Shown here: in pieces, positions 1 through 64,000 of the stretch | Position numbering within the stretch: position 1 is the first letter of the stretch | Layout: each line of letters starts with the position of its first letter | DNA from: Eubacterium sp. | Lineage (GTDB): Bacteria > Bacillota > Clostridia > Lachnospirales > Lachnospiraceae | Assembly (NCBI GenBank): GCA_017433825.1 | Contig: JAFRGL010000007.1 | Coordinates: forward strand, 61,359 to 125,358 | DNA length: 64,000 bases | Direction: 5' to 3' | Made by a program: the position numbers and the translations under genes | The notes under the pieces: model-generated | Told to the model about the DNA's origin: nothing | The model's database searches: none | The model's input: the letters and a program-made list of their open reading frames with translations, nothing else

Positions 1-2
1 AC

Positions 3-3000
3 CTGAAGAAGGAGAATTCCGGCAACATTAAGATTACGCTGCTGGATGAACAGACCATCTTCCTGCAGACGCTCAGCAGCCACATTGCCGTTGACCTGGC
101 AGGCGACTTCTGGTCCTACACCGTAACGGACGGTGTCTACAGCTGGACGAGAATCGGAAACGAAACCGACAATCCCAAGGCGGTTGTAGCGGGCCAGGAC
201 GGCAAACTGGATGTTTACTACAACAGCACAAATTATGACACTGTCAGACGGCCCAAAGCTTTGACGAACCCGACCGGGTATACCATGAAGATGCAGACAA
301 TCCGTCCGCAGCTTCTGACCGACCATATCGCGGTTGATTTGAACGGCGACTACTGGTATTTCGAAGAAAATACGGCCGATGCCAGTCTGGTCTGGACGAA
401 GATCGGCAACGCAGCCGACAACCCGGATGCGGTGGTTGTTAAAGCAGGAGAAACCAAAGTTAACTACAATGGCATCTGCTATCTGGAGACCCAGCATAAA
501 GCCGATGACAACGGCGACATGGTGCTCTACCATATCCTGCCTGTTTTTGATAAGAACGGCAATAAGACCGGTTCTATCAAGGCTGGTTCCGACGGTACCG
601 TAACCGGTATCGACGCAGAGTTTACCGAGAAGCTTCTGAAAGATCAGTCCGGAACAGATTTCCGTATTGAGGAGATTGAAGCCGCACAGAATGTAAACAT
701 TACACTGGCGGACGACAAGAGTTCCATCCTGGACGGCGATGCTTTCGCAGGCAAGGCAGATGACAATGACATCAAGGCCGGCGGCATCCTGACGGTAGCC
801 TCCGACAGTGACGGCAGTCTCGGCAAACCGAATGACCGGCTTGAGATTTCTGCCCGGGATACCCTCCAGAAGAACCTGCAGGGTGATGCCATCGTAGCCA
901 TCAACACCTACCTGTATTACGATACCGGCGATGTTGTCATTAACAGCAATCTGATTGTCGACAACGTGGACTGGAGCGTTATTACCAAGGACGGCAGCGT
1001 TGTCTTCGCGGATTCGGCAGAAGCGGAAGAGGCCAAATATAACCTGACGGTTATTAACGGCGGAAGCGCTGAAATCAGAACCAACAAACTGGATGACAAT
1101 GGCAATATAAGCGAGAACGCGGAAGCTGTAAGCGAGGGTGCCATCCGGATTAAGGAACTGGTCGTTTCCGGCAGCGGAACCATCGAATCCGCCGGCGGAA
1201 CGACGGAGGAAAGAACCAGTATTACCGTTCTTGACGCCGGCGGCGAAGCTTCCGGCAGCGGCAGTATTGAAATCGAAAATGCGGTCGTCGGCACGGAAGA
1301 CAAGCCGGAGGGCATCTTACAGGCAACGGCCGGCACAGACATTACCTTAGGCGAGAGCCTTACCGTTACGGGCGGCAGCGCGGTTCTTACGGCCGGCGGA
1401 GACATTGCGGCAGGCAATGACATCACCGAAAAAGACGGCAGCGTGAAACTTACGGCAGACGGCAGCATTTCCGCAGGAAATGACCTTACCGTTACGGGCG
1501 GCAGCGCGGCTCTTACGGCAGGGGAAGACATTGCCGCAGGCAGTGACGTAACCGTTTCCGGCGGCAGCGCGGTTCTTACGGCAGGCGGAGACATCGCTGT
1601 GGGCGAAGATCTCGCGGTAACAGACGGCAGCGCGGCCCTAACAGCCGGCGGCAGCGTCACCATCGCGGATGATGTGGCTGCAGACAAGGCAAAAGCCGAA
1701 ATTACAGCCGGCGGCAGCTTCGAAGCAACCAATATTGCGGCTGTAAACGGCAGCACCGTCAAAGCGGAAGCAGCTGAAAACAGCACGGTACACGAAATCC
1801 GTGCGGTTGACAGCACCGTATCTGTCGCAGCAGGCGGCAACAACACCTTCGACAATGTTATGACCAAGGGCAGTGCGCTGACCCTGACGGCCGAAAGAGG
1901 CCTTCTGGGCATGCGCGAGGAAGTGCACCTGGACGGCAGCACGGAAGGCGGTACGGACTTCGGCGAAGAAGGACAGCGAGCCTTTATCAAAGTTGACGCG
2001 GATGATACCGATGCAACAGCCTCCGTTACCTTAAGCGGTGCTTCCATCGGCCTGCCGTACAACAGGCTTATCGTGGATATTCCTGAGGCTGTAACGCTGA
2101 AGGTTCCCGAAGTTGGCGATCTGTATGTGGATGCGCTGGATATTACACCGAAGACCGCTGCGGGAGAGGATGCGGCGCTTTCTGCCGGCGACCTCTGCTA
2201 CGGCATTGAAACTGCGGTAATCAACAATCCCATCGGAAATGATTACACAGCCCAGGAGGTGGAGACCGGTGAAGAAATCACGGGCGACTACCTCGAGCAT
2301 ATCAAAGAGGCTGCCTATGCGACCGAACTGCCCTTCACCAACAATGAAGAGCTGGCAGACTGGCTGGCCGAACGCCTCGGCGACGACTGGAAGGATAAAG
2401 TCGACACAGCTGCGCTGCAGCAGATGATCGACGACCTGCAGGCGGAAATCGACGCGAAATGGCCGGAAGAGGATCCGGAGAATCCGTCTGAAGATCCGGA
2501 GAATCCGTCTGAAGATCCGGAAAAACCGGATGCCGGCGGTGAAGGCGGCGAAGAACCGGAAGAAGATCCGCTTCTGACAGCAGCCAAAGAAAAACTGGAA
2601 GAACTGCAGACCCTTTATGACAGCCTGACCACGGAAGAAGAGGACGAGGAGCTTACCGAAGAAGAGATTACCGCGAAGAAGGCGGAAATCCTTGAGAAAC
2701 TGCTCGACCTTGAGACCGAAGAGGGCAGCACGGCCACATTGATTCCGGACAAGGCAGACCTTATCGGAAGCCTGCTTACGGATGAGGAAAAAGCGGCCAT
2801 CGCCCAGGATGTCAAAGACAATGCGCAGATTCCGGAAGAGGCCGAAAACGGCTATACCGGTGAAACACCCAAAACGCTTCATGTGGAAATCGGCACCAGC
2901 ACCAGACAGACAGACCTCTTCAATGAAGGCAGTATTGACATCACGGTAACCGGAGGCACGGATGGTTCAGATCTCACCGCGAACGATATCCGTTCACATG

Positions 3001-6000
3001 CCGGCGACGTGACCATTAACGTAGAAAACGGCAGCATCCGCTCGACGGATGAAGGCGCTGACGGTGCGGAAACCATTTACGGCAGAAATATCAGCCTGAC
3101 CGCTTCCGAAGATATCGTCGGCAGCACCGATACCCTCGAAATTGCCCAGGCGGGCAACAAGCCGGTGGTGACGGTTGCGGACAGCGACAGCACCCTGGCA
3201 GACGGCTCCGTCACCGGACGCATCCATCAGGATGAGAACGGACAGTGGGTCATCGATACGGTTGTAAGCTATGACTGGGTACGCAAGGTTGTGGAAGATG
3301 ACGAGGCGATACGTCTTGACGCGGAAGCAGAAAACGGAAGCGCTGACCTTACCCGGACAAACGGCGACCTTAACATCGGTACCGTAAAAGCGGGCGAAGA
3401 CGTTACCCTGACAACCCAGGGCAACGTAAATGACGCCAGGACCGAAGAAGAAAAGGCAGCCGGTGCACAAAATATCACAGCCGGAAATGATGCAGCTGTG
3501 AACGCCGAAAACGGCGCTGTCGGCGCGGAAGATGCGCCGATCGAAGTAAATGTCGGCAGACAGATGACAGTGGATGCCGAAGAAGACATCAACGTAACAT
3601 CCGGCGAAGATCTTGCCATCACAGCGGATACGCAGGACGGTGTTGTAAATGTTCATTCCGACAAGGATCTGACACTGGACAATACCGAAAAGGCTGCCGG
3701 CGGCACAGGCGACCTGAATATTAAGGAAGCTACAGCAGGCGGCAATGCCGATATTACGGCGGCGGGCGACGCGAACATCACGGAAGCTGCCGCAGGCGGC
3801 GATATGGACATCACAGCCGGCGGCGACGCGAACATCACGGAAGCCACAGCAGGCGGTACGGCTGCTGTTAAGGCGGACGGCGATATTACCGGCGGCGGCA
3901 CCGTATCGGCGGATACCATCAATCTTGCGGCAGATGCGGACGGCGACGGCGACGGCGCAGTCGGCACCAAGGACAACCCGGTTTACGTGGATACCGCTTC
4001 CGGCAGCACCGGCAAGGGTACCTTAAGCGCTTCCGGCACGGAAGTGAACGTGAAAGAGCTGACCGGAGACCTGGTAATCGAAGACGTTACCGCAGACGGC
4101 GACGCGCAGATTACCGCACCGGGCGATATCACCGACAACAACGGCGGCAGCGCCGGCAAGGAAGCGGCCGACAAGGAGAAAGAAGCTTCCGATAAGCAGA
4201 ACCTCGCGAATACGGCGGCTGACCAGGCGGAAATCCTGGATAAGGAAGCCACCGCACTGGAGGAAGAAGCGGCCAAAGCCAGAGAAGAAGCCAATAAGGC
4301 CAAAGAAGAGGCCGATACGGCCCGCCAGGAAGCAAATGCGGCCGAAAAGGCAGCAGAAGACGCAGCTAGGGCGGCAGAAGATGCAGCCAAAGCGGCGGAA
4401 GACGCAGCCAAAGCTGCAAAGGATGCGGCTGAGCAGGCGAAGGAAGCCGAAAAGGCAGCAGCCGATGCGGCCCAGACAGCCAAAGACGCGGCGAAACTGG
4501 CAGATGAAAAGGAAGCTGCAGGAGCAGCGGATGCCGCAGAAGCCAGACAGGCAGCAGAAGACGCAGCCAAAGCGGCAAAAGATGCAGAGGATGCTGCGAA
4601 GACCGCCGCGGATACTGCAAAGACAGCTGCAGAAACAGCCAAAACTGCGGAAAAGACAGCCAAAGAAACCGCTAAGGAAGCCGAAACACTGCAGAAAGAA
4701 GCGGAAAAAGCCGACAAGACCGCAGAAGCACTGGAGAAGACTGCCGGCGAGAAGGAAGAAACCGCAGCCGGCAAGGAAAAGACGGCGGCAGACGCCCGGA
4801 AAGAAGCTGACGATAAGGCAAAAGAAGCCGCAGACAAGCAGAAAGAAGCCGATGATGCCAAGGCAGAAGCGGAAGCAGCCAAAGAAGCGGCGGCAAATGC
4901 CGACCCGGCGGTTACCACAGGCGGAGACCTGGATATCAGCGCGGGCGGCAGTATCGGAACAAAAGACGACCCGCTGGATACCGACATCGGCGGCAGCCTC
5001 ACGGCAGGCGCGACAGGCGACATCAACATCTCCAACAAGGGCGATTTGAACATCAAGGATCTGGATGCCGACAAGAATGCGGCGGATGACCGGGATGTGC
5101 AGCTTGTTGCCGGCGGCGACATCAGTTCCGACAAGACCATCACCGGCGGAAATGCCGATATCAGTTCTCTCGACGGCAATATCGGAAGCAAGGACAACCC
5201 GCTGAATCTGGATGTGGACTCCTTAAGCGGCACGGCAGCCGGCGACGCGGCCATCACCAACAAGGGTGACCTGGAAGTCGGCGACCTTAGCGTCGGCGGA
5301 GAGCTCGACCTTACAGCAAACGGCGATATCACCGCAGGCGACAAGGCGGACGGCACCGCAAACATCACCGCGGATACAGCAGTTATTAACGCGAACGGCA
5401 ATGTGGGCTCAGCCGACAAGCCGCTTGACCTGGATGTGAACAACCTGACCATCAACGGCAAGGATATTGACATCCATACGATTTCGGATACCGCGATTGA
5501 CAGTATTACCGGCAAGGACATTGACATTACCGCAGACGCTGATATTACAGCCGGAGACGGCGATGTGAACATTACCGGTGATAATCTGAACATTGACGCT
5601 TACGGCAGCGTAGGCGAGGAAGATAAGCCTCTCACCGTACAGGTAACCGGCGATGTAAATATCACCAGCCTGCATGGCAAGACAAATGTGAAGCGCGTAT
5701 ACCCGAAGAACAATAACAGCAGCGATACGGATACGGCAGATGAACAGCCGTGGTACGGCATCCTACTTTATGATGATAAGATGGAGCCCGCACCGAAGAG
5801 AGTTGCCGAACTGGAACCGGATGTTGACCTTACAGACCTGTTTGCGGATGAAGAATTCAAGGAAGAACTTGTCCGCAGACTCGGCGATGAAGAAAAAGTA
5901 CTGAAAGCCGACCTTATCCTGAACGACGGTCCGGACAAACGGATCATCCTAAGGAAGCTGAAAGACGGTTCCGATGCCTACAACAAACTGGCGGACGAGC

Positions 6001-6764
6001 TTATCAAAGCGATTATGGACGACTGGAGGGAAGAGGAAGAAACAGAAGAGGACAAAGCGGAAACGGACGAAACGGCCGACGCGGAAGCGGAGGAAGAGGA
6101 AGAAACAGTCTTTAAGAAGTCCGACCGTAAGAAACTCTTCGGTATCTTCGCCCTTTCGGATGACCTCCTGGAAACTTCGGAAGACTTCCGGTATCTGATA
6201 CTGGATGAGGAAATCCGCAAAGAACTGGCTGACAGGGAATACCGGTGGATATTCTTCCGCACAGGCGACAGGATGCTGGTCATCGACCTGACACAGCTGG
6301 AAGAAGAAGGCGAATACATCTTCGCCCTTGATCCGGAAGGCAAAGCGGAAATCGAAGAAATGAAGGCCGGCGCGTTCACACTGGTCATCGATGAAGACGA
6401 TGAAGCGAAACTGGTGGCTGTAGAAGACGAAGTGCTGATTCAGAAGGCAAAAGAAGCAGCCGAAAAGGCTGAACAGGAAGCTGCTGAAGAGGCGGAAGAC
6501 GTTCAGACAGAAGAATCTGCGGCAGCGGCAGCAGAAGCGGCTGATACGGAATCCGAAGAAGAAAAAGAACCGCGCATCATTGCGGCGGCCTGGTACGAGG
6601 GCGAAAAGGTCCTCACCTGGGACGAATACGGCAAGGCTGACGCGGCGGAAGAAGAACTGCTGACCATCGCCGTGCTTTTCGAAGCGGAAGACGTGACAGA
6701 GGACATGGCGGAGGATTATCCGGAACTTCTGAAAGGTCTGGAAGGACTGGATAAGGCGGTTTAA
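3..6764 (+). CDS. Giant repetitive beta-helix/coiled-coil protein, 5'-truncated by window edge
   Basis: The frame is open from base 3, so the real start lies upstream; about 2,250 residues are visible. The first two ~81-residue units are tandem copies sharing the phrase HIAVDL-GD-W and a downstream W-(T)-(K/R)-IGN. Bases ~1,300-1,700 and ~3,700-5,600 encode short Gly/Ala/Asp repeats of the type (G/S)AALTAGGDIAAGNDVTV, as in filamentous-haemagglutinin-like right-handed beta-helices. Bases ~4,160-4,905 insert ~250 residues almost entirely of Ala/Lys/Glu/Asp, which predict a long coiled coil. A Pro/Glu/Asp linker lies near 2,460-2,570, and the C-terminal ~250 residues are strongly acidic. I see no LPxTG sorting signal or transmembrane anchor at the C-terminus. 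By family analogy it is a secreted or surface fibre or adhesin, but the secretion signal is outside the window. Role inferred only. Confidence 0.75.
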   Translation: MKKENSGNIKITLLDEQTIFLQTLSSHIAVDLAGDFWSYTVTDGVYSWTRIGNETDNPKAVVAGQDGKLDVYYNSTNYDTVRRPKALTNPTGYTMKMQTIRPQLLTDHIAVDLNGDYWYFEENTADASLVWTKIGNAADNPDAVVVKAGETKVNYNGICYLETQHKADDNGDMVLYHILPVFDKNGNKTGSIKAGSDGTVTGIDAEFTEKLLKDQSGTDFRIEEIEAAQNVNITLADDKSSILDGDAFAGKADDNDIKAGGILTVASDSDGSLGKPNDRLEISARDTLQKNLQGDAIVAINTYLYYDTGDVVINSNLIVDNVDWSVITKDGSVVFADSAEAEEAKYNLTVINGGSAEIRTNKLDDNGNISENAEAVSEGAIRIKELVVSGSGTIESAGGTTEERTSITVLDAGGEASGSGSIEIENAVVGTEDKPEGILQATAGTDITLGESLTVTGGSAVLTAGGDIAAGNDITEKDGSVKLTADGSISAGNDLTVTGGSAALTAGEDIAAGSDVTVSGGSAVLTAGGDIAVGEDLAVTDGSAALTAGGSVTIADDVAADKAKAEITAGGSFEATNIAAVNGSTVKAEAAENSTVHEIRAVDSTVSVAAGGNNTFDNVMTKGSALTLTAERGLLGMREEVHLDGSTEGGTDFGEEGQRAFIKVDADDTDATASVTLSGASIGLPYNRLIVDIPEAVTLKVPEVGDLYVDALDITPKTAAGEDAALSAGDLCYGIETAVINNPIGNDYTAQEVETGEEITGDYLEHIKEAAYATELPFTNNEELADWLAERLGDDWKDKVDTAALQQMIDDLQAEIDAKWPEEDPENPSEDPENPSEDPEKPDAGGEGGEEPEEDPLLTAAKEKLEELQTLYDSLTTEEEDEELTEEEITAKKAEILEKLLDLETEEGSTATLIPDKADLIGSLLTDEEKAAIAQDVKDNAQIPEEAENGYTGETPKTLHVEIGTSTRQTDLFNEGSIDITVTGGTDGSDLTANDIRSHAGDVTINVENGSIRSTDEGADGAETIYGRNISLTASEDIVGSTDTLEIAQAGNKPVVTVADSDSTLADGSVTGRIHQDENGQWVIDTVVSYDWVRKVVEDDEAIRLDAEAENGSADLTRTNGDLNIGTVKAGEDVTLTTQGNVNDARTEEEKAAGAQNITAGNDAAVNAENGAVGAEDAPIEVNVGRQMTVDAEEDINVTSGEDLAITADTQDGVVNVHSDKDLTLDNTEKAAGGTGDLNIKEATAGGNADITAAGDANITEAAAGGDMDITAGGDANITEATAGGTAAVKADGDITGGGTVSADTINLAADADGDGDGAVGTKDNPVYVDTASGSTGKGTLSASGTEVNVKELTGDLVIEDVTADGDAQITAPGDITDNNGGSAGKEAADKEKEASDKQNLANTAADQAEILDKEATALEEEAAKAREEANKAKEEADTARQEANAAEKAAEDAARAAEDAAKAAEDAAKAAKDAAEQAKEAEKAAADAAQTAKDAAKLADEKEAAGAADAAEARQAAEDAAKAAKDAEDAAKTAADTAKTAAETAKTAEKTAKETAKEAETLQKEAEKADKTAEALEKTAGEKEETAAGKEKTAADARKEADDKAKEAADKQKEADDAKAEAEAAKEAAANADPAVTTGGDLDISAGGSIGTKDDPLDTDIGGSLTAGATGDINISNKGDLNIKDLDADKNAADDRDVQLVAGGDISSDKTITGGNADISSLDGNIGSKDNPLNLDVDSLSGTAAGDAAITNKGDLEVGDLSVGGELDLTANGDITAGDKADGTANITADTAVINANGNVGSADKPLDLDVNNLTINGKDIDIHTISDTAIDSITGKDIDITADADITAGDGDVNITGDNLNIDAYGSVGEEDKPLTVQVTGDVNITSLHGKTNVKRVYPKNNNSSDTDTADEQPWYGILLYDDKMEPAPKRVAELEPDVDLTDLFADEEFKEELVRRLGDEEKVLKADLILNDGPDKRIILRKLKDGSDAYNKLADELIKAIMDDWREEEETEEDKAETDETADAEAEEEEETVFKKSDRKKLFGIFALSDDLLETSEDFRYLILDEEIRKELADREYRWIFFRTGDRMLVIDLTQLEEEGEYIFALDPEGKAEIEEMKAGAFTLVIDEDDEAKLVAVEDEVLIQKAKEAAEKAEQEAAEEAEDVQTEESAAAAAEAADTESEEEKEPRIIAAAWYEGEKVLTWDEYGKADAAEEELLTIAVLFEAEDVTEDMAEDYPELLKGLEGLDKAV

Positions 6765-6786
6765 AACTCCATAAACAAAAGCTTTG

Positions 6787-6826
6787 GCGGGCTCTGCATT
6801 TACGCAGGGCCCGCTGTTAAAAAAAA
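6787..6826 (+). terminator. Hairpin after the giant protein gene, possible weak terminator
   Basis: An 11-bp stem (GCGGGCTCTGC / GCAGGGCCCGC, one G-U pair) with a 6-nt loop starts 22 bases after the stop codon. It is followed by TGTTAAAAAAAAG rather than a U-tract, so termination may be partial. The next gene begins only 24 bases past the stem with no visible promoter, so read-through is plausible. Confidence 0.4.
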
Positions 6827-6837
6827 GATTAATCAAT

Positions 6838-9800
6838 ATGGAAAACTATACAAAAGAACTGGGAAAGAAAACATTCCGCATATTTATTTCCAGCACCTTT
6901 GCGGACATGCACGCGGAGCGGGATTATTTAAGGGAGCATGCCTTCCGGCGGATTTCCGCGGAAATGATGAAGGAAGGCTACGGCTTCATGCCCGTTGATT
7001 TAAGAGGCAGCGTGGAGGAAACCTACGCCGATTCCGAACGGAACGTATTCCACATGTGCCTGCGCCGGGTGGACGACTGCAGGCCCAGGTTTTTAGGCCT
7101 GGTGGGCGAACGCTACGGCTGGATCTGCTACGATGACAAAGTGGAGCGCGGCATGGATGCGGAAAGCGTCCGCTTAAGGCGGATTATCGAGGATATCTGC
7201 GGGGAAACAGGCCTTGCCAAAGAGGAAATCAAAGACAAGTCCATGACCCAGATAGAGATGCTCTACGGCCTGAAAAACGTGAAAAAAGACCAGTGCTTCT
7301 TCTATTTCAGGGAGAAACTGCCGGCGGAGCGTTTAAAGGGCGACAGAAGCCTCTACATCGAAAATCCGGCGAAGCAGGATGCCTTAAAAGACTGGATTCA
7401 GTCTGAAATGGCGGATTTCCCGGATAACTGTCATACGTATCATCCCCTCTGGAAGGGTGAAGGTATACCCTTAGCCGGTCTGGAAGAGCTGGACCGGATG
7501 GTCTACGAGGATCTGCACGAAAGCCTGATGGCGGAAATCGCTGCCCTGGAAAAGACGGAGGAAGACCCGCAGGAAGCGTACGTGGCGGTACGGCTGGCCG
7601 GAAGCCTGGAACGGAAAAGGCAGCTGGACCGGCTGGAAAACGCAGCGCTTACCTTTACCGCCAACCCTTACATCCTGGTGTCGGATAAAGACGGCAGCGG
7701 CAAATCCACCCTCATGGCCCAGCTGTACATGCGGCTGAAACGCAGGGAAGGCCTTCTGGTGCTTCCGTATTTCGCCGGTGTAAATGACGAATTCGCCGAA
7801 ATGAACAACCTGTACAGCCGGTTTGTGCGGACGCTGATTGCCGAAGGCAGCGAAAAGCTTCCGAAAATGACCGTGACCGACGATGAAAGCGACTGGCGTG
7901 AATTTTTCCGCAGCCGGCTTGCGCAGATCGCGGAAAAGAAAATGGTGATCCTCCTGGTTGACGCGGTGGACGAGCTGGATACAAATCTGGCCAATCCGAT
8001 GCTTCTGGCCGGAAGCATGCCGGACAACGTCATGCTCATCGCTTCTGCGGGGGAAGGCTTTGCGCCTCCGGCGGCGCTGGATACCCTGACTGCAAGTCTT
8101 GACAACGGGGAGCTGACGGACGAAGACTTTAACGGCATGATCGCCGCATTTGCGGAAAGCTACGGCAAAACCCTGGATTCCGGCATCCGCCGCGAACTCA
8201 TCGGAAAGGTTCGCAAAGCCGGTTCAAGCCCCCTGTACACGCGGCTTCTGGTGGATTATATCATGAAGATGACCGGCGCGGACTACCGGCAGTATGCCGG
8301 AAGCGACGCCCACCGGGTGTGGATGAGCAAGGCCATCGAAGAGATTCCTCCTTCGGTATCAGGCGCTTTTTTCAAGGTTCTGGAGCGGGCGAGGGAAGCC
8401 TACGGCGGCGGGCAGGTCATGTGCCTGGTAAGCCTTTTAGGCTGTGTAAAAGGCGGGATACGCACCGCACAGCTGAAAACCGCCATGGAGGAAATGGGCG
8501 TTGAGATAACCGACATCGAACTGTTTGAGATCCGGGACGCCCTGTCCGCCTACCTCAGACAGGATACGGATATGGACTGGTGGAAGCTGGAATACCCGGT
8601 ACTGGGAAAACTCGTCATCGAAGATTACGACAAAGAGCAGATGCAGGCCCTGCATTCCGTGCTGGTCACTGCCTCCGACGATCTGGATGTCCGGGATATT
8701 TTCAAAGCCAGGGAATATCTGTACCACTGCTTTATGGCAAATAACGTGCGGGATGCAGAACTGTATCTGACCGATATGAAATTCAGCTTTCCCGCTGCCT
8801 GCACAAAGGAAATCCGCCAGCTGAAGGAAATCCTGAACATGGAAGACGGCATCCGCTGGGAAAGACAGCTGGTTTCGAATTTCAGGACGCCTTCCTATCC
8901 GGGTTTCTTCCTGGAAATGATGATGAACGCCCTGCGTAAGGTCAACGCGGAGCTGACATTTGAACAGCGCCTCCAGATAATGGAAATGATCAAAGAGGCC
9001 TGCTGGACCAGGGGCCATTTAAGAAATGCGCCTGTGGCCGGCAAAAGGTACTGTCAGGAGCAGACAAGGTACTGCACAGCCCTCATCTTTACGGGGGATT
9101 TGTACCGCGGCGAAAGGAAAAAGGACGAGGCTGAGAAGCTTTACCGGCAGGCAGAGAAGGAACTGGAAAAGCTGGAAGAAGATTTCCCGGGAACCCCCCA
9201 GGTAAGGGAAGCCATGATGGTGGTGAAATCCTCGCTCGGGGATACGCAGTATGCCAAAGATATCGCGGAAAAACGTCTGCAGGAGGATGCGGACAATCCC
9301 TTCTCCTTCCACGACGCGGGCATTGCCTGCATGGAAAATTCCCTTAAGATGGCAAAAACGGACCGTGCCGGCGCAGTCCGGGAATGCAGCCGGGGTATTG
9401 AACTTCTGGAAAAGGCCGTGGAAAGAACCAAAACCATGGTATTTACCGGGGACAACCGATGGATTAAGGACCTGGCTGCGGCTTATGCGGCCCGGGGCAG
9501 GATATACGGTCCGGCTTCGAAAAAGGAAGCCCTGGCCGACCTGGAAAAGGCAGCCGGCCTCATGAGGGAGGATTTGAAGGCGCATCCGGAGGATGCGGAA
9601 CGGGTGCAGATTTTCCTGCTCTGCATTCTGGAAATCAAAGCTTTAGCCGACAATCCCTTCGATATGCTTCCCCTTTATGAGGAAGGCGCGGCGGCATTTT
9701 CCGGACTGGACGTCCGGGCAGGGAGAAATAAGGAGCTGTACAATCCGTTCTCCATGATCTGCGGCGAAGCCGCGTCCCTCTGCGCGAAAATGAGGAATCC

Positions 9801-10005
9801 CAACGGCATGATTGTCTGGCTGACCAGGAACGAAGACGTACTGGTCAGGAATTTCGACGAGAGGGTGAAGACACCGGGCATTTCCCAGGCATATTTCAAC
9901 ATTTTCCGCTCGCTGGAAAGCGCCTACCGGTATCTGAAAAATACGGCCAAAGCGGACGAATACCAACGGCGCGCCGCGGCAGTGGCAAGGCTTCTGCAAA
10001 GCTGA
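6838..10005 (+). CDS. DUF4062 - STAND (NACHT-like) NTPase - TPR protein
   Basis: A 1,055-aa protein. Residues ~10-105 match the DUF4062 pattern (FRIFISSTFADMHAERDYL, then FLGLVGERYGWI). A P-loop follows at residues 282-291 (SDKDGSGKST; Lys289), in which the first glycine of the usual GxxxxGKS is Asp. Walker B is at ~370-379 (ILLVDAVDEL; Asp375). The region after ~residue 730 is helical with TPR-like pairs. DUF4062-NACHT-repeat proteins form a STAND class of signal-sensing switches; in animals TEP1 and NPHP3 have a similar order, and bacterial STAND proteins often act in defence. The chosen ATG gives the clean MENYTKELGKKTF start, but no Shine-Dalgarno is visible, and no promoter lies between it and the upstream gene. 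Translation coupling or a weak start is possible. Function inferred. Confidence 0.8.
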   Translation: MENYTKELGKKTFRIFISSTFADMHAERDYLREHAFRRISAEMMKEGYGFMPVDLRGSVEETYADSERNVFHMCLRRVDDCRPRFLGLVGERYGWICYDDKVERGMDAESVRLRRIIEDICGETGLAKEEIKDKSMTQIEMLYGLKNVKKDQCFFYFREKLPAERLKGDRSLYIENPAKQDALKDWIQSEMADFPDNCHTYHPLWKGEGIPLAGLEELDRMVYEDLHESLMAEIAALEKTEEDPQEAYVAVRLAGSLERKRQLDRLENAALTFTANPYILVSDKDGSGKSTLMAQLYMRLKRREGLLVLPYFAGVNDEFAEMNNLYSRFVRTLIAEGSEKLPKMTVTDDESDWREFFRSRLAQIAEKKMVILLVDAVDELDTNLANPMLLAGSMPDNVMLIASAGEGFAPPAALDTLTASLDNGELTDEDFNGMIAAFAESYGKTLDSGIRRELIGKVRKAGSSPLYTRLLVDYIMKMTGADYRQYAGSDAHRVWMSKAIEEIPPSVSGAFFKVLERAREAYGGGQVMCLVSLLGCVKGGIRTAQLKTAMEEMGVEITDIELFEIRDALSAYLRQDTDMDWWKLEYPVLGKLVIEDYDKEQMQALHSVLVTASDDLDVRDIFKAREYLYHCFMANNVRDAELYLTDMKFSFPAACTKEIRQLKEILNMEDGIRWERQLVSNFRTPSYPGFFLEMMMNALRKVNAELTFEQRLQIMEMIKEACWTRGHLRNAPVAGKRYCQEQTRYCTALIFTGDLYRGERKKDEAEKLYRQAEKELEKLEEDFPGTPQVREAMMVVKSSLGDTQYAKDIAEKRLQEDADNPFSFHDAGIACMENSLKMAKTDRAGAVRECSRGIELLEKAVERTKTMVFTGDNRWIKDLAAAYAARGRIYGPASKKEALADLEKAAGLMREDLKAHPEDAERVQIFLLCILEIKALADNPFDMLPLYEEGAAAFSGLDVRAGRNKELYNPFSMICGEAASLCAKMRNPNGMIVWLTRNEDVLVRNFDERVKTPGISQAYFNIFRSLESAYRYLKNTAKADEYQRRAAAVARLLQS

Positions 10006-10060
10006 GAATGACAAAGAAAACAGGAGAAAGTTTACATAATAAAAAGAACAGGAGGAGAAG

Positions 10061-10555
10061 ATGAGCAAATACTATTATTTCGAAGCCAGAGGCACCGGCA
10101 CAAATCCCGACCTTGGTGCTGCAGACAAAAGAGAAAACTGGAAGCTCGGTTTTAAAATGGGGTTCAACGGACAGCTTAGTCATGTTTTTATACAGGAGCT
10201 GGCCAAAAAGGGCATCAATATCCGGAAAAACCCGAAAAATCCGATGTATTATCTGGAAGAAGACATGAAAATCGTCGCCCCGGATGAGTGGGACTGCCCG
10301 GATTTGGGAAAAATGAAGCCCAACTGCCTCGGAAGCTCCCAGGGAATGATGGAATTTTACGCGAAAATGAGACCGGCCATGGAGAAATGGTTTGTGGAGA
10401 AGGAGAATCCGGACGGCAGCCCGGAAATGATCATGTCCACCGGAAATGAAGGGCTGGGTATCTACGGCTGCCTGTATGAATTAAAGCCAGGCAAGATGAA
10501 ATTCAAGGTCACCGAGAATCCGAAAAAGGAAAAGAAGAAACTGTTCAAGTGGTAA
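10061..10555 (+). CDS. Unknown 164-aa soluble protein, companion of the STAND gene
   Basis: I do not recognise a family. The protein is soluble with no signal peptide or membrane segment; it is aromatic at the N-terminus (MSKYYYFEARGTG) and ends in a lysine-rich tail. It starts 55 bases after the STAND gene behind a strong AGGAGGAG ribosome binding site. There is no clear terminator between the two, so they are probably co-transcribed. A strong terminator follows immediately. The conserved-looking centre contains Gly, Trp and Asp/Glu residues but no catalytic motif I can name. It could be an effector, a sensor partner or an immunity-like protein, all of which are speculation from context. Confidence 0.7.
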   Translation: MSKYYYFEARGTGTNPDLGAADKRENWKLGFKMGFNGQLSHVFIQELAKKGINIRKNPKNPMYYLEEDMKIVAPDEWDCPDLGKMKPNCLGSSQGMMEFYAKMRPAMEKWFVEKENPDGSPEMIMSTGNEGLGIYGCLYELKPGKMKFKVTENPKKEKKKLFKW

Positions 10556-10563
10556 GACCGCTG

Positions 10564-10603
10564 AAAAAACGTCCGGAAGCTGTCACTTCCGGACGTTTTC
10601 TTT
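10564..10603. terminator. Bidirectional intrinsic terminator
   Basis: A 14-bp perfect stem, AAAACGTCCGGAAG / CTTCCGGACGTTTT, has a 6-nt loop and T-runs on both strands. It closes the rightward STAND unit and the leftward pyrC gene, whose stop codon overlaps its edge. Confidence 0.9.
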
Positions 10604-11867
10604 ATATCCAGCTGTAAATGATACGGCCTCCGCAGACGGTGAAAACCGCCCTGCCGGTAAGCTGCATGCCCGGAAAGGGGGAGTTGGAGGATTTGGAATG
10701 GTAAATTTCCGGGGTCCATACAAGATCCGGATCGATGAGCGTTATGTCCGCCGGTTCTCCCGGCGCGATGTTTCCGCCGCAAAGACCGTAAAGCCGGCGC
10801 GGGTTTACGGCCATTTTCATCACCAGTTCATCCATGGAAAGGATGCCTGTTTTTACCAGATTGGTGACAGCCAGCGCCAGGCTGGTTTCCAGACCGATGA
10901 TGCCGCTGGGGGCTTTTGTAAAAGGCCGGGCTTTTTCCTCCGCCGCGTGCGGCGCATGGTCCGTGGCGATAAGATCCAGCGTGCCGTCCGCCAGGCCTTC
11001 CAGAATCTTCTGCCTGTCCGCTTCCGTCCGCAGCGGCGGGTTCATTTTCGCATTTGTACCGAACTGCAATACGGCATCTTCCGTCAGGGAGAAGTGGTGC
11101 GGCGTGGCCTCGGCGTGCAGATTTGCGCCGAGGACTTTGTATTTCCGGATGATATCCACCGACCCTCCGGAACTGACGTGCTGGATGACCACGCAGGCGC
11201 CGGTTTCCAGGGCCAGGGCACAGTCTCTTTCCACCAGCCTTTCTTCAGCAGCTGCCGGCGCGCCGGTAAGGCTTAAGGCCGCAGCGGCAGCGCTGCCTGC
11301 ATTGATGCCGTTTTCGGAGATTAACGCCGGGTCTTCTTCGTGCAGGCTGATGGGTAGATGAAGCCTTGCGGCTTCCTTCATGGCGCGTCTGACAAAATCC
11401 GGGTCGGTTAAGGGAATGCCGTCGTCCGTAAACCCGGCCGCGCCGGCATCTTTCAGGGCTTCCATATCCGTAAGCTGTATGCCTTTGAATCCGACAGATA
11501 CGGCCGCTGCCTGGTAAATACGGATTTTTTCCCACACCGCCCGTTCCAGAGTATCACGTAAAACTTCGGTACTGTCTGTCACAGGAACGGTATTTGCCAT
11601 GCAGACCACCGAGGTAAAACCGCCGGCTGCCGCCGCGGAAGCGCCTGTATGGATGTCTTCCTTCCATGTCTGGCCCGGATCCCGGAAATGCACGTGGGTA
11701 TCGCACAGTCCGGGCACCAGCACCAGGCCTTCCGCGTCCAGAACCTCCTCCGCCGGAAGAGGGGCAAGGCCTCCCAGCTCTTTTATCTGTCCGTTTTCAC
11801 ACCGGACGTCGTATTTTTCATGGATTTGGTCCGCGGGACTTATCACAAGGGCATTTTTTATAAGCAT
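10602..11867 (-). CDS. pyrC: Dihydroorotase
   Basis: A 421-aa amidohydrolase of the class I (PyrC/AllB-like) dihydroorotase family. It interconverts N-carbamoyl-aspartate and dihydroorotate, step three of pyrimidine synthesis, in the cytosol. The metal-binding motif HVHFRDPG lies near residue 60, following LVLVPGLCDT. The ATDHAPHA motif with the catalytic aspartate is in the C-terminal third. Length is normal for the family. The gene stands alone on the minus strand rather than inside a pyr operon. No good ribosome binding site precedes the ATG, and no PyrR-type leader is visible. An allantoinase-like paralogue is possible, but the motif set fits dihydroorotase better. Confidence 0.92.
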   Translation of the reverse strand: MLIKNALVISPADQIHEKYDVRCENGQIKELGGLAPLPAEEVLDAEGLVLVPGLCDTHVHFRDPGQTWKEDIHTGASAAAAGGFTSVVCMANTVPVTDSTEVLRDTLERAVWEKIRIYQAAAVSVGFKGIQLTDMEALKDAGAAGFTDDGIPLTDPDFVRRAMKEAARLHLPISLHEEDPALISENGINAGSAAAAALSLTGAPAAAEERLVERDCALALETGACVVIQHVSSGGSVDIIRKYKVLGANLHAEATPHHFSLTEDAVLQFGTNAKMNPPLRTEADRQKILEGLADGTLDLIATDHAPHAAEEKARPFTKAPSGIIGLETSLALAVTNLVKTGILSMDELVMKMAVNPRRLYGLCGGNIAPGEPADITLIDPDLVWTPEIYHSKSSNSPFPGMQLTGRAVFTVCGGRIIYSWI

Positions 11868-11895
11868 GGTATAATGATTCCTTACGAAAAGGGTA

Positions 11896-11924
11896 TTGGA
11901 AAAATTCCGGATTTATTGTATCAT
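11896..11924 (+). promoter_or_regulatory. Predicted sigma-A promoter for the glycosyltransferase
   Basis: TTGGAA, 17-bp spacer, TATCAT. It lies about 90 bases upstream of the glycosyltransferase start, in the divergent gap with pyrC. Confidence 0.5.
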
Positions 11925-12016
11925 ATTATTTTACAAAGATCGAAATAAAAATCACGCTTTTCCTTAAGGGGGAAGCGGCAAAGGGGAGGAACGGAAGACA
12001 TTTCCGTATTTCGGCT

Positions 12017-13039
12017 ATGAAACTACTGACTATCGCGGTTCCCTGCTATAATTCGGAGGCTTACATGCGGAACTGCATTGAATCTCTGCTGCCGGGAGGG
12101 GATGAGGTGGAAATCCTCATCGTGGATGACGGTTCGACGAAAGACAATACGGCAGCCATCGCGGACGAGTATCAGGAGAAATACCCCGGGATTGTCCGGG
12201 CAATCCATCAGGAGAACAAGGGCCACGGCGGCGCGGTAAATACCGGCATTGAAAACGCGAAAGGCCTGTATTTCACGGTGGTGGACAGTGATGACAGACT
12301 GAATGGAAAGGCATACAGAAAGGTCCTGGATACACTGAAAAAACTGCTGGATAAAGGCGTTCTCACAGACGTCCTGTTTTCCAATTTCATTTATGACAAG
12401 GAAGGCGCGCGGATTAAGAGAACCATGCGCTATCCCCTTGTATTTCCCAGAAGGAGCCTTTTCACCTGGAAAAGGATGGGCGTTCTGGGACCGGCCCAGT
12501 ACGTGCTGATGCATTCGATCATTTACCGCACCGGGCTTTTGCGGGAAAGCGGCATGAAGCTTCCGGAGCACTGCTTCTATGTGGACAATATCTACGCTTT
12601 TGAGCCCTTCCTGCACGTAAAGAACATGTATTACCTGGACGTGAATCTCTACCTGTATTACATCGGGAGGGCTGACCAGTCGGTGAATGAACAGGTGATG
12701 ATCGGCCGGATGGACCAGCAGATCCGGGTGACCGAGCGGATGATTGATTTCATATCGGACCATTACAGGGAGATTTCCGGCAGGAAGAAATCCTACATGT
12801 GCCATTATCTGGGCATTATCATGGCGGTAACTTCGGTACTGATTATCCGGTCGAAGAATCCGGCCCTCATCCAGAGAAGGAATGAACTGTGGGCGAGGCT
12901 GAAGCTGGAGTGTCCCTCCGTATACGCCCGCATCCGCTACGACCTGACCGGGCTGGTGTCCAACGTGGAGCACAAAACCTCCAGAAATATCGTCAACGCC
13001 ATCTATGTGGTGGCACAGAAACTGTTCGGATTCAACTGA
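12017..13039 (+). CDS. Family 2 glycosyltransferase
   Basis: A 340-aa GT-A fold protein. The N-terminus has the hydrophobic strand and nucleotide-binding motif ([14 protein letters not shown], then [12 protein letters not shown]), and the metal-binding DxD equivalent is VVDSDDRL near residue 95. No membrane segments are visible, so it likely acts on the cytosolic face, transferring a sugar from a nucleotide-sugar to a wall, capsule or lipid acceptor. Only ~38 bases separate it from ispF, so read-through is likely. The ATG at 12,017 follows a purine-rich GGGAGG that lies too far upstream to be ideal. The sugar and acceptor cannot be read from sequence. Confidence 0.88.
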
Positions 13040-13077
13040 AGTGCTGTTTTAAGCTGCACAACACAAGGAGAAATGAA

Positions 13078-13548
13078 ATGCGTATCGGTACGGGCTACGA
13101 CGTCCACCGGCTGGTGCCGGAAAGGAAGCTTATCCTGGGCGGGGTGGAAATACCTTATGAAAAAGGCCTTTTCGGGCATTCCGACGCGGACGTGCTGCTG
13201 CATGCCGTAATGGACGCCCTGCTGGGGGCCGCAGGCTTAAGGGATATCGGGTATTATTTCCCGCCGTCTTCGGAGGAATTTGCCGGAATCTCCAGCCTGG
13301 AGCTGTTAAGGCGGACATACGGGCTGGTTAAGGGGGAAGGATACTGCATCGGCAATATCGATGCCACGGTAATTGCCCAGAGGCCGAGACTTGCGGAATA
13401 TCTGCCGAAGATGAGGGAAACCATGGCGGAATGCCTGGGCATCCCCGTTTCGGATGTAAATGTGAAGGCCACCACGGAGGAAGGCCTGGGCTTTACCGGG
13501 AAGGGCGAGGGCATTGCCGCCCAGGCGGTCTGCCTGCTGGAGAAATAA
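13078..13548 (+). CDS. ispF: 2-C-methyl-D-erythritol 2,4-cyclodiphosphate synthase
   Basis: A 156-aa enzyme forming the cyclic diphosphate in the MEP isoprenoid pathway. The N-terminal metal-binding motif [12 protein letters not shown] (Asp8, His10) is present, as are [11 protein letters not shown] and the C-terminal [13 protein letters not shown] signature. The length is typical (~158 aa). The start was chosen at the ATG immediately before RIGTGYD, preceded by AAGGAG; a longer in-frame extension upstream overlaps the glycosyltransferase and is not conserved-looking. It precedes cysS by 74 bases, an arrangement seen in many Firmicutes. Confidence 0.96.
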
Positions 13549-13622
13549 GCTTAGGAAATCAGATTCGGCGCGGCGGGAAAGACAACGCCGCCCGTGAACA
13601 TAAAACCGGAGGAACATCATTT

Positions 13623-15023
13623 ATGAAGTTTTACAACACCCTGACAAAAACAAAGGAAGAATTCGTCCCGCTTGAAGAAGGCAAGGTGAAGATGTACGTC
13701 TGCGGACCGACCGTCTACAACCTGATTCATATCGGCAACGCGCGGCCGATGATTGTCTTCGATACATTAAGGCGCTATATGCTGTACAAGGGCTTCGACG
13801 TGAACTATGTCAGCAATTTTACGGATGTGGACGACAAAATCATCAACAAGGCCAATGAAGAGGGCGTAAGCTCCGAAGAGATTTCCACCCGCTACATCGC
13901 CGAGTGCAAAAAGGATATGGAGGCCATGAATATCATGCCCGCCACCACCCATCCTCTGGCCACCCAGGAAATCGGCGGCATGATTGAAATGATACAGGAG
14001 CTTATCGACAAGGGCTATGCCTATGAAGTGAACGGCACGGTTTATTTCCGCACCAGGAAATTCGACGAATACGGCAAGCTTTCCCACAAGAACCTGGACG
14101 ATTTGCGTTCCGGCAACCGGGACATCAAGGTCACCGGCGAAGATCAGAAGGAAGACCCGCTGGATTTCGTGCTCTGGAAGCCGAAAAAGGAAGGAGAGCC
14201 CTCCTGGGCATCACCCTGGTCGGACGGACGTCCCGGCTGGCACATCGAATGCTCGGTCATGTCCAAGCGGTATTTGGGCACCACCATCGATATCCACGGC
14301 GGCGGCGAGGATCTGATCTTCCCCCATCACGAAAATGAAATCGCCCAGAGCGAATGCGCCAGCGGCGTGCCCTTTGCCCGTTACTGGCTGCACAACGCCT
14401 TCCTGAAGGTGAACGGTGACAAGATGAGCAAATCCCTGGGCAATTTCTTCACCGTGCGGGAAATCTGCGAAGAATACGATCCCCAGGTGCTGCGGTATTT
14501 CACCCTGACCGCCCACTACAGAAGTCCCTTAAACTTCAGCAGGGAAATCATGGAATCCTCCAAAAACGCGCTGGAGAGGATTCTGACCGGTGCGGAAGCC
14601 TTAAGGGAGACGGCGGCCAAAGGCGGGGAAATGTCGGATGCGGAAAAGGAGAAGCTTCCGAAGCTTTCCGAAATCCGCGCGAAATTCGAAGCGGCCATGG
14701 AAGACGATATCAATACGGCGGACGCCATTGCCGCGGTTTTCGAACTGGTGAAGCTGGGCAACACGGAAGTCAAGGACGGCTGCTCCGGCGCTTTTGCCGC
14801 GGAAATGCTGGCGGAGCTCGACGAGCTGTGCGGCATCCTGGGCCTTAAGACCGAACGGGCAAAGGAAGACCTGGACGCGCAGGTGGAAGCCATGATTGCT
14901 GAAAGACAGGCTGCCAGGAAGGCGAAGGATTTCGCAAAGGCGGACGCCATCCGCGCGCAGCTTCTGGAAATGGGCATTATTTTAGAGGATACAAGAGAGG
15001 GCGTTAAGTGGAAAAAAGCCTGA
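13623..15023 (+). CDS. cysS: Cysteinyl-tRNA synthetase
   Basis: A 466-aa class I aminoacyl-tRNA synthetase. It carries the zinc-binding Cys of MYVCGPTVYN, the HIGH-type motif HIGNARP and the KMSKSLGN loop in the middle of the protein. The C-terminal helical DALR-like region ends in KADAIRAQLLEMGI. The ATG at 13,623 is preceded by GGAGG at good spacing; a longer frame upstream overlaps ispF and is rejected. No T-box leader is visible in the 74-base gap. It overlaps mrnC by 16 bases, so the genes are translationally coupled. Confidence 0.97.
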   Translation: MKFYNTLTKTKEEFVPLEEGKVKMYVCGPTVYNLIHIGNARPMIVFDTLRRYMLYKGFDVNYVSNFTDVDDKIINKANEEGVSSEEISTRYIAECKKDMEAMNIMPATTHPLATQEIGGMIEMIQELIDKGYAYEVNGTVYFRTRKFDEYGKLSHKNLDDLRSGNRDIKVTGEDQKEDPLDFVLWKPKKEGEPSWASPWSDGRPGWHIECSVMSKRYLGTTIDIHGGGEDLIFPHHENEIAQSECASGVPFARYWLHNAFLKVNGDKMSKSLGNFFTVREICEEYDPQVLRYFTLTAHYRSPLNFSREIMESSKNALERILTGAEALRETAAKGGEMSDAEKEKLPKLSEIRAKFEAAMEDDINTADAIAAVFELVKLGNTEVKDGCSGAFAAEMLAELDELCGILGLKTERAKEDLDAQVEAMIAERQAARKAKDFAKADAIRAQLLEMGIILEDTREGVKWKKA

Positions 15024-15439
15024 ATCTGGATTTTACCGGCTTCAACCTGCCGGATATTGATGCGGACATGGCATCGCCCCTGACGCTGGCGTACATCGGC
15101 GATGCCGTCTACGAGCTGGCGGTGCGCACCATCGTAATCGGAAGGCACAGGGAGCCGGTCAATAAGCTGAACCGCCGGGCAACCATGCTGGTGAAGGCGG
15201 AAACCCAGTCGGAAATGGTGGAAACGCTGCTTCCCCTGTTCACGAAAGAAGAGGAAGCCGTGTATAAAAGAGGAAGAAATGCGAAATCCTCCTCTTCCGC
15301 GAAGAACGCCTCCATCCAGGATTACCGTCGGGCCACCGGTTTTGAAGCCGTGATGGGCTGGCTGTATCTTAAAGGGGAGACGGACCGGATGCTTTATCTG
15401 ATACAGAAGGCTTTCGAAGCCGGAAAGGAGCAGCCATGA
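15008..15439 (+). CDS. mrnC: Mini-ribonuclease III
   Basis: A 143-aa single RNase III catalytic domain without a dsRNA-binding domain. It matures 23S rRNA in Firmicutes. The signature LAYIGDAVYEL near residue 28 carries the catalytic acidic residue, and a second conserved segment, ATGFEAVMGWLYL, lies at ~115-127. It starts with GTG inside the end of cysS and ends by ATGA overlap with rlmB. This cysS-mrnC-rlmB-sigH order mirrors the Bacillus layout. Confidence 0.95.
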   Translation: MEKSLNLDFTGFNLPDIDADMASPLTLAYIGDAVYELAVRTIVIGRHREPVNKLNRRATMLVKAETQSEMVETLLPLFTKEEEAVYKRGRNAKSSSSAKNASIQDYRRATGFEAVMGWLYLKGETDRMLYLIQKAFEAGKEQP

Positions 15440-16194
15440 GGGAAGAAACCGAAGGACTGACAAGGATTGAGGGCAGGAATCCGGTACTGGAGGCTTTCCG
15501 GTCCGGGAAAACAGTGGACAAGCTTTTCGTGCTGGAAGGCTGCAAGGACGGTCCGTTGCTTACCATCCTAAGGGAAGCGAAAAAGCAGAATACCATCGTC
15601 AATTTCGTGAAAAAGGAGCGTTTGAACCAGCTGTCCGAGACCGGCGCCCACCAGGGGGTAATTGCCCAGGTGGCGGCCTACACGTACGCCACGCCGGAGG
15701 ATATTCTGGAAAACGCGGCGAAAAGGGGCGAGGATCCCTTCATTATCCTGCTGGACGGCATTGAGGATCCCCACAACCTGGGGGCGATCATCCGGACTGC
15801 GAGCCAGGCAGGCGCCCACGGCGTGATTATCCCGAAGCACAGGAGCGCGGGGCTTACCGCGGCTGCAGTCAAGGCTTCCGCCGGCGCGGTGAACTATCTT
15901 CCGGTGGCCAAGGTGGCCAATATCGGCGCAGCAATAGAGGAGCTTAAGGAGAAAGGCCTCTGGTTTGTCTGCGCGGACATGGGCGGCACAAGGATGTATG
16001 ACCTGGCCCTTACCGGGCCTGTCGGCCTGGTAATCGGAAATGAAGGAAACGGCGTTTCCCGGCTGGTAAAAGAGAAATGCGATTTCATCGCTTCGATTCC
16101 CATGCGGGGGGATATTGATTCCCTGAATGCTTCCGCCGCCTGCGCGGTGTTAGCCTATGAGATTGTCCGCCAGAGACTTTTCAAAGGAAAATAA
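15436..16194 (+). CDS. rlmB: 23S rRNA 2'-O-ribose methyltransferase (TrmH/SpoU family)
   Basis: A 252-aa SPOUT methyltransferase. It has an N-terminal L30e-like substrate-binding domain (residues 1-~80, starting EGRNPVLEAF) and the knotted SAM-binding domain with motifs DGIEDPHNLGAIIRTA, VIGNEGNGVSRLV and IPMRGDIDSLNASAA. By family it methylates G2251 of 23S rRNA or an equivalent site; the exact target is inferred. It overlaps mrnC by 4 bases and sigH by 1 base. The yacP/rae1 gene found between these genes in Bacillus is absent here. Confidence 0.93.
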   Translation: MREETEGLTRIEGRNPVLEAFRSGKTVDKLFVLEGCKDGPLLTILREAKKQNTIVNFVKKERLNQLSETGAHQGVIAQVAAYTYATPEDILENAAKRGEDPFIILLDGIEDPHNLGAIIRTASQAGAHGVIIPKHRSAGLTAAAVKASAGAVNYLPVAKVANIGAAIEELKEKGLWFVCADMGGTRMYDLALTGPVGLVIGNEGNGVSRLVKEKCDFIASIPMRGDIDSLNASAACAVLAYEIVRQRLFKGK

Positions 16195-16778
16195 TGACGA
16201 AGAATTACGATGATTTCACCGATGAGGAGCTGATTGTCCGGCTGCGCGGAGGCGAAGCGGATATTGAGGACTTCCTGATGAATAAATACAAGTACCTGGT
16301 CCGCAAAAAGGCCAGGGTGCTTTTCCTGGAAGGCGGGGATACGGAAGACCTGCTTCAGGAGGGTATGTGGGGCCTGTTCAAGGCCATACGGGAATACCAG
16401 CCGGACAGGGGCGCTTCCTTTGCCACCTTCGCGGACGTCTGCGTCAGAAGGCAGCTGTATTCCGCCATCGCCGCGGCAGGCCGCAACAAGCACCGGCCGT
16501 TAAACGAATCCCTTTCCCTTTCCGAGATGGAGGAGAACAAGGTGCATCTTTCCGCCGGGCCGGAGTCGGACCCGGAGTATGTGGTGCTGCGGGAGGAGGA
16601 GCAGGCCGAACTGCAGAAGAAGGTCTGGGAGGCCTTAAGCCCCCTGGAGAAAAAGGTGCTGGAGCTGTATCTTTCCGGGATGGATTATCTGCAGATTGCT
16701 GAAAAGCTGGGAAGAACGGGAAAAAGCATCGACAACGCGCTGCAGCGCATCAGGAATAAAATAAAAGCTCTGCGATAA
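16194..16778 (+). CDS. sigH: RNA polymerase sigma-H-like factor
   Basis: A 194-aa sigma-70 family protein with region 2 (LLQEGMWGLFKAIREYQPDRGASFATFA) and a C-terminal region 4 helix-turn-helix (YLQIAEKLGRTGKSIDNALQRI). There is no region 1.1 and essentially no region 3, as in the Spo0H/SigH group. Position directly after cysS-mrnC-rlmB is the classic SigH location in Firmicutes, which supports the name beyond sequence alone. By family it directs early stationary-phase and sporulation genes. A strong terminator lies 80 bases downstream. Confidence 0.9.
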   Translation: MTKNYDDFTDEELIVRLRGGEADIEDFLMNKYKYLVRKKARVLFLEGGDTEDLLQEGMWGLFKAIREYQPDRGASFATFADVCVRRQLYSAIAAAGRNKHRPLNESLSLSEMEENKVHLSAGPESDPEYVVLREEEQAELQKKVWEALSPLEKKVLELYLSGMDYLQIAEKLGRTGKSIDNALQRIRNKIKALR

Positions 16779-16787
16779 AGCCCTCCC

Positions 16788-16855
16788 CTCGTGAAAGCGC
16801 CTGGCAGAGCCCTCCCCTCGGGGAGGGTGGCAGCGAAGCTGCCGGGTGAGGGAAG
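16788..16855. repeat. REP-like palindromic intergenic element
   Basis: Two small hairpins sit in tandem: CCCTCCCC/GGGGAGGG (16,810-16,827) and GGCAGC/GCTGCC (16,829-16,843). The 5' part repeats the phrase GCCCTCCCCTC (~16,789 and ~16,809). The GC-rich stem-loop pair followed by GGGTGAGGG resembles short dispersed palindromic repeats seen in gut Clostridia genomes. Only one copy is in this window. Confidence 0.5.
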
Positions 16856-16857
16856 AC

Positions 16858-16892
16858 AAAAAAGGAGACGTCCGGAAGACGTCTCCTTTTGC
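16858..16892. terminator. Bidirectional intrinsic terminator
   Basis: A 13-bp stem, AAAAGGAGACGTC / GACGTCTCCTTTT, has a 5-nt loop and A/T runs on both sides. It ends sigH transcription from the left and the lipoprotein gene from the right. Confidence 0.88.
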
Positions 16893-16916
16893 TGTTATTT
16901 CAAATCTGATGCTCAA

Positions 16917-18359
16917 TCATCCTACGGATCCTGTATAGCCGCAGATTATACAGGTTCCGCCGGACATTTGATGAAGCTCCGGGGTTAGATAATCGAGCAC
17001 ATAACCGCATTTCGTACACTTCTGAACATGGTTCATGGACGGACTGGCCGGATTGGGAATCCAGATCAGATAAGGATCGTGGGATTCTGTTTCCGTGGGC
17101 ATTCCGCATGCATCGCAGTCAAGACTGTGTGCTCCATAGGAATAAACATCCCAGTGGAAAGGTCCTTTATGATGTTCCTTGGACGTATACGGGCCCAGTG
17201 CTCCGAGATCCTCTGCGTATTCGTCCCCGCAAATGGTGCATCTGTAGTAATTATAAGAAGAATCCACACATGTCCCGTCGGAATGTCCGTTGGGTACATA
17301 GTTATGCGGTCCGTAGCCCAGGTATTCGATGGTTTCCTCGCCGCAGCGGGAACATTCGTAGAATTTCTTTCCCTGGTGCTGGCAGTCGCCCGGGTCTCCG
17401 CCTTCGACGCGGACCCAGTCATGGCCCTTGGCCGGGATGACTTCCGCCGCAATGGTAGTGGGGTTGTACTGGTAATCCAGTACGGCGCCGCATTCCGAGC
17501 ATACATAGTAGGTCCAGTGGCCGTCTTCGGTACAGGTGGAGTCCACATTGTAATAGGCGGTCAGGCTGTGCTCATGCGGGGTATCGGGGATGGTGGTGCC
17601 GCCGCCTTCCGGAGCTTCGGGGTGCAGCACGGTAAAGGATTCTTCATTGGTCTCCGGTACCGTGGTTCCGCCGCCTTCCGGGGCTTCGGGATGAAGGACG
17701 CTGAAGGATTCTTCATTCGTTTCCGGTGTAGCCTTCGGCGTTTCCGGTTCTTCGATTACGGTGCCGGATGAAGCCGAGGAATGGCTGTAGTCGGAAAGAC
17801 TTGCCAGAATGGTTTCGAAATCCTTATCGCTTAATTCAAAGGTGGATTTGGAACCGTTTAAGAGGCCGGTAACCTGCCAGATACAGGTTTCGTCTTCCAT
17901 GGTGAAGAGGAAATTCTTGTAGCTGCCGTAATCGCCGAGGAAGCCTTCCCAGGTCTTGCCGTCGATTTCCAGTGTTTTGTCTTCGGTCTTATCATAGAAG
18001 CCTCTGGAATCAATCAGGTAGACATCCTTTTCATATAAGGTGACCTGGACGTTCGCACAGCGGAAAGAATCGGTCTCGGATTCCATGCCTTTGTAAAGGG
18101 CTGCGGATTTCGGGTCGGTTTTGTCATCGTCACTGAAGATTTCTTTTACGGGAACATATGTCCAGCCGTCTGGGCAGATGCCGGTGAATGCTCCGGTATC
18201 GTAGGTTTCACCCTCGGCAAAGACAAAGCTGCCGGTATTGCTGCCGGGTTCGGACGTTTCCTTTGTGTCTCCGCCGCTTTTTCCGCTGCCGCCGCCGCAG
18301 CCGGCTGCGAGAACCGCGGAAATCAGAAGAGACAGGAAAAATATGCTTTTCTTTTTCAT
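16917..18359 (-). CDS. Lipoprotein with six CxxC modules
   Basis: A 480-aa protein with a lipoprotein signal (MKKKSIFFLSLLISAVLAAGC; lipidated Cys21), so it is anchored outside the membrane. Residues ~40-200 form a globular domain of unknown type. A linker follows that contains a direct duplication of ETNEESF-VLHPEAPEGGGTT. The C-terminal half carries six CxxCG-type knuckles (CSECG, CSRCG, CTICG, CDACG, CTKCG, CIICG) spaced 25-55 residues apart with intervening His, suggesting metal-binding or disulfide-held repeats. I recognise no enzyme motif. The start follows GGAGGGAAGAA. It is monocistronic, with its own promoter and a terminator at its 3' side. Confidence 0.85.
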   Translation of the reverse strand: MKKKSIFFLSLLISAVLAAGCGGGSGKSGGDTKETSEPGSNTGSFVFAEGETYDTGAFTGICPDGWTYVPVKEIFSDDDKTDPKSAALYKGMESETDSFRCANVQVTLYEKDVYLIDSRGFYDKTEDKTLEIDGKTWEGFLGDYGSYKNFLFTMEDETCIWQVTGLLNGSKSTFELSDKDFETILASLSDYSHSSASSGTVIEEPETPKATPETNEESFSVLHPEAPEGGGTTVPETNEESFTVLHPEAPEGGGTTIPDTPHEHSLTAYYNVDSTCTEDGHWTYYVCSECGAVLDYQYNPTTIAAEVIPAKGHDWVRVEGGDPGDCQHQGKKFYECSRCGEETIEYLGYGPHNYVPNGHSDGTCVDSSYNYYRCTICGDEYAEDLGALGPYTSKEHHKGPFHWDVYSYGAHSLDCDACGMPTETESHDPYLIWIPNPASPSMNHVQKCTKCGYVLDYLTPELHQMSGGTCIICGYTGSVG

Positions 18360-18401
18360 TTCTTCCCTCCATTGGCATAAATATACAATACTGCATCATA
18401 T

Positions 18402-18430
18402 ATATTATCATATTATTCATGGATTTGAAA
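18402..18430 (-). promoter_or_regulatory. Predicted promoter of the CxxC lipoprotein gene
   Basis: On the minus strand TTTCAA, 17-bp spacer, TAATAT, about 43 bases before the start codon. Confidence 0.5.
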
Positions 18431-18461
18431 TGGACCGATCGGGTGATTTTTCTGTATTTTC

Positions 18462-18503
18462 GAAAAAAAAACAGCCGCAGCTTTTTAAAAAAGCTGCGGC
18501 TGT
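18462..18503 (-). terminator. Terminator of tRNA-Val
   Basis: A 16-bp near-perfect stem, ACAGCCGCAGCTTTTT / AAAAAGCTGCGGCTGT, is followed on the minus strand by eight T residues, 11 bases downstream of the tRNA. Confidence 0.9.
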
Positions 18504-18513
18504 AAAAGAAAAA

Positions 18514-18587
18514 TGGAAGCAAGGAGGCTCGAACTCCTGACCTTTCGCGTGTGAGGCGAACGCTCATCCCGGCTGAGCTATGCTTCC
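18514..18587 (-). tRNA. tRNA-Val (anticodon CAC)
   Basis: A 74-nt cloverleaf with acceptor GGAAGCA/TGCTTCC, anticodon stem TTCGC/GCGAA enclosing loop CTCACAC (anticodon CAC, reads GUG), and T-arm AGGAG/CTCCT with TTCGAGC. The 3' CCA is not encoded. Confidence 0.96.
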
Positions 18588-18600
18588 ATTTGTGATGCCT

Positions 18601-18629
18601 ATTATAATACCTTATCCGGATTTTCGCAA
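18601..18629 (-). promoter_or_regulatory. Promoter of tRNA-Val
   Basis: Minus strand TTGCGA, 17-bp spacer, TATAAT, 14 bases before the tRNA 5' end. Confidence 0.7.
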
Positions 18630-18681
18630 GCATTCATTTTGAACGGAACGCCTCTTTTTAACCCTGTTTCCGGCAGGCTGC

Positions 18682-19932
18682 TTACGGACCGGACGCTTCG
18701 AAGTCCAGATAACCGGTGGAAAAACTCTGCTCCGGGTCGTCCAGGCAGGTGAAGGAAAAGACTGCCCGCATGCTGCCGTCGTCTTCAAAACCTTCTTCAT
18801 ACTGCTTTGCGGATGAAAGCCGGGCTTCCAGGATGCAGTCTTCCGGGATAATACGGCCGTCAATTTCATAAACCGTCTTAGTCACTGTTCCCAGGTATTC
18901 TTCCGCGTTCAGCCGCCAGGTCAGCCCGGAACCGTTTTTGATCCAGACCAGGTGTTCTGTACGTCCTTCATAAGGCTCATAGGATTCCGCAAACAGGATG
19001 TCCACACTGTTTTTACTGTAGATAACCGTGCCTTCCGGTTCGAAGGCTTCAGCCGGTTCAGAGGCAGTGGTGTTTACGGTAACCGGGTCTCCGGAGCTGA
19101 AAATGGTGCTGTAATGCTCATCCATGACATGGAAATCACCGAACTGAAGGGAATGTATTTCCTCAAACGGCATGTTTTCATATTTCCCGTAATAGGAAAT
19201 GTCCTCGTAGAAGACGGTTTCCCCAGGCGCATAGCTGTCGTAGGTAATGATGAGCGGCGTGGAAGGAAGGATTCCGTTAATGCCCAGACAGTAGAAATCA
19301 AGGTAAACCGCATCCGGGTTGCGGTTGATAACCCTGAACCGGGCCCTGTAGTCTTCCTCATAATCGGCGTCGCTGTAAATCTCTTCGATAAACACCTCGA
19401 GATTGCTGCCGTTAAAAAGAAGCCCGCTGCCTTTGATTTTATAATCCACAGGGACATAGTCTTCCCAGGAATACTCATTTACGGACGAAGGCGCAGGCGG
19501 GGAAGAATGCCGTCTTCTGCCGGTAACATTCATGACGACGGTAACGATGACAGAGACGGCCAGAAGGATTACGACGATCCCGATGAGGGTGACCAGCGTG
19601 CGCCTGATGCCTGCGGTATTTGCCTTAACCTCCTCCTTTTTCCTGCGCACATAGTCTTCCGCATCGGAGCGCACTGCATCTGCATCCGGCCCGCGGCAGG
19701 TTTCCGAATCCGTACGGTAGCTGGCGCCGCAGGAAGGACAGACCCGGTCACGGGCAGGGTTTATCCGCCCTCCGCAGTAATCACAGTGAATGATCCGGGA
19801 AGCCGTTCTGTACTGTCCGGCAGCCCTGCGGACTTCTTTTTCAAATTCGTCTTCATTTAAGGTGCGCTTCGCCACCTGGAAGTACCGGATGGCCAGCACG
19901 GCAATGACAATAATTAAAATCAGGATAATCAT
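18682..19932 (-). CDS. Membrane protein with N-terminal zinc ribbon
   Basis: A 416-aa protein of unknown function. Residues 1-18 form a first hydrophobic segment. A four-Cys zinc ribbon follows (Cys50, Cys53, Cys65, Cys68; CDYCGG and CPSCGA), then a second transmembrane helix at ~111-136 and a ~280-residue extracellular-type region rich in Tyr, Glu and Asp. The ATG at 19,932 is preferred over an in-frame TTG at 19,968 because that TTG abuts the U-run of the upstream tRNA terminator and lies in the promoter -35 box. No well-placed ribosome binding site precedes the ATG, and the predicted transcription start falls on it. Its neighbour at 16,917 is also a CxxC envelope protein. Confidence 0.8.
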   Translation of the reverse strand: MIILILIIVIAVLAIRYFQVAKRTLNEDEFEKEVRRAAGQYRTASRIIHCDYCGGRINPARDRVCPSCGASYRTDSETCRGPDADAVRSDAEDYVRRKKEEVKANTAGIRRTLVTLIGIVVILLAVSVIVTVVMNVTGRRRHSSPPAPSSVNEYSWEDYVPVDYKIKGSGLLFNGSNLEVFIEEIYSDADYEEDYRARFRVINRNPDAVYLDFYCLGINGILPSTPLIITYDSYAPGETVFYEDISYYGKYENMPFEEIHSLQFGDFHVMDEHYSTIFSSGDPVTVNTTASEPAEAFEPEGTVIYSKNSVDILFAESYEPYEGRTEHLVWIKNGSGLTWRLNAEEYLGTVTKTVYEIDGRIIPEDCILEARLSSAKQYEEGFEDDGSMRAVFSFTCLDDPEQSFSTGYLDFEASGP

Positions 19933-19939
19933 GTGATAC

Positions 19940-19968
19940 AGTATAGTCCTTTTTGCTTCCGCGGGCAA
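19940..19968 (-). promoter_or_regulatory. Promoter giving an apparently leaderless transcript
   Basis: Minus strand TTGCCC, 17-bp spacer, TATACT. Only 7 bases separate the -10 box from the ATG of the zinc-ribbon membrane protein gene, so the expected transcription start coincides with the start codon. Confidence 0.55.
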
Positions 19969-19998
19969 TAAAAAACATCCGGCATTACCGCCGGATGA
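19969..19998 (-). terminator. Terminator of tRNA-Thr
   Basis: Stem CATCCGGC/GCCGGATG with a 6-nt loop followed by a T-run on the minus strand, starting 12 bases past the tRNA 3' end. Confidence 0.88.
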
Positions 19999-20008
19999 AA
20001 ATAAAAAG

Positions 20009-20081
20009 AGCTGCTGACGAGATTTGAACTCGTGACCTCCGCCTTACCAAGGCGACGCTCTACCACCTGAGCCACAGCAGC
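20009..20081 (-). tRNA. tRNA-Thr (anticodon GGT)
   Basis: A 73-nt cloverleaf with acceptor GCTGCTG/CAGCAGC, anticodon stem TCGCC/GGCGG with loop TTGGTAA (anticodon GGT), and T-loop TTCAAAT. CCA is not encoded. Confidence 0.95.
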
Positions 20082-20104
20082 ACCTGTATAATTACAGCTT
20101 AATC

Positions 20105-20133
20105 AGATTAACAAATGAACGGGCATTTGTCAA
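20105..20133 (-). promoter_or_regulatory. Promoter of tRNA-Thr
   Basis: Minus strand TTGACA, 17-bp spacer, TAATCT, 23 bases before the tRNA 5' end. Confidence 0.75.
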
Positions 20134-20273
20134 TAGTTTTTTTATCATGTAAAAACCCCGGAAAATGTCGGTTTTGAACAATGAAACCATTCAATTATTC
20201 ACATACGGGATGTAAAAACCGCCAAAAAACGAAGGACAAGAATTAAAAATTCTATGAAAAATGCAAAAAATGA

Positions 20274-20302
20274 TTAACTTTTCCAGAGTACCATGTTATA
20301 AT
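20274..20302 (+). promoter_or_regulatory. Predicted promoter of glgC
   Basis: TTAACT, 17-bp spacer, TATAAT, about 88 bases upstream of glgC. The rest of the ~300-base gap to tRNA-Thr is AT-rich, with no ORF or strong structure seen. Confidence 0.6.
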
Positions 20303-20389
20303 ATGCATAATCAGACTCTTTTGTTATCCGGGCGGTTATCCGGCAGGTTTTTATGCCGTGCCCGGGAGCAGGACTGTTGAGGTGACATA

Positions 20390-21661
20390 ATGATAAAAAA
20401 AGAGATGATAGCCATGCTTCTCGCCGGTGGGCAGGGCAGCAGACTCGGGGTGCTGACCGCAAAGGTAGCCAAACCGGCGGTGGCCTTCGGAGGGAAATAC
20501 CGGATTATCGATTTTCCTTTAAGCAACTGCATCAATTCCGATATTGATACGGTTGGCGTACTGACCCAGTACCAGCCCCTGAAGCTGAATACCCACATCG
20601 GCATCGGTATTCCCTGGGACCTGGACAAGAATGAAGGCGGGGTTACGATCCTGCCGCCCTATGAAAGCAACGCAAGCAGTGAGTGGTATTCCGGAACGGC
20701 GAATGCCATTTACCAGAACATGGATTATATGGAAGGCTTCCATCCGGAATATGTGCTTATCCTTTCGGGTGACCACATTTACAAGATGGATTACCAGATG
20801 ATGCTGGACTTCCATAAGGCCAACAAGGCCGAGGTGACCGTATCATGCATGCAGGTGCCCATGGAGGAGGCATCGCGGTTCGGCATCATGATTGCGGATG
20901 AGCAGGGGAAGATAACCGACTTCGAGGAGAAGCCGGAACACCCGAGAAGCAATCTGGCTTCCATGGGCATATACATTTTCAGCTGGAGCACCTTGAAAGA
21001 GGCACTGACAGCGCTGAAAGACCAGCCGGGCTGTGATTTCGGCAAGCATGTTCTTCCCTGGTGCAAGGACAAAGGAAAAAGACTTTACGCTTATCAGTTC
21101 ACCGGTTACTGGAAGGATGTGGGGACGCTGCAGTCCTACTGGGAAGCGAACATGGAGATGGTGGACATCATCCCCCAGTTCAATCTCTATGAGGAATTCT
21201 GGCGTTTCTACACCAATGCGGACATTATAAGGCCTCAGTACATAGCGGATTCCGCAGAGGTTTCCGGCTGCATCATCAGCGACGGTGCGGAGATTTACGG
21301 CTCGGTTTACAATTCCATCCTCGGCGCGAACGTCCGTATCGGGAAAGGCACGGTCGTCCGCAATTCCATTATCATGCAGGATACCGTCATCGGTGAGAAC
21401 TGCACGGTGGACAAGGGCATTATCGGTGAGGAGGTTACGGTAGGAAACGGCGTCCGCATCGGTGCCGGAGAGGAGAAGCCGAACATACGATTCCCCAATA
21501 TATACGGATGGGGGCTTACCGTCCTGGGCGACAAAAGCCGGATTCCGGACGGCGTGTCTGTCGGCGTGAATTCGGCAGTCAGCGGAGAAACCGTTCCGGA
21601 GGATTATCCGGACTGCGCTTTAAGCCCGGGCAGCTTCCTCGTAAAGGAGGTGGAATCATGA
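20390..21661 (+). CDS. glgC: Glucose-1-phosphate adenylyltransferase, catalytic subunit
   Basis: A 423-aa nucleotidyltransferase making ADP-glucose for glycogen synthesis. The N-terminal Rossmann-like domain has [12 protein letters not shown] and [25 protein letters not shown] holds the metal-binding Asp, and FEEKP is the sugar-phosphate-binding motif. The C-terminal third is a left-handed beta-helix of hexapeptide repeats ([19 protein letters not shown]). It overlaps glgD by ATGA, so the two are translationally coupled, fitting the GlgC/GlgD hetero-oligomer known in Firmicutes. Confidence 0.96.
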
Positions 21662-22773
21662 GAGCACTCGGCCTGATTCTCGCGGGAGGCAATTCCTCCC
21701 GGATGGACGCGCTCACGGACAAGCGCGCCATTGCCGCCATGCCGGTGGCCGGAAGCTACAGATGCATAGACTTTGCCTTAAGCAATATGACCAACTCCAG
21801 TATCCAGCGGGTGGCGGTGCTGACCCAGTACAATGCCCGTTCCCTGAACGAGCATCTGATGTCGGCCAAATGGTGGAATTTCGGACGCAAGCACGGCGGA
21901 CTGTTCATCTTCACCCCGACGGAGACGGCCAGGAACAGCTCCTGGTACAGGGGTACGGCGGATTCCATGATCCAGAATCTGGACTGGATCAAATCCTGTC
22001 ATGAGCCCTACGTGGTGATTGCTTCCGGCGACGGCGTCTACAAGCTGGACTACAACGAAGTACTGAAATATCACATCCTGAAGAACGCGGACATCACGCT
22101 GGTGTGTACGGACGCCGGCAGCGAAGCCAACCGGTTCGGGGTCGTAACCATGAACGACGACGGCCGGATTACGGATTTTCAGGAGAAACCGGTGGAGGCC
22201 GAATCGACAGTCGTATCCATCGGCGTCTATGTTATCAGGAGACATTTGCTGATTGAGCTTCTGGAGGAAGCCCAGCGGGAGAACCGGTATGATTTCGTCA
22301 ACGACATCATTATCCGCTACCGCAGGCATAAAAAGCTGTACGGTTATTACATGGACAGCTACTGGCGGAACATCGCCACCGTAGAAGCTTATTATCAGAC
22401 AAATATGGACTTTTTAAAACCGGAGGTACGGAAGCATTTTCTGGATGACTATCCGAAGATTACCTCCAAAGTGGATGATTATCCTCCCGCAAAGTACAAT
22501 CGGAACTGCCGTGTGAAGAACAGCCTCATCGCTGACGGCTGCATCATCAACGGCACAGTAGAGAACTCGGTTCTCTTTAAGGACGTGTATGTGGGAGACA
22601 ACTGTATTGTAAGAAACTCGGTGATCATGACCGGCGTTTACCTGGGGGATAATTCCGTAATCGAAAACTGTATTGTTGAAAGCAGGGGAACTATCGCTCC
22701 GGACTCAAAACACATCGGGCATAACAGCACAAAAGTGGTAGTGGAGGCGAACAACAGATACGAATATATATAA
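21658..22773 (+). CDS. glgD: Glucose-1-phosphate adenylyltransferase regulatory subunit
   Basis: A 371-aa GlgC paralogue. It keeps the N-terminal fold ([19 protein letters not shown]), but several catalytic positions differ: [10 protein letters not shown] replaces GDHIYKMDY, and the GGxGxRL loop is altered. This is typical of the non-catalytic GlgD partner that boosts GlgC activity in Bacillota. The C-terminal hexapeptide beta-helix is present. The ATG at 21,658 lies behind AAAGGAGGTGG inside the 3' end of glgC. The following gene, spoVG, starts 42 bases downstream. Confidence 0.94.
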
Positions 22774-22815
22774 AAAATAAATAAGAAGGCGTAAGCTTCC
22801 CGAAAGGAGACTATC

Positions 22816-23088
22816 ATGCAGATCACGGATGTCAGAGTTCGAAAAGTAAGCAAAGAAGGAAAAATGCGGGCTTTCGTGTCAATCACCATCGACAACGAGT
22901 TCGCGGTTCACGACATCAAGGTAATCGAGGGGGAGAACGGACTGTTCATTGCGATGCCCAGCCGTAAATCCTCTGACGGTGAATTTCGGGATATTGCCCA
23001 TCCCATCAATGCAGAAACACGGGCAAGGCTTCAGGAAATAATACTTGCGGAATACGATAAAGAGATGGATAATGAGGAAAATACCTGA
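22816..23088 (+). CDS. spoVG: SpoVG family nucleic-acid-binding regulator
   Basis: A 90-aa protein matching SpoVG over its whole length ([11 protein letters not shown], then FVVHDIKV-like [29 protein letters not shown]). In Firmicutes SpoVG is a small dimeric DNA/RNA-binding regulator affecting septation, sporulation and envelope genes. Strong AAAGGAG site. Its position after glgCD rather than near purR is lineage-specific. The next gene starts 19 bases on. Confidence 0.95.
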
Positions 23089-23107
23089 TTAACCGGACGG
23101 AATAAGT

Positions 23108-24589
23108 ATGAGCATACAACTTCCTGAAGATTTCAAACTTCGTATGAAGGATATGCTGGGAAACGAATTTGACCTCTTTCTTGACTGCTATGATATCCCC
23201 AGAAGAAACACCCTTCGTATTAATACGCTGAAGATTTCAGCGGAAAAATTCAAAGAACAGGCTCCATTTGCCGTGGAGCCTGTTTTCTGGCTTCAAAACG
23301 GCTTTTACTACCGGTATGAAGATGCCCCGGGCAGGCATCCTTTTTATCATGCCGGTCTTTTTTATATCCAGGAGGCTTCCGCCCAGGTGCCGGCCGATGT
23401 ACTGCCCATAGCTGCCGGCGACCGCGTACTGGACATGTGCGCCGCCCCGGGAGGCAAATCCACCCAGCTTCTTGCGAAGCTTTCCGGCACCGGATTTCTG
23501 GTTTCCAATGACATAAGCCTGCAAAGGGCCAGGGCTCTTCTGCGCAACCTGGAGCTGGCCGGCGGCGGCAATTTCCTTGTTTTAAATGAAACCCCGGCGC
23601 GCATCGCGGAGAAAGCGGAAGGTTTCTTTGACAAGGTGCTGGTGGACGCTCCGTGTTCGGGAGAAGGCATGTTCCGGAAGAATGAAGCGGTCCTGGCCGA
23701 CTGGTCAAAAGAGAAATCAGACGGCCTGGCTGTGCTGCAGGGGGAAATCCTGGACAGCGCGTACCGGTGTCTGAAGGAGGGCGGCATGCTCCTGTATTCC
23801 ACCTGCACCTTTGCTCCGGCGGAGGACGAGGGAGCGGTAAGCGCTTTCCTGGCCCGGCATCCGGATATGCACCTTTGCGAAATCACGCCTTTTTACGAGG
23901 GCTTTTCCCGCGGAAACCCCGCATGGGGGGACGGAAGCCCTGAACTTAAGAAAACAGTGCGGCTGTGGCCTCACAAAACCGAGGGCGAAGGCCATTTCCT
24001 GGCCCTGATGGCAAAAGAAGGGACTGATGCCGGAGGAGAAGCCGGTGCAGCAGGATCGGAACCCATGGCAGGCAAAACGGCAGGCGCACAGGATTCCGCC
24101 GGCAAAACCGGCAGAAAGAAGAAAAACAAGACGAAACGCGCGGAAAATACCGTTTTTGCGATGACAAAAGAAGAGCGGGGGTATTTTGAAGAATTTGCCG
24201 CAAGCTTAAGCTGGCAGCCGGAGAAGGAAGGCCTGGAGGCCAGAAACGGAAGGCTTTACCGGGTAAAACCGGAAGGAAATCTGGCGGAAGGCCTGCATTT
24301 CCTGCGAAACGGACTGTACATGGGCGAATTCAAAAAAGGCAGGTTCGAGCCTTCCGAACCCCTGGCGCTTTCCCTTAAGGCGGAGGACTGCAGAAACCGG
24401 CTGGAGCTTTCTTTGGACGACGAAAGGCTTCCCGCTTTCCTGGAAGGTACGGACATCCCGCTTGCAGAAACGGAGAACCTGACCGGCTGGGTCCTGGTCT
24501 GCGCGGACCGCTTCCCCATAGGCTTCGGAAAAGCCGCCGGACATACCCTGAAAAACAAAATTCCCGCCGGGTGGAGGGCGAAATCCTGA
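23108..24589 (+). CDS. NOL1/NOP2/Sun-type rRNA m5C methyltransferase (RsmF-like)
   Basis: A 493-aa protein. It has an N-terminal RNA-recognition region and a SAM domain with DMCAAPGGKSTQL (motif I), VDAPCSGEGMF (motif IV, Cys) and YSTCTFAPAEDE (motif VI, nucleophilic Cys). After residue ~300 comes a low-complexity Lys/Gly linker (GRKKKNKTK), then a C-terminal PUA-like tail ending HTLKNKIPAGWR, the arrangement seen in Gram-positive RsmF homologues. It likely methylates cytosines in 16S rRNA or tRNA; the exact site is unknown. A second member of the superfamily (rsmB) is at 33.7 kb. Confidence 0.9.
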   Translation: MSIQLPEDFKLRMKDMLGNEFDLFLDCYDIPRRNTLRINTLKISAEKFKEQAPFAVEPVFWLQNGFYYRYEDAPGRHPFYHAGLFYIQEASAQVPADVLPIAAGDRVLDMCAAPGGKSTQLLAKLSGTGFLVSNDISLQRARALLRNLELAGGGNFLVLNETPARIAEKAEGFFDKVLVDAPCSGEGMFRKNEAVLADWSKEKSDGLAVLQGEILDSAYRCLKEGGMLLYSTCTFAPAEDEGAVSAFLARHPDMHLCEITPFYEGFSRGNPAWGDGSPELKKTVRLWPHKTEGEGHFLALMAKEGTDAGGEAGAAGSEPMAGKTAGAQDSAGKTGRKKKNKTKRAENTVFAMTKEERGYFEEFAASLSWQPEKEGLEARNGRLYRVKPEGNLAEGLHFLRNGLYMGEFKKGRFEPSEPLALSLKAEDCRNRLELSLDDERLPAFLEGTDIPLAETENLTGWVLVCADRFPIGFGKAAGHTLKNKIPAGWRAKS

Positions 24590-24638
24590 AGGTGCAGGGC
24601 TAAAAATTACAGAAATATTACAAAATATTAAAAAATAC

Positions 24639-24667
24639 TTTCAAAACTGCAAAACATGTGTTATAAT
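24639..24667 (+). promoter_or_regulatory. Predicted promoter of the 3D-domain gene
   Basis: TTTCAA, 17-bp spacer, TATAAT; 27 bases to the chosen start codon. Confidence 0.65.
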
Positions 24668-24693
24668 CTCCGCATATGGGGGTTATAAACGCA

Positions 24694-25935
24694 ATGAAAA
24701 GGACGAAACGAATCCATAAAATAATACCGGTCTGCATTCTTCTGGCAGCCCTTCTGGCTATTCCTTCCTTTGCGGGAACGCAGGAAGAGATAGAGGAAAC
24801 ACGGGCTGAACAGGCGGAAACAGCCGGAGAAATTGCCAGCACCCAGGAGCGCCTGGCCGCGCTGGAAGCCCAGAAGGGCAATGACGAAGCTTACCTGAAC
24901 GAACTCTACAGCCAGCTGGAGACGCTGTCGGCGGAGTTTGAGCAGCTGGAAAGCGACTATCAGGCAAAGCAGGAGGAACTGGCGCAGATCCGGGATAATC
25001 TGGCGGCAGCAAGGGAAAGACAGGCTGTCCAGTATGCGGAAATGAAGCTGCGCATCCAGTATCTGTACGAATCCGGTACGGGAACGGGCTTCCTGGAAGC
25101 GCTGTTTTCATCGGAAAGCTTTTCCGAATTCCTGAACAAGACCGATATGGTTAGCCAGCTGACCAAATATGACCGGGACATGCTGACCGCTTATGAAGAA
25201 ACCTGCCTGTCCATTGAGGCGCAGGAAGCAGAAGCGGTGGCGCAGCAGGAGGAAATCCTCCGCCTGCAGGAAGAGTGTACGGCGAAGCGCCAGCAGATTA
25301 ACGAAATTTATGACGCAGTTTATCTGGAAATGCAGGAATGCATTGCGAATATAGATGCGGCTGAAGGCGAGCTTGCGGCCCTTTCCGCCCGTCTGGCGGC
25401 TCAGGATGAACACCTGCAGATGCTGTTAATCCGTTCCTACGAGGAGGAGGCAGCAGCCAGGGCGGCGGCGGAAGCGGCGGCAGAGGCGGCCAGGAACCAG
25501 GCAGCCGCCGAAGCAGCGGCACAGGCAGCCGCGCAGCCTTCCGAGAGCAGTGTGCCGGCTGAAACCTATACGCCCGAACCGGAGTATACGCCGGATCCCG
25601 CGCCTGCACCGGAACCCGAACCCGAGCCGGCACAGCCGTCATCCCCGGGCAATATGCGTTACCTGGGCACCTTTACCCTGACGGCTTACTGCAACTGCGC
25701 GAAGTGCTGCGGCAAGTGGGCCGGCGGCAATACCGCTTCCGGCAAATATCCCACCGCGAACCATACAGTGGCCATGGGCGGCGTGCCCTTCGGCACACAG
25801 CTGTACATCAACGGCATGGTTTACACCGTTGAAGACAGGGGAACGCCCTACGGCTGGGTGGATATTTACTTCAACACCCACGGGGAAGCGCTGCAGTTCG
25901 GCATGCGCTCCGCAGACGTATATATCATTGAATAG
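24694..25935 (+). CDS. Secreted coiled-coil protein with C-terminal 3D domain
   Basis: A 413-aa exported protein. A signal peptide occupies residues 1-~28 (KRIHKIIPVCILLAALLAIPSFAG). A PcsB/CwlO-like coiled coil (~30-270) is followed by an Ala-rich helix, a Pro/Glu linker, and a 3D domain at the C-terminus (LTAYCNCAKCCGKW, VEDRG, VDIYF). The three conserved aspartates of 3D domains are present, as in lytic-transglycosylase-like cell-wall enzymes such as YabE and YuiC. It therefore probably cleaves or remodels peptidoglycan outside the cell. The ATG at 24,694 is chosen over one 18 bases upstream because it is better placed after GGGGG and gives a standard signal peptide. Confidence 0.87.
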   Translation: MKRTKRIHKIIPVCILLAALLAIPSFAGTQEEIEETRAEQAETAGEIASTQERLAALEAQKGNDEAYLNELYSQLETLSAEFEQLESDYQAKQEELAQIRDNLAAARERQAVQYAEMKLRIQYLYESGTGTGFLEALFSSESFSEFLNKTDMVSQLTKYDRDMLTAYEETCLSIEAQEAEAVAQQEEILRLQEECTAKRQQINEIYDAVYLEMQECIANIDAAEGELAALSARLAAQDEHLQMLLIRSYEEEAAARAAAEAAAEAARNQAAAEAAAQAAAQPSESSVPAETYTPEPEYTPDPAPAPEPEPEPAQPSSPGNMRYLGTFTLTAYCNCAKCCGKWAGGNTASGKYPTANHTVAMGGVPFGTQLYINGMVYTVEDRGTPYGWVDIYFNTHGEALQFGMRSADVYIIE

Positions 25936-25945
25936 TAATCCTGAT

Positions 25946-25972
25946 TTCCCGGCCGGCTTGCCCGGCCGGGAA
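25946..25972 (+). terminator. GC-rich hairpin after the 3D-domain gene
   Basis: An 11-bp perfect stem, TTCCCGGCCGG / CCGGCCGGGAA, 10 bases after the stop. It lacks a true U-tract (TTGTATT follows). Confidence 0.5.
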
Positions 25973-25988
25973 TTGTATTCCGTCTTAA

Positions 25989-26390
25989 TCTTCATATATA
26001 CCATCATCTGAACACACATCAGTACCACCACTTTTTCTTGATTTCACCAATCTCTTCGTACGCAAGACCGCTTCATGGGCGATTAGTACCGCCAAAATCT
26101 AAAAATCTTGTTTTATCTTCGTACAAACGACCATCCAAAACCGTACCAGTACTGCTGCTTTTCTTTCAATTCGCCAATCCCTTCGTACGCAAGACTGCCT
26201 CGCAGGCAGCCAGTACTGTCAAAATCTAAATATCTTGTTTTATCTTCGTACAAACGACCATCCAAAGCCGCATCAGTACTGACACTTTTTCTTGATTTCA
26301 CCAATCCCTTCGTACGCAAGACCGCTGCATAGGCGATTAGTACCGCCAAATCCTCACACATCTAACTTAATCTTCGTAATAATACTAAAT
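25989..26390. repeat. 127-bp tandem repeat array, upstream arm
   Basis: Three copies of a 127-bp unit: CTTCGTACGCAAGAC starts at 26,054, 26,181 and 26,308. Each unit has two CTTCGTAC boxes 63-64 bases apart (the second CTTCGTACAAACGACC, e.g. 26,117) and a box of the type AGTACCGCCAAAA. The first copy is partly degenerate, and the tail (26,371-26,400) has two copies of TCTTCGTAATAATACTAAA. No protein-coding frame is convincing on either strand. The same unit recurs downstream of the next gene. Confidence 0.85.
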
Positions 26391-26490
26391 CTTCGTAATA
26401 ATACTAAAGATTCCATGCAAATCAAATTTTAAAATACGTCATTTCAAAATCATGTCTATAAAATTCATATTTTCAAAAGGAGGAAACCAA

Positions 26491-27291
26491 ATGAGCAGAC
26501 AGGAAGAACTTGTCAGATTAATGCAGGAGGAAAAAACAAAGCTGGAGGCTGTCATTGAACAGGCGGAAAAGAGACTGAAAAAAGCTCCCGAAGGGAGCGT
26601 CAGGATAGCGAAATGCCGCCGCTATCTGCAGTTTTTCCTGAGGAACGATCCGGCAGATAAAAGCGGAAATTACATTCCCTCGAAAGAGAAGAGACTTGTC
26701 GATGAACTGATTCAGAAAAAATATGACAAAAAGCTGATCAAGTCAGCAGGGGAACAGCTGGAAGCAGTTAACCGGTTTCTCAGACAGTATGATCCGGATG
26801 GTCTGGATGAATGTTATAATCAGATAATCCCAGGGGTCAGAGACCGGCTTTTCTCAGCGGAGGAGCCGGATGAAGTCTATGCGCAAAAATGGGAAGCACA
26901 GAAGTACGAAGCCAAACCTTTTTCTGAAGACAGCCCGGAGCATTTCACACAAAAGGGAGAGAGGGTACGGTCCAAATCAGAGGTTATGATAGCGAATGCC
27001 CTGTACCATGCCGGCATTCCCTATCATTATGAATGTCCGCTTTTCCTGGAAGGCACGCTGCTGCATCCTGATTTTACAATACTGCGTGTCAGGGACCGAA
27101 AAACCTTTTACTGGGAACATCTGGGAATGATTGATGATACCGCTTACCGGAACGATGCTTTCTCAAGAATCAGAATGTACGAAAGGAATGGCCTGTTCCC
27201 CGGAGACCGGCTTCTGCTGACTGCCGAATCTTACCGTCAGCCCTTAAACCTTGCTGTGGTAAACGCCTGGATAGATCGTTTTCTGCTGTGA
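26491..27291 (+). CDS. PD-(D/E)XK-like nuclease-fold protein, function unknown
   Basis: A 266-aa protein with a Lys/Glu-rich helical N-terminal half and a C-terminal domain (~150-266) with a restriction-endonuclease-like residue pattern: Glu164 in RSKSEVMIANAL, Asp194 in LLHPDFTIL, then Glu209 and His211 in FYWEHLGM. This matches E...PD...ExK, with His in place of Lys. The start at 26,491 follows AAAGGAGG; an upstream in-frame ATG lacks a site. The gene is less GC-rich than its neighbours and is flanked on both sides by the 127-bp repeat family. The assignment is by motif only; a non-catalytic member is possible. Confidence 0.65.
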   Translation: MSRQEELVRLMQEEKTKLEAVIEQAEKRLKKAPEGSVRIAKCRRYLQFFLRNDPADKSGNYIPSKEKRLVDELIQKKYDKKLIKSAGEQLEAVNRFLRQYDPDGLDECYNQIIPGVRDRLFSAEEPDEVYAQKWEAQKYEAKPFSEDSPEHFTQKGERVRSKSEVMIANALYHAGIPYHYECPLFLEGTLLHPDFTILRVRDRKTFYWEHLGMIDDTAYRNDAFSRIRMYERNGLFPGDRLLLTAESYRQPLNLAVVNAWIDRFLL

Positions 27292-27384
27292 AATCAGTCA
27301 TTTTTATGCTGGCTCTCAGTAAACAAAAAGCTCATTTTCTCGGTGCCTGCCAGGTTTTTATAACTGCGGCAGAATGCAGCGGCG

Positions 27385-27725
27385 TCAGGGCAGCCAGTAC
27401 CATGAAATCCTATAAACTTATCTTTGGCTTCGTACATATCACCAACTGAGATCATCTTAATACCGCTTCTTTTTCTTGGTTCTATCAACCCCTTCGTACA
27501 CAAGACCGCTGCGCGGGCAGCCAGTACCGCCAAAACCTCACAATCCGGTTTATATCTTCGTATGCGGTGCCTGTAGGATGTCTGCCAGTACCGCCAAAAA
27601 GCCATTATTATGTAAAATCATAGTACTATCCGTCTGCGAGAGGCCTGCTGGTACCGCCAAAATGTTATGAAAATTCAATTTCCTTTGTACAAAGCATCAG
27701 GAGCGGGCACGCTGGTACAGCTAAA
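27385..27725. repeat. 127-bp repeat family, downstream arm (degenerate)
   Basis: Same orientation as the upstream array. CTTCGTAC boxes occur at 27,428 and 27,492 (64-base spacing as upstream) and CTTCGTATG at 27,556. AGTACCGCCAAAA boxes lie near 27,525 and 27,590 and GGTACCGCCAAAA near 27,650, with decayed copies near 27,395 and 27,710. Between the PD-(D/E)XK gene and priA (27,292-28,126) I see no credible gene. Confidence 0.75.
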
Positions 27726-28008
27726 AGGCTACAAAAAGACATTTCTCTGTGTACTAAACGCAGCATTTTGGCATATAAGGCAAAATATGGCTGTTTCCGG
27801 CACTTCGGCGGGCATGATAAGCCTGCCTCAGGCAAATAAAAGCGGCGTGCCGCCAATGCCGGGGTCGTTCCCTTGACAGAAGGAAGGATACTTAATAAAA
27901 TAAAATGATTAGAATATGACAAGGATGACAATCCTGTCCGCGGCGGGGAGATGAAATCTTCCAAGAGAGAAGCCGCAAAAGATAAAAGAATCCCGGAGGC
28001 CGGAATGA

Positions 28009-28084
28009 AAACTGCCGCAGCCGGGTCTGTGAATGGTAAAACTGTCCCACGGGCCAGGGAAAAATAAACTGCCGCAGCCGGGTC
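28009..28084. repeat. 19-bp direct repeat upstream of priA
   Basis: AAACTGCCGCAGCCGGGTC occurs exactly at 28,009-28,027 and 28,066-28,084 (57-base period), with a partial copy (AAAACTGTCCCACGGGCC) from ~28,038 between them. Confidence 0.7.
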
Positions 28085-28126
28085 CGCAAACGAAAAATGC
28101 CGGCAGGCAGAAAGGGAGGCGGAGAA

Positions 28127-30346
28127 GTGTACGCTGACGTGATTGTAAATATCGCTGCGTCCGATCTGGACAGAAGCTTCCAGTACCGTGTCCCGGAAAG
28201 CCTGGCGGACAGGGTTTTTGAAGGAAGCCGTGTGGTCGTGCCCTTCGGACAGGGAGGCCGGACCACGGAAGGCTATGTGATCAATCTGGACAGCGAGCCG
28301 AAGATAGAGGAAGACCGTATCAAGGACATCTTGTCCGTACCCGGAAACGCCGTGAACGTGGAACACCGGCTGATGCAGCTGGCCGCCTGGATCCGGCGCA
28401 CCTGCGGGTCCACCATGATTCAGGCCATTAAAACCGTCATGCCCGTGAAATTCAAGGCAAAGGAGAAGACGGAAAGAAGCATCACCTTTGCAGGGACGGA
28501 TGAAAAACTGGCGACGGTGATTGAGGAATGCAAGAGAAAGCATATGACTGCAAGGCTGCGGCTGTTTTATTATCTGTCCGAATACCGCAGCATTTCCTGG
28601 AAAGAGGCGACAGGCAGCCTGAAGCTTCCCGCCGCGGCTTTAAGGGAACTGGAGGCGCAGAACCTGATACGGATCAGCGAAAGCACGGTTTACCGCATGC
28701 CGCAGACGGATGTTTCCGGTGACTCCGGGGAAGCAGAGGCGCCGCTGAATGAAGAACAGCAGCAGGTGTATGACGGTATTCTGGAAGAATGGGAAGACCG
28801 TGACAGGCCTTCGCTCATCTTCGGCATTACCGGCAGCGGCAAGACCCACATATACATGAAGCTTATCGAAAAGGTGATGGCGGAAGGCAAAGACAGTATC
28901 CTCCTGATACCGGAGATTTCGCTTACCTGGCAGACCGTGAAAAGGTTCTACGCCCGTTTCGGGGATAAAGTCTGCGTACTGCATTCCCGGCTTTCCGCGG
29001 GCGAACGCTCGGACCTCCTGTCCCGGATGGACAAAGGAGAAGTAAACCTGGTCATCGGCCCCAGGTCCGCCCTTTTTTCACCTTTCAAGAACCTGGGGCT
29101 TATCATCGTGGACGAGGAGCATGATTCCTCCTACGAAAGCGAGCTCACCCCCCGCTACCATGCCGCGGCAACCGCCGTGGAAAGAGGCAGGATCGAGCAT
29201 GCCCATGTGGTCTTAGGTTCCGCAACCCCTTCGGTGGAGTCGGCCTACAAGGCGAAAACCGGACAGTATGCACTGTTCCGCCTGGAAAACCGTTACGGAA
29301 GCGCCGTACTGCCGGAGGTGGAAATCATCGACATGAGAAAGGAACTGGCGGAGGGCAACCGGTCCATCTTCAGCCGCAGGCTGTACGCGGCAATGGAAGA
29401 GCGCCTTGCGGCCGGGCAGCAGATCATGCTGTTCCTGAACCGGAGAGGCCATACCGGGTTTATTTCCTGCCGGAGCTGCGGGTACGTGGTCAAATGCCCC
29501 CACTGCGACGTGGCGCTGACACTGCACAGGAACGGAAAGCTTATCTGTCATTACTGCGGGTATTCCGTGAAAAATATGAAAATCTGCCCCTCCTGCGGTT
29601 CGCCGTATATCGGCGGCTTCAAGGCGGGCACCCAGCAGGTGGAAGACCTGGTGAAGAAATGCTTTCCGGACGCAAGAGTCTTAAGGATGGACAGCGATTC
29701 CACCAGGGAGAAGGACAGCTACGCGAAAATCCTCTCGGAGTTTTCAAAAGGCGGTGCGGACATTCTCATCGGCACCCAGATGATCGTGAAAGGCCACGAT
29801 TTCCCGAAGGTTACCCTGGTGGGCATCCTGGCTGCGGACACCTCCCTTTTCGCTTCGGATTACCGGGGCGGGGAACGCACCTACCAGCTGATCGCCCAGG
29901 CCTGCGGCCGGGCTGGCAGAGGCGCTTTGCCGGGGCTGGCAGTGGTTCAGACCTACCATCCGGACGACCCGGTGATTACCGCGGCGGCGGATGCCGATTA
30001 CGACAGCTTTTTTGAAAGCGAGATGGAGGGCAGAAGCCTTCTGGGCTATCCGCCGGCAGGCGCATTGCTGGAAATTCATGCCTCCTGCCCGGACGAACAG
30101 CTTCTGCAGACGGCCATGGCGCACGCGGCGGATTTCCTGAAAAGGATTGTAAAAGGGGAGAATACGGTCATTTTAGGGCCGGCTCCCGAAAACATAGCAA
30201 AAATCAAAGACAGCTACCGCAGCATTATTTATGTGAAGGAAGCATCAAAGGAAGAAATAATCCGGCTTCGGTCCGGACTGGAGAAATATATCCGGATCAA
30301 CCGGGGCTTTGACAATATCAGCATCAGCTACAACAACGGAAAATAG
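28127..30346 (+). CDS. priA: Primosomal replication-restart helicase
   Basis: A 739-aa superfamily 2 DNA helicase that reloads the replisome at stalled forks. The 3'-DNA-binding domain is N-terminal. Helicase motifs are GITGSGKTHIYMKL (Walker A), VDEEHDSSYES (DEEH) and GSATPSVESA. Eight cysteines bind two zincs between about residues 450 and 500 (CRSCGYVVKCPHC, CHYCG, CPSCG). The GTG at 28,127 is chosen because AAAGGGAGGCGG sits just upstream and VYADVIVNIA is the usual N-terminus; an ATG 30 bases earlier has no site. It is followed 9 bases later by def, the standard order. Confidence 0.96.
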   Translation: MYADVIVNIAASDLDRSFQYRVPESLADRVFEGSRVVVPFGQGGRTTEGYVINLDSEPKIEEDRIKDILSVPGNAVNVEHRLMQLAAWIRRTCGSTMIQAIKTVMPVKFKAKEKTERSITFAGTDEKLATVIEECKRKHMTARLRLFYYLSEYRSISWKEATGSLKLPAAALRELEAQNLIRISESTVYRMPQTDVSGDSGEAEAPLNEEQQQVYDGILEEWEDRDRPSLIFGITGSGKTHIYMKLIEKVMAEGKDSILLIPEISLTWQTVKRFYARFGDKVCVLHSRLSAGERSDLLSRMDKGEVNLVIGPRSALFSPFKNLGLIIVDEEHDSSYESELTPRYHAAATAVERGRIEHAHVVLGSATPSVESAYKAKTGQYALFRLENRYGSAVLPEVEIIDMRKELAEGNRSIFSRRLYAAMEERLAAGQQIMLFLNRRGHTGFISCRSCGYVVKCPHCDVALTLHRNGKLICHYCGYSVKNMKICPSCGSPYIGGFKAGTQQVEDLVKKCFPDARVLRMDSDSTREKDSYAKILSEFSKGGADILIGTQMIVKGHDFPKVTLVGILAADTSLFASDYRGGERTYQLIAQACGRAGRGALPGLAVVQTYHPDDPVITAAADADYDSFFESEMEGRSLLGYPPAGALLEIHASCPDEQLLQTAMAHAADFLKRIVKGENTVILGPAPENIAKIKDSYRSIIYVKEASKEEIIRLRSGLEKYIRINRGFDNISISYNNGK

Positions 30347-30355
30347 GAGGATATT

Positions 30356-30892
30356 ATGGCACTTCGCGAAATCAGAATCATGGGAGACCCGATACTGGAG
30401 AAAGTCAGCAAACCGGTCAAAATGATGACCCCCAGGACAAAGGAGCTTATCGGGGATATGCTGGAAACCATGTATGAAAATATGGGCGTGGGACTGGCCG
30501 CGCCGCAGGTAGGCGTCTTAAAAAGGATTGTGGTTATCGACACAAGCCTGGAGGAAGAGCCGAATCCCATCGTGCTCATCAATCCGGAAATCATCGAAGC
30601 CGACGGCGAGCAGACCGGGGAGGAAGGCTGCTTAAGCCTGCCCGGAAAAGCCGGCCAGGTGACCCGGCCGAACCATGTCAAGGTACGGGCCCTGGACATC
30701 AATATGGAGCCCTTCGAGCTGGAAGGCGAGGAGCTGCTGGCCCGCGCTGTCTGCCATGAATGCGACCATCTGGACGGCATCCTGTATCCGACAAAGGTGG
30801 AGGGCGAGCTGCATGACGTGACCGCGCCGGAGGATGAGGAGTCCGAAGAGACGGAAGATGGTGAAGAAGCTGAAAATGGCACAGAGGCGTAG
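30356..30892 (+). CDS. def: Peptide deformylase
   Basis: A 178-aa iron/zinc hydrolase that removes the formyl group from nascent proteins. All three motifs are present: GVGLAAPQVG, EEGCLSLPG (metal Cys) and HECDHLDG (the usual HExxH, two metal His plus catalytic Glu). The C-terminal ~25 residues are an acidic tail (EDEESEETEDGEE) beyond the catalytic fold. AGGAGG precedes the ATG. fmt normally follows directly, but here ~1.9 kb of low-GC DNA intervenes. Confidence 0.97.
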   Translation: MALREIRIMGDPILEKVSKPVKMMTPRTKELIGDMLETMYENMGVGLAAPQVGVLKRIVVIDTSLEEEPNPIVLINPEIIEADGEQTGEEGCLSLPGKAGQVTRPNHVKVRALDINMEPFELEGEELLARAVCHECDHLDGILYPTKVEGELHDVTAPEDEESEETEDGEEAENGTEA

Positions 30893-31000
30893 TTGATATA
30901 GAAAGAATCAGAATGAGTATAAAAAAATATGTGTCTGATTTCCGTCTAGATTAACTATCAAAAAATAACAATATATCCTGAATAATAGCCCATGATAGTA

Positions 31001-31040
31001 AAAATCACAACAGGCATTAATTGCTTGTTGTGATTTTTTT
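31001..31040 (+). terminator. Terminator downstream of def
   Basis: A 12-bp stem, AAAATCACAACA / TGTTGTGATTTT, with an internal GGC..GCT extension and a seven-T run. It ends the priA-def transcript. Confidence 0.88.
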
Positions 31041-31125
31041 ATTAGAGACAAGGATTGTTATCTGTTTTAAATCTTAAAAAAAACCGTAACCATTTACGTT
31101 TATCCGTCCACATCTGAGAAGTGAA

Positions 31126-31462
31126 GGGACAAATAATCCCGGATGTTCTTTAAAAAGTGGATATGCAGTTCTCTGGTTTATATCCGCATGTGTGGAGCGA
31201 AATGATTCCCGGCGCGAAGATTTCTAATGACGTAGCGAATAGCGGTAGAATCAAAACAGGTTCGATGGTATAGCCTGATCGCGATGAAGCAAAACGCGGG
31301 ATAATGATACTTCTGTCTAGCCACAGCCCTTAAGAATAGGATCACGCAATGGAGACAGCCTGGCGAAACCCGCGGGGAGGTATGAAAACCTATGAACATC
31401 TAACCAAGATGTGGCCAGAGGATTCCTGCGTTCGGACAGGGGGTCGGGGACAAATAATACCG
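31126..31462 (+). ncRNA. Structured non-coding element, possible intron-derived remnant
   Basis: There is no ORF. The segment is bounded by the direct repeat GGGACAAATAAT (31,126 and 31,447). Inside are several short hairpins (ACATCT/AGATGT near 31,392-31,410; AGGT/ACCT near 31,378) and a GTGTGGAGCG stretch at ~31,190, which superficially recalls the GUGYG 5' end of group II introns. No domain V or reverse transcriptase is present. RNA identity is a guess; the direct-repeat boundaries are seen. Confidence 0.3.
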
Positions 31463-31628
31463 AAAAAAGCTGTTAGTAATAGATAGTATCATTTGCCCAA
31501 ATTAAATAGTTACGAAGAATTCTTTTAATATTTACGGAAGCATATACTATTGCTCGTTGAATATTAAGCTGATATAATCAAACAATCAATCAATCCATAT
31601 GGTAAACAAACCCTTTGGGAGGTCTATG

Positions 31629-32198
31629 ATGAATAGAAAGCGTTTTCTTACAGCAATACTTGTTTTTGCTTTCGTTTTTATACCCTCTTTCAGTAGTTGT
31701 ACAGAAAAAAAGGCAGAAGAGATTACATCCGAGTTAAATACTCAAAGTGAAACCACTATCAACAATCAATCTATACAGGCTGAATCTTATGCAGAAGTGG
31801 AGACCAAACCTATACAAAGCACAGGGGTAATAGAAGAATCCACACCAAAAAAAGAGGAATCTCATGAGCATTTTTGGTTAGCTGGGTACAGTGAGGAGAT
31901 TGTTGAGCCATATGAGGAAGTGGAAAAAGAAGTCACATATGTCGGTTATGTTGCAATAGTTTACTGTTCTGCTTGTGAAGAAACTCTAAGAGGAGATGAT
32001 ATGAATGAAAAAACGATGAATGAACATTTGAATAAACACAAAGAAGAGGGGGTTATAGCGACCTTTATTCCAACAGAAGAAGAAGTTTGGGTGCATGAAA
32101 TTAGAATGGTTCCCAAGACACAACCAGTAGTGGTTGATTATGTTTGCCCTATCTGCAATGCAAGAATAAAAACCCTTTACCATTATGATGAACCCTGA
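31629..32198 (+). CDS. Putative lipoprotein with two CxxC knuckles
   Basis: A 189-aa protein with a signal sequence and lipobox-like FSSC (Cys24). A Thr/Ser/Glu-rich linker follows, then a C-terminal domain with CSAC and CPIC pairs and His residues (HEHFW, HLNKH) that could bind zinc. The start at 31,629 lies 6 bases after GGGAGG; the ATG 3 bases earlier is too close. Base composition is far lower in GC than the surrounding housekeeping genes, suggesting acquired DNA. The function is unknown. It resembles in style, not in sequence, the CxxC lipoprotein at 16.9 kb. Confidence 0.75.
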   Translation: MNRKRFLTAILVFAFVFIPSFSSCTEKKAEEITSELNTQSETTINNQSIQAESYAEVETKPIQSTGVIEESTPKKEESHEHFWLAGYSEEIVEPYEEVEKEVTYVGYVAIVYCSACEETLRGDDMNEKTMNEHLNKHKEEGVIATFIPTEEEVWVHEIRMVPKTQPVVVDYVCPICNARIKTLYHYDEP

Positions 32199-32227
32199 AT
32201 ATTAATGCGAGTATTAAAAACGTTAAA

Positions 32228-32261
32228 AGCGTTATTCACTTTTGTGAATAGCGCTTTTTTT
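32228..32261 (+). terminator. Terminator of the low-GC lipoprotein gene
   Basis: A 12-bp stem, AAGCGTTATTCAC-type arm with GTGAATAGCGCTT (one G-U), with a 4-T loop and a seven-T run, 30 bases after the stop. Confidence 0.9.
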
Positions 32262-32320
32262 ATGCGCTAAAAGACTGAAAGAATCTTTTTACAAACGGCA
32301 ATAATCATGCGTGGAATATT

Positions 32321-32599
32321 TTGCATATTGGTTCAGGCTGTTATCTTGTAGATTGTACTAAAATTGATAAAGGTACTTCAATTATTCTACATAAACTAGA
32401 TCTGGAAAGATTGTTTGAAGTACTGAGCAAGATTCCGGTAAAGGAAAGGGAATTCATTCAGGATTGTTTTAATGCAGAATGGGGATCCAGAAAACAAATC
32501 GCAGAAAAATACGGTATGACATTAGGCGCGGTCAAACAGAAAAAGAGAAGAATTGTTGAAAAAATCAGAAAGCTGTTTTTCAAAACGGAGAAGCTATAA
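32321..32599 (+). pseudogene. Sigma region-4-like HTH fragment
   Basis: Up to 92 residues are open, but only a TTG with no ribosome binding site begins the frame. The C-terminal 55 residues (VKEREFIQDCF, then GSRKQIAEKYGMTLGAVKQKKRRI) look like the sigma-70 region 4 helix-turn-helix. Region 2 is missing, so this is either the remnant of a sigma-like regulator from a mobile element or a small standalone HTH protein using an unseen start. It is low in GC like its neighbour. No terminator follows before the fmt promoter region. Confidence 0.5.
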
Positions 32600-32640
32600 T
32601 TCAAATTTAATAAAGGGTTAGTTCATTTTAAGAAACGCTG

Positions 32641-32683
32641 ACTGATTAAAAATGTTACATTAATCAGTAGAGAAACATAATCT
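32641..32683 (+). promoter_or_regulatory. Candidate fmt promoter with overlapping palindrome
   Basis: A perfect 9-bp inverted repeat, ACTGATTAA / TTAATCAGT (32,641-32,649 and 32,660-32,668), overlaps TTACAT, 17-bp spacer, TAATCT (32,655-32,683). It is a possible regulated promoter for the fmt operon. Confidence 0.35.
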
Positions 32684-32758
32684 AATATGATAATATGATA
32701 TATAAAATGGTGAATACATCCTGACTAATCAAGGATTACTGAAAGGAACTACAGATAA

Positions 32759-33697
32759 TTGAGACTAATATTTATGGGCACGCCGGATTTCGCGGTGCCT
32801 TCCCTGCAGGCGCTGATTGACGCGGGGCATGAAGTCTGCGCGGTGGTGACCAAGCCGGATACCATGAAGGGCAGAAGCGGGAAGCTGACGCCCTCTCCGG
32901 TAAAGGCGCTGGCGCTGCAGTACGGCATCCCGGCCCTGGCACCGGAAAAGAAACTGAACGACGGCTTTGCGGAAGAGCTTGCGGCTTATAAGCCGGACGT
33001 GATCGTGGTGATAGCCTACGGCAAAATCATCCCGGAAAGCATCCTGAACCTGGCGCCGTTTGGCTGCATCAACGTGCACGCCTCACTGCTTCCCGCCTAC
33101 CGCGGGGCAGCTCCGATTCAGTGGGCGGTGTTAAACGGCGAGGAAAAATCCGGCGTAACGATTATGAAAATAGGAGAAGGCCTGGACACCGGGGATATTT
33201 ACGCGCAGGAAGAACTTTACCTTGCACCGGAGGAAACCGCGGAAACCCTGTTTGACAGACTGGCAGCGTCAGGCGCATCCCTGCTGGTCAAAACCCTGCC
33301 GAAGATAGCCGCCGGGGAGATTGCACCGGTGTCACAGCCGGAGACAAGCCCCACGGACTACGCACGGATGATTGTCAAATGCGACGGGCTTATTGACTGG
33401 ACGAGATCTGCCGAAGAACTGGAGCGCCACGTGCGGGGCATGAATTCCTGGCCCTGCGCCTTTACCTTCCTGAAGGGCAAAACCTTCAAAATCTGGGAAA
33501 GCGAAGTATTCCCGGAAAAAAGCGGCTTTGCGCCGGGCACGATTGTGGTGCAGGATAACAAAAGCCTGCTGGTTCAGACCGGCTCTGCCATGCTGAAGGT
33601 GAAAACCATCCAGGCGGAAGGCAAAAAGAAGATGCCCGCGGAGGAATTCTTAAGAGGAGCCCGCCTCCAGACGGGCGACAGGTTTGAAAATGCGTAA
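32759..33697 (+). CDS. fmt: Methionyl-tRNA formyltransferase
   Basis: A 312-aa enzyme formylating initiator Met-tRNA. The N-terminal formyltransferase domain has FMGTPDFAVPSL, the catalytic INVHASLLPAYRGAAP loop (Asn, His) and TGVTIM-like SGVTIMKIGEGLDTGDI with the catalytic Asp. The C-terminal beta-barrel begins around residue 205. Translation starts at TTG (RLIFMGTPDF gives the family N-terminus) after AAAGGA. The stop overlaps the start of rsmB. It is separated from def by the low-GC insertion. Confidence 0.96.
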   Translation: MRLIFMGTPDFAVPSLQALIDAGHEVCAVVTKPDTMKGRSGKLTPSPVKALALQYGIPALAPEKKLNDGFAEELAAYKPDVIVVIAYGKIIPESILNLAPFGCINVHASLLPAYRGAAPIQWAVLNGEEKSGVTIMKIGEGLDTGDIYAQEELYLAPEETAETLFDRLAASGASLLVKTLPKIAAGEIAPVSQPETSPTDYARMIVKCDGLIDWTRSAEELERHVRGMNSWPCAFTFLKGKTFKIWESEVFPEKSGFAPGTIVVQDNKSLLVQTGSAMLKVKTIQAEGKKKMPAEEFLRGARLQTGDRFENA

Positions 33698-35000
33698 AAA
33701 TGAGACATCCCAGTCCGAAAATATCCGCGCTCTGGTACTGGAAAGCCTGCTGATGACGGACAAAGGAGGGAAATCCTCAGATATCGGGAACAGCGTGCTG
33801 TTCAAATACGCCTACCTGCCGAAGGTGCAGCGGGCTTTTTATACCCGGCTTTTCGAAGGCGTGCTGGAAAGACAGATTACCCTGGATTATATCCTGGACA
33901 CCTATTCCGCCACGAAGACGGCGAAAATGAAGCCGGCCATCCGGCAGATTTTAAGGATGGGCGTGTACCAGATAAAATACATGGATTCGGTCCCGGCCTC
34001 CGCTGCGGTAAATGAAGCGGTGAAGCTGGCGGTGCGGAAGGGCTTTTCGTCCCTGAAGGGCTTTGTAAACGGCGTTCTGAGAAATGTCATCCGGCAGCCT
34101 GAGAAGGTGAAATGGCCGGAAGAAGGCGATGCGGTACGCTTCCTTTCCGTGATGTATTCCGTACCGGAAGTGCTGGCAGAGGGCATCTTAAACGAATACG
34201 GCTTTGACGCCGCGAAGGCGTTTTTCGCGGCAATGAACGAACCGCGGCCGGTAACCGTAAGGCTGCGAGGCGATACGAATGCGGTAAAGAAAAGCCTGGA
34301 AGCGGAAGGCGTTTCCGTAACGAAAGCGCCTTGTGCGGAAAATGCCTGGTATCTTTCCGGTTTCGACTCCCTGACAGAACTTGCCGCTTTCAGAAACGGC
34401 GGCTTTGCGGTGATGGACGCGGCCAGTATTTTATGTGCGGAATCCGCAGGGATTAAGCCGGGCGACTGCGTGCTGGATTTGTGCGCGGCGCCGGGAGGCA
34501 AAGCCTTTTATGCGGCGGATATTGCAGGCGAAAGCGGCCGGGTGGACGCCAGGGATATTTCGGAAAAGAAGGCCGCCCTTTTAAGGGAAAATGCGGAAAG
34601 ACTCGGTATAAAAAACTCGGATATTTCCGTGCATGATGCCGCCGTCTTTGACGAAAGCCTGGCCGGAAAATACGATGTGGTGCTCTGCGACGTGCCCTGT
34701 TCGGGCTACGGCGTCATGGGCAGGAAACCGGATATCCGCTACCGCACGGAAAGTTTCCGGCAGCCGGGCCTGGTGCAGCTGCAGAGACGCATCCTTATCA
34801 ATGCTGCCCGGTACGTGAAGGAAGGGGGCTTCCTTTCCTACAGCACCTGTACCGTCGGACGGTACGAAAACGATGACAATATAGACTGGTTCCTGAAGGA
34901 ATATCCGGACTTTGTCCTGGAAAGCATGCGGCAGCTTCTGCCGGGCAGGGACGAAACGGACGGCTTCTTCATGGCCAGACTGGCGAAGAGGGGAAAATGA
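33690..35000 (+). CDS. rsmB: 16S rRNA m5C967 methyltransferase
   Basis: A 436-aa protein. The N-terminal NusB-like RNA-binding domain (residues ~1-140, with LPKVQRAFYTRLFEGVLE) is followed by the Sun/NOP2 methyltransferase domain: LDLCAAPGGKAFY, CDVPCSGYGVMGRKPDIRY and YSTCTVGRYEND (two catalytic Cys). This two-domain layout distinguishes RsmB from the RsmF-like enzyme at 23.1 kb. It overlaps fmt by 8 bases and rlmN by 4, so is translationally coupled in the fmt-rsmB-rlmN-stp-prkC operon. Confidence 0.96.
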   Translation: MRKNETSQSENIRALVLESLLMTDKGGKSSDIGNSVLFKYAYLPKVQRAFYTRLFEGVLERQITLDYILDTYSATKTAKMKPAIRQILRMGVYQIKYMDSVPASAAVNEAVKLAVRKGFSSLKGFVNGVLRNVIRQPEKVKWPEEGDAVRFLSVMYSVPEVLAEGILNEYGFDAAKAFFAAMNEPRPVTVRLRGDTNAVKKSLEAEGVSVTKAPCAENAWYLSGFDSLTELAAFRNGGFAVMDAASILCAESAGIKPGDCVLDLCAAPGGKAFYAADIAGESGRVDARDISEKKAALLRENAERLGIKNSDISVHDAAVFDESLAGKYDVVLCDVPCSGYGVMGRKPDIRYRTESFRQPGLVQLQRRILINAARYVKEGGFLSYSTCTVGRYENDDNIDWFLKEYPDFVLESMRQLLPGRDETDGFFMARLAKRGK

Positions 35001-36031
35001 CAGATATCAGAAGTCTGTATCCGGAAGAACTGAAAACCGTACTGGCGGAAATGGGCGAGAAGCCCTTCCGGGCTGACCAGCTTTTTTCCTGGCTGCACGC
35101 GAAAAAGGCCGCTTCCTACGATGAGATGACCAATCTGTCGCTGACACTGCGGCAGAAGCTGGCCGAAAAGTATCCGTTATCCAACCTGGAAGCCGTGGAC
35201 TGCCTCATTTCAAAGCTGGACGATACAAGGAAGTATCTTTTCCGGCTTGCCGACGGCAACGTCATTGAAAGCGTGCGGATGAAATACAGCTACGGCAACT
35301 CCGTCTGCATTTCCACCCAGGCGGGCTGCGCCATGGGCTGCACCTTCTGCGCCTCCGCCATCGGCGGAAAAATCCGGGATCTGACCGCCGGGGAAATGCT
35401 CCGGCAGGTCTATACCATTGAAAAACTCACCGGGGAGCGCGTCTCCAACGTGGTGATGATGGGCACCGGCGAGCCTCTGGACAATTATGACAATTCCGTC
35501 CGGTTCATCCGCCTGATTTCCCACGAAAAAGGCCTGAACATCAGCCAGAGAAACATCACCCTTTCCACCTGCGGCCTGGTGCCCAGGATTTACGACCTGG
35601 CGAAGGAAAAGCTGGCCATTACCCTGGCAATATCCCTGCACGCAGCGGACAACGAGAAACGCAAAAAGCTGATGCCGGTGGCGAAAAGCTTCTCCGTACC
35701 GGAACTGATCGCGGCGGCGAAGGACTATTTTAAGGAAACCGGACGGCGGGTGAGCTTCGAATATTCCCTGGCGAAAGGAGAGAATGATTCCGACGAAGAC
35801 GCGAGGGCTTTGGGCGAGCTTCTGGCCGGTTTTCCGTGCCATGTTAACCTGATTCCCATAAATCCGGTCAAAGAGCGCCATTTTGTGCGATCCGGGCATG
35901 AACAAACCGTGAACTTTCAAAATAAACTTGAAAAATACGGAATAAATGGTACTATTAGGAGAGAAATGGGCATTGATATCGACGGTGCCTGCGGACAGCT
36001 GCGGAGGGCATTTTACGAATCCGGAAGCTGA
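34997..36031 (+). CDS. rlmN: Dual-specificity rRNA/tRNA adenine C2-methyltransferase
   Basis: A 344-aa radical SAM enzyme that makes m2A2503 in 23S rRNA and m2A37 in tRNAs. The CxxxCxxC cluster motif is GCAMGCTFC near residue 115, preceded by CISTQAGC. GTGEPLDNYDN is the SAM/GE motif, and a C-terminal Cys (in IDGACGQL) is the expected methyl-carrying residue. The cluster is O2-labile, consistent with an anaerobe. ATGA overlap with rsmB. Confidence 0.96.
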   Translation: MTDIRSLYPEELKTVLAEMGEKPFRADQLFSWLHAKKAASYDEMTNLSLTLRQKLAEKYPLSNLEAVDCLISKLDDTRKYLFRLADGNVIESVRMKYSYGNSVCISTQAGCAMGCTFCASAIGGKIRDLTAGEMLRQVYTIEKLTGERVSNVVMMGTGEPLDNYDNSVRFIRLISHEKGLNISQRNITLSTCGLVPRIYDLAKEKLAITLAISLHAADNEKRKKLMPVAKSFSVPELIAAAKDYFKETGRRVSFEYSLAKGENDSDEDARALGELLAGFPCHVNLIPINPVKERHFVRSGHEQTVNFQNKLEKYGINGTIRREMGIDIDGACGQLRRAFYESGS

Positions 36032-36082
36032 CAGTCCGCGAATCGGTTTTTTCACCAACAGAATAACCGGGAGACTTTAAGG

Positions 36083-36832
36083 ATGAGGGTTTTTTCAGCA
36101 ACTGATGTGGGACAGCTTCGGAAGTCCAACGAAGACTATATTTTCACCTCACTTGATCCGGTAGGGAACCTGCCGAATCTTTTTGTTGTGGCTGACGGTA
36201 TGGGCGGCCATAACGCGGGTGAAGTAGCTTCCCATCTGGGCGTGTCTGCCCTTATTGAAAATATAAAGAACAACAGCAATTTCAATCCGGTAAAGATTGT
36301 GCGTTCCGCCATGTCCGCGGCAAATAAAGCCGTGTTCCAGATGGCCGGCACCGATGAGGGCCTGTCCGGCATGGGCACCACCATGGTGGTGGCTTCCGTG
36401 GTGGGAGACTACCTTTATGTGGCAAATGTGGGCGATTCCAGACTGTACCACACGGGCGACGGCTTTATCCGGCAGATCACCATGGATCATTCCCTCATTG
36501 CGGAGATGGTCCGTATCGGCGAGCTTTCCCCCGAGGAAGGCAAAAACCATCCCGACAAGAACATTATTACACGTGCCATCGGCACGACTGACAAGATACA
36601 GACCGACTTTTTCGATTTGAAGCTGGAATCCGGGCAGCAGTTTATCATGTGCTCGGACGGCCTCACCAATATGGTTGAAGACGAAGACATCCTCCGCATT
36701 GTGAAGGAGTCTTTGGATATTGGAGAAAATCCGGCTGGGAAACTGGTAGAGCTGGCAAATGCGAACGGCGGGCGGGACAATATTTCCGTAATCGTCGTGG
36801 ACATGCATACCGATGAGGTGAGTGAATGTTAA
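36083..36832 (+). CDS. stp: PP2C-family Ser/Thr protein phosphatase
   Basis: A 249-aa metal-dependent phosphatase (Stp/PrpC). Motifs: RKSNEDYIF with metal-binding Asp, VADGMGGHNAGEVAS, VGDSRLYH, and SDGLTNMV near residue 195. It opposes the adjacent kinase; the two overlap by 7 bases. By family it dephosphorylates PrkC and its targets (cell-wall and translation factors) in the cytosol. It starts 51 bases after rlmN behind GGGAG. Confidence 0.95.
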   Translation: MRVFSATDVGQLRKSNEDYIFTSLDPVGNLPNLFVVADGMGGHNAGEVASHLGVSALIENIKNNSNFNPVKIVRSAMSAANKAVFQMAGTDEGLSGMGTTMVVASVVGDYLYVANVGDSRLYHTGDGFIRQITMDHSLIAEMVRIGELSPEEGKNHPDKNIITRAIGTTDKIQTDFFDLKLESGQQFIMCSDGLTNMVEDEDILRIVKESLDIGENPAGKLVELANANGGRDNISVIVVDMHTDEVSEC

Positions 36833-39012
36833 AAGAGGGTATTATTATCGGCGACCGGTATGAGATCATATCGCGCGTCGGTTCAGGGGGAATGGCGGAC
36901 GTCTACAAGTCCATGGACCATAAGCTGAACCGGCTGGTGGCGGTAAAAGTCTTGAAACCGGAATTTCGGGAAGACACGACGTTTATCGCGCGGTTCCGCA
37001 AGGAAGCGCAGTCCGCGGCTGGGCTTTCCCATTCCAACATCGTCAACATTTACGACGTAGGCGAGGACAGGGGCCTCTACTACATCGTCATGGAGCTGGT
37101 GGAAGGGATAACCTTAAAAAACTATATCCAGAAGAAAGGCAAGCTCTCCGTCAAGGAGGCGACGAGTATCGCCATCCAGGTATCCTTAGGGCTGCAGACC
37201 GCCCATGACCAGGGCCTCATCCACAGGGATATCAAACCGCAGAATATAATCATTTCGATCGACGGAAAGGTAAAGCTTTCCGATTTCGGCATCGCCAAAG
37301 CTACCAATTCCAATACCAACACCACCAGCAATATGGGTTCGGTGCATTACAGCTCCCCCGAGCAGGTCAGGGGCGGCGTATCGGATGCAAAGAGTGATAT
37401 TTACTCCCTCGGTATCACCATGTATGAGATGGTAACCGGCCGGGTTCCCTATGACGGGGAGACCACGGTGGCCATCGCCATCAAGCATCTGCAGGAGAAA
37501 ATGGTTTCACCCTCCATTTACACCCCGGACCTTCCCTATTCCCTGGAACAGATTATCCTGAAATGTACGCAGAAGGATCCGGCGAAGCGCTACCAGAACA
37601 TGGGCGAGCTTATCGAGGACCTCAAGCGGTCCCTGATGGACCCCCAGGGCGATTTCGTACGCATCGGCGAAGACAGCTCGCCGGTTACGGTAATGGCTGC
37701 GCCCGGCGAGGACACCGGCAGGACGCCGGAGGTTTCCGCCGCCGCGAGAAAGGCAAACATCAAGAGCAGGAGTACCGGATCTTTATCCGGCGCGGCTTCC
37801 GGCAGGAGTTCCTCCGGGAAAAGCTCCTCCTCCAGAAGCTCTTCTTCCAATAAAAACCGCAGCAGGAAGAACACGTCCCAGTCCTCCCGCAGGAGACGGT
37901 ACGAGGACGATTACGACGATTACGATACCTACGAAGATGAAGACAATGCGGTCAGCTCAAAGCTGGAGAAGGCCATTACGGCCGGCGCATTCATCATCGG
38001 CGGCGTCATTATCGTCATCCTGATTCTGCTGATAGCCAACTGGGCGGGCCTGTTCAACCGGAACAGGAGCTCCGCCGACAACACCGGCAATGATACCCAG
38101 GTTGTCGTGGAAGGCGATACGGTGGTCGCACCGTCCTTCCTGGGCAAGACCCTGGAGGATGCAGAAATAGTGGCTGCCCAGTACGGCCTGTATGTGAAGC
38201 AGACCGGCACCATGCAGTCTGATGAATACGCGGATGGCCAGATCCTTTCCCAGGAGACCAGACCCGGAGACACGGTGGCCGCAGGCTCCACCATCAACGT
38301 GGTGGTTTCCTCCGGCAGCGCCCTGGTAACCATACCGGGAGGCCTTACAGGGTCGTCCCAGACCGATGTGGAAAGTACCTTAAGGTCCCTGGGCCTTACG
38401 GTAACGGCGGAGTTGAATGCCAGTGAGATGGAGATTGGCTGCGTCATTGCCCTGAACCCGGCGGAAGGAAGCCAGGTCAAACCCGGCAGCGCGGTGCATA
38501 TTTACGTCAGCAAGGGTCCGGACGACACCACCAACCAGGTTGCTGTACCGCCGCTGGCAGGCTATAACCAGACCACGGCGCAGGCCATACTTGAGTCCTA
38601 CGGACTGGTATGCGAGGCTGTAACCGGCACCTCCGACCAGGTGGCGGAAGGCGAGGTCATTTCCGTCGAACCGGCAGAAGGCACAATGGTGGAGAAGGGC
38701 TCCACGGTAACGATTGTTATCAACGGCCCGGTTTCCAACAGCAACGAAGAGATTAACGGCAACTCCAGCATGATCTGCTACATCTACCTGGAGGAGCCTT
38801 ACGAGTATATCGACGGCCCGGTAACCTTTGAACTGGTACAGGGAGACAAGAGAACCATCGTATTCGAGGGCGGCAATCCCTGGGAAGGCGGAAACGTCTA
38901 TGAGAATTATATCCACGGCGCCAACGGCATTGCCATGGGCACCCTGAATATTTACGACTGGGAAGGCGACCTGATGAAGTCCATCCCGTTAACCTTTGTA
39001 CCGGAAGAATAA
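36826..39012 (+). CDS. prkC: PASTA-domain Ser/Thr protein kinase
   Basis: A 728-aa membrane kinase. Catalytic domain ~1-270: glycine loop GSGGMADVY, VAVKVLK lysine, HRDIKPQN and DFG in LSDFGIAKA. A Ser/Arg/Lys-rich juxtamembrane region (~310-380) is followed by one transmembrane helix (~385-408). Three PASTA repeats lie outside (~430-640), and a C-terminal extension of ~80 residues of unknown role follows. PASTA domains bind muropeptides or lipid II, so the protein senses wall state and regulates growth and spore germination in relatives. Coupled to stp. Confidence 0.96.
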   Translation: MLKEGIIIGDRYEIISRVGSGGMADVYKSMDHKLNRLVAVKVLKPEFREDTTFIARFRKEAQSAAGLSHSNIVNIYDVGEDRGLYYIVMELVEGITLKNYIQKKGKLSVKEATSIAIQVSLGLQTAHDQGLIHRDIKPQNIIISIDGKVKLSDFGIAKATNSNTNTTSNMGSVHYSSPEQVRGGVSDAKSDIYSLGITMYEMVTGRVPYDGETTVAIAIKHLQEKMVSPSIYTPDLPYSLEQIILKCTQKDPAKRYQNMGELIEDLKRSLMDPQGDFVRIGEDSSPVTVMAAPGEDTGRTPEVSAAARKANIKSRSTGSLSGAASGRSSSGKSSSSRSSSSNKNRSRKNTSQSSRRRRYEDDYDDYDTYEDEDNAVSSKLEKAITAGAFIIGGVIIVILILLIANWAGLFNRNRSSADNTGNDTQVVVEGDTVVAPSFLGKTLEDAEIVAAQYGLYVKQTGTMQSDEYADGQILSQETRPGDTVAAGSTINVVVSSGSALVTIPGGLTGSSQTDVESTLRSLGLTVTAELNASEMEIGCVIALNPAEGSQVKPGSAVHIYVSKGPDDTTNQVAVPPLAGYNQTTAQAILESYGLVCEAVTGTSDQVAEGEVISVEPAEGTMVEKGSTVTIVINGPVSNSNEEINGNSSMICYIYLEEPYEYIDGPVTFELVQGDKRTIVFEGGNPWEGGNVYENYIHGANGIAMGTLNIYDWEGDLMKSIPLTFVPEE

Positions 39013-39013
39013 G

Positions 39014-39898
39014 ATGACTGGTAAAATAGTGAAAGGTATTGCCGGATTCTACTACGTTTCAGTAGCGGAATCCGGCATCTATGAATGTAAGGCAAAAGGC
39101 ATCTTCCGGCTGGAGAAAATCAAGCCCCTGGTGGGGGACATGGTCCGCATAGCAGTCATCGATGAGGCGGATAAAACCGCCAATATCGAGGAAATCCTCC
39201 CCAGGAAAAACGAACTGTACCGGCCTGCGGTGGCAAATGTGGACCAGGCGCTTTTGATTTTTGCCCTGGAGAATCCCAAACCGAACCTGCAGGTGCTGGA
39301 CCGGTTCCTCATCCAGATGGAAAGGCAGAACCTGCCGGTTGTTATCTGCTTCAATAAAAACGACCTGGTGCCGAAGGAAGAGGCGCAGCACCTGGTGGAC
39401 GTCTATACGGACGCGGGGTATGAGGCTTTCTCCTGCAGCACGAGGTCGGAAGAGGATATCGCCCGTATCCGGTCCCTGGTGAAGGGGAAAACCACCGTGC
39501 TGGCAGGCCCCTCCGGCGTGGGCAAGTCCTCCGCCGTAAATGCCCTCTACGGCCGGCAGATGATGCAGACCGGGGAAATCAGCAGGAAACTGAAAAAAGG
39601 CCGTCACACCACCCGGCATTCCGAGCTTTTCATGCCGGAGGAAGGCACTTATCTGTGCGATACGCCGGGCTTTACCTCCTTCCTTTCCGAAGAAATGGAA
39701 AAGGAAGACTTGAGGAACTGCTATCCGGAATTTGCGGCTTATGAAGGAAAATGCCGGTTTTCCGGCTGCGTCCATGTGGACGAACCGGACTGCGCCGTGA
39801 AAGAAGCCCTGAAGGAAGGCCGTATCCGTCAGGAACGCTATGACACCTACACGGCGCTCTACAGGGAATTAAAGGAAGCGGAGAAGAACAGATACTGA
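39014..39898 (+). CDS. rsgA: Ribosome small-subunit-dependent GTPase A
   Basis: A 294-aa circularly permuted GTPase for 30S maturation. An N-terminal OB fold is followed by G4 (NKND) ahead of G1 (GPSGVGKSSAVNAL) and G3 (DTPGF), with a C-terminal zinc knuckle CRFSGCVHVDEPDC. The ATG at 39,014 is one base after the prkC stop; the upstream in-frame frame is part of prkC's end. The prkC-rsgA-rpe order is conserved in Firmicutes. Confidence 0.96.
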   Translation: MTGKIVKGIAGFYYVSVAESGIYECKAKGIFRLEKIKPLVGDMVRIAVIDEADKTANIEEILPRKNELYRPAVANVDQALLIFALENPKPNLQVLDRFLIQMERQNLPVVICFNKNDLVPKEEAQHLVDVYTDAGYEAFSCSTRSEEDIARIRSLVKGKTTVLAGPSGVGKSSAVNALYGRQMMQTGEISRKLKKGRHTTRHSELFMPEEGTYLCDTPGFTSFLSEEMEKEDLRNCYPEFAAYEGKCRFSGCVHVDEPDCAVKEALKEGRIRQERYDTYTALYRELKEAEKNRY

Positions 39899-39951
39899 CC
39901 GCTTCCGTAAAAAGACAATTACATTGCAGGAAATAAGGGAGGAGATACAAG

Positions 39952-40617
39952 ATGCAGTATGAGATAGCACCGTCCATTCTTTCGGCGGACTTTATGATTC
40001 TGGGAGAACAGCTGAAATCCCTGGAGGATGCAGGATGCAAATGGCTGCACATCGACGTGATCGACGGCCTTTTCGCACCCAGCATTTCCTTCGGCATGCC
40101 GGTTATTACCTGCATGCGCAAAAAATGCGGACTTTTCTTTGACGTCCATATGATGGTGACCGATCCGGGCCGCTATGTGGAAGCCATGAAGGAAGCCGGC
40201 GCGGACCTCATCTGCGTGCATGCGGAAGCCTGCATCCATCTGGACCGGGTTCTGCAGCAGATCCGGGATCTGGGCCTGAAAAGCGCCGTAGCCCTGAATC
40301 CGGCTACGCCTCTTTCCGTCATCGATTATGTGATGGACAAGGTGGATATGGTGCTCCTCATGAGCGTCAACCCCGGTTTCGGCGGACAGAGCTATATCCC
40401 GGTTGTCACACAGAAAATCCGCGAATTAAGGGAGAAGCTGGACGCGGCCGGACATGCGGAGGTGCTGATCGAAGTGGATGGCGGCGTCAAGCCGGAAAAT
40501 GCGGAGGAAGTGCTTTCGGCCGGGGCAAATATCCTGGTAGCCGGCTCTGCAGTTTTCAAGGGCGATGTGGCCGGTAATTTCAGGACACTGGATGAAATCG
40601 CGGGAAAACACAGGTAA
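39952..40617 (+). CDS. rpe: Ribulose-phosphate 3-epimerase
   Basis: A 221-aa TIM-barrel enzyme interconverting ribulose-5-phosphate and xylulose-5-phosphate. Motifs: APSILSADF, HIDVIDGLFAPSISFG with metal ligands, FDVHMMV, VNPGFGGQ and VDGGVKPEN. Good AGGGAGGAG site. It ends the long fmt-to-rpe run; no clear terminator follows before the tRNA promoter. Confidence 0.96.
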   Translation: MQYEIAPSILSADFMILGEQLKSLEDAGCKWLHIDVIDGLFAPSISFGMPVITCMRKKCGLFFDVHMMVTDPGRYVEAMKEAGADLICVHAEACIHLDRVLQQIRDLGLKSAVALNPATPLSVIDYVMDKVDMVLLMSVNPGFGGQSYIPVVTQKIRELREKLDAAGHAEVLIEVDGGVKPENAEEVLSAGANILVAGSAVFKGDVAGNFRTLDEIAGKHR

Positions 40618-40660
40618 ATAAAGAGAAATCTCCCGCAGGATAAGCGGAGAGGAATAGTTC

Positions 40661-40689
40661 TTGCATTTTTTTCGCGGATCATTTATAAT
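40661..40689 (+). promoter_or_regulatory. Promoter of the tRNA-Tyr/tRNA-Leu unit
   Basis: TTGCAT, 17-bp spacer, TATAAT, 28 bases upstream of tRNA-Tyr. Confidence 0.75.
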
Positions 40690-40717
40690 ACTTGCTTGTC
40701 AGGAATGACTGGCATAT

Positions 40718-40799
40718 GGATGGTTTCCCGAGTGGCCAAAGGGGACAGACTGTAAATCTGCTGGCAACGCCTTCGGTGGTTCGAATCCACCACCATCCA
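40718..40799 (+). tRNA. tRNA-Tyr (anticodon GTA)
   Basis: An 82-nt class II tRNA: acceptor GGATGGT/ACCATCC, anticodon loop CTGTAAA (GTA), variable arm CTGGCAACGCCTTCGG region, T-loop TTCGAAT. CCA is not encoded. Confidence 0.96.
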
Positions 40800-40801
40800 T
40801 T

Positions 40802-40890
40802 ACCCATGGAAGAGGGCCCACCGAAGGTGGGAAGGGGTCCGTGGGTGCCTTAGCGGCGAGCGTGATCAAAGAAAGTGCGGAAGCACTTTC
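40802..40890 (+). other. Paired hairpins between the two tRNAs
   Basis: Outer arms ACCCATGGA / TCCGTGGGT enclose CCCACC-GAA-GGTGGG (40,802-40,846). A second perfect hairpin, GAAAGTGC-GGAA-GCACTTTC, lies at 40,871-40,890. There are no T-runs, so these are more likely RNA-processing structures than terminators. Confidence 0.6.
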
Positions 40891-40902
40891 CACCGATTAC
40901 AT

Positions 40903-40988
40903 GCCGGTGTGGCGGAATTGGCAGACGCCCGGGACTTAAAATCCCGTGGGTAGTGATACCCGTACCGGTTCGACCCCGGTCACCGGCA
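40903..40988 (+). tRNA. tRNA-Leu (anticodon TAA)
   Basis: An 86-nt class II tRNA: acceptor GCCGGTG/CACCGGC, anticodon stem GGGAC region with loop CTTAAAA (TAA), long variable arm GGGTAGTGATACCC, T-loop TTCGACC. CCA is not encoded. Confidence 0.96.
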
Positions 40989-40997
40989 GTAAAGAAT

Positions 40998-41031
40998 AAG
41001 GACAAAGGCTTATTCCTTTGTCCTTGTTTTA
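40998..41031 (+). terminator. Terminator of the tRNA unit
   Basis: An 11-bp stem, AAGGACAAAGG / CCTTTGTCCTT, then GTTTT, nine bases after tRNA-Leu. Confidence 0.85.
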
Positions 41032-41086
41032 TACCCGGAAATCAGTCTGTATGCGGCAGACTGCATGTCATTAACGGAGAAAACGG

Positions 41087-41665
41087 ATGCTTAAAGACCT
41101 GTTTTTGTGCTTCTTTAAAATCGGCGCCTTCACCTTCGGGGGCGGCTATGCCATGATCCCCCTTATCTGCCGGGAGGTGGCCGAGAAACACAAATGGATG
41201 GAAGAAAAGGATATACTGGAAGTGGTGGCCATCGCGGAAAGCTCCCCGGGCCCCATAGCCATCAACGCGGCCACCTTTGTGGGATACCGGGCGGCAGGCT
41301 TCTGGGGGGCATTTTTTGCCACGCTGGGTGTGGTATTGCCCTCGTTTGTGATTATTACCGTCATCGCGAAGATTCTGGACGGTTTCCAGAATTACCGCGT
41401 GGTGCGTTACGCCTTCTTCGGCATCCGCGCGGGCGTGGTGGCCCTGATTGTGAAGGCCTTCATCACCATGTACCAGAAGCGGCCGAAGGGCTGGCTCACC
41501 TACGTGGTGGCGGCCGCGGCCTTCTGCCTGGTGGTTTTCGTGAAGCTGAACGCGATTTACGCGATTCTGATCTGCGCGGCCCTGGGGCTTACCGTGACCC
41601 TGCTTAACCGGAAATACGGAAAAAATGAGGAGCTTTCCTCCGGAAAGGAGGCGGGCGGCAAATGA
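41087..41665 (+). CDS. Chromate transporter subunit, first half
   Basis: A 192-aa membrane protein of the CHR family, short-chain type. The conserved motif FKIGAFTFGGGYAMIPL is at the N-terminus, and ESSPGPIAINAATFVGYRAAG follows; about five to six hydrophobic helices. In other bacteria two such halves, usually inverted in topology, form one anion (chromate/sulfate) transporter. It overlaps the second half by ATGA. The physiological substrate in anaerobes is often unclear; chromate resistance is only the family name. Confidence 0.9.
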   Translation: MLKDLFLCFFKIGAFTFGGGYAMIPLICREVAEKHKWMEEKDILEVVAIAESSPGPIAINAATFVGYRAAGFWGAFFATLGVVLPSFVIITVIAKILDGFQNYRVVRYAFFGIRAGVVALIVKAFITMYQKRPKGWLTYVVAAAAFCLVVFVKLNAIYAILICAALGLTVTLLNRKYGKNEELSSGKEAGGK

Positions 41666-42228
41666 TTCTGCTGGATCTTTTTCTGAATTTCTTCCGGATG
41701 GGGCTTTTCACCTTCGGCGGCGGCTACGCCATGCTGCCTCTGATCACCGAGACGGTGGTGTCGAAGGGGTGGATGGACCTTCCGCGGATTCTGGATTTTA
41801 CCGCGGTGAGCGAGAGTACGCCCGGGCCTTTTGCCGTAAATATGGCGACCTACGTGGGCAATGAAATGGGCGGCATCCTGGGCGGTATCCTGGCCACGCT
41901 GGGCGTGGTACTCCCGTCGTTCATCGTGATTATCATCATCGTCAAGTTCATTGACAAATTCAACAACAGTATCGTGGTGAAGGGCTGCATGGCCGGCCTG
42001 AAGCCGGCGGTAATCGGCATGATTGCCACAGCCGTGCTTTCCGTGGGAAGAAGTGTATTTTTCCCAAACGGCGTGACCACGGCGGTATTTTCTTCGCCGG
42101 TTTTCTGGATTTCCGCGGCTATTTTCATCGGCACGCTGATACTCGCGCTGAAAAAAGTCAACCCGATTATTATCATCATCCTCTCCGCCGCGGCGGGCAT
42201 CGCCATCGGTTATTCTTTGAATCTTTGA
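41662..42228 (+). CDS. Chromate transporter subunit, second half
   Basis: A 188-aa CHR-family paralogue of the upstream gene (FFRMGLFTFGGGYAMLPLI; ESTPGPFAVNMATYVGNEMGG). It has a start inside the 3' end of the first half and a terminator directly after it. The pair together equals one full-length ChrA, consistent with a two-gene hetero-oligomer. Confidence 0.9.
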   Translation: MILLDLFLNFFRMGLFTFGGGYAMLPLITETVVSKGWMDLPRILDFTAVSESTPGPFAVNMATYVGNEMGGILGGILATLGVVLPSFIVIIIIVKFIDKFNNSIVVKGCMAGLKPAVIGMIATAVLSVGRSVFFPNGVTTAVFSSPVFWISAAIFIGTLILALKKVNPIIIIILSAAAGIAIGYSLNL

Positions 42229-42255
42229 AAAATGATGCCTCAGCCCGGAAATATG

Positions 42256-42292
42256 AAAAAGCGTCCTGCCTTTGAAAGCAGGACGCTTTTTC
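42256..42292. terminator. Bidirectional intrinsic terminator
   Basis: A 14-bp perfect stem, AAAAAGCGTCCTGC / GCAGGACGCTTTTT, with an 8-nt loop between the converging chromate and hydrolase genes. Confidence 0.9.
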
Positions 42293-42319
42293 GTTCATCC
42301 GGAAATCTGACAGAGAACC

Positions 42320-43192
42320 TTATTCTTCAGATACGGGCACTGCGGATTCCGGAACCGGTTCGTCATAGAAATAACCGGTCTTCATTACATTTTCATAAAA
42401 ACGCACCGCATCGTCGGCAATTTCTTCCCAGACGGCCAGGTCATGGGCGAAGCCGGAGAAAATCACAAGCTTGCAGTTGGCCAGGGCTTTGGCGGACCTG
42501 AGCATCAGGTCCGGACGGGAAATGGAATCCTCCATGCCGCCTACGATAAGCACCGGCGTTTTGATAGTCTCCAGCGCCTTGACAACATTGGCTTCCGTTT
42601 CGTACGCGCGAAGCGGCCTGCCGTAGTCAATGGCCTGGGTTTCCGGCGATTCGTAGATTTTTTCATAGTCCGGCTGTTTCTTCTGTTCTTCGGACCACGC
42701 ATCCTGCTCCGCGAATCTCGCCATAACCTTCGGATTCTCACTGGGAACACGGAATACGGGCGGCTTTACCTGCAGGCCGGCCAGTCCCATGGAACGGAAA
42801 GACATTTTGCCTTCGTCCAGGTTATGGGGGCCGGGTACGACGGCGAAGAAGCAGATTACCCGTTCGGGATGGTTTAAAACCACATGCCAGCCGGTACCTG
42901 CGCCGTGGGAGCAGCCGGAATAAATGAAGCGGTCAATGCCCATATGGTCGGCAAACTCGACGACGTCTTCGGCAAAACGGTCATACCAGTGATCGCCGTA
43001 ATCCTCTGTCACGTGGGTGGAGCGTCCGAACCCCCGGTTTGTCAGAAGAAAAACATGGAAGCCCCTTTTGGACAGTTCTTTCTCCAGGGAGTATTTGTTA
43101 TGCCCTACCTGGGTGCACAGTACGTACCGGTCGCCTGAACCGTATTCTTCATAATAAATCTGTACATTGTCCTTCGTGGTGAAATATCCCAT
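42320..43192 (-). CDS. Alpha/beta hydrolase
   Basis: A 290-aa soluble alpha/beta-hydrolase. The nucleophile elbow is GCSHGAG (Ser in the GxSxG pattern) after RFIYSG. The catalytic Asp is probably in VGGMEDSISRP, and the His is in SGFAHDLAVW. The N-terminus (FTTKDNVQIYYEEYGSGD) is typical of esterase/haloperoxidase-like members. Substrate unknown. AAGGAGG precedes the ATG at 8 bases. It may be co-transcribed with the XRE regulator upstream on the same strand (56-base gap). Confidence 0.88.
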   Translation of the reverse strand: MGYFTTKDNVQIYYEEYGSGDRYVLCTQVGHNKYSLEKELSKRGFHVFLLTNRGFGRSTHVTEDYGDHWYDRFAEDVVEFADHMGIDRFIYSGCSHGAGTGWHVVLNHPERVICFFAVVPGPHNLDEGKMSFRSMGLAGLQVKPPVFRVPSENPKVMARFAEQDAWSEEQKKQPDYEKIYESPETQAIDYGRPLRAYETEANVVKALETIKTPVLIVGGMEDSISRPDLMLRSAKALANCKLVIFSGFAHDLAVWEEIADDAVRFYENVMKTGYFYDEPVPESAVPVSEE

Positions 43193-43247
43193 ACAGGCTG
43201 CCTCCTTTTTGAAAATATCCGCCGCGTTTTTACGAAAATACCCGGAA

Positions 43248-43574
43248 TCAGTCGATGATCCGGGCCAGGCCCTTTGCGTAGGCCAGGAGGTATTTCCGGT
43301 CTTCCGGCGGAAGTTTGTCGAAAATACTTAATACTTCAACCTGGCTGGAAGTCAGGTGGGCATCGCCGATGTCCCCGGAGAAGAAGTCGGCCAGGGTGAT
43401 GCCCATGCCGTCGCACATCTTCTGAATGGTGGGAACCGTCGGGATGTTGTCCCGGTGAAGCATGTTGTTCAGGGTTGAGTACGGAATTCCTGCCTCCTGC
43501 GCAAGCCGGTAGTAAGTCCATCCCCGCTCCTTACACAATGCCTTTACGTGATTAATTACATCGCTGTCTCTCAT
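43248..43574 (-). CDS. XRE-family transcriptional regulator
   Basis: A 108-aa protein. An N-terminal Cro/C1-type HTH (residues ~5-60; YYRLAQEAGIPYSTLNNML, IPTVPTIQKMCDGMGITLADFF) is followed by a short helical tail. The HTH-IPTVPTIQKICxGLGITLxxFF form is common in Clostridia. A 19-bp palindrome covers the -10 box of its own promoter, suggesting autorepression. It precedes the hydrolase on the minus strand and diverges from the YerC-like gene. Confidence 0.9.
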   Translation of the reverse strand: MRDSDVINHVKALCKERGWTYYRLAQEAGIPYSTLNNMLHRDNIPTVPTIQKMCDGMGITLADFFSGDIGDAHLTSSQVEVLSIFDKLPPEDRKYLLAYAKGLARIID

Positions 43575-43601
43575 AATAGTTGCACCTCACAATGATATTA
43601 G

Positions 43602-43645
43602 TAATCCCTGATAGGGATTATACATTATTTATCTTTCCGTTGCAA
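43602..43645 (-). promoter_or_regulatory. Promoter and operator of the XRE gene
   Basis: Minus strand TTGCAA (43,640-43,645), 17-bp spacer, TATAAT (43,617-43,622). The perfect palindrome TAATCCCTGATAGGGATTA (43,602-43,620) overlaps the -10 and the start point and is the likely operator. Confidence 0.75.
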
Positions 43646-43668
43646 TCTATTTCATAAGGTTGTATAAT
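43640..43668 (+). promoter_or_regulatory. Promoter of the YerC-like gene, sharing the -35 box
   Basis: TTGCAA (43,640-43,645), 17-bp spacer, TATAAT (43,663-43,668). The same self-complementary TTGCAA also serves as the -35 of the divergent XRE promoter. Confidence 0.75.
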
Positions 43669-43753
43669 AGTCACGATTTAACAATTTAACGCATAAAACA
43701 CTCATCTTTTACCGCGGTGAATGATGAAACGATAAGGGAAAAGGAGATTTGAA

Positions 43754-44050
43754 ATGAGCAAGAGCATACATACGGAGGCAGTGGAACAGCTTTTTGATGC
43801 GATACTGACGCTGGAAACTAAGGAGGAGTGCTATAGCTTTTTTGAGGATATCTGCACGATAAACGAGCTGCTTTCCCTGTCCCAGCGTCTGCAGGTGGCG
43901 AAGATGCTCTCGGAGGGGAAAACCTACATGGATATTTCCGGCAATACCGGCGCGTCCACCGCAACCATCAGCCGCGTCAACCGTTCGCTGATTTACGGCA
44001 ATGACGGCTATAAGATCGTGCTTGACAGGCTGGCGAAACCGGAAGAATAA
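43754..44050 (+). CDS. YerC/TrpR-like DNA-binding protein
   Basis: A 98-aa all-helical protein of the TrpR superfamily, YerC/YecD group. The TrpR-like HTH is SQRLQVAKML then YMDISGNTGASTATISRVNRSLIYG. Many Firmicutes carry one copy, and its effector is not established. AAAAGGAG site. The SDR gene follows after 39 bases and may be under its control. Confidence 0.9.
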   Translation: MSKSIHTEAVEQLFDAILTLETKEECYSFFEDICTINELLSLSQRLQVAKMLSEGKTYMDISGNTGASTATISRVNRSLIYGNDGYKIVLDRLAKPEE

Positions 44051-44089
44051 TACATTTAGGGAAAAGGAATATTTTCAGGAGGAGAAGAT

Positions 44090-44884
44090 ATGATTAGTCC
44101 GATTACCGGTATGAAGGACGCCTTCAGCCTGGCCGGGAAAAATGCCGTTATCACCGGCGGCAACCGTGGACTGGGCTTCGGCATTGCCCGGGCAATGGCC
44201 GAGTGCGGGGCAAATATTGCGATTCTGTGCAGGGACATCCGCAAGGCGGAAGAAGCAGTGGCTGAACTGGAACAGTTCGGCGGAAAATACGATCGTTTCG
44301 CCTGCGACGTAACGGACCGGGCCAGCGTGCGCAAAGCCGTTGCGGAAGTGGAAGAGGCTTTCGGCAGCATCGATATCCTGGTAAACAATGCAGGCGTATC
44401 CTGCACCAAGGCGTTGCTGGACATGGATGAGGAGCTGACAGACTGGTACAAGGTGGTGAACACCGACTTAAACGGCTGCGTGCATATGACCTATGAGGTG
44501 GCGAAACGCATGCGGGATGCCGGGAAGGGCGGCTGCATCATCAATATCACGTCCAACGCAGGCTTTATGGTGAACCACGGACAGCCCATGAGCCCGTATT
44601 CCTGCGCGAAGGCGGCCATGAATCATTTCACGAAATGCATGGCAGTCGAGCTGGGCGAATATGATATCCGGGTGAACGGTATCGCGCCGGGCTTTACCAA
44701 CAGTGAGCTTTCGGTGCACATCCCGCCGGAGAACATGAGCTACATCAATACCCAGACAGTAGCGGGCAGGTTCGGCGAGCCCATCGAGGTAGGCGCGCTG
44801 GCCGTATACCTGGCATCCCCGGCCGCTGCCCAGGTGACCGGCACCGTGCAGGTCATCGACGGCGGCTACATGCTGCGCTGCTGA
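44090..44884 (+). CDS. Short-chain dehydrogenase/reductase
   Basis: A 264-aa SDR enzyme of the classical type. Cofactor motif TGGNRGLGFGIA near residue 22, NNAG, and the catalytic YSCAK (Tyr/Lys) with an upstream Ser in NITSNAG. PG motif in IAPGFTNSEL. It most resembles gluconate-5-dehydrogenase/sugar-acid oxidoreductases by pattern, but substrate assignment is tentative. It is convergent with glycerate kinase, with a shared terminator between. Confidence 0.88.
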   Translation: MISPITGMKDAFSLAGKNAVITGGNRGLGFGIARAMAECGANIAILCRDIRKAEEAVAELEQFGGKYDRFACDVTDRASVRKAVAEVEEAFGSIDILVNNAGVSCTKALLDMDEELTDWYKVVNTDLNGCVHMTYEVAKRMRDAGKGGCIINITSNAGFMVNHGQPMSPYSCAKAAMNHFTKCMAVELGEYDIRVNGIAPGFTNSELSVHIPPENMSYINTQTVAGRFGEPIEVGALAVYLASPAAAQVTGTVQVIDGGYMLRC

Positions 44885-44893
44885 TACATAAAG

Positions 44894-44982
44894 AAGAAGC
44901 TGCTGCGTTTCTTGCAGATTCTGCATAACATATATATTTCTGTTATGCAGGCTGAAAACTGAATGCGGCAGCTTCTTTTTTT
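44894..44982. terminator. Nested double-hairpin bidirectional terminator
   Basis: Outer stem AAGAAGCTGC / GCAGCTTCTT (44,894-44,903 and 44,968-44,977) followed by T-run. It encloses a second perfect 10-bp hairpin, CTGCATAACA / TGTTATGCAG. Confidence 0.8.
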
Positions 44983-46126
44983 ATGCCAACCGGGCGCCTA
45001 TTTTTATGGCGCGGAACAGCCGTTCCGCGGCGGATTCCAGCAAAGCGCGGGCGTTTGACATGGACTCATCCCGGCTCATTGGCCCGGAAGCAATGGCCAT
45101 AACCGTGCTTTCGCACATTTCATACAATTCTTCAGATCCCTCTCCGATACTGCCCGTGAGGACCGCCAGGGGAATGCCTTTTGCGCGGCAGCGGGCAGCA
45201 ACGCCCGACAGAACCTTTCCGAAACGCACGCTGGTGCTGTCCACGCGGCCTTCGCCGGAAACAGCCAGGGACGCGCCTTCCAGCTTTTCGTCAAAATTTA
45301 CCGCATCCAGAACCGCTTCTACGCCGCTTTTCATCTGCGCGCCAAGCACACCGCCAAGGGCAGCGCCGAGGCCGCCTGCAGCGCCTGCGCCGGCAAACGA
45401 AGAGATATCCCGGCCCAGTGCTTCACTTACCAGGGCGGCATAATGCGCCATGCCTTCTTCCAGCCTGTCCAGGGCATCGGGTGTCCCGCCTTTCTGAGGA
45501 CCGTAGACATATGAGGCGCCTTCCGGTCCCAGCAGGGGATTGGTTACGTCACAGAAGACGGTAATGTCTGTTTCCGAAAGAGCCGGCAGAAGGCCGGAGA
45601 AATCCGCTTTTGCCGTATTAATCAATTCACCGCCGACGGGCATGATACTCCTGCCTTCCCGGCTGGTAAAAGCCGCGCCGAGGGCGGAAAGCATGCCGAT
45701 GCCTCCGTCATTTGTGGAACTGCCCCCCAGGCCGATAAGCAGATGCCGCGCGCCGGCCTTTAAGGCTGCGGCGATAAGCTCGCCGACACCCATGCTGGTG
45801 GTCATCTCCGGGTCGCGTTCATCCTTGGGTACAAGGGGAAGACCGCAGGCCCTGGCTGCTTCAAGCACCGCAGTTCTGCCGTCCGGAAGAAGCACCCATT
45901 CGGCGGTCGTTTTTTCAAACAGCGGGCCGGTGACTTTTGTATGCATCAGGGTACCGCCCATAGCCCGTAAGAATGCGTCTGCCGTACCCTCGCCGCCGTC
46001 AGCCACAGGCACGGAAACGGTTTCGGCATCCGGGAAAACCCGCTTCGCACAGGTTTCAAGGATATCGCAGATTTCCGCTGCGGTAAGAGAGCCTTTGAAA
46101 GAATCAGGAGCAAAAACAAATTTCAT
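44981..46126 (-). CDS. Glycerate kinase (GlxK/GarK type)
   Basis: A 381-aa kinase phosphorylating D-glycerate, family PF02595-like. It begins MKFVFAPDSFKGSLTA, with PVADGGEGTADAFL, the glycine-rich GLGGSSTNDGGIGML and a C-terminal SGEGRVDSTSVRFGK. The ATG at 46,126 has GGAGG 8 bases upstream; an upstream in-frame extension lies in the promoter and is rejected. It feeds glycerate into 3- or 2-phosphoglycerate. It is divergent from the CooC-like gene with overlapping -35 boxes. Confidence 0.93.
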   Translation of the reverse strand: MKFVFAPDSFKGSLTAAEICDILETCAKRVFPDAETVSVPVADGGEGTADAFLRAMGGTLMHTKVTGPLFEKTTAEWVLLPDGRTAVLEAARACGLPLVPKDERDPEMTTSMGVGELIAAALKAGARHLLIGLGGSSTNDGGIGMLSALGAAFTSREGRSIMPVGGELINTAKADFSGLLPALSETDITVFCDVTNPLLGPEGASYVYGPQKGGTPDALDRLEEGMAHYAALVSEALGRDISSFAGAGAAGGLGAALGGVLGAQMKSGVEAVLDAVNFDEKLEGASLAVSGEGRVDSTSVRFGKVLSGVAARCRAKGIPLAVLTGSIGEGSEELYEMCESTVMAIASGPMSRDESMSNARALLESAAERLFRAIKIGARLA

Positions 46127-46156
46127 AAAAGATGTCCTCCGGTATTTAATACTGTT

Positions 46157-46185
46157 ATTATAAGCGGGCAGCAGTTGATTGACAA
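46157..46185 (-). promoter_or_regulatory. Promoter of glycerate kinase
   Basis: Minus strand TTGTCA (46,180-46,185), 17-bp spacer, TATAAT (46,157-46,162). Confidence 0.7.
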
Positions 46186-46206
46186 TCATCAAAAGGATGT
46201 TAAGAT
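46179..46206 (+). promoter_or_regulatory. Promoter of the CooC-like operon
   Basis: TTGACA (46,179-46,184), 16-bp spacer, TAAGAT (46,201-46,206). The -35 overlaps the divergent glycerate-kinase -35, and both lie on the palindrome TGATTGACAATCA (46,176-46,188). Confidence 0.6.
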
Positions 46207-46260
46207 ATATACAGAAGATGTGACTGAAAAGAACAGCAACTGTCCGGAAAGGAGAAAAGC

Positions 46261-47187
46261 ATGGGTGGTTTTCACTGTCCTTTAGGCGCCATGTCCCCGG
46301 GAAATGAAGGCTGCATCCGATGCGGGCTGTGCAGCGCTGCTTCCAAAGCAGACTACGCGAAGGCGGCGGATATACTGCGCGCCTATATCAGGGAACACGC
46401 GCCCCGGCCCGGACGGGCGGAAAAGATAGCCGTCTGCGGCAAGGGCGGCGTGGGCAAAAGTACGGTAACCGCCGTGCTGGCCAGGGCTTTTGCGGACCTG
46501 GGTTATAAAGTGCTGGTGCTGGATACTGACGAATCCAATCCGACACTGGCCAGGCAGCTGGGGCTGCCGTCCAGGAAGAAACCTTTAAGAAATATGGACA
46601 GCCGCTTCGAACAGACCGAAAGCCTGCCCTGGATCCGGCAGGATATGACGTTTGCGGATATCCCGCCGGAATACGTTTCGGCTGCCGGGAACCTGATGCT
46701 GGTCACCGCCGGAAAAATAGAAGACCCCTTCGCGGGGTGCGCCTGTGCCTTAGGCGCCCTTGCCCAGCTTCTGATGCTGAACCTGCAGCTTTCTGAAGGT
46801 GAGGTTGTGCTGGCGGACGTCGAGGCCGGTGTGGAAAGCTTCGGCAGGGGTACGGAAAGAGGCGCGGATTCGGTCATTGCGGTGACGGAGCCCTCGCTGG
46901 ATTCCCTGGAGGTGGCGGAAAAGATAAAGTATATGGCGGAGGGCCTGGGCATTTCCCGCTTCCGGGTCATTGTCAACAAGGCGCCGGATGAGGAAACCGC
47001 GGAATTTGTCACCGATATGCTGACGGAGAAGGACATCCGTTATCTGGGCTGGCTTCCCCTGGCAAAAGACGTGTCCCTGCACAGCCTGAAGGGGACGCCG
47101 CTTTCGAAGACGGACGGCACCTACCGGCAGCTGGAGGATATGCTGAAGCTGTTTCTGGACGAAAATGAGATGGATTATCCGCTGTAA
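46261..47187 (+). CDS. CooC/MinD-like P-loop ATPase with N-terminal Cys motif
   Basis: A 308-aa protein. Residues 1-24 carry four cysteines (Cys6, Cys18, Cys21, Cys24; GCIRCGLC) in a ferredoxin-like pattern. After a helix comes a deviant Walker A (VCGKGGVGKSTVTAVLA) and VLVLDTDESNPTLA, as in SIMIBI-class CooC/MinD/NifH proteins. CooC homologues load metal into CO dehydrogenase, but no such enzyme is encoded nearby. It is followed at 28 bases by an Fe-S protein and then the glycyl-radical enzyme gene, so a role in electron delivery or cofactor assembly is a reasonable inference. Confidence 0.85.
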   Translation: MGGFHCPLGAMSPGNEGCIRCGLCSAASKADYAKAADILRAYIREHAPRPGRAEKIAVCGKGGVGKSTVTAVLARAFADLGYKVLVLDTDESNPTLARQLGLPSRKKPLRNMDSRFEQTESLPWIRQDMTFADIPPEYVSAAGNLMLVTAGKIEDPFAGCACALGALAQLLMLNLQLSEGEVVLADVEAGVESFGRGTERGADSVIAVTEPSLDSLEVAEKIKYMAEGLGISRFRVIVNKAPDEETAEFVTDMLTEKDIRYLGWLPLAKDVSLHSLKGTPLSKTDGTYRQLEDMLKLFLDENEMDYPL

Positions 47188-47215
47188 ATTTAGCGGAAGG
47201 TATTGGAGGAGAAGA

Positions 47216-48322
47216 ATGGGAGAAGTACTGATCAAGAAGGAAATCGAAGAGCTCTGGGGCGGACCGCTGCCGGAAATCGAAGAAGAGTATCAGAAGCTGG
47301 CCGACGCCTTCCCCGGCGGCAGGCCTGAGCTGGCCCCTTACGTGCTGAAAAAGCTGCTCACTTTGCAGGAGGCGAAGGCGGCCTGCGCGCTGCCCGGCGG
47401 CGCGGACACGGTGGCGGAAGCCTTAGGCATTTCCAAAGAGGATGCGGAGGAAATGCTGGAAGCCATGGTTGTCCGCGGTAAGATCATGAAAACGCCGGAC
47501 GGCTATGATTCCATTAAAAATATCGCCTTTCAGAAGGATTATTCCTATGCGCAGGCGAAATTCGACAGCGAAAAGGACGTCTCCCTGGCGAGGCTGATGC
47601 TGGCCTGGGACTATTATATCCCCGGCAGATCCCCTGCGGACGGCACGTTCCGGATTGTTCCGAAATGGAAGTCGGTGAAAAACATCCCCGGCGTCATGCC
47701 CTGCGAAAACATGCCGCAGATGCTCCTGGACTACCTGCCGGACAAGGTGGCCTTTGCCCGCTGTCCCTGCCGGGCAGTCTGGTCCATTGCGAAAACGGGG
47801 GAATACCGTCCGGATATGTTCCGGGGCGATACCAGGGAATCTGCGGACCAGAAGGACGGGCTTTGCATTATCGTGGGGCCCAGGGCCGGCTATTTTGCCC
47901 GTTACTACGGCGGCTATGTGCCCACGGAAGAGGAGCTTAAGGAGAAAATCGAGCTCATTGAGAACAACGGCACCTACTATACGGCGAACAACGGCAGAAT
48001 CCTGATGGTCATGTGCAACTGCGGGGACGACTGCGGGTGCGGCATGCGCATTCCCTACGAGGCCAGACGGCCGGAAGGCTATGCCAGAAGCCGCTTCCAG
48101 GCTTACCTGGCGAAGCCGGAGGAGTGTGTCGGCTGCGGCACCTGCGAGAGGGCCTGCATGTTCCACAAGTCCGTCAAAGTCATCGATGGAAAGGCTTTTG
48201 TGGACCCGGATGCCTGCCACGGCTGCGGCGTCTGCACCGTAAAATGCCCGAAAAACGCGCTGAAAATGAAGCTTGTCCGCCCGGCGGAACATATCCCGAA
48301 GATGCCGGCTCCCGGCGCTTAA
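47216..48322 (+). CDS. 4Fe-4S protein with N-terminal winged-helix-like region
   Basis: A 368-aa protein. The N-terminal third includes a helix-turn-helix-like stretch (DTVAEALGISKEDAEEMLEAMVVRG). A middle region has CPC and CNCGDDCGCG cysteine groups. The C-terminus has two ferredoxin-type clusters (CVGCGTCERAC and CHGCGVCTVKC). It therefore holds at least two [4Fe-4S] clusters and is a cytosolic electron carrier or sensor. The start at 47,216 follows GGAGGAGAAG. Co-transcribed with the CooC-like ATPase. Confidence 0.85.
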   Translation: MGEVLIKKEIEELWGGPLPEIEEEYQKLADAFPGGRPELAPYVLKKLLTLQEAKAACALPGGADTVAEALGISKEDAEEMLEAMVVRGKIMKTPDGYDSIKNIAFQKDYSYAQAKFDSEKDVSLARLMLAWDYYIPGRSPADGTFRIVPKWKSVKNIPGVMPCENMPQMLLDYLPDKVAFARCPCRAVWSIAKTGEYRPDMFRGDTRESADQKDGLCIIVGPRAGYFARYYGGYVPTEEELKEKIELIENNGTYYTANNGRILMVMCNCGDDCGCGMRIPYEARRPEGYARSRFQAYLAKPEECVGCGTCERACMFHKSVKVIDGKAFVDPDACHGCGVCTVKCPKNALKMKLVRPAEHIPKMPAPGA

Positions 48323-48498
48323 GGAAGCGTAAGGATTTCGGTGCAAACGGTACGGAACGCGCCGCTTTGCATTGTCAATTTTTTACATTTTTATTGTGAA
48401 TTTGGTTAATGACGGTTGTGAAAAAAGACTATAAAATATATTGAGATTGTTTATCATTTATTATTCCAGCAGGAAATTTAAGAAAGGCGGAGAATTAT

Positions 48499-51027
48499 AT
48501 GTTTGACGGCAACAGTTTAATCAGACCGGTAACAGACAGAATCCACCGGATCTGGCAGCGTTTTAAAGACGTGGAATATCATGATATGTGGTGCGACTCC
48601 GAGCGTACCCGTATCCTGACCGAATCCTACAAGAGGAATGCAGCGGACTTCCCGCTGATCCGCCGTGCGAAATTCTTCCGTGATCTGTGCGAACAGATGA
48701 CGGTAAGGGTAGAGGACGAGGAGCTTATCGTCGGCAACCAGGGTAAAACCTACCGTGCCCTTTCACCCTATGTGGACTGGGGCGATCCCAATCTGTTCGC
48801 ATCCGTAAAGGGCGATGACAAGGCCTTCCATGACATGTGGCAGACCGACGGCGCCCGTCAGCTGATGACGGACGAAGACAGGGAATATTTCGCATCCGTC
48901 GCCGATTTCTGGAAAGACAAATCCACTTCGGCACACCAGACTGCGGCCCTTCCCGAGAGCATGTGGACACTGTACAACTCCGGCTGTCTGGAATACCTGA
49001 ACCTGCCTTACTGCAACGTGGGCAAGGTGGACGAGAACGGCGTTCAGGTGCACGGCAATATCGCCGGACGTCCCGAAGGACATTACTGCGCGAACTATGA
49101 CAAGTTCGTACACAGGGGCTTAAAATCCATCAAGGAAGAAGCCGAAGAGAAGATGAAAGCCCTGGAAGGCCACTGCTACGGCGACAATGCCGAGAAGTAC
49201 CTGTTCTATAAATCCGTTTCCATCGTCTGTGAAGGCATGATTACCCTGGCGAAGCGTTACGGCGCGAAGTGTGCCGAGATGGCCGAAGAGGACCGCTTCG
49301 ATGAGAAGAGAAAAGCCGAGCTGCGCGCCATGGCCGAGTCCTTCTCCTACATCGTGGAATATCCCTGCAAGACCTTCTGGGATGCCATGCAGGCCATTAA
49401 CTTCTATATGCTCTGCCAGTGCCTGGACGGCCAGAACCACGGCGTAACCTACGGCCGTATCGACCAGTACGCGGGACATTTCCTGGATGCCGAGCTGGCA
49501 GCAGGCACCATCACAGAGGAGTTTGCCCAGGAGATTACCGACAGCTTCATCCTGAAAGGAGCTGAGTACACCAGGTCCCAGACCGAAATGCCTCCCACCG
49601 TTGTCCAGAATGAAGACGGCACCGAGACCGTTATCCATCATGGCAGCACCATTGAGTCCGGCCAGCATTTCTCCGTAGGCGGCGTTGACAAAGACGGCAA
49701 CGATGCCTGCAACGAGCTGACCTTCAACCTGATTCAGTGCTACGCCCGTCTGTATATGTACAGCCCGTCACTGTCTGTCCGTGTACATGCAGGCCTGCCT
49801 GAGAGAATCTGGAAAATCGGTATCGAGTCCTCCTCCATCTGCGGCGGCATGCCCACCTTCGAGAATGACGATATCATTATCCCGGCCCTCCTGAAGAAGG
49901 GCTACACCCTGGAAGACGCCAGGAACTACTGCCTGATTGGCTGCGTAGAGCCCTCCGGCTGCGGCAATGAATGGCCCTGCTGCGGTGCGACCGGCGGCGA
50001 GAGCTTCTGGAACATCGCCAATGCGGTTGTACTGACCTACAACAACGGCATCAACCCGTTCAACGGCTACAGAGGCGGCCCGGAAACCGGCTATCTGTAT
50101 GAGATGGAATCCATGGAGGACGTGAAGAAAGCCTTCCGTACCATTGCGGAATTCTATCTGGGCTGGCACGTAACCTGCGCGAACCTGGCTGAAATCGCCT
50201 ACCGCTACACTCTTCCTTGCCCGGTAGCCTCCGCCACCATCGACGGCTGTATGGAATCCGGCAAGGACGTTACCTACGGCGGCGCGAAATACAACTCCAC
50301 CGGCGTTACCTGTACCGGTATCGGCAACGTGGCAGACTCCTTCGCGGCCATCGAATATCTGTGCTTCGACGAGAAGATCTGCACCACCAGGGAACTGTAT
50401 GACGCCCTGATTGACAACTGGGAAGGCCATGAGGAACTCAGGCAGATCGTAGACGGCAGATGCCCGCACTACGGCAACAACGACGAGCGCGCCGACAAGT
50501 GGGCCAAATGGGCCATGGACCAGTTCTGTGACATCATCAACAATGCCACAGGCCCCAGAGGCACCTGGAGACCCGGCACCTTCACCATGACCACCAACGT
50601 ATATTACGGCTCCAAGACCTGGGCTACCCCGGACGGCCGTAAGGCGAGAGATCCTCTGGCAGAGGCTATTTCCCCGAAGCAGGGCATGGACAAGCACGGC
50701 CCGACCGCTTACCTGCACAGCGCTTCCAAGCTGCCGCATATCGATATCGGCAACGGCGACCAGCTGAACATCAAGTTCTCCAAGACTGTCCTGGGCAATC
50801 CCTCCGGTCAGGAGAAGATCAAGAATGTTATCGAGACCTTCTTCGACCTTGGCGGCATGCAGGTACAGTTCAACGTTGTATCGGTTGACGAGCTGAAGGA
50901 AGCCCAGGAGAAACCCGACAAATATAAGAACCTCATCGTTCGTATCGCCGGCTTCTCCGCAGCCTTCGTGGAAATGTCCAAGGCTGTTCAGGATGACTTC
51001 ATTTCCAGAACCGAGCATGCGCTTTAA
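48499..51027 (+). CDS. Glycyl-radical enzyme 1 (eliminase/lyase type)
   Basis: An 842-aa PFL-family protein. The active-site loop is IGCVEPSGCG with thiyl Cys482 and base Glu484. The C-terminal glycyl-radical motif is VRIAGFSA with Gly818. The Cys-x-Glu arrangement is that of dehydratases, choline TMA-lyase and related C-X lyases, not of pyruvate formate-lyase (adjacent Cys-Cys). The substrate is not assignable; the loop continues with an unusual run of Cys (WPCCGATGG). Activity requires a radical-SAM activase, which is not in this window. It follows the Fe-S pair by ~180 bases, with an AT-rich likely promoter region containing TATAAAATATAT near 48,430. Confidence 0.9.
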   Translation: MFDGNSLIRPVTDRIHRIWQRFKDVEYHDMWCDSERTRILTESYKRNAADFPLIRRAKFFRDLCEQMTVRVEDEELIVGNQGKTYRALSPYVDWGDPNLFASVKGDDKAFHDMWQTDGARQLMTDEDREYFASVADFWKDKSTSAHQTAALPESMWTLYNSGCLEYLNLPYCNVGKVDENGVQVHGNIAGRPEGHYCANYDKFVHRGLKSIKEEAEEKMKALEGHCYGDNAEKYLFYKSVSIVCEGMITLAKRYGAKCAEMAEEDRFDEKRKAELRAMAESFSYIVEYPCKTFWDAMQAINFYMLCQCLDGQNHGVTYGRIDQYAGHFLDAELAAGTITEEFAQEITDSFILKGAEYTRSQTEMPPTVVQNEDGTETVIHHGSTIESGQHFSVGGVDKDGNDACNELTFNLIQCYARLYMYSPSLSVRVHAGLPERIWKIGIESSSICGGMPTFENDDIIIPALLKKGYTLEDARNYCLIGCVEPSGCGNEWPCCGATGGESFWNIANAVVLTYNNGINPFNGYRGGPETGYLYEMESMEDVKKAFRTIAEFYLGWHVTCANLAEIAYRYTLPCPVASATIDGCMESGKDVTYGGAKYNSTGVTCTGIGNVADSFAAIEYLCFDEKICTTRELYDALIDNWEGHEELRQIVDGRCPHYGNNDERADKWAKWAMDQFCDIINNATGPRGTWRPGTFTMTTNVYYGSKTWATPDGRKARDPLAEAISPKQGMDKHGPTAYLHSASKLPHIDIGNGDQLNIKFSKTVLGNPSGQEKIKNVIETFFDLGGMQVQFNVVSVDELKEAQEKPDKYKNLIVRIAGFSAAFVEMSKAVQDDFISRTEHAL

Positions 51028-51053
51028 TTAAAAAACGAACTGAAAACCAATAT

Positions 51054-51087
51054 AAAAACTCCGGTGGCTTAAGCCACCGGAGTTTTT
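51054..51087. terminator. Bidirectional intrinsic terminator
   Basis: A 15-bp perfect stem, AAAAACTCCGGTGGC / GCCACCGGAGTTTTT, with a 4-nt TTAA loop, between glycyl-radical enzyme 1 and the converging transporter gene. Confidence 0.92.
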
Positions 51088-51143
51088 ATATGATTCAGCC
51101 AAAAGGGTGCGGCTGGCGGCTTTCCTTACGGAGGAAGCCGCGT

Positions 51144-52568
51144 TTATTCCGCGACAGCCTGTTCGGCGGCGTCGACTTTCGCCTGGTTCCGCTCCTGGAT
51201 TTCCAGAGCCATCTGGGTTACCTGGGCTTCCGTCAGTTTGAAGCCTGCTACCAGAATCAGTACAGCGATCAGGTTCAGGATGGCCATTAACAGCAGATAG
51301 CCGTTGTAGAAGGCATTTTTGAATGTCGCGGGCGGAAGGGATGCGTCATAGTGAATGGCGGCCAGGATGACCGAAATAACAACACCCTTGATGAGCAGGC
51401 CCAGCTTCAGGGGGATGTTGTACATGGACATGACAAACGCACGGCAGTTAACGCCGGTTTTCCATTCACCGTAAGTAGCCGCATCGGAGTACAGGGCGAT
51501 AAGCGGCATCTGGCTTACGCCGGCGGCGAAGGCCAGGATGGACATACCGACGACGAAGACGATGGCGGGCGGCTTGATAGCCCAGACAATCAGCTGGAAT
51601 ACGGCGGTGATGGTCATACAGCAGGCTGTAATATTACGTTTCCTGCCTTTGGTGATCTTCATCCAGACAGGATACATTACAACAGCGCACATACCGCCGA
51701 TGCTTCGGGCGCTCATGTAGACGCTCATCATGGCGACAGCACCCATGGAGCAGTTGAAGAAATAGAACATCATGCCGGATGCGGAGAACGAAGCCGTCCA
51801 CTGCAGAAGACCGAAGAGCATGAGGATAAGCAGAGGCCTGTTGCCCACAACGTTGGAAAGCATTTCCTTTAAGGTCGGGCCTTTCACCTTTTCTTCCTTC
51901 TTCAGGCCGGCACGCTGTACTTCCTCATCCAGTTTTTCCTGCTTCCGGATGGTAACAGCAAGGAAAATATAGGCAATCGCGAAGATGATGCCGCCGAAAG
52001 CGGTCATGAACGCATAGCCGTGGGTTTCGGAACCGACTTTGCTGTTGAACCAGTTAATCACCGGCAGGGAAATAAGACCGAACAGGAATCCGCTCCAGGA
52101 AGCGGAAGTAGCGCCGAGCACGGACAGGGTGCCACGCTCTTTGGCATCCTCTGTCAGTACGGCCGGCAGGGCGGTGTAGCAGTTCTCGGCGATGGACCAG
52201 AAGAAGTGGGCGATGATCAGGGTGATGGTTATCACCAGGGTGCAGGCCCAGTCTCCCGGTACACGGATATAGGTTATCGTGTAACAGATTACACCTACTA
52301 TCGGACCGATGGTCATCCAGAAGGTGTATTTGCCTCCCGGGTGAGGCAGCTTTTCAATGATGGCACCGTTCAGGAACGAGAAAATCGTATCGATTACGGT
52401 TGGAACGTTCAGACAGATAGCCACCATGGTCAGAGGCAGTCTCGCCTTGTCCGTACAGTAGGAAGCAAAGTAGTACATTTCCATACTGCAGAAAAGGCTG
52501 ATGCCGAATTTGCCGAAGAAGTATCCTAACTTCATTCGTTTGGGGTACATCAACTTTTTGACTTCCAT
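51144..52568 (-). CDS. GPH/MFS-type sodium symporter
   Basis: A 474-aa integral membrane protein with about 12 hydrophobic helices. It fits the glycoside-pentoside-hexuronide:cation symporter (MFS_2) pattern: N-terminal KLGYFFGKFGISLF, ENCYTALPAVLTEDAKERG on the first half and DAATYGEWKTGVNCRAFVMSM in the second. These import sugars, sugar acids, sulfosugars or related solutes. The ATG at 52,568 follows GGGAGG; a longer reading frame upstream lacks a site. Its placement between two glycyl-radical enzyme genes suggests it imports their substrate. Confidence 0.88.
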   Translation of the reverse strand: MEVKKLMYPKRMKLGYFFGKFGISLFCSMEMYYFASYCTDKARLPLTMVAICLNVPTVIDTIFSFLNGAIIEKLPHPGGKYTFWMTIGPIVGVICYTITYIRVPGDWACTLVITITLIIAHFFWSIAENCYTALPAVLTEDAKERGTLSVLGATSASWSGFLFGLISLPVINWFNSKVGSETHGYAFMTAFGGIIFAIAYIFLAVTIRKQEKLDEEVQRAGLKKEEKVKGPTLKEMLSNVVGNRPLLILMLFGLLQWTASFSASGMMFYFFNCSMGAVAMMSVYMSARSIGGMCAVVMYPVWMKITKGRKRNITACCMTITAVFQLIVWAIKPPAIVFVVGMSILAFAAGVSQMPLIALYSDAATYGEWKTGVNCRAFVMSMYNIPLKLGLLIKGVVISVILAAIHYDASLPPATFKNAFYNGYLLLMAILNLIAVLILVAGFKLTEAQVTQMALEIQERNQAKVDAAEQAVAE

Positions 52569-52695
52569 AATTCTCCTCCCTTGCCTGCAAAGCAGGCATT
52601 TCCTGATATGTTCTGATTTTAATGTAGCACTCTGCACAAATATAATCAATAGGCATGCAATATTATTGTCGGATATTTATTAAAATTCTGAAAAT

Positions 52696-52723
52696 ATTGT
52701 AATTACACTACAAAAAACTGCAA
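52696..52723 (-). promoter_or_regulatory. Candidate transporter promoter
   Basis: Minus strand TTGCAG, 16-bp spacer, TACAAT, in the 301-base divergent gap between transporter and glycyl-radical enzyme 2. The remainder of the gap is AT-rich with no ORF; no clear promoter for enzyme 2 was identified. Confidence 0.35.
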
Positions 52724-52869
52724 GTATGGAAATCAGGCATTTTTCTGGAAATAATCTACAGTATTTCCTGCGGTATTTTGTGTATTCTGCATACTGGACA
52801 GACAGCTGACTTTCATTCATTATGACTATAGCAGACAATGAGTATTAATAAAAATACGGAGGTATTAAT

Positions 52870-55320
52870 ATGCATCAGTGGAGACCTGTAACCCCCAGAG
52901 TTAAGGATCTGGCAGTCAGAGTAAGGGATCGTGTCCTGCAGGTGGATTCGGAGCGCCCGGCGGTGATTACCGAATACTACAAGGAGCATTATCACATGCT
53001 GCCCATCCTGCTTCGGGCAAAGGCAATCAAATACTATATGGAAAGAAAAACCCTCAGAATAGATGAGGGCGAGCTGATTGTCGGCAACAACAACCGCTAT
53101 GCTTTCGGCGGACAGATTATGCCGGAATGGGCCGGTGCGGCAGGCTGGATTGTTCCCATGGTGGAAAGCGGCGAATATCAGATGCAGGAAGACGGCCTGT
53201 ATCACAGCCCGGAAGGCTCCGAGCTGGATATCGTGGTTTCCCCGGAGGATCTGCAGGTTTTAAAAGATCTGGATCCCTGGTGGCAGGAGCACAGGATTTC
53301 CACCTATGCGGATGCCTGGAGACCGGACGGATACGATGAGCTCTGCGATCTGGGCCTCACCATGCAGTTCAACAAAAACGCGCCGCTCATGACCATGAAT
53401 GCCGGCCATATGACCCCCGGCTATCAGAAGATTCTGACGGTGGGCTATAAGAAGATCAGGGATGATGCGGCGAAATGGGTGGCTGAGCACAGAAACGACA
53501 TCATGGGCCACGATATGCGCAAATACCTGTTCTATACTGCGGTTGTGGATACCTGTGACGCCGTCATCACCATGATTCACCGCTATGGCGACCTGGCTGC
53601 GGAAAAGGCAGCTGCCGAAACGGATGAGAAGAGAAAAGGCGAACTGGAAATCATGGCGAAGAACCTGCACTGGATTGCCGAGAATCCGGTGGAGACCTAC
53701 TGGCAGGCCTGCCAGGCGGCAGCGCTCTACAAGCTGTTCCTGAATTCCGAGAGCGCTTATTCAGCCACCTCCATGGGCCGCTTCGACCAGTACACCTGGC
53801 CGTATCTGGAAAGGGAGCTGAAGGCAGGCACCATTGACATGGATTTTGCCCAGGAGCTTACAGACTGCTTCTTCCTGAAGCTGAACTGCTTCTACGGCGG
53901 CGGCCCCAGAAGACAGATGCAGACTACCGGCGTGGGCAACACCTATCAGCATACCACCATCGGCGGCTGTGATCCGATGACCGGCCTTGACGCCACAAAT
54001 GAAGTAACCTTCATGACCCTGGAGACCGTGGCCAGACTGCAGCTGCACGATCCCACCGTTTCCTTACGTGTATCCTCCAAGACCCCGGACAAGCTCTGGG
54101 AAGTGGCGCTGACCGCCACCACCGTTGTAGGCGGACTTCCGCTGATCCAGAACGATGATGTCATCATTCCCGGCTGCATGAAGGAACTGGGCTTTACCCT
54201 GGAGGATGCCAGAAACTATGCCATTATCGGCTGTCAGGAGGTTACCGGTTCCGGCAACGACTATCCGCAGCCCTGCGGCATCAACCCGCCGTATTCCTGT
54301 CATTACGGCACGATTTTTGCCTGTGCCATCAATGACGGCAAAAACCCGGTGAACGGCGTTCAGTCATCCCTGCATACCGGCTTCCTCTATGACATGAAGA
54401 GCATTGAAGAAGTGGAAGAAGCTTATGAGAAAATGGCGCTGTATATCCTGAAGGCTTATGCTTCCATCAACCACTACGTGGAGTACCTGACCGAGTTCGT
54501 AGCGCCGGCAGTGGGCATGTCCATTTCCGTGGAAGGCTGCATGGAGCAGGGACTTGACTGTACCTGGGGCGGTGCGAAATATACTTCCCACGGCGGAACG
54601 GCCACCGGCCTTGCCACCATCGCTGACTCCCTGTCCACCATCGAGTACATGTGCTTCGACAAGAAGCTTATTACCACCAGGCAGCTGTATGACGCGGTTA
54701 TGGCCAACTGGGAAGGCTATGAAGAGCTCCGTCAGCAGATTATCCGCGAAGTTCCTCACTTCGGCAACAACGATCCTTACGCTGACCGCTTCATGAAATG
54801 GGCGATTGACAGCTATTACTGGACCTGCACCCAGATTTCCGGCGACCATTACAAGGTCTTCAAGGCCGGCCTGTACGGCGCTTCCGACCACATTGCCCAG
54901 GGCGTAACCACATGGGCTACCCCGGACGGCCGTAAATACGGCGATGCCCTTGCGGATGCCACTTCACCGGCCCAGGGCAGGGACAAGAACGGCCCGACGG
55001 CGGTTCTGCTTTCCTCCTGCTGTTACAACCAGGGTAAATTCATGGACGGCCTGGCCTTAAATATCCGTATCCATCCCACCGCAGTGGCCAGGGACGACGG
55101 AATCATCAAGCTGCGCGACATGACCAAGGCTTATCTGGAAAACGGCGGCATGGAAACCCAGTACAATATCGTTTCCACCGAAACCATGCGTGCTGCCCAG
55201 GACGACCCGAATGCCTACAAGAACCTGGTAGTCCGTATCGCCGGCTACTCCGCCTACTTCGTGGAACTGTCCAAAAACCAGCAGGAAGACCTGATTTCAA
55301 GGACTGAGAACCTGATTTAA
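52870..55320 (+). CDS. Glycyl-radical enzyme 2 (eliminase/lyase type)
   Basis: An 816-aa paralogue of the 48.5-kb enzyme. Active-site loop IIGCQEVTGSG with Cys455 and Glu457 (C-Q-E instead of C-V-E). Glycyl-radical motif VRIAGYSA with Gly792. The differing active-site neighbours imply a substrate different from enzyme 1. It starts behind ATACGGAGG. It is divergent from the transporter, with no activating enzyme adjacent; one encoded elsewhere would be needed. Microcompartment proteins are absent, arguing against a CutC- or propanediol-type compartment locus. Confidence 0.9.
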   Translation: MHQWRPVTPRVKDLAVRVRDRVLQVDSERPAVITEYYKEHYHMLPILLRAKAIKYYMERKTLRIDEGELIVGNNNRYAFGGQIMPEWAGAAGWIVPMVESGEYQMQEDGLYHSPEGSELDIVVSPEDLQVLKDLDPWWQEHRISTYADAWRPDGYDELCDLGLTMQFNKNAPLMTMNAGHMTPGYQKILTVGYKKIRDDAAKWVAEHRNDIMGHDMRKYLFYTAVVDTCDAVITMIHRYGDLAAEKAAAETDEKRKGELEIMAKNLHWIAENPVETYWQACQAAALYKLFLNSESAYSATSMGRFDQYTWPYLERELKAGTIDMDFAQELTDCFFLKLNCFYGGGPRRQMQTTGVGNTYQHTTIGGCDPMTGLDATNEVTFMTLETVARLQLHDPTVSLRVSSKTPDKLWEVALTATTVVGGLPLIQNDDVIIPGCMKELGFTLEDARNYAIIGCQEVTGSGNDYPQPCGINPPYSCHYGTIFACAINDGKNPVNGVQSSLHTGFLYDMKSIEEVEEAYEKMALYILKAYASINHYVEYLTEFVAPAVGMSISVEGCMEQGLDCTWGGAKYTSHGGTATGLATIADSLSTIEYMCFDKKLITTRQLYDAVMANWEGYEELRQQIIREVPHFGNNDPYADRFMKWAIDSYYWTCTQISGDHYKVFKAGLYGASDHIAQGVTTWATPDGRKYGDALADATSPAQGRDKNGPTAVLLSSCCYNQGKFMDGLALNIRIHPTAVARDDGIIKLRDMTKAYLENGGMETQYNIVSTETMRAAQDDPNAYKNLVVRIAGYSAYFVELSKNQQEDLISRTENLI

Positions 55321-55337
55321 AGCAGAGCAATGCGGTT

Positions 55338-55482
55338 AAAAAACAAACGTTCAGGCAGGCGGGCATTTGCCCGCCTGCTGTACAATAAAGAAGAGTCTGA
55401 TCCGGGAGCTTGCTCACGAGAAAGACTCTTCTTTATTGTACAGACAGGAGAGGGGGGTCTCCTGTTTGGACGTTTGTTTTTT
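55338..55482. terminator. Three-armed palindromic structure, bidirectional terminator-like
   Basis: A closing stem AAAAAACAAACGT / ACGTTTGTTTTTT (13 bp, perfect) encloses three perfect hairpins: GCAGGCGGGC/GCCCGCCTGC (55,355-55,378), CTGTACAATAAAGAAGAGTCT arms (21 bp; 55,378-55,398 with 55,423-55,443), and ACAGGAGA/TCTCCTGT (55,444-55,465). T-runs exist on both strands at the outer stem. It separates glycyl-radical enzyme 2 from the converging ImmA gene. Confidence 0.85.
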
Positions 55483-55525
55483 GTGCCATATTGCGAGCTC
55501 CACATCGAGCCGCCAGGCGAGATGA

Positions 55526-56041
55526 CTATTTCTTCAAAAACCCTCCCTCGGGCTCTAAAGGCAGCCTTAAGGCATCATGCCCCCTGCGGATCAGGCTGAA
55601 AAGTTTGAAGCTCATCAGCTCCGGACTGACATACAGCTTCCGGCACAGGGAGAAATAATCCTGATCCTCTTCGCAGGAAGCGTTCAGCACATCCTCGTCA
55701 TCCAGCAGAAGGTCCGCGGCGAAAAGGTTCGCCTCGTATTCCGTCTTGTCGGACATGCGGTACAGCATCGTATCGTGCATCGGCGCCACGGACAGCAGCT
55801 TCTTATGCAGGACAATATGCCCCAGCTCGTGGGCGGCCACCACCTTTTTCTCTTCCCCGGGCAGACAGCCGCTGATACCCACATAGAAGATACGGTTGCT
55901 TAAGAAACAGTAGCCTTTCAGGGCCTTGAAGCTGTCGGTCTCAAATACGTTGACCTGCATGGCCGAAAGAATATCGAAGGGGTCCCTTGTCTTATACCGC
56001 CGGATGAGCCGCATGGCCGAATCGTGGATATAACTGCTCAA
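55526..56041 (-). CDS. immA: ImmA/IrrE-family metallopeptidase
   Basis: A 171-aa protein with the zinc-protease motif VVAAHELGHIVLH (HExxH) and a downstream Glu in EYEANLFAADLLL. In ICEBs1 and phages, ImmA cleaves the adjacent ImmR repressor to induce the element; by analogy it may cleave the XRE protein encoded just upstream. The start is TTG overlapping the upstream stop (TTGA), with a strong GGAGGGG. No integrase or phage genes are in the window, so this may be a domesticated or orphan pair. Confidence 0.88.
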   Translation of the reverse strand: MSSYIHDSAMRLIRRYKTRDPFDILSAMQVNVFETDSFKALKGYCFLSNRIFYVGISGCLPGEEKKVVAAHELGHIVLHKKLLSVAPMHDTMLYRMSDKTEYEANLFAADLLLDDEDVLNASCEEDQDYFSLCRKLYVSPELMSFKLFSLIRRGHDALRLPLEPEGGFLKK

Positions 56042-56466
56042 GAAGAAGCCCCTCCTTCCTGATCTTTGCGGTATTTGCGCGGCGTGAACTTGCCGGCTTT
56101 CTTCTTCGAATCCAGATAAAGGGCCTGGATTTCATTTAAAAAGGCAATCTGGTCCTCGTCCGAAAGATCCCCGCCCGCGAAAAGGACAGCAGCCTGGTTT
56201 AAGATTGCCCTGGCCTGCCGCTCGCCCCGGCTTCCGTAGTCCTCGCTGGCGGCTGTGATGAAGCTTTCCGTGTCCGTCATAATATAGGAAATATCACAGT
56301 CCAGCACTTCGCACAGACGGCTGTAAAGCGCCTGCTTCTTCGGATACCGGCCGTCGGCTTCCCAGCCTCTCACCGTCCGCGCGGATACGCCGACCTTTTC
56401 AGCCAGTTCCTCCTGGGAAAGGCCGGCAGCCTTCCGCAGCGTCTTTATCTTCTCGGCAAATGTCAT
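56038..56466 (-). CDS. immR: XRE-family repressor (ImmR-like)
   Basis: A 142-aa protein with an N-terminal Cro/C1 HTH (FAEKIKTLRKAAGLSQEELAEKVGVSARTVRGWEADGRYP) and a C-terminal region ending in basic residues. The ATG at 56,466 is preceded by AAGGAGG. The ATGA-type overlap with the metalloprotease makes the repressor-protease pair. Four ACAGGAAA-type boxes sit in its own control region. Confidence 0.88.
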   Translation of the reverse strand: MTFAEKIKTLRKAAGLSQEELAEKVGVSARTVRGWEADGRYPKKQALYSRLCEVLDCDISYIMTDTESFITAASEDYGSRGERQARAILNQAAVLFAGGDLSDEDQIAFLNEIQALYLDSKKKAGKFTPRKYRKDQEGGASS

Positions 56467-56513
56467 AAATTCCTCCTTACCGGAAACAAATATCCTGTTT
56501 TTGAAAATTAATC

Positions 56514-56542
56514 TTGACAACAGGAAATATATTGCCTATAAT
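56514..56542 (+). promoter_or_regulatory. Consensus rightward promoter
   Basis: TTGACA, 17-bp spacer containing ACAGGAAA, TATAAT. Transcription would run right through the opposing leftward promoter toward the 82-aa gene. Confidence 0.8.
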
Positions 56543-56573
56543 GCAGTCAGAAAAGCGGAAACATCTTTCCTGT

Positions 56574-56602
56574 AATATAAATCAAATTTCCTGTTTTGTC
56601 AA
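56574..56602 (-). promoter_or_regulatory. Consensus leftward promoter of immR
   Basis: Minus strand TTGACA, 17-bp spacer containing ACAGGAAA, TATATT. It faces the rightward promoter, with predicted start sites ~16 bases apart. Confidence 0.75.
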
Positions 56603-56650
56603 GTGTCATTTCCGGATATCCGGGGTTTTATTTTTGAAGAGAGTGAAGAG

Positions 56651-56681
56651 GCCGGCGGGTTATCGGGGGATACCCGCCGGC
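56651..56681 (+). other. Stable leader hairpin
   Basis: GCCGGCGGG then a bulged T, TATC, GGGG loop, GATA and CCCGCCGGC, in the ~200-base 5' leader of the 82-aa gene. No U-tract, so not a terminator. Confidence 0.6.
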
Positions 56682-56746
56682 GGGCGCCGGGCAGAAGGAA
56701 AAACGCCTGCCGGTTCTTAAAATGTATTAAGCAAGAGGAGATGAAG

Positions 56747-56995
56747 ATGAAAACAGCAAAGGTTTATGTGGATGTGCTGGCCAGCTTCAGCCGGGACGGC
56801 GACATGCGGCCGGTCCAGCTGGTATGGGAGGACGGCAGGGTCTACGACATTGACCGTGTTATTGCCCGGCAGGAGGCGGCGGCCCGCCGGTACGGCGGCG
56901 CAGGCGTCATGTATACCTGCCTTGTGGAAGGCAGGGAGAGTCATATTTATTATGAAGAGAACAACCGCTGGTTTGTGGAAAGAAAAGGAGAATGA
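56747..56995 (+). CDS. Small conserved-looking 82-aa protein of unknown function
   Basis: An 82-aa soluble protein with a compact beta-type pattern (AKVYVDVLASFSRDG, then VQLVWEDGRVYDIDRV, YTCLVEGRESHIYYEENNRWFVE). I do not know its family; similar small proteins occur in Clostridia, but I assign no role. The start at 56,747 follows AGAGGAG. It is transcribed from the consensus promoter inside the ImmR control region, so it is probably under ImmR control. A new promoter for valS begins just after its stop. Confidence 0.75.
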   Translation: MKTAKVYVDVLASFSRDGDMRPVQLVWEDGRVYDIDRVIARQEAAARRYGGAGVMYTCLVEGRESHIYYEENNRWFVERKGE

Positions 56996-57000
56996 GTTGT

Positions 57001-57029
57001 TTGACAAATATAAAGCGGCACTTTATAAT
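57001..57029 (+). promoter_or_regulatory. Consensus promoter of valS
   Basis: TTGACA, 17-bp spacer, TATAAT: perfect hexamers. The ~40-base leader has no T-box. Confidence 0.9.
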
Positions 57030-57074
57030 GTACCCTAATTAAATGCGCTATTTTGCATCTTCAGGAGGCTGTAC

Positions 57075-59723
57075 ATGAGCAAAGAGTTGGAAAAAACATA
57101 CAATCCTGCGGGATTGGAAGACAGACTGTATCAGAAATGGCTGGACAAGGGATATTTCCATGCGAAAGTCAATCCCGACAAGAAGCCTTTTACCATCGTC
57201 ATGCCGCCTCCCAACGTCACAGGCCAGCTGCATATGGGCCATGCCCTGGACAATACCATGCAGGATATCCTGATCCGCTTCAGGCGGATGCAGGGTTATG
57301 AAGCCCTCTGGCAGCCCGGAACCGACCATGCCGCCATTGCCACAGAGGTAAAGGTGACGAATATGCTCAAGGAAAAGGGCCTCGACAAAGCGGAAATGGG
57401 CAGGGAGAAGTTCCTGGAATATGCCTGGGCCTGGAAGGAAGAGTACGGCAGCCGTATCATTAACCAGCTGCACAAGCTCGGCGCTTCCGCCGACTGGGAA
57501 AGGGAGCGCTTCACCATGGACGAAGGCTGTTCGAAAGCGGTGGAAGAAGTTTTCGTACGGCTGTATGAGAAGGGCTATATTTATAAAGGAAGCCGGATTA
57601 TCAACTGGTGTCCGGAGTGTCAGACGTCCCTGTCCGATGCGGAAGTGGAGCATGTGGACCAGGAAGGTGCTTTCTGGCATATCCGATACCCCATCGTGGG
57701 AGAGGAAGGACAGTATGTGGAAGTAGCCACAACCCGTCCCGAAACCATGCTGGGCGATACCGCCGTGGCTGTTAACCCGGAGGATGAGCGCTATACCCAC
57801 CTGGTGGGCAAGATGCTTCAGCTTCCCTTAACGGACAGGCAGATCCCGGTAATCGCGGATGAATACGTGGACAAGGAATTCGGAACCGGCTGCGTAAAGA
57901 TTACGCCGGCCCATGACCCGAATGACTTTGAGGTGGGCAAACGTCACAACCTGCCGGAGATCAATATTTTAAATGATGATGCTACGCTGAATGAAAACGG
58001 CCTGAAGTATGCCGGCATGGATCGCTACGCAGCCCGTAAGGCTGTTGTGGAGGATCTGGAAAAAGGCGGATATCTGGTTAAAACCGAGCCCCACGTTCAT
58101 TCCGTGGGAACCCATGACCGCTGCCATACCACTGTCGAGCCCATGATTAAGCCCCAGTGGTTCGTGCGCATGAAAGAGATGGCCCAGGCCGCCATAGATA
58201 CATTGAAGGACGGCAGCCTGACCTTCGTTCCGGAAAGATTCGACAAGATTTACCTGCACTGGCTGGAGAACATCAAGGACTGGTGCATTTCCAGACAGCT
58301 GTGGTGGGGTCACCGGATTCCCGCATGGTACTGTGACGACTGCGGTGAGATTGTGGTGAAAAAAGGCGGTGCGCCTTCTGTCTGCCCGAAGTGCGGCAGC
58401 ACCCATCTGACCCAGGATGAGGATACCCTGGATACCTGGTTCTCCTCGGCACTGTGGCCTTTCTCCACCCTGGGATGGCCGGAGAAGACGCCGGAACTGG
58501 AATATTTCTATCCCACCGACGTGCTGGTAACCGGTTACGACATTATTTTCTTCTGGGTTATCCGGATGGTATTTTCCGGTCTGGAGCAGACCGGGAAGAC
58601 GCCTTTCCACCACGTGCTGATCCACGGCCTTGTGCGGGATGCCCTGGGACGCAAGATGAGCAAATCCCTGGGCAACGGCATCGATCCGCTGGAAGTGGTG
58701 GAAAAATACGGCGCGGACGCCCTGCGTCTGACACTGATGACCGGCAATGCACCCGGCAACGATATGCGCGTCTCCTGGGATAAGGTGGAAGCCAGCCGGA
58801 ACTTTGCAAATAAAGTCTGGAATGCCTCCAGGTTTATCATGATGAACCTGGAAGCGGCGGAAATTCCGGCAGACCCGGCTGAACTGAAACTGACCGCGGC
58901 GGACAAGTGGATTTTAAACGGTGTCAATGAGCTGGCGGCCCAGGTAACGGAGAACCTGGACAAATACGAACTGGGCATTGCAGTTTCCAAGGTATATGAT
59001 TTTATCTGGGAAGAATTCTGCGACTGGTACATCGAGATGGTGAAGCCCAGGCTGTATTCCGAAACCGACGATACCAAGGCGGCGGCCCTCTGGACCTTAA
59101 AGAAGGTGCTGAACGATGCGCTGAAGCTGCTGCATCCCTATATGCCTTTTATTACCGAAGAGATTTACTGCACGCTGAATCCGGAAGAGGAAACCATCGT
59201 AACCGCCAGCTGGCCGGTGAAGACGGAAGAATTCAGCTTCCCGGCGGAAGCGGACGAAGTGGAACGCATCAAGGAGGCGGTCCGCGGCGTGAGAGGCGTA
59301 AGAACCAGACTTAATGTTCCGCCTTCAAAGAAAGCGGCCGTATACGTGGTTTCCGCCGACGAGGCTATCAGGAGAAGCTTTGAAGACGGTGCCGTATTCT
59401 TTGCCACGCTGGCCAAGGCCGAGGCGGTTTACGTACAGGCGGACAAGGCCGGGATTGCCGACGATGCAGTAGCGGTGGACCTTCCGGGTGCCGAACTTTA
59501 TATCCCCTTCGACCAGCTGGTGGATATAGAGAAGGAAATCGCAAGGCTGAATGCCGAAAAGGAAAGACTTACGAAGGAAATCAGCCGCTGTGAAGGCATG
59601 CTGAAGAACGAGAAGTTCCTTGCGAAAGCCCCGAAGGAGAAGGTTGCGCAGGAACAGGCCAAGCTTGCTGACTATCAGCAGCTGATGAAACAGGTGGAGG
59701 AGCGTCTGGCGCAGCTTTCCTGA
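57075..59723 (+). CDS. valS: Valyl-tRNA synthetase
   Basis: An 882-aa class I synthetase. Motifs: HMGH in QLHMGHALDNTMQD, KMSKSLGN, the CP1 editing domain (~residues 200-380), the anticodon-binding helical domain, and a C-terminal coiled coil (DIEKEIARLNAEKERLTKEI), all characteristic of ValRS. A zinc-ribbon-like CDDC...CPKC insertion is present near residue 420. The start follows CAGGAGG. Transcribed with folC downstream. Confidence 0.97.
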   Translation: MSKELEKTYNPAGLEDRLYQKWLDKGYFHAKVNPDKKPFTIVMPPPNVTGQLHMGHALDNTMQDILIRFRRMQGYEALWQPGTDHAAIATEVKVTNMLKEKGLDKAEMGREKFLEYAWAWKEEYGSRIINQLHKLGASADWERERFTMDEGCSKAVEEVFVRLYEKGYIYKGSRIINWCPECQTSLSDAEVEHVDQEGAFWHIRYPIVGEEGQYVEVATTRPETMLGDTAVAVNPEDERYTHLVGKMLQLPLTDRQIPVIADEYVDKEFGTGCVKITPAHDPNDFEVGKRHNLPEINILNDDATLNENGLKYAGMDRYAARKAVVEDLEKGGYLVKTEPHVHSVGTHDRCHTTVEPMIKPQWFVRMKEMAQAAIDTLKDGSLTFVPERFDKIYLHWLENIKDWCISRQLWWGHRIPAWYCDDCGEIVVKKGGAPSVCPKCGSTHLTQDEDTLDTWFSSALWPFSTLGWPEKTPELEYFYPTDVLVTGYDIIFFWVIRMVFSGLEQTGKTPFHHVLIHGLVRDALGRKMSKSLGNGIDPLEVVEKYGADALRLTLMTGNAPGNDMRVSWDKVEASRNFANKVWNASRFIMMNLEAAEIPADPAELKLTAADKWILNGVNELAAQVTENLDKYELGIAVSKVYDFIWEEFCDWYIEMVKPRLYSETDDTKAAALWTLKKVLNDALKLLHPYMPFITEEIYCTLNPEEETIVTASWPVKTEEFSFPAEADEVERIKEAVRGVRGVRTRLNVPPSKKAAVYVVSADEAIRRSFEDGAVFFATLAKAEAVYVQADKAGIADDAVAVDLPGAELYIPFDQLVDIEKEIARLNAEKERLTKEISRCEGMLKNEKFLAKAPKEKVAQEQAKLADYQQLMKQVEERLAQLS

Positions 59724-59795
59724 ACACCTGCGGACAGAATCTTTTCACAGTACAAGTTTATCAGTAATTACAGAAAGAGAAGTTAAAGAAGGATT

Positions 59796-61091
59796 ATGAA
59801 TTATCAGGAAGCCGTTGATTATATAAACGAAGTCCCGAAATTTACCCAGAAAGCCTCTGTAGAGCATACGCAGATCCTTTTGAAATATCTGGGCAATCCT
59901 GAAGAAGGGTTGAAGATTATTCATATTGCCGGCACCAACGGCAAAGGCAGCACCTGTGCATATTTAAATGCCATGCTCATGGAAGGCGGCTTCCATGTGG
60001 GGCTTTTCACCTCGCCGCATCTGGTAAGCATCAATGAACGTATCATGCTGGACAACGTTCCGGTATCGGACGAGGTCTTCCTGGATGCCTTCCTCAAAGC
60101 AAAGGAAGCCTGGGAAAGGGCAGCCGAGCAGGAGAATCTGGATCACCCTTCCTATTTTGAACTGACCTTCCTTTTGGCCATGATTATATTCAAGGAAGCC
60201 GGAGTGGACTATGTAGTGATGGAGACCGGCCTCGGCGGCCGCCTGGACGCGACAAATTCCGTAAAAGCGCCTATTGCCTGCGCCATTGCTTCCATCAGCA
60301 GGGACCACACCGAGCAGCTGGGGGATACCATTACCCTGATAGCGAAAGAGAAAGCCGGCATCATCAAGAAGGGCATTCCCTGTATTTACGACGCTTCCAA
60401 CCCGGAGGCAGCCGCCGTCATGGCGGACACCTGCGAAGATGTCGGTGCGCCGGGCTACGGTATTACACCGGAGATGATTTCCCCGGTAAGAACCGATCTT
60501 TCCGGCAACGTCTTTGATTTCACCTGGCCGGGAGAGGAAACCCGCAGGCTTACCGTACATTCCGTAGGCAGCTACCAGATGATGAACGCCGCGCTGGCTT
60601 TCCAGACCATGCGGGTCCTTAAAGATGAAACCGGCCTTTCCGAGGAAGCCATGGCGGAAGGTCTGGCAAATACCTTCTGGCCGGGACGTATGGAAACCCT
60701 GGAAGAAGGCGTTATCGTGGACGGCGCCCACAACGAAGACGGCGTGGCCCGTTTTACGGAAACCGTTAATTCCTTAAGGGGAGACCGGAAGGTTACCCTG
60801 CTTTTCTCCGCGATGGCGGACAAGCATTACAAAGATATGATCCGGACACTTTCCGTTGATGTCAGACCCGATCTGGTCATTACCACCAAGGTGCCCGGCT
60901 ACAGAGGAGAGAAGGCGGATGCCATGGCGGCCCTGTTCCGGGAGAACGGCCTGGAAAACGTCATCGCCATCGAGGATCTGCCGGAAGCTTTTGAAACAGC
61001 CAGAAAGATGAGAGGGGACGGCCTGCTGTTCATCGTTGGTTCCCTTTACCTTGCAGGAGAGATCAAATGCTTAACTATGAAGAAGAATTAA
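59796..61091 (+). CDS. folC: Folylpolyglutamate/dihydrofolate synthase
   Basis: A 431-aa Mur-ligase-family enzyme adding glutamates to folate. P-loop IAGTNGKGSTCAYL near residue 45, TSPHLVSINERI, METGLGGRLDATN, and a C-terminal Mur domain beginning ~residue 300 (VDGAHNEDG). It follows valS by 72 bases, the same order as in many Firmicutes. Its 3' end overlaps the next small ORF. Confidence 0.95.
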   Translation: MNYQEAVDYINEVPKFTQKASVEHTQILLKYLGNPEEGLKIIHIAGTNGKGSTCAYLNAMLMEGGFHVGLFTSPHLVSINERIMLDNVPVSDEVFLDAFLKAKEAWERAAEQENLDHPSYFELTFLLAMIIFKEAGVDYVVMETGLGGRLDATNSVKAPIACAIASISRDHTEQLGDTITLIAKEKAGIIKKGIPCIYDASNPEAAAVMADTCEDVGAPGYGITPEMISPVRTDLSGNVFDFTWPGEETRRLTVHSVGSYQMMNAALAFQTMRVLKDETGLSEEAMAEGLANTFWPGRMETLEEGVIVDGAHNEDGVARFTETVNSLRGDRKVTLLFSAMADKHYKDMIRTLSVDVRPDLVITTKVPGYRGEKADAMAALFRENGLENVIAIEDLPEAFETARKMRGDGLLFIVGSLYLAGEIKCLTMKKN

Positions 61092-61225
61092 AGAAATTCA
61101 AGCCATGTCTCGATGTGGATGAGGTGGAGGATGTGATCTACGGAAGGGAGATGACAGATGTCATCGACCTGCTCAAACAGATGCAGACTGCACAGAATCC
61201 GCCGGAGGACAAAGGAGAATCGTAA
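61067..61225 (+). CDS. 52-aa acidic ORF overlapping folC
   Basis: A frame of 52 codons starts at ATG 61,067, six bases after AGGAG, and ends at TAA 61,223-61,225, immediately before the next ATG. The product is acidic and helical (begins MLNYEEELKKFKPCLDVDEV). It overlaps the folC tail by 25 bases in another frame and carries the ribosome binding site of the TPR gene within its own last codons, suggesting translational coupling. No known family. Confidence 0.65.
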   Translation: MLNYEEELKKFKPCLDVDEVEDVIYGREMTDVIDLLKQMQTAQNPPEDKGES

Positions 61226-62701
61226 ATGAATTGTATGTACTGCGGCGAGTACGTGGGCGCAAGGAATATCTGCCCGCGCTGCGGCGGCGATTTAAGCGTA
61301 CAAAGGAAGGCTGACCAGCTTTCGAAGATGTGTTACAACGAGGGACTTGACAAAGCCCAGATCAGGGATTTGTCAGGTGCTATTGACATGCTCGAAAGAA
61401 GCCTGAAATACGATAAAAGGAATATTGATGCCAGAAATCTCCTGGGCCTTGTCTACTTCGAAGTCGGAGAAACGGTTTCGGCCTTAAGCGAATGGATTAT
61501 CAGCAAGAACCTGAAGCCCGAGGACAATATTGCATCCGAGTTTATTGAAAAGGTACAGGCCCGCCCGGAGCAGCTCAACGACGTCCAGCGGAGTATCCGC
61601 AAATACAACGACGCCCTGGAAGCCTGCCGGAACGGCAATGAAGATATCGCGGAGATTATCCTGAAAAAGGTGCTCGGCGCCAATCCGAACCTGGTCAAAG
61701 CCTACCATCTGCTGGCCCTCCTGTACATGAAGAAGGGCGAGTATGAGAAGGCCAGGAGGGTGCTTAAGGAAGTATCCCCCATTGACCGGACAAACTCCAC
61801 CACATTACGGTTCCTGCAGGAGATAGAAGAGCAGACCGGCACACCCACCGATACGGACGGCCGCCGTTTCAGGCTGCCGCTTTTCAGGATAAAGAAACCG
61901 GCCGCGCCGGGAAGGCGCTTCCGCCTGCGGAAGGCCGGTAAGAAGGGCATTTCCGGGACTGCCGCCGCAAACCAGGTTATTGACGAGTTTGACGCGGACA
62001 CCATCAGTGACGATCCGGTTATCCAGCCGGCGGCATTCAGGGAAACCACCTTCTTCTCCACGATCCTGAATATCCTCATCGGCCTTGTGGTCGGCGTGCT
62101 GGTGGTTTCTTTCCTGGTTATTCCCGCCCTGAAGCAGGATATTGCCCGGAAGGCGAACGAACAGGTAGCCAAATATACCGTTACCATGGCCAGCCAGAAC
62201 GCGCTTATCCAGAGCCTTGAGGAAGAAATCAGAAACTCCAACCAGTCCACCATTGACGCGAATGAGCAGGTCAGTGAATCAAACCGCAGATCGGAAGCCT
62301 ATGAGAAGGTTTTCCAGGCTTACAACGCCTACACGGACGGTGACTATGACACTGCACTGGCACTGGCTTCGGAAGTAGACGTCTCCCTGCTGAACGTGGA
62401 TGCCAGGCTTGTCTATGACAATATTATAAGCATCACCAATGATTCGGTATTTGAAGACCTTTCTGCAAGAGGTATTACCGCCTTTGAAAACGGCAAATAC
62501 GACGATGCCATCAAGCTTCTGGTTCAGGCCCGGGCCTTAAATCCCGGCGACTACAATACGCTTTCCTACCTGGCTCATTCCTACCGTATGAACAACCAGA
62601 TAAATGAAGCTGTGGAAGTGTTCGAAGACATCATTGAGCGGTTCCCGGATACCACAAGGGCCACCACCGCCCAGGATTATATCAACATGCTGACACACTA
62701 A
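61226..62701 (+). CDS. Zinc-ribbon TPR membrane protein
   Basis: A 491-aa protein. N-terminal zinc ribbon (CMYCGEYVGARNICPRCGG) is followed by TPR-like helical repeats (~45-200), a basic linker (RRFRLPLFRIKKP), one transmembrane helix near residue 280 (ILNILIGLVVGVLVVSFLVIPAL), a coiled-coil stalk and a second, extracellular TPR set (~355-490) ending in YINMLTH. It is probably a single-span scaffold linking cytosolic and outside-facing TPRs. Role unknown. The start is directly after the 52-aa ORF stop. Similar ribbon-plus-TM architecture is seen at 18.7 kb. Confidence 0.85.
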   Translation: MNCMYCGEYVGARNICPRCGGDLSVQRKADQLSKMCYNEGLDKAQIRDLSGAIDMLERSLKYDKRNIDARNLLGLVYFEVGETVSALSEWIISKNLKPEDNIASEFIEKVQARPEQLNDVQRSIRKYNDALEACRNGNEDIAEIILKKVLGANPNLVKAYHLLALLYMKKGEYEKARRVLKEVSPIDRTNSTTLRFLQEIEEQTGTPTDTDGRRFRLPLFRIKKPAAPGRRFRLRKAGKKGISGTAAANQVIDEFDADTISDDPVIQPAAFRETTFFSTILNILIGLVVGVLVVSFLVIPALKQDIARKANEQVAKYTVTMASQNALIQSLEEEIRNSNQSTIDANEQVSESNRRSEAYEKVFQAYNAYTDGDYDTALALASEVDVSLLNVDARLVYDNIISITNDSVFEDLSARGITAFENGKYDDAIKLLVQARALNPGDYNTLSYLAHSYRMNNQINEAVEVFEDIIERFPDTTRATTAQDYINMLTH

Positions 62702-62707
62702 ATGAAG

Positions 62708-62734
62708 AAGACAGGACACAGGCCCTGTCTTTTT
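62708..62734 (+). terminator. Intrinsic terminator
   Basis: Stem AAGACAGG / CCTGTCTT with an 8-nt loop followed by TTT; 6 bases after the TPR gene stop. Confidence 0.8.
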
Positions 62735-62856
62735 CATTTCTCCCGCACTTTTTTCTTTACAAACAGCTGTTTTCGGGTATATCATTACTTATCATTTTTT
62801 TTACTTTGTTTATTCAATCAGCTTATAAGGCAGGGAATCATAAGGAGGCATCTATT

Positions 62857-63849
62857 ATGGCAGCAGACAGAAGACCGGATGATATGGCAAGAATCAATAC
62901 ACCGGAACTGGCCCAGGCATTTATTAACGAGCAGATAGAAGCAATTAATGCGCAGGTAGGCCCTGAGGGCAAAGTCCTTCTGGCCCTCTCCGGCGGCGTG
63001 GATTCATCCGTCTGTGCAGCATTACTGATTAAAGCAATCGGCGACCGTCTGGTTTGCGTACATGTAAACCACGGCCTTTTAAGAAAGGGCGAACCGGAGC
63101 AGGTTATCCGTGTGTTCAAGGAAGAGCTGAAGGCGAATCTGATTTATGTGGATGCCGTAGACCGCTTCCTGGACAAGCTGGCCGGTGTAACCGATCCGGA
63201 ACAGAAGCGCCACATTATCGGCGAAGAATTCATTGATGTATTTGCTGAGGAAGCCAGAAAGCTGGAAGGCATTGCCTTCCTCGGGCAGGGAACCATCTGG
63301 CCGGATATTCTGGAAAGCGAAGCAGGTATCAAAGCCCATCACAATGCCGGCGGCCTGCCTGCGGACATTGCCGACCGCTTCGAGCTGGTCGAGCCGGTTA
63401 AGATTCTGTTTAAAGACGAAGTACGTATGGTCGGCCGTGAGCTGGGACTTCCCGACAGCATGGTTAACCGTCAGCCGTTCCCGGGCCCGGGCTTAGGCGT
63501 ACGCTGCCCCGGCGCCATCACCAGGGACCGTCTGGAAGCTGTCCGCGAATCCGATGCCATCCTTCGGGAAGAATTCGCCAAGTGGGGACTTGAAGGCAAG
63601 GTATGGCAGTATTTTACCGTGGTTCCGGATTTCAAATCCACCGGCATTACCGACGGAAAACGTACTTTCCAGTGGCCCTGCATCATCCGCGCCATCAACA
63701 CCACTGACGTGGTGGAGGTAACGGTTGAGCATCTTCCGGCTGAGCTCATCGATCTTCTGGTGAATCGTATCACATCAGAAGTTCCCGGCATCAACCGCGT
63801 CCTGGTAGACTACACGCCGAAGCCCCCCGCAACGGTGGAATATGAATAA
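62857..63849 (+). CDS. guaA: GMP synthetase, ATP-pyrophosphatase and dimerisation domains only
   Basis: A 330-aa protein. It contains the PP-loop LLALSGGVDSSVCAALL, KAHHNAGGLP, PFPGPGLGVRCPGAITRDRLE and the dimerisation domain ending TPKPPATVEYE, so it can adenylate XMP and use ammonia. The ~190-residue N-terminal glutamine amidotransferase domain of ordinary bacterial GuaA is missing: no catalytic Cys-His-Glu triad exists upstream, and the 5' DNA holds only a terminator and a start with TAAGGAGG. This equals an archaeal-type split GuaA-B. A partner glutaminase would have to be elsewhere. A terminator follows the 3' region. Confidence 0.93.
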   Translation: MAADRRPDDMARINTPELAQAFINEQIEAINAQVGPEGKVLLALSGGVDSSVCAALLIKAIGDRLVCVHVNHGLLRKGEPEQVIRVFKEELKANLIYVDAVDRFLDKLAGVTDPEQKRHIIGEEFIDVFAEEARKLEGIAFLGQGTIWPDILESEAGIKAHHNAGGLPADIADRFELVEPVKILFKDEVRMVGRELGLPDSMVNRQPFPGPGLGVRCPGAITRDRLEAVRESDAILREEFAKWGLEGKVWQYFTVVPDFKSTGITDGKRTFQWPCIIRAINTTDVVEVTVEHLPAELIDLLVNRITSEVPGINRVLVDYTPKPPATVEYE

Positions 63850-63951
63850 AAAAATCATCTGTCCCGTTACAACCCCACTGGTTCTCAAATTACCAAACTC
63901 GATGATCCTGTGAGGGAGTAAGAAACCGAAACGACATAGCAAACCGAAATT
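63850..63951 (+). other. Structured region downstream of guaA, unassigned
   Basis: No ORF. The sequence GTTACAACCCCACTGGTTCTC then CAAATTACCAAAC resembles a CRISPR-repeat or anti-repeat-like arm, but no array or cas gene is in the window. A small RNA transcribed together with the following terminator is possible. Confidence 0.3.
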
Positions 63952-63997
63952 AAGCCTTGTGCTATGACATTACGTCACAGCATGAGGCTTTTTTTAT
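63952..63997 (+). terminator. Intrinsic terminator of guaA or a small RNA
   Basis: A ~17-bp stem, AAGCCTTGTGCTATGAC / GTCACAGCATGAGGCTT (two wobbles, one mismatch), 5-nt loop, then seven Ts. It is ~100 bases past the guaA stop. Confidence 0.85.
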
Positions 63998-64000
63998 ACC

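Follow-up and report, generated by a model that had tools for sequence, protein, structure and literature searches.

In Lachnospiraceae, a nuclease-like gene and its helically spaced box arrays appear to form a hitherto undescribed pairing of protein and repetitive DNA

Several described systems pair an enzyme gene with repetitive DNA. In REP/BIME elements with RAYT, as described (PMC2817692), extragenic repeats with regular spacing and alternating orientation occur, the enzyme gene lies beside its own repeat type, RAYT and REP repeat co-vary, and dispersed copies accompany the gene. In type III toxin-antitoxin loci (PMC5086642), a tandem array that varies in sequence between relatives lies in front of a small nuclease gene. 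PDC-S68 and PDC-S69, phage-defence candidates from PADLOC, contain a nuclease domain homologous to that of the protein studied here, which in PDC-S68 is joined to a RecD-like helicase in a protein of ~1,200 aa. The nearest structural neighbours in viral models are PD-(D/E)XK enzymes of the phage homing endonuclease, DUF2726, Vsr and TnsA types, for which we know of no cognate array. A literature search, covering mostly open-access papers and no preprints, returned no description of such a nuclease/array system and no paper naming PDC-S68.

Here, we describe a nuclease-like gene with box arrays in the window, by which we mean the whole analysed stretch of 64,000 nucleotides from Eubacterium sp. 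(Lachnospiraceae). Along the window, a terminator-like hairpin, an array of ~63.5-bp units that starts directly after it, an ORF of 266 aa, a decayed array and priA follow one another (Table 1). The names 3D, priA, rpsI, guaA, tuf and HD, which are used throughout, are putative and come from reading translations.

Table 1. Features of the array/gene locus, with positions in the window.
Feature	Position	Strand	Evidence or description
Upstream ORF, presumably a 3D-domain protein (reading of translation)	24676-25935		ORF list
Terminator-like hairpin behind upstream gene	25946..25972	+	11-pair stem (9 G-C) followed by T-rich DNA
Upstream array, ~6.5 units of ~63.5 bp, one A and one B box each, inverted relation	25989..26398	.	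Repeat search, Tandem Repeats Finder, box scan; two A boxes by eye
Gene for 266-aa protein	26491..27291	+	AlphaFold2, conservation in 62 sequences, domain homology
Downstream array in the orientation of the upstream one, with 6 A and 6 B boxes spaced 63/64 bp apart and mostly decayed spacers	27396..27754	.	Repeat search and box scan; A box 27459 by eye

The original prediction, which was made from the DNA sequence, held that repeats bracket a nuclease-like gene. They do: Tandem Repeats Finder reported 26029-26350 (period 127, 2.5 copies, score 413), and a downstream copy at 27389-27542 has the same orientation and 70% identity to the reference copy. The 127-bp period, which had been taken for a direct repeat unit, is real but spans two true units. 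Every 63/64 bp there is an A box (AGTACCGCCAAAA-like) and, ~32 bp after it in each unit, a B box (TCTTCGTAC-like); the two have GTAC in common and stand in an inverted relation. The box scan placed B boxes at 25989, 26053, 26116, 26180, 26243, 26307 and 26371 upstream of the gene and at 27427, 27491, 27555, 27618, 27682 and 27746 downstream, and A boxes, with at most four mismatches, at 26021, 26085, 26212 and 26339 upstream and at 27396, 27523, 27587, 27650 and 27714 downstream. Decayed A boxes were recognised by eye at 26148, 26275 and 27459, which gives about 12 A (6+6) and 13 B (7+6) boxes where about eight in all had been counted before. The 63/64-bp spacing, which had been called conserved, is indeed kept although most inter-box DNA has diverged. 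The same scan also matched B-like words out of register at 26390, 27455 and 27474, and one further A box at 26964, inside the gene.

The motif GTACYGYCAAAA (at most one mismatch) has seven matches in the window against 0.73 expected, a number reached in none of 100 shuffles, and six of the seven fall at the array/gene locus. In the whole genome, a search that had been proposed for the repeat, a 332-bp array piece was found in two places, both at the window locus. GTACCG-N22-30-CTTCGTA gave three matches there, all at the window locus (reversed control: two), and the box-pattern scan of this genome revealed no array of this type away from the gene. CRISPR was ruled out, as had been predicted: each unit, its spacer included, is a diverged copy of the others, and there are no constant repeats with unique spacers. 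The ORF is real, because a 70.6% identical protein sits in the same place in a sister species; the GC content of the gene is 0.48. A search for a clean empty site of the element in five further species of this genus yielded none: the available DNA upstream of priA contained no gene match, but the 3D gene was also absent there or the contig ended.

On the evidence of its model and homology, the 266-aa protein is a PD-(D/E)XK-fold protein and a putative nuclease, with catalysis a prediction. The AlphaFold2 model (pLDDT 96.6, pTM 0.82) contains an N-terminal part (residues 3-99) consisting of a helix, a beta-hairpin and a long helix, then a linker, and a C-terminal PD-(D/E)XK domain at ~150-266. 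The alpha-beta-beta-beta-alpha-beta core of the superfamily is present at ~160-245 (H162-173, E178-180, E184-186, E189-191, E195-199, E204-211, H217-232, E241-245), in line with the fold that had been proposed. Among 62 aligned relatives, S161, E164, E181, P193, H210 and G212 are invariant and D194 and E209 are each conserved in at least 90%; the E164/D194/E209 pattern named in the original prediction, and with it the acidic residues of PD-(D/E)XK proteins, is present. The lysine of the (D/E)XK motif is absent after E209, where the sequence reads E209-H210-L211-G212; PD-(D/E)XK members with a migrated or missing lysine exist. PADLOC models matched the C-terminal part (PDC-S68 at E 2.6e-28; PDC-S69 more weakly, at E 5.4e-7), and it is because of the fold together with this domain homology that we place the protein in the superfamily.

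Other comparisons gave less. Foldseek likenesses in the PDB were weak (best E 0.02 for Bax1, then R2 retrotransposon and MunI; none at E<=0.001), and seven viral models matched at E<=0.001, the best (E 1.7e-4) being a homing endonuclease of Bacillus phage Bobb. The window protein had no significant match in Pfam or NCBIfam and no match in the PDB by sequence or by profile. Across 62 members, Pfam matches were weak and scattered, with TPD (PF14811) in 4/62 (best E 0.0015), and no IS200/IS605-type (HUH/Y1) transposase family was among the matches listed, which comprise 25 of 39 Pfam families. Modelled separately (pLDDT 96.4), the N-terminal part had its best PDB likeness in a prefoldin-like coiled coil (E 0.13), and no convincing solved fold was found in the PDB for the N-terminal 99 residues; it is therefore co-variation, described below, that has to carry the prediction of DNA binding by this part. 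An integrase-type arm-binding domain was also considered for it and, with the prefoldin likeness as the best, was not supported.

The protein is a member of an unnamed family of ~265 aa, with a match in 126 of 397 sampled genomes of the host's bacterial family (E<=1e-15) and in 31 of 98 genomes when the host's own genome is included; these counts include matches via the nuclease domain of larger proteins (e.g., in G041), and there are up to eight matches per genome. A second member (41% identical) lies on another contig of the own genome, with tRNA genes on one side and an HD-type gene on the other, and is flanked both upstream and downstream by 64-bp arrays of other boxes (TTCTACCC/GGGTAGAA). 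In IMG/VR, a search with patterns of the window protein found no relatives. Three phage records matched, one of them, an unverified faecal scaffold, over more than 80% of the protein; nine plasmid records matched, none over 80% coverage, and the annotated ones are AAA ATPases or helicases. A phage origin was set aside on the IMG/VR and phage-record results. Among the 14 neighbour clusters listed there is no recurrent partner gene, and the largest consist, by reading, of housekeeping neighbours. A neighbouring ORF is common to both members in 13 of the 71 gene pairs at >=60% identity (flanks of ~1-3 kb). Of 125 loci, nine follow rpsI, and the gene on the upstream side is guaA in six and tuf in three; these recurring positions may reflect a target preference or an old shared position. 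The gene-free array L295 is also found behind rpsI.

As had been predicted, the gene is specifically associated with repeats. We scored ungapped self-matches at lags of 30-259 in the 700 bp upstream of each gene and called an array at a score of at least 20. Self-repeating stretches were found upstream of 45/63 testable genes in set 1 (64 loci; the duplicate L046, the helicase locus L152 and short fragments left out) and of 43/57 genes in a hold-out set (60 further loci, two duplicates dropped), against 3/93 control flanks 2.2-2.9 kb away and 0/58 gene bodies; no upstream array was detected for the other 18/63 and 14/57. Downstream arrays were rarer by the same lag test (17/63 and 9/58). Among 51 relatives outside the 265-aa family, 40 of which have open frames over 600 codons, arrays were called in 2/15 upstream regions (both at lag 36 and with a score of exactly 20) and in 0/51 downstream regions, which we count as a difference from PDC-S68 and PDC-S69.

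Across relatives, box sequences are mostly unrelated and the array design recurs. The original prediction asked whether one and the same repeat always flanks homologues; it does not, because relatives carry different boxes, and what they mostly have in common is the geometry, with arrays mainly upstream and less often downstream. The motif search found alternating + and - boxes at many loci (24 at L105, 20 at L043 and 35 in the +/-800-bp flanks of L040), and at other loci the best motif was not above shuffled DNA. A motif was present in 86 of 88 upstream arrays, and 59 of these 86 pass a filter on alternation and score; in these strict arrays the last box lies a median of 54 bp from the start codon (range 2-318). 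Box columns are more alike (0.8-0.9) than their flanks (~0.4) at 46 loci, the boxes having been found by that property.

The array periods cluster at 53, 63 and 74 bp, that is, at whole helical turns. In set 1, lags peaked at 52-54, 60-64 and 73-74, and a scan of moduli from 8 to 14 bp was best at 10.6 with a phase near zero (R 0.82, n=45). The hold-out set, at a preset modulus of 10.55, gave R 0.75 and a phase of -0.02 (p 4e-11; best modulus 10.65). When the 88 arrays were pooled, the best modulus was 10.60 bp (R 0.78; phase -0.016 at 10.55), and 78/88 lay within 2 bp of a whole turn compared with 47% expected. The grid remained with one member per cluster at 50% identity (50 clusters, R 0.77, median p 2e-13), at 45% (33 clusters, p 2e-8) and at 40% (8 clusters, p 0.006). 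The nine downstream repeats of the hold-out set were off the grid. Spacing within units was compared in 15 pairs, not independent of one another, with box similarity of at least 0.62 and a period difference of at least 8 bp. In 11 of them, one spacing was kept within 2 bp and the other was shifted by 9-11 or 19-20 bp (e.g., 22/22 with 40/51). L047/L123, L225/L219 and L241/L225 are exceptions, and in L127/L103 one spacing was kept and the other was spoiled by missing units.

The box follows the N-terminal part of the protein and not the nuclease part. In a Mantel test on 59 of the 86 arrays, box similarity correlated with N-terminal identity (r 0.36, p 0.0005). This correlation stayed at 0.33 (p 0.0005) once C-terminal identity was removed, whereas that between box and C-terminus given the N-terminus was 0.02 (p 0.31). 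At N-terminal identities of at least 0.65, 3/3 pairs had a box similarity over 0.7; below 0.25, the fraction was 0.00 of 851. The N-terminal part is less conserved and is for that reason favoured in the partial Mantel test, which weakens the co-variation argument without removing it. A repeat-targeting system, one of the readings in the original prediction, fits this co-variation, with binding itself a deduction from it.

Gene-free arrays occur in several genomes that carry the gene. In G250, CAGCGG-N16-24-CCGCTG was found 17 times at 10 loci, one of which is the gene's (16 gaps are N20 and one is N21). The 17 other species of its genus, some of them incomplete, have zero or one such pair each (reversed control 0-2), and a DNA search found no copy of the G250 element in them, save one weak 210-bp match. 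The census of this pair over 397 genomes is noisy (205/397 with at least one match), with G250 on top at 17 and the next genome at nine. In G001, a sister of the window's species, the window's boxes are found on four further contigs (2 to 13 boxes). TACGGTT-N20-22-AACCGTA occurs in 33/397 genomes, three of which have at least three pairs (12, 5 and 3; reversed control at most two per genome), and all three carry a family member with that box. Most single TACGGTT matches seem to be due to chance or to a single word of 34 bases that recurs.

A repeat dispersed without any link to the gene, which the original prediction had named as the outcome that would speak against it, was mostly not seen. 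A member with the matching box is present in five genomes that have gene-free arrays (G250, G001, G034, G390 and G351); the contrary case is G372, where a six-box gene-free TACGGTT array was found and no member at E<=1e-15. This array is located where a contig begins, and the assembly may have a gap there. Member L187 of G431 has the TACGGTT box, yet this genome has no strict match to the pattern. On dispersal of the repeat in genomes with the enzyme and its absence from relatives without it, a trait of REP/RAYT, G250 (17 versus 0-1) and the three TACGGTT genomes speak in favour, and the own genome, G431 and G372 speak against.

Of 20 array regions examined, 19 have no family gene at E<=1e-3, and L308 is a gene locus. 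Gene-free periods are 62-63 (G250), 64 (G001) and 52-53 bp (G034 and G390), some at low score; gene-linked periods are 64 for L101, 52 for L107 and, for L205, 62 when measured from the boxes and 64 from the top lag. A crude ORF call placed no gene-free array within a long ORF. The array at one orthologous gene-free locus ranges within its genus from one degenerate pair (G471) to nine units (G390), counted by eye, with species-specific spacers and the same boxes.

These data support a mobile cassette, as originally suggested, in part. Two gene-free arrays of G250 have 117 bp in common at 97.4% identity, and gene-free arrays lie at several loci. The array and gene of L112 and L205, from two genera, form a unit with 84% identity over 1109 bp, which has sharp ends, one near the left array end and the other 6 bp beyond the stop codon, and their flanks have no match; the L112 array is below the array threshold (score 15). 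Against this, neither a target-site duplication, for which edges were inspected by eye, nor a clean filled/empty pair was found. Overall, what the original prediction observed is confirmed and its interpretation is partly supported.

Of the known systems, REP/BIME with RAYT comes closest in the way it works. As in that system, the repeats here are regular and alternating (by the filter above), the enzyme adjoins its own repeat, and the two co-vary. The present system is not a member, since both enzyme and repeat type differ. RAYT is an IS200/IS605-type transposase, whereas here the enzyme has a PD-(D/E)XK fold and an N-terminal domain without a known fold match. REP repeats are short palindromes headed by GTAG, whereas here separated half-sites (e.g., CAGCGG-N20-CCGCTG) stand on a helical grid; and REP tables list mostly tens to hundreds of copies, compared with 10 loci in our best genome. 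Type III toxin-antitoxin loci are alike in layout only: their repeats are ~34-36 nt, not 53/63/74 on a DNA-helix grid, and our loci differ in showing little base-pair compensation, in having gene-free and downstream arrays and in the protein fold. A terminator between array and gene, a type III trait, is absent in the window, where a consensus scan found no + strand terminator-like site in that interval.

We hold it to be nearly an even call that the arrays are double-stranded DNA sites of the adjacent protein, whose nuclease activity would expand and spread them much as in REP/RAYT but with an unrelated enzyme. The first part of such a system would be a dsDNA array of short inverted boxes on a helical grid, in which a rigid two-box site of fixed spacing recurs and the linkers in between differ in length by whole turns; every site would thereby face the same side of the helix. 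The second part would be the neighbouring protein, with the N-terminal part reading the box and the PD-(D/E)XK domain acting on the array. Dimers might occupy each two-box site and interact with adjacent dimers along one face. Nicking or cutting within arrays would provoke repair, by which units would be duplicated and deleted and, at times, a few units copied into another intergenic site. Array and gene could then persist as a selfish pair. A fuller version can be put forward only tentatively: a self-propagating partnership in which a novel N-terminal domain reads boxes on one face, the nuclease grows and homogenises arrays and seeds them at new intergenic loci, and the co-evolution of box and protein yields dozens of private specificities in a single bacterial family.

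The main rival, which we consider rather unlikely, is that the arrays are operators and the protein an autoregulator with a small regulon at the gene-free arrays, the nuclease fold serving only for DNA binding or an unrelated task. The last box lies near enough to the start codon that boxes may overlap the promoter region, and gene-free arrays are found close upstream of ORFs at L297 (gap 23 bp) and L303 (gap 68 bp). Maintained regulatory sites would likewise fit the vertical inheritance of one gene-free locus throughout a genus. However, the up to 35 boxes around L040 exceed an operator's need, arrays are also found 3' of genes, four gene-free arrays (L304-L307) sit between convergent ORFs, and E164, D194 and E209 are invariant or near-invariant.

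It is improbable, in our estimation, that the locus is an addiction or defence module, in which the array would be a sink or sensor holding the nuclease, and its loss or modification would free the nuclease against chromosome or phage DNA. The homology to the C-terminal domain of PDC-S68 and to PDC-S69 is in keeping with such a module, as is the resemblance of gene and adjacent repeats to type III toxin-antitoxin loci (PMC5086642). This design has no need of gene-free arrays, however, and the neighbour clusters, IMG/VR and the phage and plasmid records, as given above, offer it neither a recurrent partner nor more than one phage record of over 80% coverage.

We find it very hard to believe that the repeats are transcribed and their RNA binds the protein, as in type III toxin-antitoxin systems, even though the array is directly 5' of the gene and the repeat sequence differs between relatives with persisting length classes, as is also described for type III systems (PMC5086642). 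The periods track the B-DNA repeat (10.6 bp), for which RNA offers no evident reason, and arrays are also gene-free or 3' of genes. The RNA reading is further disfavoured because box changes are one-sided in 330/353 cases (alike on both sides in 18, with 6.8 expected by shuffling), and Rfam had no match near gathering score within 25000-29500. That ordinary minisatellites merely collect beside these genes is barely credible: unit number does vary at one locus and the G372 array lacks a detected gene, but the excess over control flanks, the helical grid, the inverted-box alternation and the co-variation of N-terminus and box all count against it.

If the arrays are indeed sites that the adjacent nuclease expands and spreads, they would represent a further route, beside transposases and homing endonucleases, by which an enzyme and a DNA repeat co-propagate. 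Nature would also have supplied, for a new sequence-specific DNA reader, a collection of many protein/box pairs. Cooperative binding on one face of DNA directly and testably predicts the helical-grid rule across unrelated sequences, and the nuclease domain of PDC-S68/S69 gains a context for guessing its substrate. For the Lachnospiraceae of gut and rumen, such arrays may explain repeats that break short-read assemblies.

The nuclease genes of the family, which encode PD-(D/E)XK-fold proteins of about 265 aa, also occur outside the bacterial family of the window, as one genome of another family in the same order (G066) carries six of them (L144–L149). Two of these six, L145 and L149, passed the upstream lag test (ungapped self-match score of at least 20 at lags of 30–259 in the 700 bp upstream of the gene), and the boxes of L145 read TGCATGC. 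Two loci elsewhere, L150 (G034, contig C11) and L143 (G023, contig C4), contain broken members (split match, one internal stop) with upstream arrays still present. At L101, the gene locus of the sister species, the stretch from the nuclease gene to the downstream array is approximately 0.8 kb longer than in the window.

Several other repeats were observed (see table). The periods of those near the start of the window are multiples of 3, and they perhaps belong to one or more long repetitive proteins. A separate 28-bp repeat lies between the downstream array and priA. G250, one of the genomes with gene-free arrays, has a second dispersed repeat, partly in tandem and unrelated to the first. Matches in the census of TACGGTT-N20-22-AACCGTA across 397 genomes included a 34-base palindromic word, found once per genome in several genomes, that is probably unrelated to the arrays.

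Positions of additional repeats and of the longer sister-species interval
Feature	Genome or locus	Position
Tandem repeats, periods 63, 57, 42, 21 bp	window	1358-4856
28-bp tandem repeat, AAACTGCCGCAGCCGGGTC-like	window	28003-28102
Gene-to-array interval	L101 (G001), gene-oriented	3802-4717
Second dispersed repeat, ~30-100 bp	G250	L205 (gene locus) 505-606; C2:68319-68514; C5:9911; C6:55556; C24:4742
34-base palindromic word, TACGGTTACTGTA... or a close variant	G033, G163, G176, G293, G306, G365, G376	

For several members the nearest contig end is about 1 kb away or less, and the contig stops less than 500 bp behind guaA in 5 of 11 species examined from the G250 genus, as if repeats at these places break short-read assembly.
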